In this document: in pieces, positions 1-38,534 of the stretch
How positions within the stretch are numbered: position 1 is the stretch's first letter
Layout of the letters: every line of letters begins with the position of its first letter
DNA from: Bryobacterales bacterium
GTDB taxonomy: Bacteria > Acidobacteriota > Terriglobia > Bryobacterales > Bryobacteraceae
Direction of reading: 5' to 3'
Assembly: GCA_019261985.1 (NCBI GenBank)
Contig: JAFAQY010000120.1
Coordinates: 1-38,534, forward strand
DNA length: 38,534 nucleotides
Position numbers and translations under genes: made by a program
Notes under the pieces: model-generated
Told to the model about the DNA's origin: nothing
Database searches by the model: none
The model's input: the letters and a program-made list of their open reading frames with translations, nothing else

Positions 1-1193
1 CGCGCGAAATATTTCGACTCTATAATTACCAGGAAATTCGGACGCCGATCCTGGAGGAAACGAGTCTGTTCGCGCGCGGGGTGGGCGCGGAGACCGACAT
101 CGTCAGCAAAGAGATGTACACGTTCGAGGACCGCGACGGCGCCTCGCTAACGTTGCGGCCCGAGATTACAGCGTCGGTAATGCGCGCCTACATCGAGCAC
201 CGCCTCGATCAGGTTCCGGGCGTAAAAAAGCTCTTTTACAGCGGCCAGGTGTTCCGGCGCGAACGGCCGCAGAAGGGCCGTTACCGGCAGTTCTATCAGA
301 TCGGCGGCGAGGCGATCGGGTCGGAGTCGCCGATTTTGGACGCCGAAGTCATCGAATTGAGCGCCGAACTTCTTTCCCGCTCTGGGATCGGCGGTTTTCA
401 TCTGCTGCTAAATTCCGTCGGCGATCCGAAGTGCCGTCCAGGTTACGTGGATCTATTGCGCGAGCGGCTCGCCGAAGTGGCGCCCCGGATGTGCGGCGAT
501 TGCCAGCGGCGATCGGTCACGAACCCGTTGCGCGTGCTCGACTGCAAGGTTGCCGAAGACCAACCCATCATCGAAACCCTGCCCTCAATCCTGGATCATC
601 TTTGCGCGGAGTGCAGCGAACACTTCGGGCACGTGCGGGCTTACCTGGATTCGCGCGGAATCTCCTATGAGGTCCGTCCGCGCCTGGTCCGGGGTCTCGA
701 TTACTATACCCGAACCACGTTCGAGTTCACGCACTCTGCTTTAGGTTCGCAGAACACGATTCTCGCCGGCGGAAGATATGACGGCCTGGCGGAAAGCATC
801 GGCTCGAAGGTTCCCGCGCCGGGTGTTGGATTTTCACTCGGCCAGGACCGTTTGGTGATGGCTCTGGAAGAAACTTGCCCGGATCGCTTCCAACCCGCGG
901 TGGACGTGTTCTTGGCGCCACTGGGCGGTAACGCCGAGCAGCACGCCGTTGGACTGGCCGCGGAACTGCGCTCGCATGGAATTTCCATCGAGCGCTCGGT
1001 AGACAAGAAGCTGAAGCGCGCGCTTGAAGTCGCGAATAAGATTGGGGCGCGCTTCGCGCTCATTGTGGGAGACGATGAGCTTGCAAAAGGAACTTATCAG
1101 TTAAAGGACATGAAAGCCGGAGACGCCAAGCAGCTTTCGCGCGAGGAACTGGCTGAACACATCAAACCAAAACATGGCACAAGTACCTCTTGA
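1..1193 (+). CDS. hisS: Histidyl-tRNA synthetase, 5' end outside the window
   Basis: Charges tRNA-His with histidine in the cytoplasm (class II aminoacyl-tRNA synthetase). The reading frame is open from base 3 without a start codon, so about the first 25-35 residues are missing; 396 residues are visible against about 420 for the family. Seen in order: motif 2 (FYSGQVFRRERPQKGRYRQF), the histidine-specific segment LVRGLDYYTRTTFEF, AGGRYDGL, motif 3 (PGVGFSLGQDRL), then the C-terminal anticodon-binding domain starting near VDVFLAPLGG and ending in a lysine-rich tail. The last 20 bases overlap the start of aspS in another frame, so the two are very likely co-transcribed and perhaps translationally coupled. 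hisS-aspS adjacency is a known bacterial arrangement. Confidence 0.97.
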   Translation, partial: REIFRLYNYQEIRTPILEETSLFARGVGAETDIVSKEMYTFEDRDGASLTLRPEITASVMRAYIEHRLDQVPGVKKLFYSGQVFRRERPQKGRYRQFYQIGGEAIGSESPILDAEVIELSAELLSRSGIGGFHLLLNSVGDPKCRPGYVDLLRERLAEVAPRMCGDCQRRSVTNPLRVLDCKVAEDQPIIETLPSILDHLCAECSEHFGHVRAYLDSRGISYEVRPRLVRGLDYYTRTTFEFTHSALGSQNTILAGGRYDGLAESIGSKVPAPGVGFSLGQDRLVMALEETCPDRFQPAVDVFLAPLGGNAEQHAVGLAAELRSHGISIERSVDKKLKRALEVANKIGARFALIVGDDELAKGTYQLKDMKAGDAKQLSREELAEHIKPKHGTSTS

Positions 1194-2952
1194 TTTTCTG
1201 GGCGACCTTCGCCGCACGCACACCTGCGGCCAGTTGCGCGCCTCCGATGCCGGCAAGCGCGCGATCCTCATGGGTTGGGTGCACCGGCGCCGCGATCTGG
1301 GCGGCGTGTTGTTCATTCATCTCCGAGACCGCGACGGCGTCACGCAAATCGTCTTCCGCGCGGATGGCGACCCGGCCGTGCATGCGAAGGCCGAGCTGCT
1401 TTCGTCCGAATATGTGGTTGCGGCGGAAGGCCCGGTGGTGCTGCGCAGCCCCGACACCATCAATCCCGCGATTCCTACGGGCGAAGTGGAAGTAGTCTGC
1501 GAAAAGTTGTGGATCTTGAACGAATCCCGCACGCCCCCGTTTCCGATGGAAGAGACGGTGGATGTTAAGGAAGACGCGCGTTTGAAATATCGCTATGTGG
1601 ATCTCCGCCGTCCGCATATGCAGCGGAACATTATCCTGCGCTCAAAGATGACGTTTGCGGTGCGGGAAACACTGACCAACATGGGCTTTCTCGAAATCGA
1701 GACGCCATTCATGACGCGCTCGACTCCCGAAGGCGCGCGCGATTATCTGGTGCCGAGCCGTGTCAGTCCGGGGATGTTCTATGCGCTGCCGCAATCGCCG
1801 CAAATTTTCAAACAGCTTTTGATGATATCGGGTTTCGAAAAATATTTCCAGATCGTCCGCTGTTTCCGCGACGAAGATTTGCGCGCCGACCGCCAGCCGG
1901 AGTTCACGCAGATCGACTTGGAGATGTCGTTTCCGCAACAGGAAACGATCTATGAAACCATTGAGCAAATGGTCGTGGCCGTGTGCAAGGCCGCGGGCTA
2001 CTCGGTACCCGTAACTTTTGCGCGCCTCACCTATGCCGAGGCAATGCGCTCATATGGCATCGATAAGCCGGATTTGCGCATTCCTCCATTTCACTGCGTC
2101 GAACATCTGTTCGCGGGCCAAAATCTCACTGCAGAAGGATTGCCTCTTGTCGCCATCCACATCCCCAAGACGGGTGCGCTGAGCCGCAAGGAGCGCGATG
2201 AACTGAAAGCCTTCGGACAGGAGCGGGGTTTGCGCGTGTACGACGATGTGAAGCGCCTGGAGCGCGATTATCCTGAGCCGATGGCCGAGGTCCGCAAGCG
2301 CGCCGGCGCCGGTGAAGATGATTTGCTGCTGCTCGCAGGATGGGGCGGAGAACCGAAAGGCAAAAGGCCCGACGAAACCGTTTTGTTGGCGTGCGGACAG
2401 TTGCGCCTCTACGCTGCGCAGAAGTATGCGGACAAACACAAGCTGCTGGATCCGCAAAATCTCCAATTTCTCTGGGTCACAGACTTTCCCATGTTCGAAT
2501 GGGACGAGGAGGAGCAGCGCTGGAACGCCGCTCATCACCCGTTTACTTCCGTCCACGATGAAGACATCGATAAGCTGACCAGCGATCCCGCGCATTGCCG
2601 CGCGAAATCGTACGACCTGGTGTTGAACGGTGTGGAGCTGGGATCGGGCTCGATTCGTATTCACCGGCGCGACGTACAATCGAAGGTTTTCGCGGCGCTG
2701 AGTTTTACGGAAGAAGAAGCCCGCAAACGATTCGGGTTTCTGCTGGAGGCGCTGGAATATGGTGCGCCGCCTCACGGCGGCATCGCGCTGGGTCTTGACC
2801 GGCTGGTGATGATTCTGGCCGGCGAATCCTCCATCCGTGAGGTAATCCCGTTCCCCAAAACCGCAAAAGCGACGGACTTGATGTGTGATGCGCCTTCGGA
2901 GGTGCCGGAGCGGCAGTTGCGGGAACTTGGGATTATGATTCGGAAGTCGTAA
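1174..2952 (+). CDS. aspS: Aspartyl-tRNA synthetase, bacterial type
   Basis: Charges tRNA-Asp. At 592 residues it matches the full-length bacterial form: N-terminal OB-fold anticodon domain (GWVHRRRDLGGVLF), class II catalytic core with motif 2 (FRDEDLRADRQPEFTQID), the inserted bacterial GAD domain in the middle (around residues 300-420), and motif 3 (GGIALGLDRLVMILAG). The ATG start lies inside hisS. By hand alignment to E. coli AspRS, the position that is His in non-discriminating AspRSs (near residue 31) is Leu here, and the second diagnostic position (near 81) is Asp rather than Gly. This leans toward a discriminating, Asp-tRNA-only enzyme, but it is an inference from two residues. Other family members are excluded by the GAD domain. 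Confidence 0.97.
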   Translation: MAQVPLDFLGDLRRTHTCGQLRASDAGKRAILMGWVHRRRDLGGVLFIHLRDRDGVTQIVFRADGDPAVHAKAELLSSEYVVAAEGPVVLRSPDTINPAIPTGEVEVVCEKLWILNESRTPPFPMEETVDVKEDARLKYRYVDLRRPHMQRNIILRSKMTFAVRETLTNMGFLEIETPFMTRSTPEGARDYLVPSRVSPGMFYALPQSPQIFKQLLMISGFEKYFQIVRCFRDEDLRADRQPEFTQIDLEMSFPQQETIYETIEQMVVAVCKAAGYSVPVTFARLTYAEAMRSYGIDKPDLRIPPFHCVEHLFAGQNLTAEGLPLVAIHIPKTGALSRKERDELKAFGQERGLRVYDDVKRLERDYPEPMAEVRKRAGAGEDDLLLLAGWGGEPKGKRPDETVLLACGQLRLYAAQKYADKHKLLDPQNLQFLWVTDFPMFEWDEEEQRWNAAHHPFTSVHDEDIDKLTSDPAHCRAKSYDLVLNGVELGSGSIRIHRRDVQSKVFAALSFTEEEARKRFGFLLEALEYGAPPHGGIALGLDRLVMILAGESSIREVIPFPKTAKATDLMCDAPSEVPERQLRELGIMIRKS

Positions 2953-2958
2953 AACTAC

Positions 2959-3016
2959 CGGCAGGCGGATTGGCAATCGGCCGCCGCTTGGCAAGCTGCC
3001 CCACTTTGGCCTGCCC
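2959..3016. repeat. Intergenic hairpin repeat (TTGGCAA family)
   Basis: Between aspS and the Rieske gene. Two mini-hairpins share the TTGGCAA centre (gatt-GGC-aatc at 2968-2978 and gctt-GGC-aagc at 2986-2996). They are enclosed by outer arms GGCAGGC (2960-2966) and GCCTGCC (3009-3015). It resembles the second half of the larger copies at 35758-35938 and 37474-37653. It may also act as the 3' end structure of the hisS-aspS transcript, but no T-tract follows. Confidence 0.6.
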
Positions 3017-3039
3017 CGCTCTGTTGTAAGCTTTTGCTG

Positions 3040-4314
3040 ATGCTCGATTTCGCCACCAACCAACTCCTCACGCAGACGTCCGCCGGAACGCCTATGGGCG
3101 ATTTGCTGCGCCGCTACTGGATGCCGATCGCCGCGGTTTCGGAGTTCGATCATCGAAGCATCAAGCCGGTCCGCCTGCTGGGCGAGGATCTCACGCTGTA
3201 CAAGGATCTGAGCGGCGCGTATGGTTTAGTCGACCGCCATTGTCCGCACCGCCGCGCCGATATGTCCTATGGATTCGTCGAGCAGTGCGGATTGCGCTGC
3301 AATTACCACGGCTGGCTCTTTGATGAAGCCGGCCGGTGCACGGAGCAGCCGTACGAAGAAATGGAAGCGCCCGAGGCAAGGTTCAAGGACCGGGTGCGAA
3401 TTAAGGCTTATCCAGTGCAAACGTTGGCCGGGCTCATTTGGGCTTACCTCGGGCCCGAGCCGGCGCCGCTTGTCCCAAACTGGGAGCCCTTCACGTGGAA
3501 GAACGGATTCGTGCAAATCGTGTTTGCCGATATTCCATGCAACTGGTTTCAGTGCCAGGAAAATTCGGTCGATCCCGTTCATTTCGAATGGATGCACATG
3601 AACTGGAGCGTGCGGCTCGCCGATAAGCTCGGGCCCTATTCGCCGCGGCATTTAAAGCTTGCGTTTGACGAGTTCGATTACGGCCTCGTTTACCGTCGCA
3701 TCCGCGAGGGGATGAGCGAAAACGATCCCATGTGGAAGGTGGGGCGTGTTTGTTTATGGCCGAATGCGCTCTTCACCGGCGATCATTTTGAATGGCGCGT
3801 GCCGGTCGACGACCACAATACGCTGAGCGTGACCTGGGCCTTCAGCCGCGTGCCGAAAGAGCGTGAGCCATATGCGCAGGAACGCATTCCAGCGTGGCAC
3901 GGGCCGGTCCGCGAAGCCGAATCTGGCCGCTGGATCTCGAGCCATGTCATGAATCAGGACTTCGTCGCCTGGGTGGGGCAAGGAACTGTCGCGGACCGGA
4001 CGAAAGAACATCTGGGCGCCAGCGACCGCGGGATTATTATGCTGCGGAAGCGATTCCTTAGCGATCTGGATGTTATCTCGCGTGGCGAAGACCCGAAAGC
4101 CACAATCCGCGACCCAGAGCTCAACCGCTGCCTCCCACTGCCGATCGCGGAGCGAAAGGTATTAACGGAAGGCCTCACACGGGAACAACTGCTCAACCAT
4201 CCGATTTATGGACGGCAGCTAAGCGAGGGCTATCCGTTTCAGCTCGGCCAACCGGAGGAAGTGCGCCTTGCGTACGAGGATGCGATGGGAGTTCCGACCC
4301 ATGCCGTGCCATAG
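3040..4314 (+). CDS. Rieske non-heme iron oxygenase, phthalate 4,5-dioxygenase alpha-like
   Basis: Likely the terminal oxygenase subunit of an aromatic or related ring-hydroxylating or demethylating oxygenase; it would need a separate reductase, and none is encoded nearby. The [2Fe-2S] Rieske motif is CPH at residues 68-70 and CNYH at 87-90. The catalytic domain carries the mononuclear iron site, with D178-x2-H181-x4-H186 in ENSVDPVHFEWMH and the carboxylate ligand D307 in MNQDF. The N-terminal SAGTPMGDLLRRYWMP stretch is typical of the phthalate dioxygenase-like branch. The 424-residue length is normal. I chose the ATG at 3040 over an upstream TTG at 3034; neither has a clear ribosome-binding site. 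Substrate is unknown, and demethylases share the same architecture. Confidence 0.88.
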   Translation: MLDFATNQLLTQTSAGTPMGDLLRRYWMPIAAVSEFDHRSIKPVRLLGEDLTLYKDLSGAYGLVDRHCPHRRADMSYGFVEQCGLRCNYHGWLFDEAGRCTEQPYEEMEAPEARFKDRVRIKAYPVQTLAGLIWAYLGPEPAPLVPNWEPFTWKNGFVQIVFADIPCNWFQCQENSVDPVHFEWMHMNWSVRLADKLGPYSPRHLKLAFDEFDYGLVYRRIREGMSENDPMWKVGRVCLWPNALFTGDHFEWRVPVDDHNTLSVTWAFSRVPKEREPYAQERIPAWHGPVREAESGRWISSHVMNQDFVAWVGQGTVADRTKEHLGASDRGIIMLRKRFLSDLDVISRGEDPKATIRDPELNRCLPLPIAERKVLTEGLTREQLLNHPIYGRQLSEGYPFQLGQPEEVRLAYEDAMGVPTHAVP

Positions 4315-4321
4315 TTGAGTT

Positions 4322-5155
4322 ATGGGGCTGGTTACGCTGGCCGATTCTCGAACTCTGGAATCCAAGCAGGAAGCTCTTTTCAACGCGGTCGCGCAAATTG
4401 GCAGCGTCATCATCGCGTATTCCGGCGGAGCGGATTCCGCATATCTCACATGGGCTGCGCACCGGGTTCTCGGCGATCGCGCGCTGGCGATAACCGCGGA
4501 CTCGCCCTCCCTGCCGGAATCGCACAAGCGCGATGCCGAGGAGTTTGCACGGACATGGGGAATCCGTCATGAGTACGTCGCCACCCGCGAGTTTGAGAAT
4601 CCCGATTACTTAAAAAACAGCCGCGACCGCTGTTTCCACTGCAAGGACGAGTTATTCACCGTTCTTGATGAATTGGCCAAGCAGCGCAATTTCGCACACG
4701 TCATCTACGGAGTGAACGTGGACGATCTGGGCGACTACCGTCCCGGCCAGCGTGCTGCGAAGATTCACCGAGTGAAAGCCCCGCTGGTGGATGCCGGTTT
4801 AACCAAGACTGAGATCCGCGAACTGTCGCGGAGAGCCGGACTCACAACGTGGGATAGGCCCGCCTCGGCTTGCCTTAGCTCCAGAATCCCTTACGGCACT
4901 GCAGTGACGATCGAAAACGTTAAGACTGTGGAAAAAGGTGAAGAGGCGATCCGTGCGCTCGGCTTCCGCCAATTCCGGGTTCGATTTCACGGGGATCTGG
5001 TCCGAATCGAGATTGCGCCGGAAGAATTGCCGCAGGCGCTTCATGCCGAAACGGCCCGCTCATTCACCGCGATTTTCAAACCGCTCGGCTTTCATTACGT
5101 GACGCTGGATCTGGAAGGCTACCGGCAAGGATCGCTCAACGAGGCGCTCCAGTAG
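4322..5155 (+). CDS. larE: LarE-type ATP-dependent sacrificial sulfur transferase
   Basis: LarE donates sulfur during synthesis of the nickel-pincer nucleotide cofactor of lactate racemase (LarA). It adenylates the pyridinium carboxylate and transfers sulfur, in the classical enzyme from its own cysteine. Seen here: the PP-loop SGGADS at residues 34-39, a RCFHCK pair (C104, C107), and the segment PASACLSSRIPYG, whose C184 fits the sacrificial cysteine by position. No further cysteines follow C184, so it looks like the single-cysteine rather than the three-cysteine [4Fe-4S] type. It starts 8 bp after the Rieske gene and probably shares its transcript. No larA, larB or larC is present in the window, so the partner genes must lie elsewhere or the protein serves another thiolation. 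The 277-residue length is normal. Confidence 0.9.
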   Translation: MGLVTLADSRTLESKQEALFNAVAQIGSVIIAYSGGADSAYLTWAAHRVLGDRALAITADSPSLPESHKRDAEEFARTWGIRHEYVATREFENPDYLKNSRDRCFHCKDELFTVLDELAKQRNFAHVIYGVNVDDLGDYRPGQRAAKIHRVKAPLVDAGLTKTEIRELSRRAGLTTWDRPASACLSSRIPYGTAVTIENVKTVEKGEEAIRALGFRQFRVRFHGDLVRIEIAPEELPQALHAETARSFTAIFKPLGFHYVTLDLEGYRQGSLNEALQ

Positions 5156-5184
5156 GACAAGCTTAAGCTTGTCCCTACTTTTTT
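5153..5184 (+). terminator. Intrinsic terminator overlapping the larE stop codon
   Basis: A perfect 20-bp palindrome lies at 5155-5174 (arms GGACAAGCTT / AAGCTTGTCC), extended by gta/tac with one bulged base and followed by six T residues at 5179-5184. This is the shape of a Rho-independent terminator for the Rieske-larE transcript. The larE TAG stop (5153-5155) forms the base of the stem. Confidence 0.7.
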
Positions 5185-5262
5185 AACTGAATCTTAACCA
5201 CTTTTTTACGTCATAGTCACAATCAACTGGTACATTCCAAGCTTTGACACCAACCAAAGCTC

Positions 5263-7461
5263 ATGACCAAATTCGTCCGCCTCTCTATTCTTGCGTTCAC
5301 GTTTGTTACTTGTGCCGCTTCGATTTCAATAGCTCAACCATTTGCCGGTTTCACCCCAGGAAATCTAATCGTTTCACGCAGCGCTTACGCGGGTGACGCG
5401 ACTATCATAGCCGTCGGCCAAGCGATTCCGCCGGTGTGCCCGTCGACGGCATCCTGCGGAACGGGCAAGGCCTCCGACAACGGCTTGTACCCTTCTGTCT
5501 CCTACACCAACAATGTTTGGAATAACAATACTATCGACGGCAGCTTCGGCGTTACCTCGCCGGTCTATCTCGATCAGATCACGCCGGCGGGAACGCTGGT
5601 GAATACACTTGCAATCCCGTCGAGCCTGGTGAATACCAGCTTCAGCTCGAAATCGGAACTGGCCTTGAATTTATCGGCGGATAGCTCGGCGATCACGTTC
5701 ATGGCGTACGTAGTGCCGGCCAATGCCATTGACGTGTCGAACTCCAACACCCCGGGTGTTTACGATCCCACGAACCCGGCCGGTGGAAGCTATTATCGAG
5801 CGGTGATTCAAGTTGGCTCGAATGGTTCCATTATGGTAACACCCACCAACGCGTATAGCGGCAACAATGGCCGCGCTGCTGCGTTAGCGAACGGCTATTA
5901 CTATATGGTTGGTAACTCGAACAACGGCGGCGGCACGCCTACCAACGTGATTAATTCCACCGGGGCCGAAATCGCTACGCCGGGACAGCCGGCATCGACG
6001 CCGCCGACGATGATTGGAAATTTCTCTATCGTTCAGGTGACGAATCCTGCAACGGGCCAACCCTATGCCGCGGACAAGGCCGGCAAGGATAACAATTTCC
6101 GAGGTCTGACGATTTTCAATAACACGATGTATGTCACCAAGGGGAGCGGAGGCAACGGCATAAACACCGTCTATCAAGTCGGAAACGCAGGCTCGCTGCC
6201 TACGCCGGCCACTGCCGCATCCGCGCCGATTACGGTTTTGCCTGGATTTCCCGTCACGCTGGCGAAGGACACCACCACCGCGACGTACCCGTTCGGAATC
6301 TGGTTCGCGAATTCGACGACTTTGTACGTAGGCGATGAGGGCGACGGAGTGGTAGCCGACGCCGCGAGCAGCAAAACCGCGGGACTGGAGAAGTGGGTAC
6401 TCACCAATGGGACGTGGAAGATGGTTTACGCGATGCAAAACGGGTTAAATCTCGGCCAGCAGTACAGCATCACCGGATACCCCACCACTTTGAATCCCGC
6501 TACAGACGGCATCCGCAATATCACAGGAAAGGTCAATGGCGACGGCACCGTAACGATTTGGGGCGTCACCTCGACCGTGAGCGCCAACGGAGATCAAGGC
6601 GCCGATCCAAACAAGCTGGTTTCGATCACCGATACTCTGGCGAACACCGACCCATCCGTCGCAGCCAATGAGAAGTTCACCACGGTTCGCAGCGCCAATT
6701 GGGGCGAAGTTTTAAGGGGTGTGTCGTTCGCGCCGACGGTGAGTTCAACCACATCCGGGACTCCTTTGTTCAGCAACGTTGCGAATCCAGGAGCCACAGC
6801 GATTGCTCCGGGGTCGCTGGCGGCCGCGGATGGCTCCAATATCGCGTCCGGAAATCCCGGGCCGATCCTGGGGCTGTTCCCCACAATATTCGCCGGAACC
6901 TCGGTCTCTATTCTGGATGCGGCCGGAAAAACGACTGCGGCACAGCTGTATTACGTTTCCCCGAACGAAATCGGTTATTACGTTCCAACCGGAGTGGCAA
7001 CCGGCACGGCGAAGGTGACTGTTTCAAGCAATGGGTCCAGCCAGACTGGCAGCGTTCAAATTGCGAATGCCGCGCCGGGATTATTTACGATCAACAGCTC
7101 CGGTTTGGCGGCGGCGTATGTTTTGCGTGTGTCCGGCACAACTCAAACTTATGAGTCTGTTTTTTCGCTCAACAACTCTGGTGCGATCGTGGCTGCGCCG
7201 ATCAATATGGGCGCGGCCACCGATAACGTTTACTTGTCTCTGTATGGCACCGGAATATCCGGCGCGGGCGCCTCGGGCGTGCAGGTTACGATCAATGGCG
7301 TCAACGCCCCGATTACATTTTCGGGCCCGCAAGGGCTGACGCCTGGGTTGGATCAAGTGAACGTCCAAATCCCGCAATCGCTTGCAGGCAAGGGCAACGT
7401 CAACGTGCAGCTAACGGCGGGCGGCGTTGCAGCCAATCCAGTGCAGATCACAATTCAGTAG
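5263..7461 (+). CDS. Secreted protein with Solibacter-type C-terminal domain
   Basis: Function unknown. The 732-residue protein starts with a Sec signal peptide (hydrophobic residues 7-24, ending SIAQP). A long Asn/Gly/Thr-rich region follows (about 25-500), with repeated short blocks resembling a beta-propeller or beta-rich extracellular surface protein (for example FGIWFANSTTLYVGDEGDG). The C-terminal ~230 residues (LFSNVANPGATAIAPGSLAA onward) match the Solibacter-lineage domain I know as TIGR03437. Its features here are YYVSPNEIGYYVPTG, a GPQGLTPGLDQVNVQIP block and a final VQITIQ strand. That domain is strongly associated with Solibacter-like Acidobacteria and usually sits at the end of large exported proteins. 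No catalytic motif is visible. The gene is preceded by a terminator and is probably monocistronic. Confidence 0.85.
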   Translation: MTKFVRLSILAFTFVTCAASISIAQPFAGFTPGNLIVSRSAYAGDATIIAVGQAIPPVCPSTASCGTGKASDNGLYPSVSYTNNVWNNNTIDGSFGVTSPVYLDQITPAGTLVNTLAIPSSLVNTSFSSKSELALNLSADSSAITFMAYVVPANAIDVSNSNTPGVYDPTNPAGGSYYRAVIQVGSNGSIMVTPTNAYSGNNGRAAALANGYYYMVGNSNNGGGTPTNVINSTGAEIATPGQPASTPPTMIGNFSIVQVTNPATGQPYAADKAGKDNNFRGLTIFNNTMYVTKGSGGNGINTVYQVGNAGSLPTPATAASAPITVLPGFPVTLAKDTTTATYPFGIWFANSTTLYVGDEGDGVVADAASSKTAGLEKWVLTNGTWKMVYAMQNGLNLGQQYSITGYPTTLNPATDGIRNITGKVNGDGTVTIWGVTSTVSANGDQGADPNKLVSITDTLANTDPSVAANEKFTTVRSANWGEVLRGVSFAPTVSSTTSGTPLFSNVANPGATAIAPGSLAAADGSNIASGNPGPILGLFPTIFAGTSVSILDAAGKTTAAQLYYVSPNEIGYYVPTGVATGTAKVTVSSNGSSQTGSVQIANAAPGLFTINSSGLAAAYVLRVSGTTQTYESVFSLNNSGAIVAAPINMGAATDNVYLSLYGTGISGAGASGVQVTINGVNAPITFSGPQGLTPGLDQVNVQIPQSLAGKGNVNVQLTAGGVAANPVQITIQ

Positions 7462-7561
7462 AAACCCGAATATGCGGGAGTTCGAGCGCGCTCGATCTCC
7501 GGCGTGCGGCACGCAAGCGACGCCCACCACCGTGGCCGCGGTAGGGACGGCAAACCCCGGG

Positions 7562-7576
7562 GCTCGGCAGCCGAGC
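7562..7576. repeat. Short intergenic hairpin
   Basis: Perfect arms GCTCGGC and GCCGAGC around a single A, in the 194-bp gap between two exported-protein genes (7462-7655). The gap is otherwise featureless except for a good ribosome-binding site (GGAGG near 7645) before the next ATG. No T-tract follows, so a terminator is uncertain. Confidence 0.4.
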
Positions 7577-7655
7577 GGCCGCTTTCACACGCTTGACACC
7601 CACGTTTCCTTAAAGCATCATCGCGAATAGCTTCGTAACTAAGCTGGAGGTCGTC

Positions 7656-8924
7656 ATGAAACTCGTCCTTTTCGCGTCGCTTGCGGGAATCGCCGCGGCT
7701 CAGACGCAGCCGGAACAGGTGACGTTTACCAAAGATGTTGCTCCCATCCTCCAGGAGAAGTGTCAAACCTGCCACCGGCCCGATACGTTCGCACCCATGT
7801 CGCTGCTGACATATGAGGAGGCGCGCCCGTGGGCGAAGGCGATCAAGGCGAAGGTGATCGCGCGTGAGATGCCGCCTTGGTATATCGACAAGAACGTCGG
7901 CGTGCGTCACTTCAAAAACGATGTGTCGCTCACGGATTCAGAGCTCGCGACGATTGTGAAATGGGTTGACGCTGGAGCGCCTAAAGGGAACCCCGCCGAT
8001 ATGCCCCCGCCGCGAAAGTTCGAAGACGCGAAAACCTGGCACATGGGCGAGCCGGATGTAATCGTTCAATTACCAAAGGACATAATCGTGCCCGCGCAGG
8101 GCGCCGACAGATGGATTGACGTGGTGGTGGATTCGGGCCTGAACGAAGACCGCTATATTCAAGGGATTGAGGTCGTGCCGATAAAGGGCTTTCGCTCCGT
8201 GCATCACGTCACCACCGCGATGAAGCACGAGGACGATGCGGACGATGGGGATAACGTACAGGGCGTTTTCCTGAACGAATATGCGCTCGGAAAGAACGCC
8301 GATATGTTTCCCGAAGGAGCGGGGCGGATGATCAAGGCGGGCACGAAGATTAATTTCAATTTGCACCTGCATTCGACCGGGACGGAAACGCCGATCAATG
8401 TCGCGCTGGGTCTAAAGCTCTATCCGAAAGGGTATACGCCGCACTACAACGAGATCACGGAGAAGATCGGCGATCCGAAGGATCTGGATATTCCGCCCAA
8501 CGCGGACAACGTCCGGTTCGAGGGATATCAAACACTCGCGAAACCGGCGCGGCTGCTGTCGTTTCAACCGCACCTGCACAACCGCGGAAAGGCGTCCTGC
8601 ATGGAGGCCATTTATCCGGGTGGGCACAAGGTCGAAACACTCAGTTGCGTCAGCCGCTACCAGTTCGCCTGGCATCTTGTGTATCTGTACGACGAAGACG
8701 AGCAGCCTCTGCTGCCCGCGGGGACCATCCTGCATCTGATTTCCTGGTACGACAACTCGCCCGGGAACAAATTCAATCCCGATCCCGACAATCTGATCAC
8801 CTACGGCCAGCGCACCATCGATGAAATGGGCGGCGCTTGGGTCAGCTATTACTACTTATCGGACGAAGAATTCAAGCAGCAAACGGAAGCGCGCAAGAAA
8901 AAGACCCTTACGAAAACGGAGTAG
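7656..8924 (+). CDS. Exported cytochrome c / copper type II monooxygenase-like protein
   Basis: A predicted extracytoplasmic redox protein. A short signal peptide (residues 1-15) is followed by a c-type haem motif CQTCH (36-40) inside the segment VAPILQEKCQTCHRPDTFAPMSL that continues to REMPPWY. The C-terminal ~270 residues have the histidine pattern of the peptidylglycine/dopamine-type copper monooxygenase fold: HH at 183-184 (CuH-like), HLH at 237-239 (CuM-like), and HLHNRGKASCM at 306-316, which supplies further His and Met. Such fusions are frequent in Acidobacteria as secreted 'ascorbate-dependent monooxygenase' proteins of unknown substrate. Ribosome-binding site GGAGG lies ~7 bp before the ATG. 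It runs 3 bp ahead of the next gene, so the two form an operon. The enzymatic reaction is inferred from fold residues only. Confidence 0.8.
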   Translation: MKLVLFASLAGIAAAQTQPEQVTFTKDVAPILQEKCQTCHRPDTFAPMSLLTYEEARPWAKAIKAKVIAREMPPWYIDKNVGVRHFKNDVSLTDSELATIVKWVDAGAPKGNPADMPPPRKFEDAKTWHMGEPDVIVQLPKDIIVPAQGADRWIDVVVDSGLNEDRYIQGIEVVPIKGFRSVHHVTTAMKHEDDADDGDNVQGVFLNEYALGKNADMFPEGAGRMIKAGTKINFNLHLHSTGTETPINVALGLKLYPKGYTPHYNEITEKIGDPKDLDIPPNADNVRFEGYQTLAKPARLLSFQPHLHNRGKASCMEAIYPGGHKVETLSCVSRYQFAWHLVYLYDEDEQPLLPAGTILHLISWYDNSPGNKFNPDPDNLITYGQRTIDEMGGAWVSYYYLSDEEFKQQTEARKKKTLTKTE

Positions 8925-8927
8925 AGC

Positions 8928-9731
8928 ATGCGCGCGCACTGGGCGGCATGCGCCGCCTTACTCTTCGGCAGCGGCTTGAACGCTCAGGTTCAGTACGCGA
9001 CGGGTCAGGATGTGGCTCCCGTTTATGAAGGGTGGCAGCGTAACCAGGACGGCAGCTACAGCATGGTGTTCGGGTATCTGAACCGCAACTACGAGGAAGA
9101 GGTTGATATTCCGCTCGGTGCTAATAACAGCGTCAGCATTGGCGCGGAGGTGTTCGGGGACAAGGGGCAGCCGACGCATTTCTATCCGCGGCGGCAGCGG
9201 TTTCTATTCAAGGTCGTCGTGCCGAGAGATTGGGACCCGAAACAGAAGGTGATATGGACGCTGGTTTCTCGCGGACACACGAACCAGGCGAAGGGTTGGC
9301 TGCAGCCGGAGTGGGAGCTCAGCGACGACGTCATCGTGGAGAACATGGGCGGGGGCGTGCCGGACCCGGATAACAAGGCTCCGGTCCTCACCGTGGCCCC
9401 TGTTGCGAACAGTTCGATATCCAAACCCGTGAGTTTAACCGCCAGCGCTACGGATGACGGTCTTCCGAAACCATACCGCCGCAGCAACTCGAACCCCGAC
9501 CGCGATTCCCAGCCGCGCCGTCCGCGAGGCGTGCAGATTAAGTGGATTCAGTACCGAGGGCCGGCGAAGGTAGTATTCGAACCGGATTCTAGCGCGGTGG
9601 TGTACGGAGAGCCCGTCACGCTTAATACGAAGGCTCGGTTTAGCGCGCCCGGCACGTATGTACTGCGCGCGACGGCTAGTGACGGGCAATTGTATACGTC
9701 ACAGGATGTGACGATTACCATTACTCAGTAA
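8928..9731 (+). CDS. Exported hypothetical protein, partner of the copper monooxygenase-like gene
   Basis: Function not recognised. The 267 residues begin with a signal peptide (MRAHWAACAALLFGSGLNAQ). A beta-rich N-terminal half (VAPVYEGWQRNQDGSYSMVFGYLNRNYEEEVDIPLG) is followed by a C-terminal region with an Ig- or PKD-like pattern: PGTYVLRATASDGQ, then TSQDVTITITQ as the final strand. A polar, probably disordered linker (YRRSNSNPDRDSQPRRPRG) sits between them. It begins 3 bp after the monooxygenase-like gene. I recall this pairing in related Acidobacteria, suggesting an accessory or substrate-presenting role, but that is inference. No catalytic residues stand out. Confidence 0.75.
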   Translation: MRAHWAACAALLFGSGLNAQVQYATGQDVAPVYEGWQRNQDGSYSMVFGYLNRNYEEEVDIPLGANNSVSIGAEVFGDKGQPTHFYPRRQRFLFKVVVPRDWDPKQKVIWTLVSRGHTNQAKGWLQPEWELSDDVIVENMGGGVPDPDNKAPVLTVAPVANSSISKPVSLTASATDDGLPKPYRRSNSNPDRDSQPRRPRGVQIKWIQYRGPAKVVFEPDSSAVVYGEPVTLNTKARFSAPGTYVLRATASDGQLYTSQDVTITITQ

Positions 9732-9732
9732 T

Positions 9733-9768
9733 GCGCGGTTGGCAACCGCGCGCCGGATGGCATCCGGC
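9733..9768. repeat. Intergenic hairpin repeat, inverted copy
   Basis: Two back-to-back hairpins, GCGCGGTT-GGC-AACCGCGC (9733-9751) and GCCGGAT-GGC-ATCCGGC (9752-9768), followed by CCCCAC. This block is the reverse complement of the first two hairpins of the copies at 35834 and 37548. It lies between the convergent ends of two genes, so it could also work as a bidirectional 3' structure. Confidence 0.75.
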
Positions 9769-9782
9769 CCCACAAGAAAGAC

Positions 9783-10724
9783 TTAACTGCCGGATCTCCA
9801 GCGGCGTGCTAGGGCGGGAATGATCGCGCCTCCCACATTTGCCAGGTTTGCATCCGGTAATGGCGGCCGTTCCGCACGCGGATCGATCGCGCGAAGTACG
9901 GATCCTGCAAATCTTCGAAACGCGCGCCATTTTTCAGAAGCGGAGAAGTGCGGCTGCCCGCCGCTGGCATGCACAAGCATTACCGTTACATCGTCCTCCG
10001 AAAGGTTTTCGGGATATCGCTCGCCGATTTCTTTTAGAAGAGAGTTTATAAATTGCGCGGGCGGAGGGTCGCCTAACAGCCGGACAATGCGCAGCAGGCC
10101 GGCCTCGCCCAGCATCTCGCCGTCGGCATCGCTGGATTCGATCAGCGCATCGCTGTAGCTGAGCAGGCAATCGCCCGGCGCAAGCTCCACATCGAACTGC
10201 TGGTAATCGGCAATGGGGAGAATACCCAACGGCAGGTTACCCCAGGCGGTTTCGCCCAGCAGATCCCACTCGCGCTTCTGCGAGGAGTATAAAAGCGGCC
10301 GCGGATGGCCGGCATTGCACACCATCAGCCGGCGAGTCGGATTAAAAAAGGTGGTGACAACAGCGGTGGCGAAAACGCCGGCGCGAGACAGGCCCGCGAA
10401 CTGCTGATTTAGCAACCGCACGAACTCGGCTTGATCAAGGCGGTTCACAAACCGCCGCATTAATGTTCGAAGATCCGCCGCGGCTGCCGCCGCAGATTTT
10501 CCGTGGCCCGCGACATCGGCCAGTAGTAAGCGATTGATGCGGCCGGTGGCGCAGCTGGAGGCGTAGTACACGTCACCGCCGCTGTGTGCGCCGCCGAACG
10601 GTTTGCTATACACCCAGGCTTCGAGTCCGCCGAACGTAACACCTTGGGCGGTAAGCTGGCTGCCGCCCCAAACCTCCATGCACTGCATGTGTTGCGCCGG
10701 CTGGCCGCTTACCGGAGAGGACAC
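9783..10724 (-). CDS. SpoIIE/PP2C-type serine phosphatase
   Basis: A stand-alone PP2C-family phosphatase of the SpoIIE/RsbU type. Such enzymes dephosphorylate Ser/Thr phosphoproteins, often anti-sigma-factor antagonists, in the cytoplasm. Metal-binding and core motifs are present: SGGDVYY, LADVAGHGKS, CNAGHPRP, PLGI, YSDALIES and EDDVTVMLV. There is no sensor domain (PAS, GAF, TM) and no antagonist or kinase gene next to it, so its partner is unknown. The GTG at 10724 opens the frame; the methionines 12 and 15 residues later (MQCMEVWGG) are attractive alternative starts because the conserved part begins there. It follows the MBL-fold gene by 3 bp on the same strand, suggesting one transcript. 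The C-terminal ~60 residues are basic and not recognised. Confidence 0.85.
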   Translation of the reverse strand: MSSPVSGQPAQHMQCMEVWGGSQLTAQGVTFGGLEAWVYSKPFGGAHSGGDVYYASSCATGRINRLLLADVAGHGKSAAAAAADLRTLMRRFVNRLDQAEFVRLLNQQFAGLSRAGVFATAVVTTFFNPTRRLMVCNAGHPRPLLYSSQKREWDLLGETAWGNLPLGILPIADYQQFDVELAPGDCLLSYSDALIESSDADGEMLGEAGLLRIVRLLGDPPPAQFINSLLKEIGERYPENLSEDDVTVMLVHASGGQPHFSASEKWRAFRRFAGSVLRAIDPRAERPPLPDANLANVGGAIIPALARRWRSGS

Positions 10725-10727
10725 TAG

Positions 10728-11609
10728 CTACTTCTTCGTCAGTTCGTCGTAGAGGCCGCCGTAGAACGCCGCGTTAAACATCCAGCCCAGATCGTCGGTC
10801 TTTACCTGGGACGCGAGCGTATCTCGCGTCGCCCCGGCTTTGATGGCATCGGATGCGCGGCTCACCAGAGTTGCGAATTTATCCCGGAACGCTTTAACTT
10901 CGGCGCGCGTTTTCGGTTCGCCGCGGCCGGGGATCGCGATCTCGAAATCCAGCTTCAGGACGCCATCCAGAATCTGTGTCCATTCCACGGCACTCCCGCC
11001 ATTCGCGAAATCGACGATGGGATTGGCATCGGTGATCTGATCGCTGACCATCACTACCTTCAGATCCGGGAAATAGACCATGGTGTCATCCCCCGTGTGG
11101 CCGCGACCATATGAATGCGCTTCGACCGTGGCTCCGCCGAACTTTAACGTGTAATCTTTCGCGAACGTTTGCGTCGGCCGGCCGGGGATGTCCTTGGTGC
11201 GCGGATCGCTGGCCATGTGGGTTTTGAGCGCGTCCAGCGCGATTACTGTTGCGCCCGCATCAATGAACTTCTGGTTCGTGCCAACATGGTCGGGATGGTG
11301 ATGCGTATTGAAAACGTACTTCACCGGAAGGTTCGATACCGACCGGATTTCCTCCATGACGCGGTTATAGTTCTCGTCCCCGGGGTTCTTCGTGTCCACT
11401 ACGATCAAGCCTTCCGGTGTGACGCGGATCAACGTGTTGGCGCCGCCGCCGGTGATCATGTAAAGGTCCGGCTTAAGCTGCCGGATTTTTTCGACGGTTT
11501 GGCCGGCCTTCGGACCGCCGCGTCCGGCAGGCGGACCTTGCGCCAGCAAGGCTGTCGCGGTCAGAGTTAACCCCACCGCCAAAGTGGCGCTCAACGTTGT
11601 ACGTACCAT
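10728..11609 (-). CDS. Exported metallo-beta-lactamase-fold hydrolase
   Basis: A secreted or periplasmic MBL-superfamily hydrolase of unknown substrate; it need not be an antibiotic-degrading enzyme. A signal peptide covers residues 1-23 (ending ALLAQG). The metal motif H103-x-H105-x-D107-H108 (NTHHHPDH), H171 (GRGHTGDD) and D190 (VSDQI) are all there. The last ligand of the fold, normally His in a PGHG-type turn, is Arg229 here (IPGRGEP), so the second metal site is incomplete by sequence. A strong ribosome-binding site (AAGGAG) precedes the ATG. The gene starts 19 bp after the end of the broken YcnI-like gene and is followed at 3 bp by the phosphatase gene, so the three probably formed one operon. 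Confidence 0.87.
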   Translation of the reverse strand: MVRTTLSATLAVGLTLTATALLAQGPPAGRGGPKAGQTVEKIRQLKPDLYMITGGGANTLIRVTPEGLIVVDTKNPGDENYNRVMEEIRSVSNLPVKYVFNTHHHPDHVGTNQKFIDAGATVIALDALKTHMASDPRTKDIPGRPTQTFAKDYTLKFGGATVEAHSYGRGHTGDDTMVYFPDLKVVMVSDQITDANPIVDFANGGSAVEWTQILDGVLKLDFEIAIPGRGEPKTRAEVKAFRDKFATLVSRASDAIKAGATRDTLASQVKTDDLGWMFNAAFYGGLYDELTKK

Positions 11610-11628
11610 AAATTCTCCTTCAAACGGG

Positions 11629-12075
11629 CTATTTTAGCGTAACGACCGGGGATGGAAGCCGCGAGCCCACGGGGCCGGTGAACTCTTCCTTCGAGCCGTC
11701 TTCATAAAACTGGACGAATTTCCAAACCAATTCCTTTCCTTGTCCCTCTTTCGGGTTCAGGCCCAACATTCCGAACTCGACAAACTCATACGGCGCAATT
11801 TTCCCGAGCTAGGTTGCTCCGGTGATTTTGCCTTTGTCGTTTTTCTTGAAATCGATTTTCCAGCCCGGCTTGAATTCGAAATCGTAGACATTCAATTCAG
11901 GCGGGAACTCGCCTTCGACGCGGATCGTGGCCACCTGTTTTTCGTTCGGCACGCGCATGGTGTATTTCTCCCGGGCGCCGAATGTGGACTCAGTTGGATA
12001 GATTCTGATGTGAGCAAGCAGAGCGGGGACGCAGACTATTCCGATGCCGGTTGCCAGTAGCAGACGTGTGCGCAT
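11629..12075 (-). pseudogene. YcnI-like (DUF1775) copper-binding protein gene with in-frame amber codon
   Basis: From a good start (ATG at 12075, GAGGAGG 5 bp upstream) the frame encodes a signal peptide and a YcnI-like domain. It then meets TAG at 11811-11809 (codon 89), and continues in the same frame without another stop to TAG at 11631-11629. The downstream part (KIAPYEFVEFGM, GKELVWKFVQFYEDGS, SPVVTLK) is clearly the rest of the domain. In this family the segment reads T-W-x-G..., so the TAG sits where Trp is expected and a single TGG-to-TAG change explains it. The likely signal cleavage LLA|HIRI would leave an N-terminal His, the copper ligand known in YcnI. Full length would be 148 residues. 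It could be a true pseudogene, a base-call error, or a readthrough codon. The first 88 codons alone would lose the C-terminal half. Confidence 0.8.
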
Positions 12076-12185
12076 GGGGACCTCCTCAAAAGAATCGCGC
12101 ACAATGCTACGATGCCTGCGCGCTCGTAGTCTATCGACCTAGGCTATCGCAAAATCGGGCCGCGTGTGGAGTGATTCAAGCTATA

Positions 12186-12223
12186 GGCGGGCTGAAGCCC
12201 GCCGCAGGCTTAAAGCCCGCCCC
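12186..12223. repeat. GC-rich hairpin downstream of recA
   Basis: Perfect 8-bp arms GGCGGGCT / AGCCCGCC (12186-12203) are followed by a second weaker stem (ggctt/aagcc near 12207-12218) and CCGCCCCAC. It lies in the 183-bp gap between the YcnI-like gene start and the recA end. It may serve as the recA 3' structure; no long T-tract is seen. It is similar in style to, but not the same sequence as, the TTGGCAA hairpins. Confidence 0.5.
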
Positions 12224-12258
12224 ACCGCGGCTGTATGCCAGGTTTCTGCAATCAGATA

Positions 12259-13311
12259 CTATGCGGTTTTAGCGGCGGCGGCTCGTGCGGGTTCGCTGGC
12301 GGCCGGCTTGGCGGCGGCCAGTCCGAGCTTTTCGCGCACCGCGGTATCGATGCGGTCGCGAATATCGGCATGTTCCTTGAGGAATACGCGGGCGGTCTCG
12401 CGGCCCTGGCCGAGGCGCTCGCCGCTGAAGCTGAACCATGAGCCGGACTTCTCGATGATGGCGTGTTCTACTCCCAGGTCGAGTAGATCGCCTTCGCGGG
12501 AGATTCCTTCGCCATACAGAATGTCGACTTCGGCTTCGCGGAACGGGGAGGCCACTTTATTCTTCACGACTTTGATGCGCGTGCGGTTGCCGGTTACGGT
12601 CTCGCCGTCCTTCAAAGCCGAGATGCGCCGCACCTCAATCCGCACGGAGGAATAAAACTTCAGCGCCCGGCCTCCGGTGGTGGTTTCGGGATTCCCGAAC
12701 ATGACGCCGATCTTTTCGCGAACCTGATTGATAAAGATCATGCAGGCATTCGCGCGCGAAACAGCGCCGGTGATTTTCCGCAATGCCTGAGACATCAGGC
12801 GCGCGTGCAGGCCCATGAAGCTATCGCCCATCTCGCCTTCGAGTTCGGCCTTCGGCACTAATGCGGCGACGGAATCGACGACGACGACATCGATTGCGCC
12901 GGAGGCGATGAGCGCACTGGTGATCTCAAGCGCTTGCTCGCCGTAATCGGGTTGCGACACGAGCAGACTATCGATATCCACTCCCAATTTGCGGGCATAT
13001 ACGGGATCCAGAGCGTGCTCGGCATCCACAAATGCCGCGGTGCCTCCCACCGCCTGCGCCTCGGCGATGACTTGAAGCGCGAGCGTGGTTTTGCCGGAGG
13101 ATTCCGGGCCGAAGATCTCGATAACGCGGCCGCGTGGGAAACCTCCAACGCCCAGAGCGGCATCGAGCGAAATGGAACCGGTCGGGATCACAGTCACCGC
13201 CTGGGCGTTGCGGGACCCTAGTTGCAGGACGGAGCCTTTGCCGAACTGCTTCTCCATCTGCAGTAGCGTCTGTTGGATGAGTTTGCTGCGATCGGGTGTC
13301 GGAGGTTGCAC
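12259..13311 (-). CDS. recA: Recombinase RecA
   Basis: RecA forms filaments on single-stranded DNA, drives homologous strand exchange and triggers LexA autocleavage. All core parts are visible in 350 residues: Walker A GPESSGKT (68-75), Walker B VVVVDS (to residue 147), the L1 region [10 protein letters not shown], the L2 loop around [11 protein letters not shown], and the Ala/Lys-rich C-terminal tail. The frame opens with GTG at 13311, without an obvious ribosome-binding site; the N-terminal residues fit the family ([20 protein letters not shown]). The gene stands alone (no recX or cinA next to it). An inverted repeat 42-57 bp upstream may be its operator. Confidence 0.98.
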
Positions 13312-13352
13312 GTGAATTGGTGCGCGGTGGGGGGAGAAAATCTCACTTTATT

Positions 13353-13368
13353 TACACGCTTACGTGTA
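13353..13368. promoter_or_regulatory. Inverted repeat upstream of recA, candidate operator
   Basis: Perfect dyad TACACG-CTTA-CGTGTA, 42-57 bp upstream of the recA start. A symmetric site with a 4-bp spacer at this place could be an SOS (LexA) box of this lineage, but it matches neither the E. coli (CTGT-N8-ACAG) nor the Bacillus consensus. It could also belong to the decayed PIN gene that starts 15 bp away on the other strand. No convincing -35/-10 pair was found. Confidence 0.35.
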
Positions 13369-13382
13369 CAAGGGCGGCGATA

Positions 13383-13490
13383 ATGCGCCCCACGTTCTTC
13401 GATACCAATATTCTGGTGTACACCGGTGCGTCGTCCGCAGCCAAACAGAAGCACGCCGTGAACATGCTCAATCCGTTCACGGAGGGAGCA
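13383..13490 (+). pseudogene. N-terminal remnant of a PIN-domain toxin
   Basis: The ATG at 13383 opens MRPTFFDTNILVYTGAS, the canonical PIN-domain beginning with the first catalytic Asp (FFDTN). A helix KQKHAVNML follows, and recognisable similarity ends about 30 residues in; the frame runs out at 13514. PIN toxins are normally about 130 residues, so three quarters are missing, including the other acidic residues. The end of the remnant abuts the 3' end of the vapC-like pseudogene on the opposite strand, as if a deletion or insertion joined the two. No antitoxin gene precedes it; recA does. Confidence 0.6.
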
Positions 13491-13494
13491 TCGT

Positions 13495-13875
13495 TTACCA
13501 GATGGCCCGGGTGAAGTAACTGCGAATTCGCTCGTCGCGCGTGACCAACACGGCATCTCGAGCCTTCGCGTTTGCGACGATCAGACGATCGAACGGGTCA
13601 CGGCCCCAGTTTTCCGCAAGCGCAAATTGAGCGACTACGCGAAACGGCAGGGCACAGATCCGAACTCCGAGTTCGTCGTTAAGCAAGGCCATCACCTTCG
13701 ATGCGCGAGGTGTAAGCCGGCCGATTTCACGTAAGAATTCCAGTTCCAGCATGGATGCCGGCGAAGCGAACAAGTCGCCGCTTTCAATCGCCTGTTTTGC
13801 GGGAAGGCTCAGCTTGTCCGGTTAGAGGCGGTATAGGCGAACGAGGACGTGCGTATCCAGGTAAGTCGGCCGCAT
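13495..13875 (-). pseudogene. VapC-type PIN toxin gene with in-frame ochre codon
   Basis: From ATG at 13875 the frame reads MRPTYLDTHVLVRLYRL, then TAA (13824-13822, codon 18), then continues in frame through PDKLSLPAKQAI, a helical middle (MLELEFLREIGRL) and the acidic C-terminal PIN motif DPFDRLIVANAKARDAVLVTRDERI to TAA at 13495. Both ends of the domain are therefore present: first Asp in YLDTH, third Asp in DPFDR. The stop sits where related proteins have an acidic or polar residue; a GAA-to-TAA change would do. It starts 2 bp after the antitoxin gene, the normal TA order. An internal start after the stop would lack the first catalytic Asp, so the ribonuclease is probably inactive. Confidence 0.78.
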
Positions 13876-13877
13876 GC

Positions 13878-14102
13878 TTACTTGAGCTCGGACCAGTTTG
13901 CGGACCAGTCCATACCCGCGATCTGGTCAGGATCGCCGCGGAAGCCCGTCCGCTTTCGTAGCCGGGATAGCTTCGACACAGGCCTGTCCGCGATGATCCG
14001 CACGATTTTTCCCTTACGAAGAACTTCGACGGGGACCCCAGTCGCAATCGCCTCGTCAAGGATTTTATATACGTTTTGACGCAGCTTGGAGGCCGTAATC
14101 AC
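13878..14102 (-). CDS. Phd/YefM-type antitoxin
   Basis: A 74-residue protein of the type that binds its own promoter and neutralises a PIN toxin. The N-terminal part ITASKLRQNVYKILDEAIATGVPVEVLRKGKIVRII is the DNA-binding/dimerisation fold; the C-terminal part, with DWSANWSELK, would be the toxin-wrapping tail. The GTG at 14102 is the best start; longer readings enter the preceding gene and lose similarity. The stop is 2 bp before the vapC-like pseudogene, so this is the intact half of a type II TA pair whose toxin is broken. Confidence 0.8.
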   Translation of the reverse strand: MITASKLRQNVYKILDEAIATGVPVEVLRKGKIVRIIADRPVSKLSRLRKRTGFRGDPDQIAGMDWSANWSELK

Positions 14103-14124
14103 GACTTCAAGGTTATCAGGCTCC

Positions 14125-14487
14125 CTACAACAAACCCTCTTCCTGCAATCCCTGAACAAGCTCTTCCCCGGCATTCTTCGGATACCCGAAATCCCAAAAC
14201 GGATCCCCAGGCGCGCTTTCCCAAACGCGGCGGTCCGTGGCGATTAACAGCCGTTTTAGACGCTCATCCAGTGCGTTTAACTCGGGATCGTCTTCCGCTT
14301 GCGCAAGCCGAAGGATGGCGCGAATGTCGAGATCGTTGCGATAATCCTCCAGACCTAGCGAATAGCCGCGCTCGACCTGTTCGATGAATTCGCGCCAGCG
14401 GCGGATCAGGCCGGCGCGGCCTTCGCGGACAATGTGCTCGGGGTAGCCGTTTTCGGACAAGTAATGCTGGATTTCGGCGTCCGTCAA
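14125..14487 (-). CDS. Small acidic protein, candidate immunity protein to the upstream secreted nuclease
   Basis: A 120-residue, acidic, helix-rich cytoplasmic protein without signal peptide (EIQHYLSENGYPEHIVREGRAGLI, YSLGLEDYRNDLDIRAIL). No enzymatic motif is visible and I do not recognise a named family. Its TTG start overlaps the TGA stop of the upstream gene by 4 bp (TTGA), which suggests tight translational coupling. The upstream gene encodes a signal-peptide protein with a BECR-type toxin domain, so an inhibitor role like that of barstar for barnase fits size, charge and position. This is inference; the protein could act independently. Confidence 0.6.
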   Translation of the reverse strand: MTDAEIQHYLSENGYPEHIVREGRAGLIRRWREFIEQVERGYSLGLEDYRNDLDIRAILRLAQAEDDPELNALDERLKRLLIATDRRVWESAPGDPFWDFGYPKNAGEELVQGLQEEGLL

Positions 14488-14846
14488 TCCGGCCTCTTCG
14501 CCTGCCTGTGGAAATAGCGTTCGCCGTCGTTGGGAATGAAGAACGTGCGGATGGTCCCGTCGGCGTTATAGGCGCCGAAAGAGCCGGTGCGCCGGTCGAA
14601 GCGAGTGATTATGCCGCCCGGTTTGATTGCTTCCAGGATGGGGCCGCCGGCTGGAGCATCGCGCAGTTCCTGGGCCAGATGCAGGTACTGCTGCGGCGTA
14701 ACGTTTCCAAACTCGCGCCCGTGCTTTTCGAAATGCTCCTCGAACTGCCGTTGTGAGCGAAATCCGGGGCCGGCCGCGAACACCAACAATGCGGCAATTG
14801 CTAAACCGCACCACAGGCGCGCGAGCTTCCGCATAGCCGATCTCAT
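14484..14846 (-). CDS. Candidate secreted BECR-type ribonuclease toxin
   Basis: A 120-residue protein. A signal peptide (hydrophobic stretch LWCGLAIAALLVFAAGPGF) is followed by a ~85-residue domain: FEEHFEKHGREFGNVTPQQY, LAQELRDAPAGGPILEAI, TRFDRRTGSFGAYNADGTIR, TFFIPNDGERYFHRQ. The combination EKHG-x-EFG, R-x-D-x-x-T-x-x-F-G, DGTIRTFF-P and the final aromatic segment is what I know from C-terminal toxin domains of polymorphic/CDI toxins with the barnase-EndoU-colicin-RelE (BECR) fold. Here it is not attached to a large carrier but has its own Sec signal, as in barnase. The ATG at 14834 is an alternative start. It is divergent from ptrB (30 bp gap) and coupled to a small acidic gene. Nuclease activity is predicted, not shown. 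Confidence 0.58.
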   Translation of the reverse strand: MRSAMRKLARLWCGLAIAALLVFAAGPGFRSQRQFEEHFEKHGREFGNVTPQQYLHLAQELRDAPAGGPILEAIKPGGIITRFDRRTGSFGAYNADGTIRTFFIPNDGERYFHRQAKRPD

Positions 14847-14876
14847 TGTAGCCGCTAGAATAAGAGCGTCGCTCCC

Positions 14877-16952
14877 ATGTCCGCTACCCTAACCTCCCCG
14901 CCTGGCCAGGGGGCCCTTAAACCACCCGTCGCGAAGATCGCGCCTAAATACATGACCGTCCACGGCGATGTGCGCGCGGACAATTACTTTTGGCTGCGCG
15001 ACCGCTCCGATCCGGACACCATCCCCTACCTGGAAGCGGAGAACAGCTATACCCAGGCCGTAATGAAGGACACAGAGGAGCTTCAATCCCGGCTATATGC
15101 GGAGATGCTCGGGCGGATCAAGCAGACGGACTTAAGTGTGCCCGTAAAGCGGGACGATTACTTTTATTACTCCCGCACCGAAGAGGGGAAGCAATATTCG
15201 ATCTATTGCCGCAAGCAGGGGTCGCTGGATGCGCCCGAGGAGGTTCTGCTGGATGCGAATGCAATGGCGGAAGGGCAGAAATATTTCCGCATCGGCGTAT
15301 ACGCGGCCAGTCCAAATCATGCTCTGCTGGCCTATTCGACGGATTTAACGGGCGATGAAGTATTTACGTTACGCGTGAAGAATCTTGCAACCGGCGATTT
15401 GCTGACGGATGAGATTCAGGGCACGTCGTATTCGCTGGAATGGGCGGGCGACAACGCGACCTTGTTCTACACGGTTCTCGACGAAGCGAAGCGCCCTTTC
15501 AAGGTCTTCCGCCATGCTCTGGGCGAGGCTTCAGACACGCTTGTCTACCATGAGCCCGACCGCCGGTTCGAAGTCGATTTGTCGAAGACTTCTAGCCGCG
15601 CGTTCATCCTTCTCACGAGCCGTAGCCCTCTGACCACGGAGATTCAATACTTGCCCTCGGACGATCCCCGGGGCTCTTTCCGGGTAGTGCTTCCGCGCGC
15701 TCACGAGATTGAGTACGACCTGACGCACCACGGCGATTCGTTTTTTATCCGCACCAACGATGGCGCCAAGACTTTCCGGCTGGTGAAAGCTCCGGTATCC
15801 ACTCCGCAAAAGGCGAATTGGAAAGAAGTGATCTCGGCTCGGCAGTCGGCCACGATTGAAGATGTAACGGCATTCGAAGACTACTTGGTGGTCGAGGAAC
15901 GGGAACTGGGATTACCGCGTATTCGCATTGAAAACCTGGTTAGCGGGCTGACACATTATGTCGGTTTCCCGGAGCCGGTTTACAGCGTCGGCCTCACCGG
16001 CAACGCTGAATTTTCTGTCAAAAAGCTCCGGTTCAGCTACACATCCCTGACCACCCCGACGTCGATTTTCGATTATGACATGGAGACGCGTGCAAGGGAA
16101 CTCAAAAAGCAGCAAGAGGTGCTGGGCGGCTACGATTCATCGCTGTACCAATCCGAGCGCATCTATGCAACCGCCCCGGACGGCGTAAAGGTGCCGGTTT
16201 CTCTCGTCTACAAAAAGGGTGTGCAAAAGGATGGCAGCGCGCCGATGCTGCTGTATGGCTATGGTGCTTATGGCCTCAGCATGGAGCCGGTCTTCAGTTC
16301 GGATCGTCTGAGCTTGGTGGATCGAGGCGTGATTTTTGCAATAGCTCACATACGCGGTGGAGGCGATTTGGGCAAGCCGTGGCATGAGGATGGGCGACTG
16401 CTGAACAAGAAAAACACATTTACCGATTTCATCGCCTGCGCCGAACATCTAATCGCGAACCGGTATACCCAGGCGGGCCGCCTCGCTATCGAGGGCCGCA
16501 GCGCGGGCGGGTTACTGATTGCCGCGGTGCTGAACATTCGTCCCGAACTTTTCGGCGTAGCACTCGCCGGCGTTCCATTCGTGGACGCAGTGAACACAAT
16601 GCTAGACGCGTCGCTACCCTTGACGGTTGGCGAATATGAGGAATGGGGCAATCCGGAAGACCGGATTTTTTACGATTACATAAAGTCCTATGCGCCGTAC
16701 GAGAATGTTGCGCCGAAAGCGTATCCCACTCTGCTGATCACCGCGGGTCTGAACGACCCTCGCGTGTCATACTGGGAGCCGGCGAAATGGGCGGCGAAAT
16801 TGCGCGCCGTTAAAACGGATACCAACCCGCTCCTGCTGAAGACGAACATGGGGAGCGGCCATTTCGGCGCTTCCGGACGTTACGAATACCTGAAAGAAAC
16901 CGCTTTCAATTACGCCTTTTTATTGAAAGCACTGAGTATCGAAAAATTATGA
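14877..16952 (+). CDS. ptrB: Oligopeptidase B-like S9A serine peptidase
   Basis: Cleaves short peptides, classically after basic residues. The 691-residue chain has an N-terminal seven-bladed propeller that filters substrates (about 90-420) and an alpha/beta-hydrolase C-terminal domain. The catalytic triad is Ser542 in GRSAGG, Asp627 in GLNDPRV and His662 in SGHFG. The segments YGYGAYG, HIRGGGDLGKPWHEDG and NDPRVSYWEPAKW are the oligopeptidase B signature rather than prolyl oligopeptidase. No signal peptide, so cytoplasmic. The Gly-Glu loop EYEEWGNPED is also typical. Its TGA overlaps the ATG of the next gene (ATGA), suggesting coupling. Confidence 0.93.
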   Translation: MSATLTSPPGQGALKPPVAKIAPKYMTVHGDVRADNYFWLRDRSDPDTIPYLEAENSYTQAVMKDTEELQSRLYAEMLGRIKQTDLSVPVKRDDYFYYSRTEEGKQYSIYCRKQGSLDAPEEVLLDANAMAEGQKYFRIGVYAASPNHALLAYSTDLTGDEVFTLRVKNLATGDLLTDEIQGTSYSLEWAGDNATLFYTVLDEAKRPFKVFRHALGEASDTLVYHEPDRRFEVDLSKTSSRAFILLTSRSPLTTEIQYLPSDDPRGSFRVVLPRAHEIEYDLTHHGDSFFIRTNDGAKTFRLVKAPVSTPQKANWKEVISARQSATIEDVTAFEDYLVVEERELGLPRIRIENLVSGLTHYVGFPEPVYSVGLTGNAEFSVKKLRFSYTSLTTPTSIFDYDMETRARELKKQQEVLGGYDSSLYQSERIYATAPDGVKVPVSLVYKKGVQKDGSAPMLLYGYGAYGLSMEPVFSSDRLSLVDRGVIFAIAHIRGGGDLGKPWHEDGRLLNKKNTFTDFIACAEHLIANRYTQAGRLAIEGRSAGGLLIAAVLNIRPELFGVALAGVPFVDAVNTMLDASLPLTVGEYEEWGNPEDRIFYDYIKSYAPYENVAPKAYPTLLITAGLNDPRVSYWEPAKWAAKLRAVKTDTNPLLLKTNMGSGHFGASGRYEYLKETAFNYAFLLKALSIEKL

Positions 16953-17251
16953 ACCCGCAAGCGCCCCCAACCAAAATTCAGCTCTCGAACACCGCGGATT
17001 ACCGCGAAGCATATGCCAACAGCGTACAAGTACGGGTTAGCCTCTGGGATTTCTTCCTGCTCTTCGGCACGATTAACCAGACCTCGCCCGAAAACGTGAT
17101 GATTGCGAACTATCAGGGTGTTTTCCTGAGCCCCCAGCAAGCAAAGGCTCTCGCGAATGTACTGACGCAGAACGTTACGCAGTACGAAGCCACATTCGGC
17201 GAAATCAAGCTGGAGCCGCAACCCGCGCAGTCGGCCAAAGTGATCCAGTAG
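16949..17251 (+). CDS. DUF3467 family protein
   Basis: A 100-residue cytoplasmic protein of the DUF3467 family, whose function is not established. Visible hallmarks are YANSVQVRVSLWDFFLLFG, INQTSPENVMIANYQGVFLSPQQAKALANVL and a C-terminal Gln/Pro-rich tail. It begins within the ptrB stop (4-bp overlap) and is followed 3 bp later by the glycosyltransferase gene, so it lies in the middle of a probable three-gene transcript. No catalytic residues can be identified. Confidence 0.85.
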   Translation: MNPQAPPTKIQLSNTADYREAYANSVQVRVSLWDFFLLFGTINQTSPENVMIANYQGVFLSPQQAKALANVLTQNVTQYEATFGEIKLEPQPAQSAKVIQ

Positions 17252-17254
17252 CGG

Positions 17255-18718
17255 ATGTCCGAGCTGGGCAAGGGACGGCCGTCGCCTTTGCTGTTTGCGG
17301 GCGTCGCGGCTCTGTTATTCCTTGTACACTCGCCGTACCTGAAGCTTCCATTTCACTGGGATGAGCTTGGCCAATTCGTCCCCGCCGCGCTCGATATCTA
17401 TCGCGAAGGGCGCTGGATTCCAGTCACGACCGTGCCTAATGTCCATCCGCCCGGAGTAATGGGAGTGCTGGCTTTGGTTTGGCGCATTTTCGGGTATTCG
17501 ATTCTTGTATCGCGAGTGACGATGCTAGCCATTGCCGCGTTGGGTGTCTGGCTTTGCTTCCGCCTGACGTTGCGGCTCTCTCACGCTGTTGAGCCGGCAT
17601 ATTTCGCGGCCCTGTTTCTTGTCGCGAGCCCGATTCTGTATACCCAGTCGATGATGGTGCTGCTGGATATGCCCGCCATGACGCTGACGCTGCTGGCCAT
17701 GTTACTGTTCTTGGACCAGCGCTACGCTCTCTGCGCCGGGGCGTGCATCGGGCTCGTGCTGGTGAAGGAGACATCGATTACAACGCCGGCGGTGTTCGCG
17801 TCCTGGCTTTGGTTCAAGGGGCGGCGGCGGGAAGCGCTGTATTTCGTGGCGCCGGCGGCGGCGCTGGCGATGTGGCTGTTCGCGCTTCGCCAATCCACCG
17901 GTCATTGGCTCGGCAATGAGGAGTTCGCGCAATATAACGTGACTTCGGCGCTCGATCCGCTCCATATCGCATTCGCTTTTGCGTCCCGAACCTGGTTTCT
18001 ATTTGTGTCGGACGGCCACTGGATAGGGACCGTGGCTCTATTGCTCGGTTGGCGATTGCTGCGGAGCCCGGAATGGAATCTTGCCTTGACGGTGGGGCTG
18101 GCGCAGGTAATCATCGTCACGGTTTTCGGGGGAGCGGAGCTGGAACGCTATTTGGTCCCGGTTCTGCCGGTCCTGTATGCCGCCATGGCGACCGCGGCGT
18201 TAGTATACAGGCAGCGCTGGCGATGGATTTCGGCTGTTGCCATGCTGGCTTTTCTAGTGGCCGGATGGTTTTGGAATGCGCCATATCCGCGTCCTTACGA
18301 AGACAACCTCGACATGGTGAACTTCGTGAGAACGAATCAGGATGCCGCGCAGTATTTGGAAGAGCATTACCCGAACGCCCGCGTTGCCAGCGCCTGGCCG
18401 TTCACGGCCGCGCTTCGTCATCCGGAGTTCGGGTATGTGAGGCGAAGTATGAATGTTCTGGAGGCGCCGGGGCTACACTTGGCTGAACTAAAGGCGCTAG
18501 GCCGAGAAAATTTCGATATCGCCGTGATCTTCACGAATAAACCGCCAAGCCGTGGAAGGCTGTTGAATTTGCCGCTATTACGGCGTTTTGTACGGCATTA
18601 CTACGACTTTGCGCCGCAGGCAACACGCGAGGAGATTCGCACTGGGCTAGGATTCGTTCCGGTTCGGCGCTGGCAGCGTGGGGATCAGTGGATTGAGATC
18701 TACGCGCCGGAGCGGTGA
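17255..18718 (+). CDS. Membrane glycosyltransferase of the PMT/ArnT (GT39-like, GT-C) type
   Basis: A 487-residue integral membrane protein with about ten hydrophobic segments in the first two thirds and a soluble C-terminal part. The first external loop contains FHWDELGQF, the Asp-Glu pair that is catalytic in GT-C enzymes such as PMT and ArnT, just after TM1. Further along it has the usual NVHPPG motif and LDMPAMTL. Such enzymes transfer a sugar from a polyprenyl-phosphate donor to protein, lipid or glycan on the outer face of the membrane; acceptor and donor are unknown. It starts 3 bp after the DUF3467 gene. The following gene is a broken relative. Confidence 0.85.
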   Translation: MSELGKGRPSPLLFAGVAALLFLVHSPYLKLPFHWDELGQFVPAALDIYREGRWIPVTTVPNVHPPGVMGVLALVWRIFGYSILVSRVTMLAIAALGVWLCFRLTLRLSHAVEPAYFAALFLVASPILYTQSMMVLLDMPAMTLTLLAMLLFLDQRYALCAGACIGLVLVKETSITTPAVFASWLWFKGRRREALYFVAPAAALAMWLFALRQSTGHWLGNEEFAQYNVTSALDPLHIAFAFASRTWFLFVSDGHWIGTVALLLGWRLLRSPEWNLALTVGLAQVIIVTVFGGAELERYLVPVLPVLYAAMATAALVYRQRWRWISAVAMLAFLVAGWFWNAPYPRPYEDNLDMVNFVRTNQDAAQYLEEHYPNARVASAWPFTAALRHPEFGYVRRSMNVLEAPGLHLAELKALGRENFDIAVIFTNKPPSRGRLLNLPLLRRFVRHYYDFAPQATREEIRTGLGFVPVRRWQRGDQWIEIYAPER

Positions 18719-18781
18719 GTGCGCCTCCCGAATCGAATGCATTGATTCATCGCAATACAATAGCTGCGCTAGAATCGACCA

Positions 18782-20234
18782 ATGCGACGGGCCGCCCACG
18801 CGCTGCTGGCAATCCTTTTTGCCGTCTGCGTCTACCGCGCGTTCACACAATCTCTTGTCCACGATGAAGCACTGACGAATGAACTGTACGTCCTCGGACC
18901 ACTGAATGACGTATTTCACTCCTACACGGCTAATCATCATTTCTTGAACAGCATTCTTATGCGAATATCCGCGGCGATATTCGGCGATTCCGAGTGGGCC
19001 CTGCGCCTGCCCGCGCTAGGCGGAGCCGTGCTCTACTTCATTGCCATCTACCGTCTTGCACTCACTGCCTTCGGCGAAAGCATTTTCTTCTTTGTCGCCA
19101 TCGCGCTGCTCTCGCTCAATCCTTTCGTTTTGGATTTTATGGTGGCCGCACGAGGGTACGGAATGGCGCTCGCATTCCTGATGTTCGCGTTGGCCGTTCT
19201 GCTGGAGATGTTTGAATTCAAGCCAACCAGCCGTCAAAAGATCGCATGGGCGGGAGCGTGCGTGGCGCTGTCGCCGGCCGCAAATTTGATTTTCCTGCTG
19301 CCCGCCGCCGCTTTGGCCGGCTTGGCAGTGTTCGCGCTTTACAATCGCTCGCGGCCCGAACCCGCGCCCACAAACTATCGAGACAAACGTAGGGCGAAAA
19401 AGCAGCAGAGGGAGCCCGCTTATTGGGCGTGGTTTTTGGCGCCGATTGGCGCGATCGCATCGCTGTTTATTGTGCTTGCACCCTGACGCCATTCGCCTGG
19501 AGAATCTTTACACAGGCGTGACCACAATTTGAGGCAGCCATCGCAGCATGGCGACGGTAGCCCTCCTACATTCGGGTCCGCTGCGAAAAATCGGCACGAT
19601 GAATTCGATTCGCGACGCGGCTGCGTTTGTTTTTGGACCGCTGACCGTTGCGGCCGCATTCGCGGTCGGCATCGTCCGGCGCAACAAAACGTTGTTGTGG
19701 ACCAGCGCGCCTCTTGTCTTCGCGTCGGCGGCATTGGTTTTCTCGCATTTTGTTTTCGGTCGCCCTTACCCGGAAGATCGCACCGGCATCTACTTCGCCC
19801 CGCTCGCCTGTGTATCGCTAGTAAGCCTCGCGTATTGGGCCAAGGATGTGAGCAAAGCTGCGTCCGCCGCACTTTGTGGAGTAGGCGCACTCCTGATTTT
19901 GTGTTTTGTTACCGAATTCAATGTGCGGAAATTCTGGGTTTGGGAATACGACGCTGACACTCGAACCATAGCCAATTACATCGCCGGCCACCGCGATCCA
20001 ACCGCCAACACTGTTCAAGTCGGCGGGTCCTGGCAGCTAACGGAGTCGATGTATTACTACCTGATCCGCAACCGCTGGGAATGGATGCAAATCGAGCGGC
20101 GTCCGCCCGAGCCGGGCTATAGCTCCTATGCCCTGCTACCGCAAGATGAATCCGCGATTAAAGCCTTTGGATTAAAGGTGGTGTATGTCGGACCCGTATC
20201 CGGAAGTATTCTGGCCGTGCCCGCGGGCCACTAG
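18782..20234 (+). pseudogene. Second GT39-like glycosyltransferase, broken by a frameshift and a stop
   Basis: The N-terminal part (18782-19486) reads MRRAAHALLAILFAVCVYRAF, then the catalytic-type SLVHDEALTNELY and several membrane helices, and stops at TGA 19484-19486 (FIVLAP*). In a different frame the sequence continues seamlessly: DAIRLENLYTGVTTI, then a TGA at 19530-19532, then GSHRSMATVALLHSGPL and the remaining helices to TAG at 20234. So one base gained or lost near 19480 plus one nonsense codon (probably TGG to TGA, Trp expected) separates the halves. If restored, the protein would be ~480 residues, like the intact upstream gene. A downstream reading from ATG 19548 (228 residues) lacks the catalytic loop. 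Two independent lesions favour a real pseudogene over a single sequencing error. It ends overlapping the convergent glpX stop (CTAG). Confidence 0.8.
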
Positions 20235-21256
20235 TACAGCCGCACCCCGAGCCGTCCCGGCTCTTTGAACATGTGTACGGTGTCGACGAAACGGACTTCA
20301 CGGGAAGAGTAGGTCATAGCCAGCGTGTGGGTGCGACAGCCGTCGCCGAAGAAGCGGACACCGTGGAGGAGAGCGCCCTCGGTTACGCCCGACGCAACGA
20401 ACACAATCTGTTCACCGGGAGCGAGGTCGCGGGCGGTATAGATCCGCTTTCCGTCGCGAATGCCCATGCGCTCAATGCGTGCTTCGAGCTCGGGCGTGTT
20501 CACCACCAAACGGGCGACCATTTCTCCGGAGAGGCATCGGAGCGCGGCCGCGGTCAGCACGCCTTCCGGGGCGCCACCGGTTCCAAAGACTGCGTCGACC
20601 CCGGCGCCTCGCACGGCCGCCGCGATACCCGCGGACAGATCGCCATCGGGAATCAGCCGAATCCGCGCTCCCGCGGTACGGATTTGGGAAATCAGCTCCT
20701 GATGGCGCGGACGATCCAACACCATCACGACCAAATCTTTTACTTGGCGGTCGAGACAATGCGCGATGGCCTTCAGGTTGTACTTGACGGGAGCATCGAT
20801 GTCGAGAGCATCGCGGCACGCTGGCCCAGCGATGATTTTTTGCATGTAGCAATCAGGCGCGTGGAGTAGCCCGCCCGGCTCGGATGCGGCCAGCACTACG
20901 ATTGAGTTCGCCGTTCCGGTGGCGCAGAGGTTGGTTCCCTCCAAAGGATCGACTGCAATGGAGACACGGGGAAACTCGACGCCGGGCGGCGGCGTGGCGC
21001 CTACCTGCTCGCCGATATAGAGCATGGGCGCTTCATCGCGCTCACCCTCGCCGATGACGATGGTCCCCGCCATCTCTACGGCTTCAAAAGCGTGCCGCAT
21101 GGCTTGCACGGCAGCCTGATCCGAAGCCTCGGCATTGCCTTGGCCCATGGTGCGGGCGGAAGCGATCGAGGCTTCTTCCGCGACGTGAATAAAATCCCCG
21201 AGCAGATCGCGCTCGATCCGGCTAGCGGATTTGGTTTGTTGTTTCGGTGCGCTCAT
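20231..21256 (-). CDS. glpX: Class II fructose-1,6-bisphosphatase (GlpX)
   Basis: Hydrolyses fructose-1,6-bisphosphate to fructose-6-phosphate in gluconeogenesis, in the cytoplasm with Mn or Mg. 341 residues, normal for the class. Metal-binding motifs are [16 protein letters not shown] and VDPLEGT, followed by the GlpX-typical [14 protein letters not shown] and [22 protein letters not shown]. Some bacterial members also hydrolyse sedoheptulose-1,7-bisphosphate; no Calvin cycle genes are nearby, so this is not suggested. Convergent with the broken glycosyltransferase and monocistronic. Confidence 0.95.
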
Positions 21257-21404
21257 ACCGATGGCCCATCTTATCAGAGCGTTAAGCCGGTCGCTGTGTA
21301 AACTCTGCGCAAGGGCGTGCGACCGGATCGTGAAAGCCGAGCGCAGCTAGTACGCCAGGCCGAGCCGCGACCGCAAGGGAGCGGTGTTTGAGGTATTTCT
21401 CTAC

Positions 21405-21448
21405 CGGCTCGGTATCGGCTAGATCGCGGCTCGGTGTCGGCTATCCGG
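21405..21448. repeat. Two-copy 22-bp tandem repeat in the glpX-metallophosphoesterase gap
   Basis: Copies CGGCTCGGTATCGGCTA (21405-21421) and CGGCTCGGTGTCGGCTA (21427-21443) differ at one base and are spaced by exactly 22 bp. The divergent 264-bp gap also holds GCCGAGCCGCGACCG-type sequence at 21360-21385 and an imperfect hairpin (CTGCGCA / TGCGCAG, 21477-21498). The arrangement could be a regulatory site, but nothing identifies the binder. Confidence 0.35.
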
Positions 21449-21520
21449 TTGTCCCCACCTCCATGTCGTACACCCTCTGCGCAACAAATTGTGCGCAGCT
21501 TTTCCGGGGCTGCCGATAAG

Positions 21521-22708
21521 ATGGAGAAAGAGCATCCGCTCGCTATGTTCTCGAGCCGTTATCTTCCGGACGTTCTAGTTGTGTCGGCGATCTGCCTCAT
21601 TCAGATGGCTGCGGTTATCGCTTTCCTTTGGCCACCGGAGCGGCGCAGAAATTACACGCTGTGGCTCAAAGTCTTGGCGGCTTGGGTAGCGTCCATGGCG
21701 GTTGTGTCACTCGGATTTATGTTTCGATTCCGCCGGGTGCAGCACTTTTTCCCCCATGCATGGTCGAACTGGATCCAAGGTCTAGCAATTCTGTGGTCGA
21801 TGGTTTCGGTTCTGATGATCGCGGCGTGGGCGGTTTCGACCCTGCTTATTACGCGGCGAATCGAGCATAGCCCTTCGCGGCGCGCGTTTCTCCAGGCGGC
21901 GAATGCCGCCGTTCTCGCCGTGCCGATCGCAGTGACCGGATATGGGACCTTCATCCAGCGCTACAATCTCAGGGTCCGCGAGCAGAAAATCGAGATCCCC
22001 GGTCTCGCTCCCGACCTGAACGGCCTGACGATCGCGCAGTTGACGGATATTCACCTCAGTCCTTTTTTGAGTGGGCGGGAGCTAAAGAGGGCCGTGGACA
22101 TGGCGAACGAAACGCGGCCTCACGTGACACTGGTCACCGGAGACCTGATCAGCTCATACGGCGACCCTTTGGATGAATGCCTTGATCTGTTGTCTGAGCT
22201 TCGTTCCGACGCGGGCACGTTCGGCTGCATGGGCAATCATGAGCTGATTGCCGCAAGCGAAAACTACACAAAAGAACGCGGAGCACGCCTGGGCATGCGC
22301 TTTCTCCGGCACGAGGCCGCGCTGCTAAAATTCGGCAGCGCCACGTTAAATCTTGCGGGAGTCGATTATCAGCGCATGAGCGCGCGGCGGTATCTTCCGG
22401 GGGCGGAACGCCTGGTTGCGCCGGGAGCTTTCAATGTTCTGCTTTCCCATAACCCGAATGTTTTCCCGGTGGCCGTCCGCAAAGGATTCCCACTAACGAT
22501 CGCAGGCCACACACATGGCGGCCAAGTGCGGGTGGAGCTTCTGGGCGAGGATTTGAACGTCGCTCGTTTTTTCACTCCGTATGTCGACGGCATGTACCGG
22601 ATCGGCGATGCGGCGATCTTTGTTTCACGAGGAATCGGCACCATCGGGCTGCCGACACGTCTGGGTGCTCCGCCGGAAGTCGCCCTACTGAAACTGTGCC
22701 GTACCTGA
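21521..22708 (+). CDS. Membrane-anchored metallophosphoesterase (YkuE-like)
   Basis: A calcineurin-like phosphoesterase joined to an N-terminal membrane domain. The first ~120 residues contain three or four hydrophobic helices. A further hydrophobic segment is preceded by SPSRRAFLQ, which resembles a twin-arginine motif. The ~260-residue enzyme domain has every family motif: LTDIHLS, TGDLI, GCMGNHE, LSHNP and AGHTHGGQ. Relatives act on phospholipid- or nucleotide-linked substrates (for example UDP-diacylglucosamine hydrolysis or cell-wall lipid turnover); the substrate here is unknown. I chose the ATG at 21521; a GTG at 21434 and an ATG at 21545 are alternatives. The end overlaps the start of the next gene by 13 bp. 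Confidence 0.85.
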   Translation: MEKEHPLAMFSSRYLPDVLVVSAICLIQMAAVIAFLWPPERRRNYTLWLKVLAAWVASMAVVSLGFMFRFRRVQHFFPHAWSNWIQGLAILWSMVSVLMIAAWAVSTLLITRRIEHSPSRRAFLQAANAAVLAVPIAVTGYGTFIQRYNLRVREQKIEIPGLAPDLNGLTIAQLTDIHLSPFLSGRELKRAVDMANETRPHVTLVTGDLISSYGDPLDECLDLLSELRSDAGTFGCMGNHELIAASENYTKERGARLGMRFLRHEAALLKFGSATLNLAGVDYQRMSARRYLPGAERLVAPGAFNVLLSHNPNVFPVAVRKGFPLTIAGHTHGGQVRVELLGEDLNVARFFTPYVDGMYRIGDAAIFVSRGIGTIGLPTRLGAPPEVALLKLCRT

Positions 22709-23430
22709 TCCTCAGCGACGTCCACGCCAACCGCGAAGCACTTGAAGCTGTCATCCGGGATGCCGAAGGCCGGTACGACCAAATCCTCTGCCTGGGCGAT
22801 CTGGTGGGCTACGGAGCGGACCCGAATCATATCGTCGACTGGGTGCGCCAGAACGCGAACAATGTGATCCGGGGAAATCATGACAAAGTGTGCGTCGATA
22901 TCGAAAGCATTGGAGATTACAATCCCGCCGCGCAGGCCTCGGCGGAGTGGACTCAGGCCGTGCTCACGCAGGAAAACAGCAGCTATTTAAGAAATCTTGC
23001 GCGCGGACCGCTGCGAGTGAACGGCTTCGATCTGGTGCACGGCTCGCCACTCGATGAAGACGACTATTTGATCAGCCCCGGTGACGTCGCTCCTCTGCGC
23101 GGAGTGCTGGACGCGCGAGTCACATTTTTCGGCCACACGCATATTCAAGGAGGTTTCCTGCTCGCACGGGGCGGCATCCGCAGGCTTTTACCAGGATGGG
23201 CGATGGACGAAACCCTGACCATCGAACCGGATCATTACTATATGCTGAACCCCGGCTCCGTGGGGCAGCCACGCGATATGGATCCTCGCGCCGCATATGC
23301 GATCTACACGCCGGAAAATCGCACGATTGAATTCCGCCGGGCGCACTACGACATCGCCCGCGCGGCGCAGAAGATTCTAGACGCGGGGTTACCCACCAGG
23401 CTCGCCGCAAGATTGTACGAAGGGGCTTGA
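22696..23430 (+). CDS. Cytoplasmic calcineurin-like metallophosphoesterase
   Basis: A 244-residue soluble phosphoesterase with motifs ILSDVHAN, CLGDLVGYGADP, IRGNHD, LVHGSP and FFGHTHIQGG, and the C-terminal LNPGSVGQPRD. These are the marks of the diadenosine tetraphosphatase/YfcE-like group, often annotated only as phosphodiesterase. The GTG start lies inside the end of the upstream membrane-bound phosphoesterase (13-bp overlap), so the two unrelated-length phosphoesterases are co-translated. There is no signal peptide. Substrate unknown. Confidence 0.88.
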   Translation: MPYLILSDVHANREALEAVIRDAEGRYDQILCLGDLVGYGADPNHIVDWVRQNANNVIRGNHDKVCVDIESIGDYNPAAQASAEWTQAVLTQENSSYLRNLARGPLRVNGFDLVHGSPLDEDDYLISPGDVAPLRGVLDARVTFFGHTHIQGGFLLARGGIRRLLPGWAMDETLTIEPDHYYMLNPGSVGQPRDMDPRAAYAIYTPENRTIEFRRAHYDIARAAQKILDAGLPTRLAARLYEGA

Positions 23431-23481
23431 GGGCAGACTTACGAACGATGACGATGCCCCGCGCGCGAGACTACCAAGGGA

Positions 23482-25596
23482 CTACCCGCCTTCTGCTTCC
23501 AGCGTGACCGCTCCATCGGCATCGATGAGTTCCGCCGTGACCTCGCCGGCCGGCTTGCGCTTAAACCGTAGGCCGACCGTAGCCGTAGCGACGCGAACGC
23601 AATGCCATTCAAGCGTGTGCAAACGATCGGGCAACGCCGGCCGGTTGATGCGTAATTTGCGATTGAAAGCATCCGATTCGAGTCCGAGCAAATGCGTCAA
23701 AAGATACGGAATAGAGCCCGACGCCCAAGCTTGGGGATGGCAAGCGACGGGGTAACGAACGGGCTGGGCATACTCATCCGTCGAGAAACCGCCGAACACT
23801 TCCGGCAACCGGTTGTGCGCGAAATCCTGAGAGGCTTCGACCAGACCTTCAAATATGCGCAGCGCATCCGTATTAAACCCATGGCGCTTGAAACCGGTTG
23901 CGATCAGCGCATTATCATGCGGCCAAACTGTTCCGAGATGATAGCCGATCGGGTTGTAGCGCTTTTCCTTGCTCGAAAGCGTCCGGATTCCCCATCCGTT
24001 GAACATATCGGGAGTCATCAAAGTGTGCACCGCCTTCTCAACCCGGCTTTCGTCGACGATTCCGCTCCAAATCGCCTGGCCCGGATTCGAGCTGACGACC
24101 GCCGCCGGCCGGCAATCGCGGTCTAATGCGAGCGCGTAATGGCCAGCGGACGCAATCCAAAAATCCTGATTAAATCGCTTCTTCAGATCTTGCGCTTGCG
24201 CGCGAAGCTGCTCTGCCATTTGCGTCTCGCCTGCGCGCGCATATATGTCCGCGAGGAGCAGCTTGGCTTTAAAAACATAGCCCTGAACTTCGGGCAGCGC
24301 GATCGGCGGCTTGGCGAGGGATCCATCCTTGTTGACGATTGCGTCCCCTGAGTCCTTCCAACCCTGGTTGCCGAGGCCTTGGCTGGCTTTTGTTTCATAG
24401 CAAAGATAATCGGCATGGCGCGCGCAATTTCCATCGATCCATGCAAGAGCGCGCTCTACGTTGGAGCGCAATTCCGTGAACAGGCGCAGGTCGCCGGTCC
24501 ACGCGGTGTATTCACCAACTAGAAGCAAGAACAGCGGAGTGGAATCTACGGACCCATAGTAGGGGGTTTGCGGAATTTCGTTCAGGTTGGCGAGTTCGCC
24601 TCGCCGCAGTTCATGAAGGATCTTTCCGGGCTCCGCGTCGCGGTGGGGATCCACCGTCGCCGCCTGATAGTTGGCTAAGAGGCGAAGCGTGCTGGCCGCG
24701 ATACCCGGATCGAAGGCGAGTGTCTGAAGCGACGCAATGATGCTGTCGCGGCCGAATAAAGCTCCATACCACGGCAGGCCCGCCGCAAAGTAGTGCAGCC
24801 CGTCCAATTCTCCGGACAGCATTTCCAGGTCCGCCATCGATCTCATAAAGGCACGGTCCAACAACTCCCAATCGCTCTCGATGTGTACGCGCTCTTTGCG
24901 GCGCGAAGAGCGGGACTGGTTGGGTTGCGGTTTTCCGGCCTGCTTCTGTTCGAGGACTCTAACCGTGAGCGCGATCGTCCGCGACTCGGAAGCTGGAATG
25001 TGGAGATCGAACTCCGCGCCTTTCTCCGTGGTTTTAGAAGGCGCCTCCTGGAAGCAGATTTCCAACCGCCGTTCGACTTCATCCGCGCCGTCGTAGCAAA
25101 GCACCAGCTTGTTCTGTATCCAATGCGGCCTGCATACGCGGCCTATTTGTTTGGGCCGAAGGCCACGAATCTCGAAGACATCCTCGAATTGCGAGTCGAA
25201 CGAAAAGACGATCGGAAGCGAATGAGGCTGCACGTCATAGTTATGGATTGTGAAGACATCGTTAAGCGTGAGATTCCGTCCGTCTAAGGACCGCTTTAAC
25301 GCACACCCGATCTTCTGCGCGTCGAGGCGAGCGCCGCCGGGCAAGGTGAGCTCTTCGTTCGTGAGTTCGAACTCCGCCGCGGAACAGGACACCGAGGAAA
25401 ACAGCAATGAATTCGGCTCGGTTTTTGCAAACGAGAGGCTGTACTTGTCCAGATACCGGCAGTCGTGATAATAGAGGCCGAACCCATCCTGGCTGCCCGC
25501 TGGGACGCTACCATCGCGCTCGGAGATGAGGAAAATGTCTTGATCCTTGATCACTACCGCGTGCGCGATATTGCGAGGCTGCTGATCCTGGGCCAT
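23482..25596 (-). CDS. Amylo-alpha-1,6-glucosidase-type glycoside hydrolase
   Basis: A 704-residue protein: an N-terminal beta-rich domain (about 1-230) typical of bacterial glycogen-debranching-enzyme N-termini (FLISERDGSVPAGSQDGFGLYYHDCRYL is characteristic), followed by an (alpha/alpha)6-barrel hydrolase domain. Barrel landmarks are LPWYGALFGRDSI, YYGSVDSTPLFL, GNQGWKDSGDAI, HLGTVWPHDNALIA and LPEVFGG; the acidic residues in WKDSGD and PEVF are the candidate acid/base pair. The family is annotated as releasing glucose from alpha-1,6 branches, but many bacterial members have other alpha-glucoside substrates. No glycogen synthase or phosphorylase is nearby. It is the last gene of the 31182-23482 operon: start 10 bp after the SDR stop, with GGCGAGGC as a modest ribosome-binding site. 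Whether it joins the same pathway is an inference from linkage. Confidence 0.85.
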   Translation of the reverse strand: MAQDQQPRNIAHAVVIKDQDIFLISERDGSVPAGSQDGFGLYYHDCRYLDKYSLSFAKTEPNSLLFSSVSCSAAEFELTNEELTLPGGARLDAQKIGCALKRSLDGRNLTLNDVFTIHNYDVQPHSLPIVFSFDSQFEDVFEIRGLRPKQIGRVCRPHWIQNKLVLCYDGADEVERRLEICFQEAPSKTTEKGAEFDLHIPASESRTIALTVRVLEQKQAGKPQPNQSRSSRRKERVHIESDWELLDRAFMRSMADLEMLSGELDGLHYFAAGLPWYGALFGRDSIIASLQTLAFDPGIAASTLRLLANYQAATVDPHRDAEPGKILHELRRGELANLNEIPQTPYYGSVDSTPLFLLLVGEYTAWTGDLRLFTELRSNVERALAWIDGNCARHADYLCYETKASQGLGNQGWKDSGDAIVNKDGSLAKPPIALPEVQGYVFKAKLLLADIYARAGETQMAEQLRAQAQDLKKRFNQDFWIASAGHYALALDRDCRPAAVVSSNPGQAIWSGIVDESRVEKAVHTLMTPDMFNGWGIRTLSSKEKRYNPIGYHLGTVWPHDNALIATGFKRHGFNTDALRIFEGLVEASQDFAHNRLPEVFGGFSTDEYAQPVRYPVACHPQAWASGSIPYLLTHLLGLESDAFNRKLRINRPALPDRLHTLEWHCVRVATATVGLRFKRKPAGEVTAELIDADGAVTLEAEGG

Positions 25597-25606
25597 GCCT
25601 CGCCGG

Positions 25607-26587
25607 TCAGCGCTTCGCGAGCAGGAACAATCCCAGGGCGGCTAAGCCGGCGGCCGCGCCGATTGCCCCGCGGTGTTCTTGCAGCCAGGTCTCTTCGCTG
25701 GCGTCGGAGGCACGATCGGAGAATATTCCGCGCGCGCCCCAATCGCCCTCCACGGGTTCGAATAGATTGTTCGGACGGTTCCACGATACGGGTTGGTCCG
25801 TCTGCTGGGCTTCGTATCCCGTTTCCCCCAGATAACGATCGGCGTATCCGGGGTCGAATTTCTCGGCATAGATGGCTTTTGCGGTCGGAAGTCCGACATA
25901 GAGCTCGCGGCGGTGGTGATGCGCGGCCCAGTAGATGGCGCGCGCCGCGACCTCCGGCTCATAGATCGGCGGCACCGGCTGGGGATGGTTCGGCAGTTTG
26001 CTTTTGCACCAGGAAAACTGCGGCGTGTTCATGGCGGGCAAGTGAACCACTGTGATACGGATATTGCTCTTGTCGTGCACTAACTCGGAGCGAATTGTAT
26101 CGGTAAAGCCGACAATGGCATGCTTAGCGCCGCAATAGGGCGACTGCAGCGGAATAGAGCGGTACGCAAGCGCCGATCCGACTTGTACGATAGTTCCGCG
26201 ATCGCGGGTGCGCATCCGCCGCAGCGCGGCCATAGTTCCCCAAACGAAGCCCAGATATGTGACCTCGGTCGCGCGCTTATATTCTTCGGGCGTTATCTCA
26301 GTAAACGGCGCGAAAACCGTGGTCATGGCATTATTGATCCAGATGTCGATTGGACCCAGTTCGCGCTCCACCTGTGTTGCGGCTTTCTCCACGCGATCCG
26401 GATCGGCTACATCGGTAGGAATCGCCAGCGCTTTTCCGCCCGCCTGTTCCACCTCGCGTTTTGCGGCCTCAAGGCGCTCGACGCCGCGCGCTAGCAAGCC
26501 GATGCGAGCCTTGCGTTTGGCGAATTCATGAACAACGGCGCGGCCGACTCCGGCCGATGCTCCGGTGACAACAACGGTTTCTTGCAT
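25607..26587 (-). CDS. Short-chain dehydrogenase with a C-terminal membrane helix
   Basis: An NAD(P)-dependent oxidoreductase of the classical SDR family. The cofactor loop is TGASAGVG (8-15), the structural NNA is at 85-87, and the catalytic residues are Ser138, Tyr151 and Lys155 (YCGAK). After the ~250-residue core come an unusual extension (QPVSWNRPNNLFEPVEGDWGARGIF) and a final hydrophobic helix ending FLLAKR, so the enzyme is probably tail-anchored in the cytoplasmic membrane. Arg in LLAR after the second strand suggests NADP preference. Ribosome-binding site GGAGGA. It starts 4 bp after the ASRT-family gene, inside the five-gene operon. The substrate is unknown; a sugar or sugar-derived alcohol fits the neighbours. 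Confidence 0.88.
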   Translation of the reverse strand: MQETVVVTGASAGVGRAVVHEFAKRKARIGLLARGVERLEAAKREVEQAGGKALAIPTDVADPDRVEKAATQVERELGPIDIWINNAMTTVFAPFTEITPEEYKRATEVTYLGFVWGTMAALRRMRTRDRGTIVQVGSALAYRSIPLQSPYCGAKHAIVGFTDTIRSELVHDKSNIRITVVHLPAMNTPQFSWCKSKLPNHPQPVPPIYEPEVAARAIYWAAHHHRRELYVGLPTAKAIYAEKFDPGYADRYLGETGYEAQQTDQPVSWNRPNNLFEPVEGDWGARGIFSDRASDASEETWLQEHRGAIGAAAGLAALGLFLLAKR

Positions 26588-26591
26588 AAAT

Positions 26592-26969
26592 TCATTCCTC
26601 CCCGGGAAACGCGATCGTGCTTAGCAGCGCGTTTTCCGCTTGCCTCGAATCGAGTCCGGTGTGTTGGACGATAACCGGCACATCCGAGCGGATCACGCTT
26701 GAATAGGGCGTATCCGGAGGGATCTTCTCGGGATCGTCGAAATTATTAAATCTCAGGTGGCGGGTACGGCGCGCCCCGACCATGAAGCGGTACGGGCCGG
26801 CGGGCTCGCGGTTCTCGGAGTACACCGTAATTGCAACTCGCGCATCCTGATCGCTTGGGTTCAGAATACAGACCGCCTCATGGCTGATCATCTGGGGCGC
26901 TGGTCCGTGGCTCCAAGCGGGAATGTAGCCTTCCGCGATCGCCCACACCTTCCGTCCGAGCAGACTCAT
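26592..26969 (-). CDS. Anabaena sensory rhodopsin transducer (ASRT) family protein
   Basis: A 125-residue soluble beta-sandwich protein of the family named after the transducer of Anabaena sensory rhodopsin. Family landmarks: GRKVWAIAEGYIPAWSHGP at the N-terminus, SHEAVCILNPSDQDARV, GPYRFMVGARRTRHLRFNNFDDPE, SSVIRSDVPVIVQHTGLDSRQAENALLSTIAFP. There is no opsin gene here, which is usual for the family outside cyanobacteria; homologs have been proposed to bind small molecules, possibly sugars. Start ATG overlaps the stop of the enolase-type gene (ATGA), with GGAGA as ribosome-binding site. It could sense or carry an intermediate of the surrounding pathway; no DNA-binding domain is present, so direct transcriptional control is not evident. 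Confidence 0.9.
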   Translation of the reverse strand: MSLLGRKVWAIAEGYIPAWSHGPAPQMISHEAVCILNPSDQDARVAITVYSENREPAGPYRFMVGARRTRHLRFNNFDDPEKIPPDTPYSSVIRSDVPVIVQHTGLDSRQAENALLSTIAFPGEE

Positions 26970-28111
26970 GCACGGTCTCCGCGATACACCAGATATTTTT
27001 CGGCGTCGGCCTTTTTCAGATTCAGGCCCAGCCCGGGCGCCGAAAGATCCGGCTTGAGCATGCCGTCTTGCGCGGCCAGCGCGCCGTCCAGGAGCATACG
27101 CTCAATGCGGACGTGATCGTGGAAATATTCGACATTGCGGGCGCGCGGCGCCGCGCAACAAAGGTGCCCGTGCAGGGAAGGAGAAGTGTGTGCAGATAAG
27201 GGGATGCCGAAACTATCCGCTTCTTCGGCGGCTTTCAAGAACCCGGTGACGCCGCCGCAGCGCGTCGCGTCAGCCTGAATCACGTCGACGGCTTCCGCTC
27301 TCAGCATCCGGCGGAAGTAAAGCTGCGTGTAGCCGTATTCGCCCGCGGCGATTTCCATGCAAGAGGGCGCTCGACGGCGGATGAAGCGCAGCCCCGGTAA
27401 ATCGTCCGAGCTTACCGGCTCCTCAAACCAACTAACCCCGAAGTTTACGAATTTCTCTGCCATGTGGAGCGCTTGCCTGGCGGAATATGCCCCGTTGGCG
27501 TCCGCGTACAAATCAGCGCTGCCGATTGCCTGCCGCGCCGCGCGGACGCGATCTACATCGCATTCCGGGTGCGAGCCGATTTTCATCTTTACAGCGATAA
27601 TGCCGTCGCGAATCCATCCTGCTAATTGGCGTTGGAGCTGTTGGTTCGTATACGAAGTAAATCCGCCGCTACCGTACACCGGTATGGATGCGCGCAACGC
27701 GCCCAATAACTTCAGCAGCGACATACCGAGCAACTTCGCTTTCAGGTCCCAAAGCGCCACGTCGACAGCCGATACCGCCATGGAAGCGATGCCTTCCCGT
27801 CCCAGGTTGCGGACGGAGCGGCGCATCGCGAGAAACGCCGACTGCGGCGAGAACGCATCCAAGCCCGAAAGGACATTCGCCAGGTGGTCGTGGATCAGAG
27901 TTGCCGTCGCCGTGTCCGCGTACGTGTATCCGAACCCGGTCTGGTCCATCGCGTCCGCTTCAACGGTGACCAGAGTCGTGCTGGTCCATTCGTACGTGCC
28001 GTCGGCTTCCGGGGCATCCGTGGGAATCTTGTAGGCGCAGACAGACAACCGGGCAATCCGCGTGCCAGCCGCGTGAGCCGCCGTGTCTTTTAGCTCCTCG
28101 ATCGTCTCCAC
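26966..28111 (-). CDS. Mandelate racemase-type enolase superfamily enzyme
   Basis: A 381-residue enzyme of the mandelate racemase/sugar-acid dehydratase subgroup. It abstracts the proton next to a carboxylate and then racemises or dehydrates. Seen: K-x-K (VKMKIG, K175 and K177), metal ligands D204 (YADANGAY), E230 (FEEPV) and E258 (AAGEYGY), and the His-Asp dyad D281 and H308 (SAHTSP), which fits the MR subgroup rather than muconate cycloisomerases or enolase proper. The N-terminal capping domain includes EWTSTTLVTVEAD. The gene starts with GTG within the 3' end of the FAD/Fe-S gene (22-bp overlap) and overlaps the ASRT gene at its end. Sugar acids are the usual substrates of this subgroup; the exact one is not deducible. 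Confidence 0.9.
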   Translation of the reverse strand: METIEELKDTAAHAAGTRIARLSVCAYKIPTDAPEADGTYEWTSTTLVTVEADAMDQTGFGYTYADTATATLIHDHLANVLSGLDAFSPQSAFLAMRRSVRNLGREGIASMAVSAVDVALWDLKAKLLGMSLLKLLGALRASIPVYGSGGFTSYTNQQLQRQLAGWIRDGIIAVKMKIGSHPECDVDRVRAARQAIGSADLYADANGAYSARQALHMAEKFVNFGVSWFEEPVSSDDLPGLRFIRRRAPSCMEIAAGEYGYTQLYFRRMLRAEAVDVIQADATRCGGVTGFLKAAEEADSFGIPLSAHTSPSLHGHLCCAAPRARNVEYFHDHVRIERMLLDGALAAQDGMLKPDLSAPGLGLNLKKADAEKYLVYRGDRA

Positions 28112-31100
28112 AGGACGTACGCTCCTCCTAGCGCAAGACCGGCTCCGAATATGACGGCCGGCGGCACAGCCGGCGTTCTTGGCTCATAGGTAAGAATGTT
28201 CGCCATGGGTACGATGGCGCGCTCGGGTTGCGCTTCATGCTTCAGCGCCAACTGCAGCACCTGCGCGAAATGCAATGCGCGCCGGTTCGTGGTCTGGTGG
28301 ATTTGTTCGCGGCAGCTGAAGCCGTCGGTGATCAACAAAGTATCCGGTTTTGCGTCCCGAACCTCCGGCAGCAGCTCTCGCTCGCCGCACGCGAGCGATA
28401 CCTCGTAATGATCTTTTTCGTAGCCGAACGCGCCCGCCATGCCGCAGCACCCGGAATCGAGCACCCGCACATCTATGCCTGTTTTCTTGAGGAGATCCAC
28501 TTCGGCTTGCCAGTGCAACACGGCTTTGTGATGGCAGTGGCCGTGAACGATGGCTTTGGATTCCAGCCGGGGCGGAGAATAGCCGTCCGATTTACTCAAA
28601 AACTCACTCAGGAAAAACGATTGATTATGCAGCCGCCAGGCATCCTCGTTTTGGGGAAGCAGGTTTGTCATTTCATCGCAGAAAACGGAGATGCAGCTTG
28701 GCTCCAGCCCCACGATGGGAGTTCCAGCTTCAATCTCCGGCCGCAGTGTTTCGAGGATATTCAGCAGCCAGCGCTTGGCGGTGGGGAGCATGCCGTAGTC
28801 GTACAGCGGCCGTCCGCAGCACATATCCTGATGTGGAACCAAAACCTGATAGCCGCCGTGTTCGAGGACCTCCACCGCGGCTTTGGCTACGCCAGGAGTG
28901 AAGTGGTTGTTAAAGGTATCCGGCCAAAGTACGACCCGCGGGCCGGACGTATTCCTCCGCGGGCGAGCGCGGAACCACTGCTTGAACGTCTGCGGAGCAA
29001 ACGGAGGGATGGACCGACTCTGGCTATAGCCCGCGGCCCACTTCGTAAGCGACCGTAAGCCGGGCGTTTGCGTGAAGAAATTCGCCGTCGCCGGCATATT
29101 CTCCGCGATCTGGCACCATCGGTGAATCAGCCCCGAAGCATACGTATTTCGAGGGCGAATGCGGCCGTCGTAATAATGCGAAAGGAATTCGGCCTTGTAG
29201 GTGGCCATGTCCACGTTTACCGGGCAGTCGCTTTTGCAGCCTTTGCACGACAGGCAAAGATCCAAGGCTTCCCGGACGTGCTCGCTGCGCCAGCCGCGAT
29301 CGATCGGATCGCCGTGCATCATCTCGAACAGCAACCGCGCGCGGCCCCGAGTGGAGTGCATTTCTTCCCGCGTGGCCCTGTAGCTGGGGCACATGGTCTT
29401 GCTTTCTTCGCGCCGGCACTCGCCGATGCCGACACACCGCTGCGAGGCGACAGCGAAGCTGTGGCGATCTTGCGGGTACGCGAAATGCGTGTGGACTTCC
29501 GGAGGGTTATAGCTGGTTCCTAACCGCAGGTTCTCGTCGATCCGATACGGGTCTACTACTTTGCCCGGGTTCATTTTCCATTCGGGATCCCAAAGCGACT
29601 TAAATTGGCGAAAGGCCTCCACCAGCTCGCTCCCGAACATCTTTGTGAGAAATTCGGCGCGAGCCTGTCCGTCGCCGTGCTCGCCCGACAATGAGCCGCC
29701 AAAGGATAGGACCAGATCGGTAGCGGCCTCCATGAAGCCACGAAATTGTTTCAGACCTTGCGCGGTCCTCAGCTCGAAGGGAACGCGGCAGTGAATGCAG
29801 CCTTGTCCGAAATGTCCGTACAGCGACGGTTTGTTCAGTCCGTGATCTTCATACAGCTTTCGCAGCTTGCGCAGGTACGGTCCCACCAATTGAGGCGGGA
29901 CTGCGGAATCCTCCCATCCAGGCCACGTATCTTGCTCGCCGGGAACCATGGCAGTGGCGCCCAAGCCGGACTCACGGACCTCCCATAACATCTTTTCCTG
30001 GGCCGGGTCGTCGTAGAGCTTCATGGAAGGCGCGTTCGGCGCATTCTTCAGTTCGTCCATCAGCGCTCGCGCCTTTTGCTCAGCGTCGTCGCGGGACTCG
30101 CCGCCGAATTCGAGCATTAGCCAGCCATTGCCTTCCGGAAGCAGAGTGAGATCCTGAACATGCAGCCCCTTTTTGTGCATGTATTCCAGAAGGCGGTCGT
30201 CGATCCCTTCGCACGCCAGTGGCTTATGCGCTACTACCTCCGAAATATGATCGCCCGCCGCAAAGACGTCGGGGTAGCCGAGGACAAGAAGAACGCGAAC
30301 CTTAGGGTTGTCGACGAGTTTCGTTTTGATTTCGAGGAAGGTGACGCAGGTGCCTTCCGTGCCCACCAGCGCTCTGGCGACATTGAATCCATTTTCGGGA
30401 AGCAGTTCATCCAGGTTGTAACCGGACACGCGCCGCGGGATTTTGGGATAGCGCTGACGAATCAGATCGCCATAGCGGTCGCGGATCTCTCGAAGTCCGC
30501 GGTAGATATCGCCGGCACGCCCGCGTTCGCGGCAAAATGCGTCCAGTTCCTGGTCGCTGGCTTTCCCCACGCGCATCTGAATTCCGTCATACGTCAGAAT
30601 CGAAAACTCTTCGATGTTTTCCGAAACACGGCCCCAAGCCTGCGCGTGCATGCCGCAAGAATTATTGCCGCTCATCCCGCCCAGCGTGCAGTGATTATGA
30701 GTGGCGGGATCCGGACCGAACGTCAGGCCGTGGTTGTTCGCCGCCTTGCGCAGGTCATCCAGCACACAGCCGGGTTCCACTCGCGCAATCTTGCGATCGG
30801 GGTCCAGCTCAACGATTTTGTGCAGATATTTCGTCCAGTCGATGCAAATGGCGACATTACAGCATTGGCCCGCGAGGCTGGTCCCCCCTCCGCGATTTAG
30901 TAGCGGAGCGCCGAACTTGCGTGCGATTGACACTGTAGCGACGACGTCGTCCAGATCGCGGGGGATGACCACGCCGATCGGCACCTGACGATAGTTCGAT
31001 GCATCGGTTGCGTACAATGCGCGGCTGCCGGCGTCGAAACGCACTTCGCCGCGCAGTTTGTTCCTTAACTCGGCGGCAAGCGCCTGTGAATCGCCCTCCC

Positions 31101-31182
31101 ACTGAACAGGCTTCGACGGGGTACGCTGCAAGGCATCATGTTGATTTTGCAGTGCAATGAGTTCGTCCGTTAGGGCTGCCAT
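28090..31182 (-). CDS. Large FAD-linked oxidase fused to a 4Fe-4S/CCG-domain module, with C-terminal membrane helix
   Basis: A 1030-residue fusion like YdiJ or GlcD+GlpC/GlcF. The N-terminal half is a PCMH-type FAD oxidase for D-2-hydroxy acids: VIPRDLDDVVATV, LLNRGGGTSLAGQC, ATHNHCTLGGMSGNNSCGMHA, GTEGTC, GSLSGEHGDGQAR and LKxWDPEWKMNPGKVV. The Fe-S module follows, with RCVGIGEC...MCPSYR and the canonical CLSCKGCKSDCPV, then two CCG domains (QDMCCGRPLYDYG and LDSGCCGMAGAFG). Unlike YdiJ, it ends with a hydrophobic helix (AVIFGAGLALGGAYVLW) and a basic tail. Electrons would pass from substrate via FAD and Fe-S to a membrane carrier. It is the first gene of the operon, starting 77 bp after the nucleotidyltransferase stop. 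I see no strong ribosome-binding site before the ATG. Lactate or glycolate are only the family's usual substrates. Confidence 0.9.
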   Translation of the reverse strand: MAALTDELIALQNQHDALQRTPSKPVQWEGDSQALAAELRNKLRGEVRFDAGSRALYATDASNYRQVPIGVVIPRDLDDVVATVSIARKFGAPLLNRGGGTSLAGQCCNVAICIDWTKYLHKIVELDPDRKIARVEPGCVLDDLRKAANNHGLTFGPDPATHNHCTLGGMSGNNSCGMHAQAWGRVSENIEEFSILTYDGIQMRVGKASDQELDAFCRERGRAGDIYRGLREIRDRYGDLIRQRYPKIPRRVSGYNLDELLPENGFNVARALVGTEGTCVTFLEIKTKLVDNPKVRVLLVLGYPDVFAAGDHISEVVAHKPLACEGIDDRLLEYMHKKGLHVQDLTLLPEGNGWLMLEFGGESRDDAEQKARALMDELKNAPNAPSMKLYDDPAQEKMLWEVRESGLGATAMVPGEQDTWPGWEDSAVPPQLVGPYLRKLRKLYEDHGLNKPSLYGHFGQGCIHCRVPFELRTAQGLKQFRGFMEAATDLVLSFGGSLSGEHGDGQARAEFLTKMFGSELVEAFRQFKSLWDPEWKMNPGKVVDPYRIDENLRLGTSYNPPEVHTHFAYPQDRHSFAVASQRCVGIGECRREESKTMCPSYRATREEMHSTRGRARLLFEMMHGDPIDRGWRSEHVREALDLCLSCKGCKSDCPVNVDMATYKAEFLSHYYDGRIRPRNTYASGLIHRWCQIAENMPATANFFTQTPGLRSLTKWAAGYSQSRSIPPFAPQTFKQWFRARPRRNTSGPRVVLWPDTFNNHFTPGVAKAAVEVLEHGGYQVLVPHQDMCCGRPLYDYGMLPTAKRWLLNILETLRPEIEAGTPIVGLEPSCISVFCDEMTNLLPQNEDAWRLHNQSFFLSEFLSKSDGYSPPRLESKAIVHGHCHHKAVLHWQAEVDLLKKTGIDVRVLDSGCCGMAGAFGYEKDHYEVSLACGERELLPEVRDAKPDTLLITDGFSCREQIHQTTNRRALHFAQVLQLALKHEAQPERAIVPMANILTYEPRTPAVPPAVIFGAGLALGGAYVLWRRSRS

Positions 31183-31258
31183 CTAAGGGAGGGATTCGTT
31201 TCAGCGCGGAGCGTTTCATCCCCGCGCAGGCGAAAAACGCTCGAATGCGAGGGCGAAA

Positions 31259-31735
31259 TCAGGAGAGTTCTTCTTCGATCGCCTCGAGCTCCGCTAAGGC
31301 TTCGAGATCCCTCGGGCGGCCTGCTGCACGCTTTGCGCGAATAAGCTGAGCCACGCTGAGGCAGAGGCATTGCGTGCCGAATAAATTCAATTCAACGGCT
31401 CCGCTTCGGAGATCGCTGTAGCTCCCTCCTCCTGGTATTTCGCCTAGAAGATCGATGTCCCCGAGGGATGTGACCAATGTAAAATTCAAACCGCGCCGCA
31501 AGGTGGTCAAGTCCCAATGGAACGGCAGACCCGGCGGCACGCCGCGCAAATAAGGATTGTGCTCGGATAGCGCCGCAACCAGCCGGACAAGGTTGCCGGA
31601 CGAGCGGTCATAAACAATATCCAGATCTTCAGTGAGGCGAGCCGAACCGTGTGCGATACCGGCCGCGCCCCCGACTACAATGAACGCTACTTCATGGCTT
31701 GTGAGGGCCGCGAGCAACGCGTCGAAATCCGTCAT
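31259..31735 (-). CDS. Nucleotidyltransferase-fold protein (AbiEii/MenT-like)
   Basis: A 158-residue pol-beta-type nucleotidyltransferase: VVGGAAGIAHGSARLTEDLDIVYD holds the GG and the D-x-D catalytic pair of the fold; DIDLLGEIPGG carries a third candidate acidic residue. Its C-terminal helices (CLSVAQLIRAKRAAGRPRDLEALAELEAI) match the group used as toxins in type IV-like AbiE systems and in MenT-type TA pairs. The start overlaps by 4 bp (ATGA) the stop of a 65-residue gene, the usual layout of antitoxin then toxin. It could alternatively be a housekeeping nucleotidyltransferase. Confidence 0.7.
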   Translation of the reverse strand: MTDFDALLAALTSHEVAFIVVGGAAGIAHGSARLTEDLDIVYDRSSGNLVRLVAALSEHNPYLRGVPPGLPFHWDLTTLRRGLNFTLVTSLGDIDLLGEIPGGGSYSDLRSGAVELNLFGTQCLCLSVAQLIRAKRAAGRPRDLEALAELEAIEEELS

Positions 31736-31929
31736 TTCTTGGGTCGACGAGCTTCTCGGCCCGCTCGGCGCAGCTCGTCTGCAAAGCGGGCGAGCGCCAT
31801 GGCTTTGCGAAACCGCTCCTCCACCGTGAGCTTGAGATTTTCACGGATTAGCGAACGGTCGATGTCCTTTTTATACGCTTCTACCACCGGATCTTTTTCG
31901 CTGTCCTGTGAATCCTCGCCGAAGCTCAT
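31732..31929 (-). CDS. Small charged protein paired with the nucleotidyltransferase
   Basis: A 65-residue, highly charged, probably helical protein (SFGEDSQDSEKDPVVEAYKKDIDRSLIRENLKLTVEERFRK...ADELRRAGREARRPKK). No DNA-binding domain is clear, so an antitoxin role is a hypothesis from position. Its stop is coupled to the nucleotidyltransferase start (ATGA). LKLTVEERFRKAMALARFADELRRAG is a pattern I have seen in small proteins upstream of such nucleotidyltransferases, but I cannot name a family. Confidence 0.55.
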   Translation of the reverse strand: MSFGEDSQDSEKDPVVEAYKKDIDRSLIRENLKLTVEERFRKAMALARFADELRRAGREARRPKK

Positions 31930-31963
31930 CGCTTGATTTTAACCGAGGTTGGATTGAAGAGGC

Positions 31964-34186
31964 TTACAGCAGCTTGTCTAACGTGATCGGCAAATCCCGC
32001 ACTCGTTTTCCCGTCGCGTGAAAAACGGCATTCGCTACCGCCGCGGCGGAGCCGGTGATCCCGATTTCGCCGATGCCTTTTGCGCCGATCGGGTCCACAT
32101 GGTGGTCGGCTTCGTCCACCCAAATCACGTCGATATCGCCGATATCGGCGTTGACGGGCACGTGGTATTCCGCGAGGTTGTTGTTGACGATGCGGCCGAG
32201 GCGCTCGTCGTAAACGGCGTGCTCGTACAAGGCGAAGCTCACGCCCCACACCATCCCGCCCATAAAATTGCTCCGCGCCGTTTTGGCATTTATGATGCGG
32301 CCCGCGCCGAACGCGCCCACCATTCTCGACACGAAGACCTGTCCAAGATCCGCATCCACGCGCACTTCTGCGAACTGTGCGCCGAAAGACATCGGTGAGA
32401 ATTCTTCTTTCTCCTGGCCGGGCGCTGCGTTCACTATGGCTTCGATATAAGGCTCGCCAAGTCCCGCTGCGAAATGCTGAATGGTTTCCATCTGTCCCGG
32501 GCGGTCGGAACGAGACAAGCGTCCGTTTTCAAATGCAATCTGCGCCGGCTTCGCTCCGTAAAGTAAGGAATTGCGATCGACAACTGCACGCTGGATGATT
32601 GTATCGCGCAGCGCTCGTGCGGCCAGGTACACGGCTGAACCGGTGCTCGCCGTCGTCATAGACCCGCCCGAGACCGGCGTCGGCGGGAATTGCGTATCGC
32701 CCAACCGGAAGATTACACGAGATGGCTCGACGCCGATGCCATCGGCCGCGATTTGGGTCATGGTGGTGTAAGTGCCACCCCCGATTTCTTGCGTGCCGGC
32801 CTCGACCTGTATAGAGCCGTCGCGATTTAGGCGCGCGCGAGCCGAAGCCGGCGACCGGCGTGCCGGATACATTGCGGTACCCAGGCCCCAGCCGATCAGC
32901 GTATGACCATCGCGCATGGACCCCGGCTCCGGCGATCTTTTCGCCCATCCAAAACGCTCCGCGCCCATTCGGTAGCACTCACGCAATGATTTGGCGGACC
33001 ACGGCTTTTGGCCGTCTTCGTCCTGCTCGGCATAATTCTTCAGCCGCAGTGCTAGAGGGTCCATCGTGAGCGCATATGCCAATTCATCCATCGCCACCTC
33101 CAGCGCGAATGTCCCGGGAGCTTCGCCGGGCGCGCGCATATACGACGGAGTGCCGATATCCGAACGAACCACACGTTGGGTGGTGGAATTGTTTGGAACG
33201 GAATACAGCTTGCGCGTAGGAGTGCTGGCCGGCTCGACAAAGTCGTCGAAAGAGGACGTATGGGTGACGACGTCGTTCTTTAAGGCTGTCAATGTGCCGT
33301 CCGGCTTGGCGCCTATCGCAATCGACTGGCGCGTTTCGCTGCGGCACCCGATGGGCCCAAACATCTGCGGCCGTGCCAGCACCAGCTTCACGGGCCGTCG
33401 CACCTCGCGCGCGGCCATCGCGCAAAGCAGCACATGCGACCAGGTTGGTCCTTTGCTGCCGAAGCCGCCGCCGACATAGGGCGAAAGCACGCGGACGTTT
33501 TCGACCGCCAAGCCGAGGAGACCGGCAACGCGTTTGCGGGCGCCGAAAATTCCCTGCGTAGCGTCATAAAGAGTAAGCCCGTCGGGACCGTCCCAAACCG
33601 CGACGGTTGCGTGCGGCTCCATGGGGTTGTGGACTTGGAACGGCGTTGTGTATACCTGTTCGAGGCGCGTTGAGGCCTGCGACATGCCGGCCTGCACATC
33701 GCCGCGCGAGCTTCGTCCGGGATCTCCCGCGCCGCTCAGCCTTTCGGGAATGAAGGCCCCGGCCAAACTCGCATCGACGCTCACAGAAGGCGTTTCTGGG
33801 CCATAGCGGACCTGCGCCAAACGCGCGCCCTCCTGCGCGGCCTCAAGCGTTTCGGCGACCACCACGGCGACGGGCTGTCCCGCATAAAGCACACGATCGT
33901 TTTGCAGAAGCTGCAGCCGGCGGTCCGCGGCCGAATCGGGGGAGATGTCATCGGGACTTTTTGCCAGCTTCAGCTTGCTTTCATGAGTCAATACGGCGAT
34001 TATTCCAGGCGCACGCCGGGCCGCGGCTGAATCGATGGACGCAACCCGTCCCTTGGCGATGGTGCTGGTCACCATCACGGCGTAAGTCATTCCGGGAAGA
34101 TTGTTCTCTGCCGAATAAACAGCCCCGCCCGTTACCTTTGCTCGTCCATCGACTCGGTCGAGCGGTTCGCCTATGGCGCTTGGCAT
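31964..34186 (-). CDS. PaoC-like molybdenum-binding aldehyde oxidoreductase subunit
   Basis: The catalytic, molybdenum-cofactor subunit of a xanthine dehydrogenase-family enzyme close to E. coli PaoC (YagR), which oxidises aromatic aldehydes in the periplasm. 740 residues versus 732. Seen: IGEPLDRVDGRAKVTGGAVYSAEN at the N-terminus, the Mo-cofactor loops GGGFGSKG and TQEIGGGTYT, and the catalytic glutamate E707 in GAKGIGEIG. The start ATG at 34186 has an excellent ribosome-binding site (GGAGGGA) that overlaps the stop of the FAD subunit gene 12 bp upstream; longer N-terminal readings would enter that gene and are not supported. No PaoD/XdhC maturation gene is in the window. Confidence 0.9.
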   Translation of the reverse strand: MPSAIGEPLDRVDGRAKVTGGAVYSAENNLPGMTYAVMVTSTIAKGRVASIDSAAARRAPGIIAVLTHESKLKLAKSPDDISPDSAADRRLQLLQNDRVLYAGQPVAVVVAETLEAAQEGARLAQVRYGPETPSVSVDASLAGAFIPERLSGAGDPGRSSRGDVQAGMSQASTRLEQVYTTPFQVHNPMEPHATVAVWDGPDGLTLYDATQGIFGARKRVAGLLGLAVENVRVLSPYVGGGFGSKGPTWSHVLLCAMAAREVRRPVKLVLARPQMFGPIGCRSETRQSIAIGAKPDGTLTALKNDVVTHTSSFDDFVEPASTPTRKLYSVPNNSTTQRVVRSDIGTPSYMRAPGEAPGTFALEVAMDELAYALTMDPLALRLKNYAEQDEDGQKPWSAKSLRECYRMGAERFGWAKRSPEPGSMRDGHTLIGWGLGTAMYPARRSPASARARLNRDGSIQVEAGTQEIGGGTYTTMTQIAADGIGVEPSRVIFRLGDTQFPPTPVSGGSMTTASTGSAVYLAARALRDTIIQRAVVDRNSLLYGAKPAQIAFENGRLSRSDRPGQMETIQHFAAGLGEPYIEAIVNAAPGQEKEEFSPMSFGAQFAEVRVDADLGQVFVSRMVGAFGAGRIINAKTARSNFMGGMVWGVSFALYEHAVYDERLGRIVNNNLAEYHVPVNADIGDIDVIWVDEADHHVDPIGAKGIGEIGITGSAAAVANAVFHATGKRVRDLPITLDKLL

Positions 34187-34197
34187 AGATTCCCTCC

Positions 34198-35187
34198 TCA
34201 GGCGCGCGTGGAAGCTGCTTCCAATGCTCGTGCGATTGAGCGGCGCACGAGTTCGACTTTGAAACGGTTGTGCGCATACGGTTTCGCGCCCTTTAGCAGC
34301 GCCTCCGCAACGTCGCGGAAAGCGCCATCGCCGGGAGTCTGCCCGATCAAAACGCGTTCCGCATCCGGGACGCGCCACGGCATGTGCGCCACTCCGCCCA
34401 GGGCAAGTTGCGCGCGGCGAATCGAACCGTTCGAATCGAGGCCAACTACGGCGGCCACGGAAATCAACGCAAAGGCATAAGAGTTCCGGTCACGCACTTT
34501 TAAGTAATGACCTCCGGTGGCCCAGTCGATCGGTGGAAGATCCACCGCGGTGATTAATTCTCCCGGCCGGAGATTCGTATCGATGTTGGGAGTATCGCCG
34601 GGCAAACGGAAGAAATCTCCGGCCAGCCTCGATCGCGGGCCTTGTGGTCCGAGCACTTGGATCCTCGCATCCAGCGCCATCAGCGCCACGGCCATATCGC
34701 CGGGATTCGTCGCGATGCATTGATCGCTTGCGCCGAGGATCGCGTGCATGCGGTTGTACCCATCGATTGCGTCGCATCCGGAACCCGGCAAGCGTTTATT
34801 GCAATGCGCGTACGTGGGGTCGTAGAAGTAGGAGCAGCGCGTGCGCTGCATGAGGTTGCCGCCGATGGTGGCCATATTGCGCAATTGCGGGGAAGCGCCC
34901 GCCAGAATGGCCTGCGATAGGACTGGATAACGGTCGCGCACCAGCGGATGCTCAGCGACCGTGCTATTGCGCACCATAGCTCCGATTCGGATGCCTCCGG
35001 CGTGTTCTTCAATCGTCGCCAGCGGCAGGCGTGTGATGTCGATCAGTGTTGAGGGCTGTTCGACGCCCATTTTCATAAGGTCGATCAGATTCGTTCCGCC
35101 ACCGAGAAATTTAGCGCCGCTCGATGAGGAAAATGTTGCGATGGCTTCGTCCGTAGTGGAAGGCCGGGCGTACGCGAAGGCTTTCAT
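34198..35187 (-). CDS. PaoB-like FAD/[4Fe-4S] subunit
   Basis: FAD-binding middle subunit (329 residues) of the aldehyde oxidoreductase. The FAD loops are FLGGGTNLIDLMKMG and ATIGGNLMQRT. A cysteine-rich insertion (CSYFYDPTYAHCNKRLPGSGC, then CIATNPGDMA) matches the place where E. coli PaoB holds an extra [4Fe-4S] cluster and is absent from most xanthine dehydrogenase FAD subunits. The C-terminal CO-dehydrogenase flavoprotein domain is normal (WRVPDAERVLIGQ). The ATG at 35187 overlaps the stop of the small-subunit gene (ATGA). Confidence 0.9.
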   Translation of the reverse strand: MKAFAYARPSTTDEAIATFSSSSGAKFLGGGTNLIDLMKMGVEQPSTLIDITRLPLATIEEHAGGIRIGAMVRNSTVAEHPLVRDRYPVLSQAILAGASPQLRNMATIGGNLMQRTRCSYFYDPTYAHCNKRLPGSGCDAIDGYNRMHAILGASDQCIATNPGDMAVALMALDARIQVLGPQGPRSRLAGDFFRLPGDTPNIDTNLRPGELITAVDLPPIDWATGGHYLKVRDRNSYAFALISVAAVVGLDSNGSIRRAQLALGGVAHMPWRVPDAERVLIGQTPGDGAFRDVAEALLKGAKPYAHNRFKVELVRRSIARALEAASTRA

Positions 35188-35783
35188 CCGGCAACCCTGC
35201 CTCGCACGGCTTTGATCGCCGCGACGATGTTCGGATAAGCGCCGCAACGGCAGATGTTGCCGGACATGCGCTCTCGGATTTCCGCGTCGTCGAGAGGCTT
35301 GGCCCGGCCACGGACCTCATTCAGAAGGCCGGCGGCGGAACAGATCTGCCCCGGTGTGCAGTATCCGCACTGAAATCCATCGTGCTCGATAAAAGCCGCT
35401 TGAAGAGGATGCAGGTCGCCGTTGCGCGCAAGTCCCTCGATGGTCGTGATGAAATCGCCATTGTGCGTAACAGCGAGGCTCAGGCAGGAATTAATCCGAG
35501 TCCCGCCGGAGAGTACAGTGCAGGCCCCGCACTGGCCATGATCGCAGCCCTTCTTGGCGCCGGTAAGATGAAGGCGTTCGCGCAGCAAATCGAGGAGCGT
35601 GATGCGCGGATCGAGCGTTAACGCGTACTCCCGGCCATTAACGGTAATCGCGCAATCGACGATCTCAGAAGCGGACGGAACGGTTTGTGCTTCGGCGAGC
35701 GGAACCGTTGCGGCGATTCCAGCGGAAAGGCTTGCGACGTTCATAAAGTCCCGGCGGGAAAGATCATCACGTGAGAATTCCAC
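35184..35783 (-). CDS. PaoA-like [2Fe-2S] subunit with Tat signal
   Basis: Small electron-transfer subunit (199 residues). The Tat signal SRRDFMNVASLSAGIAATVP is followed by the plant-type [2Fe-2S] motif GCDHGQCGACTV...C and the second [2Fe-2S] domain FQCGYCTPGQICSA...GNICRCGAY. The whole enzyme is thus exported folded through Tat, as in E. coli PaoABC. I placed the start at the GTG 35783, giving VEFSRDDLSRRDF; an upstream extension would run through the repeat and has no support. No clear ribosome-binding site precedes that GTG. The start codon and first codons lie inside an intergenic-repeat copy (35758-35938). Confidence 0.87.
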   Translation of the reverse strand: MEFSRDDLSRRDFMNVASLSAGIAATVPLAEAQTVPSASEIVDCAITVNGREYALTLDPRITLLDLLRERLHLTGAKKGCDHGQCGACTVLSGGTRINSCLSLAVTHNGDFITTIEGLARNGDLHPLQAAFIEHDGFQCGYCTPGQICSAAGLLNEVRGRAKPLDDAEIRERMSGNICRCGAYPNIVAAIKAVRGRVAG

Positions 35784-35938
35784 AATCGGGAGATGCGGGT
35801 TGCAGGCAGGGCGTAACAGAGAGTAGTTGTGGGGCCGGATGCCATCCGGCACGCGGTTGCCAACCGCGCTGGGCGGGGCTGCTAGGAAGGTCGGCAAGCG
35901 GCTTGGCAAGCCGCTGCAGGTTGGCAACCTGCCCTACA
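35758..35938. repeat. Direct repeat copy 1 with four mini-hairpins
   Basis: About 181 bp nearly identical in layout to 37474-37653, same orientation. It contains four hairpins: GCCGGAT-GCC-ATCCGGC (35834-35850), CGCGGTT-GCC-AACCGCG (35852-35868), GCGGCTT-GGC-AAGCCGC (35898-35914) and GCAGGTT-GGC-AACCTGC (35916-35932). Each is built on a TTGGCAA/TTGCCAA or ATGCCAT centre. Its left end overlaps the start of the PaoA-like gene. Together with the other copy it flanks the amidohydrolase gene. Confidence 0.85.
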
Positions 35939-35959
35939 CGCGATTTCTGAAGTGATCCC

Positions 35960-37387
35960 TTAGCCAACGTTGTGCGGAAGGAGATTCTTATAGATCCTCC
36001 CGTCTTTCATAATTACGACGAAGTTCCTGGCTGGGTCCTCAATGAGCTTAATGTCTTCCAGCGGATTGCCGTTGACTAACAGAAGGTCGGCAAGAGCGCC
36101 AGGTTCGATCACGCCCAACTTGCCGGGATAGGGATTGATGAACCCGGAGAGGGCCAGCAACTGGCCGTTGTTCCCAGTGGCCATTTGGAGCGCTTCGGCC
36201 GGCGTGTACCAGCGTACTAATTTAGCGAGCTGCGCTCCTTGCCGATTCGTAAGCTTGGCGTCAAACAATATGTCGCTGCCGAAGGCGGTCTTGATGTTGT
36301 ACTTCCTTGCCAGCTTGTACGCATTGTCTGTTCCGGCGAAGACTTGGAGCGCCTTCTGCTGAGATACGGAATTAACGAGCGGACTTGCGTCCTGATCGTT
36401 CATAAAGGGCTGCAAGCTCCACCAGATGCCTTTATCAGCGAGCAGTTTGGCGGTGGGCTCGTCGATCAGATGACCGTGCTCGATACATTTGACGCCGGCG
36501 GCGACGGCTTGTTGGATGGCACGAGGAATATAGGCATGGACTGTAACATAGGTGCCCCAGTTTTCGGCCGCCTCGACTGCAGCGCGAATCTCGGGTTCGG
36601 TGAACTGCGTGGACTCGATCGGATTGTAGGGAGAGGCTACACCCCCTCCACCCATCAGCTTGATCTGACTGGCGCCACTCCGCAACTGCTCCCTGGCTCG
36701 TAGGCGGACTTCATCAGGGCTGTCGGCAATGGCCGCCACACCCACGACCTCGGAGTGGCTCAGCGGACCGCCAAGCGTGCGCGGAACTTCGAAGGAGAAC
36801 CGGAAATCTCCATGTCCCGAGGTTTGCGAGATGAAGGCTCCCGAGGGGTAGATGCGCGGCCCGATCATAGCGCCTTCGTCGATCGCGCGCTTGAGTCCGA
36901 ACACCGGACCACCCATGTCGCGTACGGTGGTGAACCCCCGCATAAGCGTTGCTTCCGCCTGTCGGGCAGCCAGCAGATGAAGATACGAGGGATCGGCGGT
37001 CATAAGGGCCATGGGCGTCGCCGCCATGAATGCATGCCAGTGCGCGTCGATAAGTCCCGGCATCAGCACTCGGTTTTGACCGTTGATCACTGTGATGTTT
37101 TCGATAGAATTGGCGTCGATGGGGGAAGTAGAGACCCGCTCGATGATGTTTCCTCTAACCAACACGCTTGAGGGAGGCGTGAGCGTGGCGCTCTTGCCAT
37201 CGAAAACGCGGACATTCAGAAACAGCGTTGCGTTTGTCGGCGTGGGCGTCTGTTCCGGGCTGCTTCCGGGCGGCTGAAGGACCTCATCGCCAATTTGCGC
37301 TTGCGTGGTTACGCAGTATGCCAGGACAACGGCCACGAATGCAGCGAATCTCATTTGTCTCGTCGAATGGTTCGACGCCGTTAACAT
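35960..37387 (-). CDS. Secreted amidohydrolase (Xaa-Pro dipeptidase/imidazolonepropionase-like)
   Basis: A 475-residue metal-dependent amidohydrolase with an N-terminal signal (hydrophobic residues 13-30, ending TTQAQ). Active-site landmarks are H116-x-H118 (DAHWH), the probably carboxylated Lys243 (SQIKLMGGGG), H284 (VTVHAY), H304/H306 (EHGH) and D372 (FGSDI), the binuclear-site set. Homologs include exported dipeptidases and imidazolonepropionase-like proteins; the substrate is unknown. The ATG at 37387 has an ideal AGGAGG ribosome-binding site. The gene sits alone between two ~180-bp direct repeats. Its GC and codon use look slightly different from neighbours by eye, but I have not measured them. 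Confidence 0.87.
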   Translation of the reverse strand: MLTASNHSTRQMRFAAFVAVVLAYCVTTQAQIGDEVLQPPGSSPEQTPTPTNATLFLNVRVFDGKSATLTPPSSVLVRGNIIERVSTSPIDANSIENITVINGQNRVLMPGLIDAHWHAFMAATPMALMTADPSYLHLLAARQAEATLMRGFTTVRDMGGPVFGLKRAIDEGAMIGPRIYPSGAFISQTSGHGDFRFSFEVPRTLGGPLSHSEVVGVAAIADSPDEVRLRAREQLRSGASQIKLMGGGGVASPYNPIESTQFTEPEIRAAVEAAENWGTYVTVHAYIPRAIQQAVAAGVKCIEHGHLIDEPTAKLLADKGIWWSLQPFMNDQDASPLVNSVSQQKALQVFAGTDNAYKLARKYNIKTAFGSDILFDAKLTNRQGAQLAKLVRWYTPAEALQMATGNNGQLLALSGFINPYPGKLGVIEPGALADLLLVNGNPLEDIKLIEDPARNFVVIMKDGRIYKNLLPHNVG

Positions 37388-37473
37388 ACGAACCTCCTAG
37401 CGAGTCGGCTGGTTAGTCGGGTGATTCGTGCTAGTTAGCCAGTGAATGAGCGCCACGGAATGGAGAAAGCCAC

Positions 37474-37653
37474 GAAAGATCAACGTGAGAATTCCACAAC
37501 CGGGAGATGCGGGCCGCGGGAAGGGCGTAACAGAAGTAGGTTGTGGGGCCGGATGCTATCCGGCGCGCGGTTGCCAACCGCGCTGGGCGGGGCTGGTAGA
37601 AAGGTCGGCTGGCGGGTTAGGCAACCCGCCGCAGGTTGGCAACCTGCCCCACA
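37474..37653. repeat. Direct repeat copy 2 with four mini-hairpins
   Basis: Second copy, in the 287-bp gap between the amidohydrolase start and the glnS end, same orientation as copy 1. Hairpins: GCCGGAT-GCT-ATCCGGC (37548-37564), GCGCGGTT-GCC-AACCGCGC (37565-37583), GGCGGGTT-AGGC-AACCCGCC (37611-37630), GCAGGTT-GGC-AACCTGC (37631-37647). The third stem differs from copy 1 on both arms, keeping the pairing. Its left end (gaaagatca..acgtgagaattcc) matches the coding start of the PaoA-like gene but with a 2-bp loss, so it may be a gene-start relic. The rest of the gap, 37388-37473, shows nothing I can identify beyond the amidohydrolase ribosome-binding site. Confidence 0.85.
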
Positions 37654-37674
37654 GGATCGTTCAGCAAAATTTCG

Positions 37675-38534
37675 CTACAGCTTCTTTTCGATCTTGGCCC
37701 ACGTGTCCCGGAGCGCGACCGTGCGATTGAATACCAAACGCTCAACGGTCGAATCGGTGTCCGCGCAAAAATATCCAAGCCGCTCGAATTGGTAGCGGCT
37801 GCCTGGCTGCGCGCCGCGCAGACTCGGTTCCAGCTTACAGTCTGGCAGAACCTCCAGAGAGTTCGGGTTTAGACTTGCCGTGAAATCCTGGCCCTCGGCG
37901 ACATCGTTCGGGTCCTCTTTGGTGAACAGCGTATCGTAGAGCCTGACTTCCGCGTCTACGGCGTGCTCTGCTGAAACCCAATGTATTGTGGATTTCACTT
38001 TTCGGCCGTCGGGAGCATTTCCTCCGCGAGTGGCGGGGTCGTAGGTGCAGTGGATCTCCACCACTTCGCCGTTTTCGTTTTTCACCACGCTGGTGCAGGT
38101 GATGAAATACCCGTATCGCAGGCGCACTTCGCGGCCCGGCGATAGCCGGAAATATTGCTTCGGCGGATCTTCACGGAAATCGTCCTGTTCAATATAAAGC
38201 ACTCGCGAAAACGGCACCGCGCGCGTTCCCGCCCCTTCGTCCTCGGGATTATTCACCGCCTCCATCTGCTCCACCTGGCCTTCGGGGTAGTTGTCGATTA
38301 CCACGCGCAAAGGACGGAGCACCGCCATGACGCGGGCAGCATGACGGTTCAAATCGTCGCGGACGAAATATTCGAGCATCGAAAGCTCGGTAATGCCATT
38401 AGTCTTAGACACGCCCAGGCGCGAGCAGAAATTGCGGATCGCTTCCGGCGTGTATCCGCGGCGGCGCATTCCTGAAATGGTCGGCATGCGGGGATCGTCC
38501 CAACCCGAGACATAGCCGTCCTGGACCAGTTTCA
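37675..38534 (-). CDS. glnS: Glutaminyl-tRNA synthetase, 5' end outside the window
   Basis: Charges tRNA-Gln directly with glutamine (class I). The frame is open to the window edge; about 285 of the usual ~550 residues are present. It begins with [21 protein letters not shown], just after where the KMSKS-like loop should lie. The two beta-barrel anticodon domains follow ([57 protein letters not shown]), ending [25 protein letters not shown](I/L)SG and IHWVS are typical of GlnRS rather than bacterial GluRS. Most bacteria use the Glu-tRNA-Gln amidotransferase route, so this shows direct charging is available here. Confidence 0.96.

What the first reader, a model, noticed from the sequence alone, without database searches (positions are those of the whole stretch)
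23482..31182. Five-gene operon linking an orphan ASRT protein to a FAD/Fe-S oxidase, an enolase-superfamily enzyme, an SDR and an amylo-alpha-1,6-glucosidase
Overlaps and gaps are 22 bp overlap, 4 bp overlap, 4 bp gap and 10 bp gap, so the genes form one transcription unit. ASRT-family proteins without rhodopsin are largely uncharacterised. Combined with an MR-type sugar-acid enzyme, a D-2-hydroxyacid-type oxidase and a glucosidase, a pathway that frees a glycoside, oxidises and dehydrates it, and binds an intermediate with ASRT is plausible. This is the best candidate for an undescribed system in the window.
Basis: partly seen in the sequence, partly recalled or inferred. Interest (0 to 1): 0.75.

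Follow-up and report, generated by a model that had tools for sequence, protein, structure and literature searches.

The report
Sugar-oxidation operon carrying rhodopsin-transducer homolog
An acidobacterium carries a five-gene sugar-breakdown operon that looks like one version of a widespread, mix-and-match oxidation gene set, and it includes a relative of a protein known for passing on light signals, which here more likely senses a sugar product.

Summary
In detail: five minus-strand genes (oxidase, MR-type enolase, ASRT, SDR, debranching-type glucosidase) sit at the stated coordinates with the stated overlaps and gaps. The reading is partly supported. The genes are a variant of a recurrent module seen in Acidobacteriota, Pseudomonadota, Deinococcota and Actinomycetota, also on plasmids. 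In 33 enolase loci, a PoxB-like TPP enzyme lies within 10 kb in 27; either the window's FAD/Fe-S oxidase (13) or GMC + gluconate-dehydrogenase-subunit-3 (17) is present, never both, and 3 have neither. A tail-anchored SDR and an exo-glucosidase often accompany it. ASRT is an accessory (11 of 33, but 2 of 22 found through the enolase); still, among 396 acidobacterial genomes all four with a close ASRT also carry the enolase. The window operon lacks the TPP gene; a homolog below its family cut-off lies on another contig. The ASRT-dehydratase-oxidase link was printed in 2009 (PMC2739507), so it is not undescribed. New, as far as I searched, are the exchangeable oxidase cassettes and a cyanobacterial rhodopsin-ASRT-luciferase-like-glucosidase cluster. 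Best explanation: respiratory, non-phosphorylative oxidation of glucose from alpha-glucan or trehalose, with ASRT as metabolite sensor. All substrates are unproven.

The parts
28090..31182 (-). FAD/Fe-S 2-hydroxyacid-dehydrogenase-like oxidase (OXI), 1030 aa; one of two alternative oxidase cassettes of the module
28093..28170 (-). C-terminal hydrophobic tail of OXI (possible membrane anchor; present in 6 of 11 module OXI compared, window included)
26966..28111 (-). MR-subgroup enolase-superfamily enzyme (ENO), 381 aa, best solved relative 3cyj (390 bits); predicted sugar-acid dehydratase
27581..27589 (-). KxK motif of ENO (K175, K177), each conserved in 27 of 28 sequences
26592..26969 (-). ASRT-family protein (PF07100), 125 aa, 65% identical to Anabaena sensory rhodopsin transducer over the aligned stretch; predicted metabolite sensor
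26859..26885 (-). SHExxCxxN ligand-pocket signature of ASRT (SHEAVCILN, residues 29-37)
   Evidence: signature defined in PMC2739507
25607..26587 (-). Short-chain dehydrogenase of the PRK07109 subfamily, 326 aa
25610..25669 (-). C-terminal hydrophobic tail of the SDR, present in 17 of 17 complete SDRs compared
23482..25596 (-). Glycogen-debranching-type amylo-alpha-1,6-glucosidase (GDE_N_bis + GDE_C/MGH1-like domains), 704 aa; best solved relative 7vma (328 bits)

Best explanation
The operon is a variant of a horizontally spread, modular, respiratory sugar-oxidation system. Step 1 (inferred): the glucosidase, GDE here and trehalase-like GH15, glucodextranase or TreS-like elsewhere, releases glucose or short glucosides from intracellular alpha-glucan or trehalose. 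Step 2 (inferred): the membrane-tailed SDR and the FAD/Fe-S oxidase, replaced elsewhere by GMC + gluconate-2-dehydrogenase-subunit-3, oxidise the sugar and then its aldonic acid, feeding electrons to the respiratory chain. Step 3 (catalytic residues shown, substrate inferred): the enolase-superfamily enzyme dehydrates a sugar acid to a 2-keto-3-deoxy acid. Step 4 (presence shown, reaction inferred): a PoxB-like TPP enzyme, adjacent in most of the loci and possibly supplied from another contig in this genome, oxidatively decarboxylates the 2-keto acid. ASRT (inferred) binds one of the sugars or sugar acids in its SHExxCxxN pocket and reports its level, by contacting a module enzyme or DNA. It is an add-on sensor and not a catalytic part.
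For: Recurrence: in 33 ENO loci incl. the window, TPP within 10 kb in 27, OXI in 13, GMC in 17, both in 0, neither in 3, SDR in 16, GH15 or GDE in 12 by tblastn, ASRT in 11. Four of the window's five genes cluster at 54-63% identity in two Halomonadaceae and in Microvirga. A S. sojae plasmid pairs OXI with GDE (48% identity). Exchange inside the window's own genus: G016 has ENO then OXI (OXI cut by the contig end), G019 has TPP, GH15 glucodextranase, SDR, G2DH3, GMC and ENO. ENO keeps its metal and His-Asp residues in 28 of 28 sequences and each KxK lysine in 27 of 28. The nearest solved relative of one module TPP enzyme (G102's) is pyruvate dehydrogenase [cytochrome]. The window genome has a TPP homolog at 611 bits on contig C3. 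ASRT and ENO co-occur: 4 of 4 close-ASRT genomes among 396 carry ENO against 12 of 396 overall, hypergeometric p 5e-7.
Against: No substrate is shown for any enzyme; no curated substrate model fits ENO or OXI. Of 22 ENO loci found through ENO, 2 have ASRT. OXI has a wide life outside the module: 85 of 396 genomes, with module genes nearby in 3 of 18 fetched loci, and module OXI are not one clade. The window's TPP homolog is below its family cut-off (611 of 724 bits) and no other module gene was found on the fetched stretch, so it may serve another purpose. GDE was found in 2 of the 33 loci. In Anabaena the ASRT activity in the paper I opened is DNA binding, not sugar binding (PMC8660804 passages).
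Confidence: 0.4

Rival explanations
1. ASRT acts here as a DNA-binding transcription regulator of the operon, as reported for Anabaena ASRT, and any small-molecule binding only modulates that.
For: The residues named as DNA contacts in Anabaena (R, Q, N; passage of PMC8660804), which I place by motif (RQAEN) at window residues 109, 110 and 113, are broadly kept: R in 32 of 35, Q in 30 of 35, N in 21 of 35 ASRT sequences. The same passages report promoter binding, DNA looping and reporter induction.
Against: The same residues are kept in loci without rhodopsin and may serve the tetramer or pocket. Reported affinity is about 10 uM with weak sequence dependence. Residues constant in 35 of 35 (W9, N37, R68, R73, Q102, D107) are not the named contacts.
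Confidence: 0.25
2. The module is a stress or detoxification kit: SDR and oxidase remove reactive aldehydes or 2-hydroxyacids, and the glucan and trehalose enzymes travel with it because both belong to desiccation and osmotic-stress islands.
For: Neighbours in some loci include ferritin-like, PRC-barrel, catalase, universal-stress, DUF4142 and DUF892 genes. A Pao/XDH-type aldehyde oxidoreductase operon adjoins the window's operon. In Anabaena asr-asrt is in a table of genes changed in a FurB transcriptome, and that paper ties FurB to desiccation-tolerance and trehalose genes (PMC12282138 passages).
Against: It does not explain the tight TPP-ENO pair (within 110 bp in 25 of 33 loci) or the one-or-the-other oxidase cassettes. 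XDH genes are near in 3 of 33.
Confidence: 0.2
3. One reading: glucosidase, oxidase and enolase act in series on one glycoside and ASRT binds an intermediate, specific to this organism.
For: The five genes are tightly packed and that exact set was in none of the other 32 ENO loci.
Against: Each part is exchangeable or optional in other loci, and the most constant partner (TPP) is missing from the operon.
Confidence: 0.1
4. Chance juxtaposition of horizontally acquired genes with no joint function.
For: ASRT and ENO are patchy: ASRT in 0 of 60 relatives and ENO in 3 of 60.
Against: Recurrence in distant lineages and the ASRT-ENO co-occurrence.
Confidence: 0.03

Closest known systems
ASRT-like ASRAH-domain neighbourhoods of De Souza, Iyer and Aravind 2009 (PMC2739507)
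   Same: [quoted passage not shown] sugar-sensor proposal.
   Different: Their main text (all three parts read; figures and additional file not seen) has no occurrence of GMC, short-chain, debranching, gluconate, trehal- or glucosidase, and reports the rhodopsin linkage only in Nostoc.
Anabaena sensory rhodopsin transducer (PDB 2ii7)
   Same: 65% identity over the aligned stretch, same pocket signature and same RQAEN motif.
   Different: No rhodopsin found next to the window gene; partners are sugar enzymes.
3cyj, mandelate racemase/muconate lactonizing enzyme-like protein (organism recalled: Rubrobacter xylanophilus)
   Same: Near full-length match at 390 bits; the DANGAY, EEPVSS, GEY, QAD and SAH stretches are shared.
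   Different: The entry's name gives no specific function; no substrate can be transferred.
D-2-hydroxyglutarate dehydrogenase YdiJ
   Same: FAD-oxidase and Fe-S regions in one long chain.
   Different: 484.9 bits against a 1350-bit equivalog cut-off.
Pyruvate dehydrogenase [cytochrome], 3ey9 (PoxB of E. coli, recalled)
   Same: Nearest solved relative of the module's TPP enzyme from G102.
   Different: The module enzyme usually sits beside a sugar-acid dehydratase (27 of 33 ENO loci), so its substrate is probably not, or not only, pyruvate (inference).

Membership tests
ASRT-like family (PF07100) | Score over Pfam gathering cut-off | tested here: met
   172.8 bits vs 25
ASRT-like family (PF07100) | SHE-s-h-C-h-h-N signature | tested here: met
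   SHEAVCILN, residues 29-37
ASRT-like family (PF07100) | Standalone single-domain protein of about 125 aa | tested here: met
   125 aa, one domain over residues 5-122
ASRT-like family (PF07100) | Tetramer that binds a small molecule | not testable with these tools
   needs protein
Sensory-rhodopsin transducer in function | Co-encoded with a rhodopsin | tested here: inconclusive
   no rhodopsin among the 20 window ORFs scanned, no tblastn match of two cyanobacterial rhodopsins to the window, and no PF01036 hit genome-wide, but the genome search rang in no control
MR subgroup of the enolase superfamily (dehydratases) | KxK, D/E/E metal ligands, His-Asp dyad | tested here: met
   K175, K177, D204, E230, E258, D281, H308; residue roles recalled
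L-talarate/galactarate dehydratase and other named sugar-acid dehydratases | Curated NCBIfam cut-off | tested here: not met
   best 177 of 500 bits; none of the 14 matching models passes
YdiJ D-2-hydroxyglutarate dehydrogenase | Curated NCBIfam equivalog cut-off | tested here: not met
   484.9 of 1350 bits
PRK07109 SDR subfamily | Curated NCBIfam subfamily cut-off | tested here: met
   486 over 264 bits
TPP-ENO-oxidase module (defined here) | PoxB-like TPP gene within 10 kb of ENO | tested here: not met
   absent beside the window's ENO; a 611-bit homolog, below the 724-bit cut-off, lies on contig C3
TPP-ENO-oxidase module (defined here) | Exactly one oxidase cassette beside ENO | tested here: met
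   OXI present, GMC not found

The most novel reading that the evidence does not exclude
The module is an unrecognised respiratory route that shortens glucose-derived sugar acids by one carbon without phosphorylation: aldonate, then a 2-keto-3-deoxy acid by ENO, then quinone-linked oxidative decarboxylation by the PoxB-like enzyme. Two unrelated oxidase cassettes do the same aldonate-oxidising job. ASRT is its intracellular sugar-acid gauge. In cyanobacteria such as Spirirestis the same gauge is wired to a rhodopsin in one operon with a storage-glucan glucosidase, so that light and sugar status jointly set glucan mobilisation.
Probability: 0.2. Interest if true: 0.8.

Novelty: new variant of a known kind. 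Interest (0 to 1): 0.5.

Why it matters
What ASRT senses is unsettled: it was named a light-signal transducer and then proposed to be a sugar sensor (PMC2739507). A defined chemical module that repeatedly carries ASRT, plus a cyanobacterial locus joining rhodopsin, ASRT and a glucosidase, narrows the ligand list to a handful of sugars and sugar acids and makes the question directly testable. The exchangeable oxidase cassettes also constrain the substrate of an enolase family that has a crystal structure but no assigned function.

Tried and rejected
YdiJ identity for the oxidase: rejected on the curated cut-off. A named substrate for the enolase: none of the 14 matching curated models reaches its cut-off. 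OXI as a marker of the module: rejected; in 15 of 18 fetched acidobacterial OXI loci (one of them only 3.8 kb long) no TPP, ENO, GMC, SDR, GH15, GDE or ASRT match was found, though two have a CoxA-type match. OXI tree: module OXI are not one clade; 6 label changes, at least 3 forced by well-supported branches, shuffled mean 9.7, with 5-7 of 500 shuffles as low, so the label is somewhat clustered. ENO tree by cassette type: labels cluster (4 changes, shuffled mean 8.2, 0-1 of 500 shuffles as low) but only 8 of 25 inner branches are well supported and the window's ENO has no well-supported neighbour. Foreign origin from base composition: no shift across the operon, G+C 0.58-0.60. Promoter and terminator scans at shuffle level; no tRNA and no Rfam hit in the window. 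Structure model of the glucosidase from a 3-row alignment: mean pLDDT 55.7, too poor, so no fold search was made. PDB search with the Deinococcus GH15: no match at E 0.001. Paper searches with combined terms and the one-term search 'sensory rhodopsin transducer' with 18 papers: no listing described the module beyond PMC2739507, but I opened only that paper (full main text) and PMC8660804, PMC3198991 and PMC12282138 (passages); the rest were seen as listings.
Full report
WHAT IS THERE. The window carries five minus-strand genes as described: OXI 28090-31182, ENO 26966-28111, ASRT 26592-26969, SDR 25607-26587, GDE 23482-25596, with a 22-bp overlap, a 4-bp overlap and gaps of 4 and 10 bp. Pfam and NCBIfam support each name. 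The ASRT is close to the original: 65% identical to the Anabaena protein over the aligned stretch (PDB 2ii7), with the pocket signature SHEAVCILN. The nearest solved relative of ENO is 3cyj (390 bits); that of GDE is 7vma, deposited as a putative archaeal-type debranching enzyme (328 bits). The window's genome most likely belongs to Acidobacteriota: G308, from its class, has a 188,167-bp contig with ENO at 25574-26638, and the Granulicella tundricola plasmid NC_015058.1 has the same length with ENO at 25577-26650.

IT IS PATCHY IN THE GENUS AND PHYLUM. ASRT is in 0 of 60 relatives, 22 of them in the same genus. At E 1e-60, ENO is in 3 of 60 relatives, SDR in 3 of 60, and GDE, at 37-40% identity, in 7 of 60. 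In 396 phylum genomes, window included, PF07100 was found in 10, over its cut-off in 7, and at more than 170 bits in G000, G102, G127 and G251 only. ENO was found in 12 of the 396, including all four of those; hypergeometric p is 4.9e-7, or 9.3e-5 if all ten weak and strong ASRT genomes are counted. The four lie in four different families. ENO and ASRT are adjacent in G000, separated only by TPP in G102 and G251, and about 85 kb apart on one contig in G127.

THE MODULE. I tabulated 33 ENO loci: the window, 8 found through ASRT, 22 through ENO (two of these, L041 and L043, also came up in the ASRT survey; L115 was fetched as an OXI locus), and 2 through OXI. These are not all that exist. Of 36 plasmid records with ENO I opened 9 through the ENO search (one, L058, duplicates L073 and is not counted twice), of 79 with ASRT I opened 8, of 295 with OXI I opened 2. 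The genome-contig scan used two peptide patterns and returned 19 ASRT loci. Within 10 kb of ENO: TPP in 27 of 33, within 110 bp in 25; OXI in 13; GMC in 17; both in 0; neither in 3 (L015, on a short contig; L071; L143). The six without TPP are the window, L015 and L115 (ENO at a contig end), L142 and L072 (contig ends 1.5 and 2.7 kb beyond ENO), and L023. SDR is in 16 of 33, GH15 or GDE by tblastn in 12 of 33 (annotation or Pfam adds L023 and L141), ASRT in 11 of 33: 8 of 8 found through ASRT, 2 of 22 found through ENO, and the window. The exact five-gene set of the window occurs in none of the other 32.

EXCHANGEABLE PARTS. The oxidase step is done by one of two unrelated cassettes, OXI, or an unnamed protein + Gluconate_2-dh3 + GMC oxidoreductase. 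The swap is seen inside the window's genus: G016 has ENO followed by OXI (62% identity, cut by the contig end), G019 has TPP, peptidase M24, GH15 glucodextranase, SDR, VKOR-like, unnamed protein, G2DH3, GMC and ENO in one direction. The glucosidase is exchangeable too: trehalase-like GH15 (TREH_N + GH15), glucodextranase, GDE (window; S. sojae plasmid at 48% identity) or a TreS-like enzyme near ASRT (S. meliloti, Mesorhizobium). The Deinococcus TPP enzyme passes the PRK08273 model (780 over 724 bits); the S. meliloti one does not (570 bits). The nearest solved relative of G102's copy is pyruvate dehydrogenase [cytochrome]. The window's genome has a 611-bit homolog on contig C3, with no other module gene on the fetched stretch.

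RESULTS AGAINST A SIMPLE STORY. OXI is common in the phylum (85 of 396 genomes at E 1e-150, 49 places over 1000 bits, window included); of 18 such loci fetched, module genes were nearby in 3 (L106, L107, L115). Module OXI are not one clade. Of the 19 ASRT loci in named genomes, ENO was within the fetched stretch in 4 and any of TPP, ENO, OXI, SDR, GH15, GDE or TreS in 6. So ASRT is an accessory and OXI a recruited enzyme, while TPP-ENO is the core.

CATALYTIC AND BINDING RESIDUES. In 28 ENO sequences D204, E230, E258, the D281-H308 pair and E328 are in 28 of 28, and K175 and K177 each in 27 of 28; their roles are recalled from the mandelate racemase subgroup. In 35 ASRT sequences W9, N37, R68, R73, Q102 and D107 are in 35, H30 and E31 in 34, C34 in 32. 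The DNA-contact residues reported for Anabaena (PMC8660804 passages), placed by motif, are R109 (32 of 35), Q110 (30) and N113 (21). The SDR has a hydrophobic C-terminal tail in 17 of 17 complete copies (an eighteenth, L041, was cut by the fetched edge); OXI has one in 6 of 11 module copies including the window's, and lacks it in L017, L043, L063, L066 and L076.

THE BRIDGE TO RHODOPSIN. A rhodopsin gene directly precedes ASRT in 3 of the 19 ASRT loci, all cyanobacterial MAGs (L002, L003, L009), out of 10 cyanobacterial loci. In L009 (Spirirestis rafaelensis) it overlaps ASRT by 4 bp and is followed by a luciferase-like oxidoreductase and a GDE 35% identical to the window's, all on one strand. 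That luciferase-like protein is 54% identical to the one beside ASRT and the TreS-like gene in S. meliloti. A 2011 paper judged the rhodopsin-ASRT pair a specific feature of Anabaena PCC 7120 (PMC3198991 passages); these loci extend it, and one attaches it to sugar enzymes.

PRIOR ART. PMC2739507 (all three parts of the main text read; [quoted passage not shown] The core association is therefore known. The words GMC, short-chain, debranching, gluconate, trehal- and glucosidase do not occur in its main text. In the listings I saw no other paper on the alternative cassettes or the rhodopsin-glucosidase locus; the library is open-access only and I opened four papers.

MECHANISM AND VERDICT. The parts fit a respiratory route: glucosidase, sugar and sugar-acid oxidation with electrons to the chain, dehydration by ENO, oxidative decarboxylation by a PoxB-like enzyme, with ASRT as optional metabolite gauge. 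Shown: gene content, recurrence, mutual exclusion of the two cassettes in this sample, conserved catalytic and pocket residues. Inferred: every substrate, the order of steps, and ASRT's ligand and partner. It is a new variant of a known kind, with an open and now well-framed question.

Noticed in passing
L009:9180-13656 (Spirirestis rafaelensis): Rhodopsin, ASRT, luciferase-like oxidoreductase and debranching-type glucosidase in one direction, the first two overlapping by 4 bp: a locus joining the light-sensing and the sugar context of ASRT.
   Followed up: partly
L024:9001-11032 and L028:8968-11113: Two ASRT copies flank a sugar-lactone-oxidase-type FAD enzyme both in a haloarchaeal plasmid (Natrononativus) and in a Sinorhizobium meliloti plasmid.
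   Followed up: no
L059:10129-11142 and matches in the 17 GMC-type loci and L071: A protein of 337 aa in L059 without any Pfam match has relatives near gluconate-dehydrogenase subunit 3 in all 17 GMC-type loci (only weak, partial matches in the two Deinococcus loci L022 and L023).
   Followed up: no
window 31964-35927: PaoABC/xanthine-dehydrogenase-like three-gene operon next to the module on the same strand; XDH-family genes are also near the module in Komagataeibacter (L068) and Rhizobium sp. Q54 (L063), 3 of 33 loci in all.
   Followed up: partly
window 31259-31735: 158-aa ORF between the module and the XDH operon, reading like a small nucleotidyltransferase by eye; no Pfam or NCBIfam match.
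   Followed up: no
L022:5478-5876 and L141:5961-6485: A VKOR-like protein lies in the GMC-type cluster of a Deinococcus plasmid (24.2 bits, under the 27.5 cut-off) and of a genome of the window's genus (34.7 bits), which might mean disulfide handling for an exported oxidase.
   Followed up: no
G000:C127:8436-10511: The window's genome holds a second GDE, 38% identical to the operon's, on another contig.
   Followed up: no
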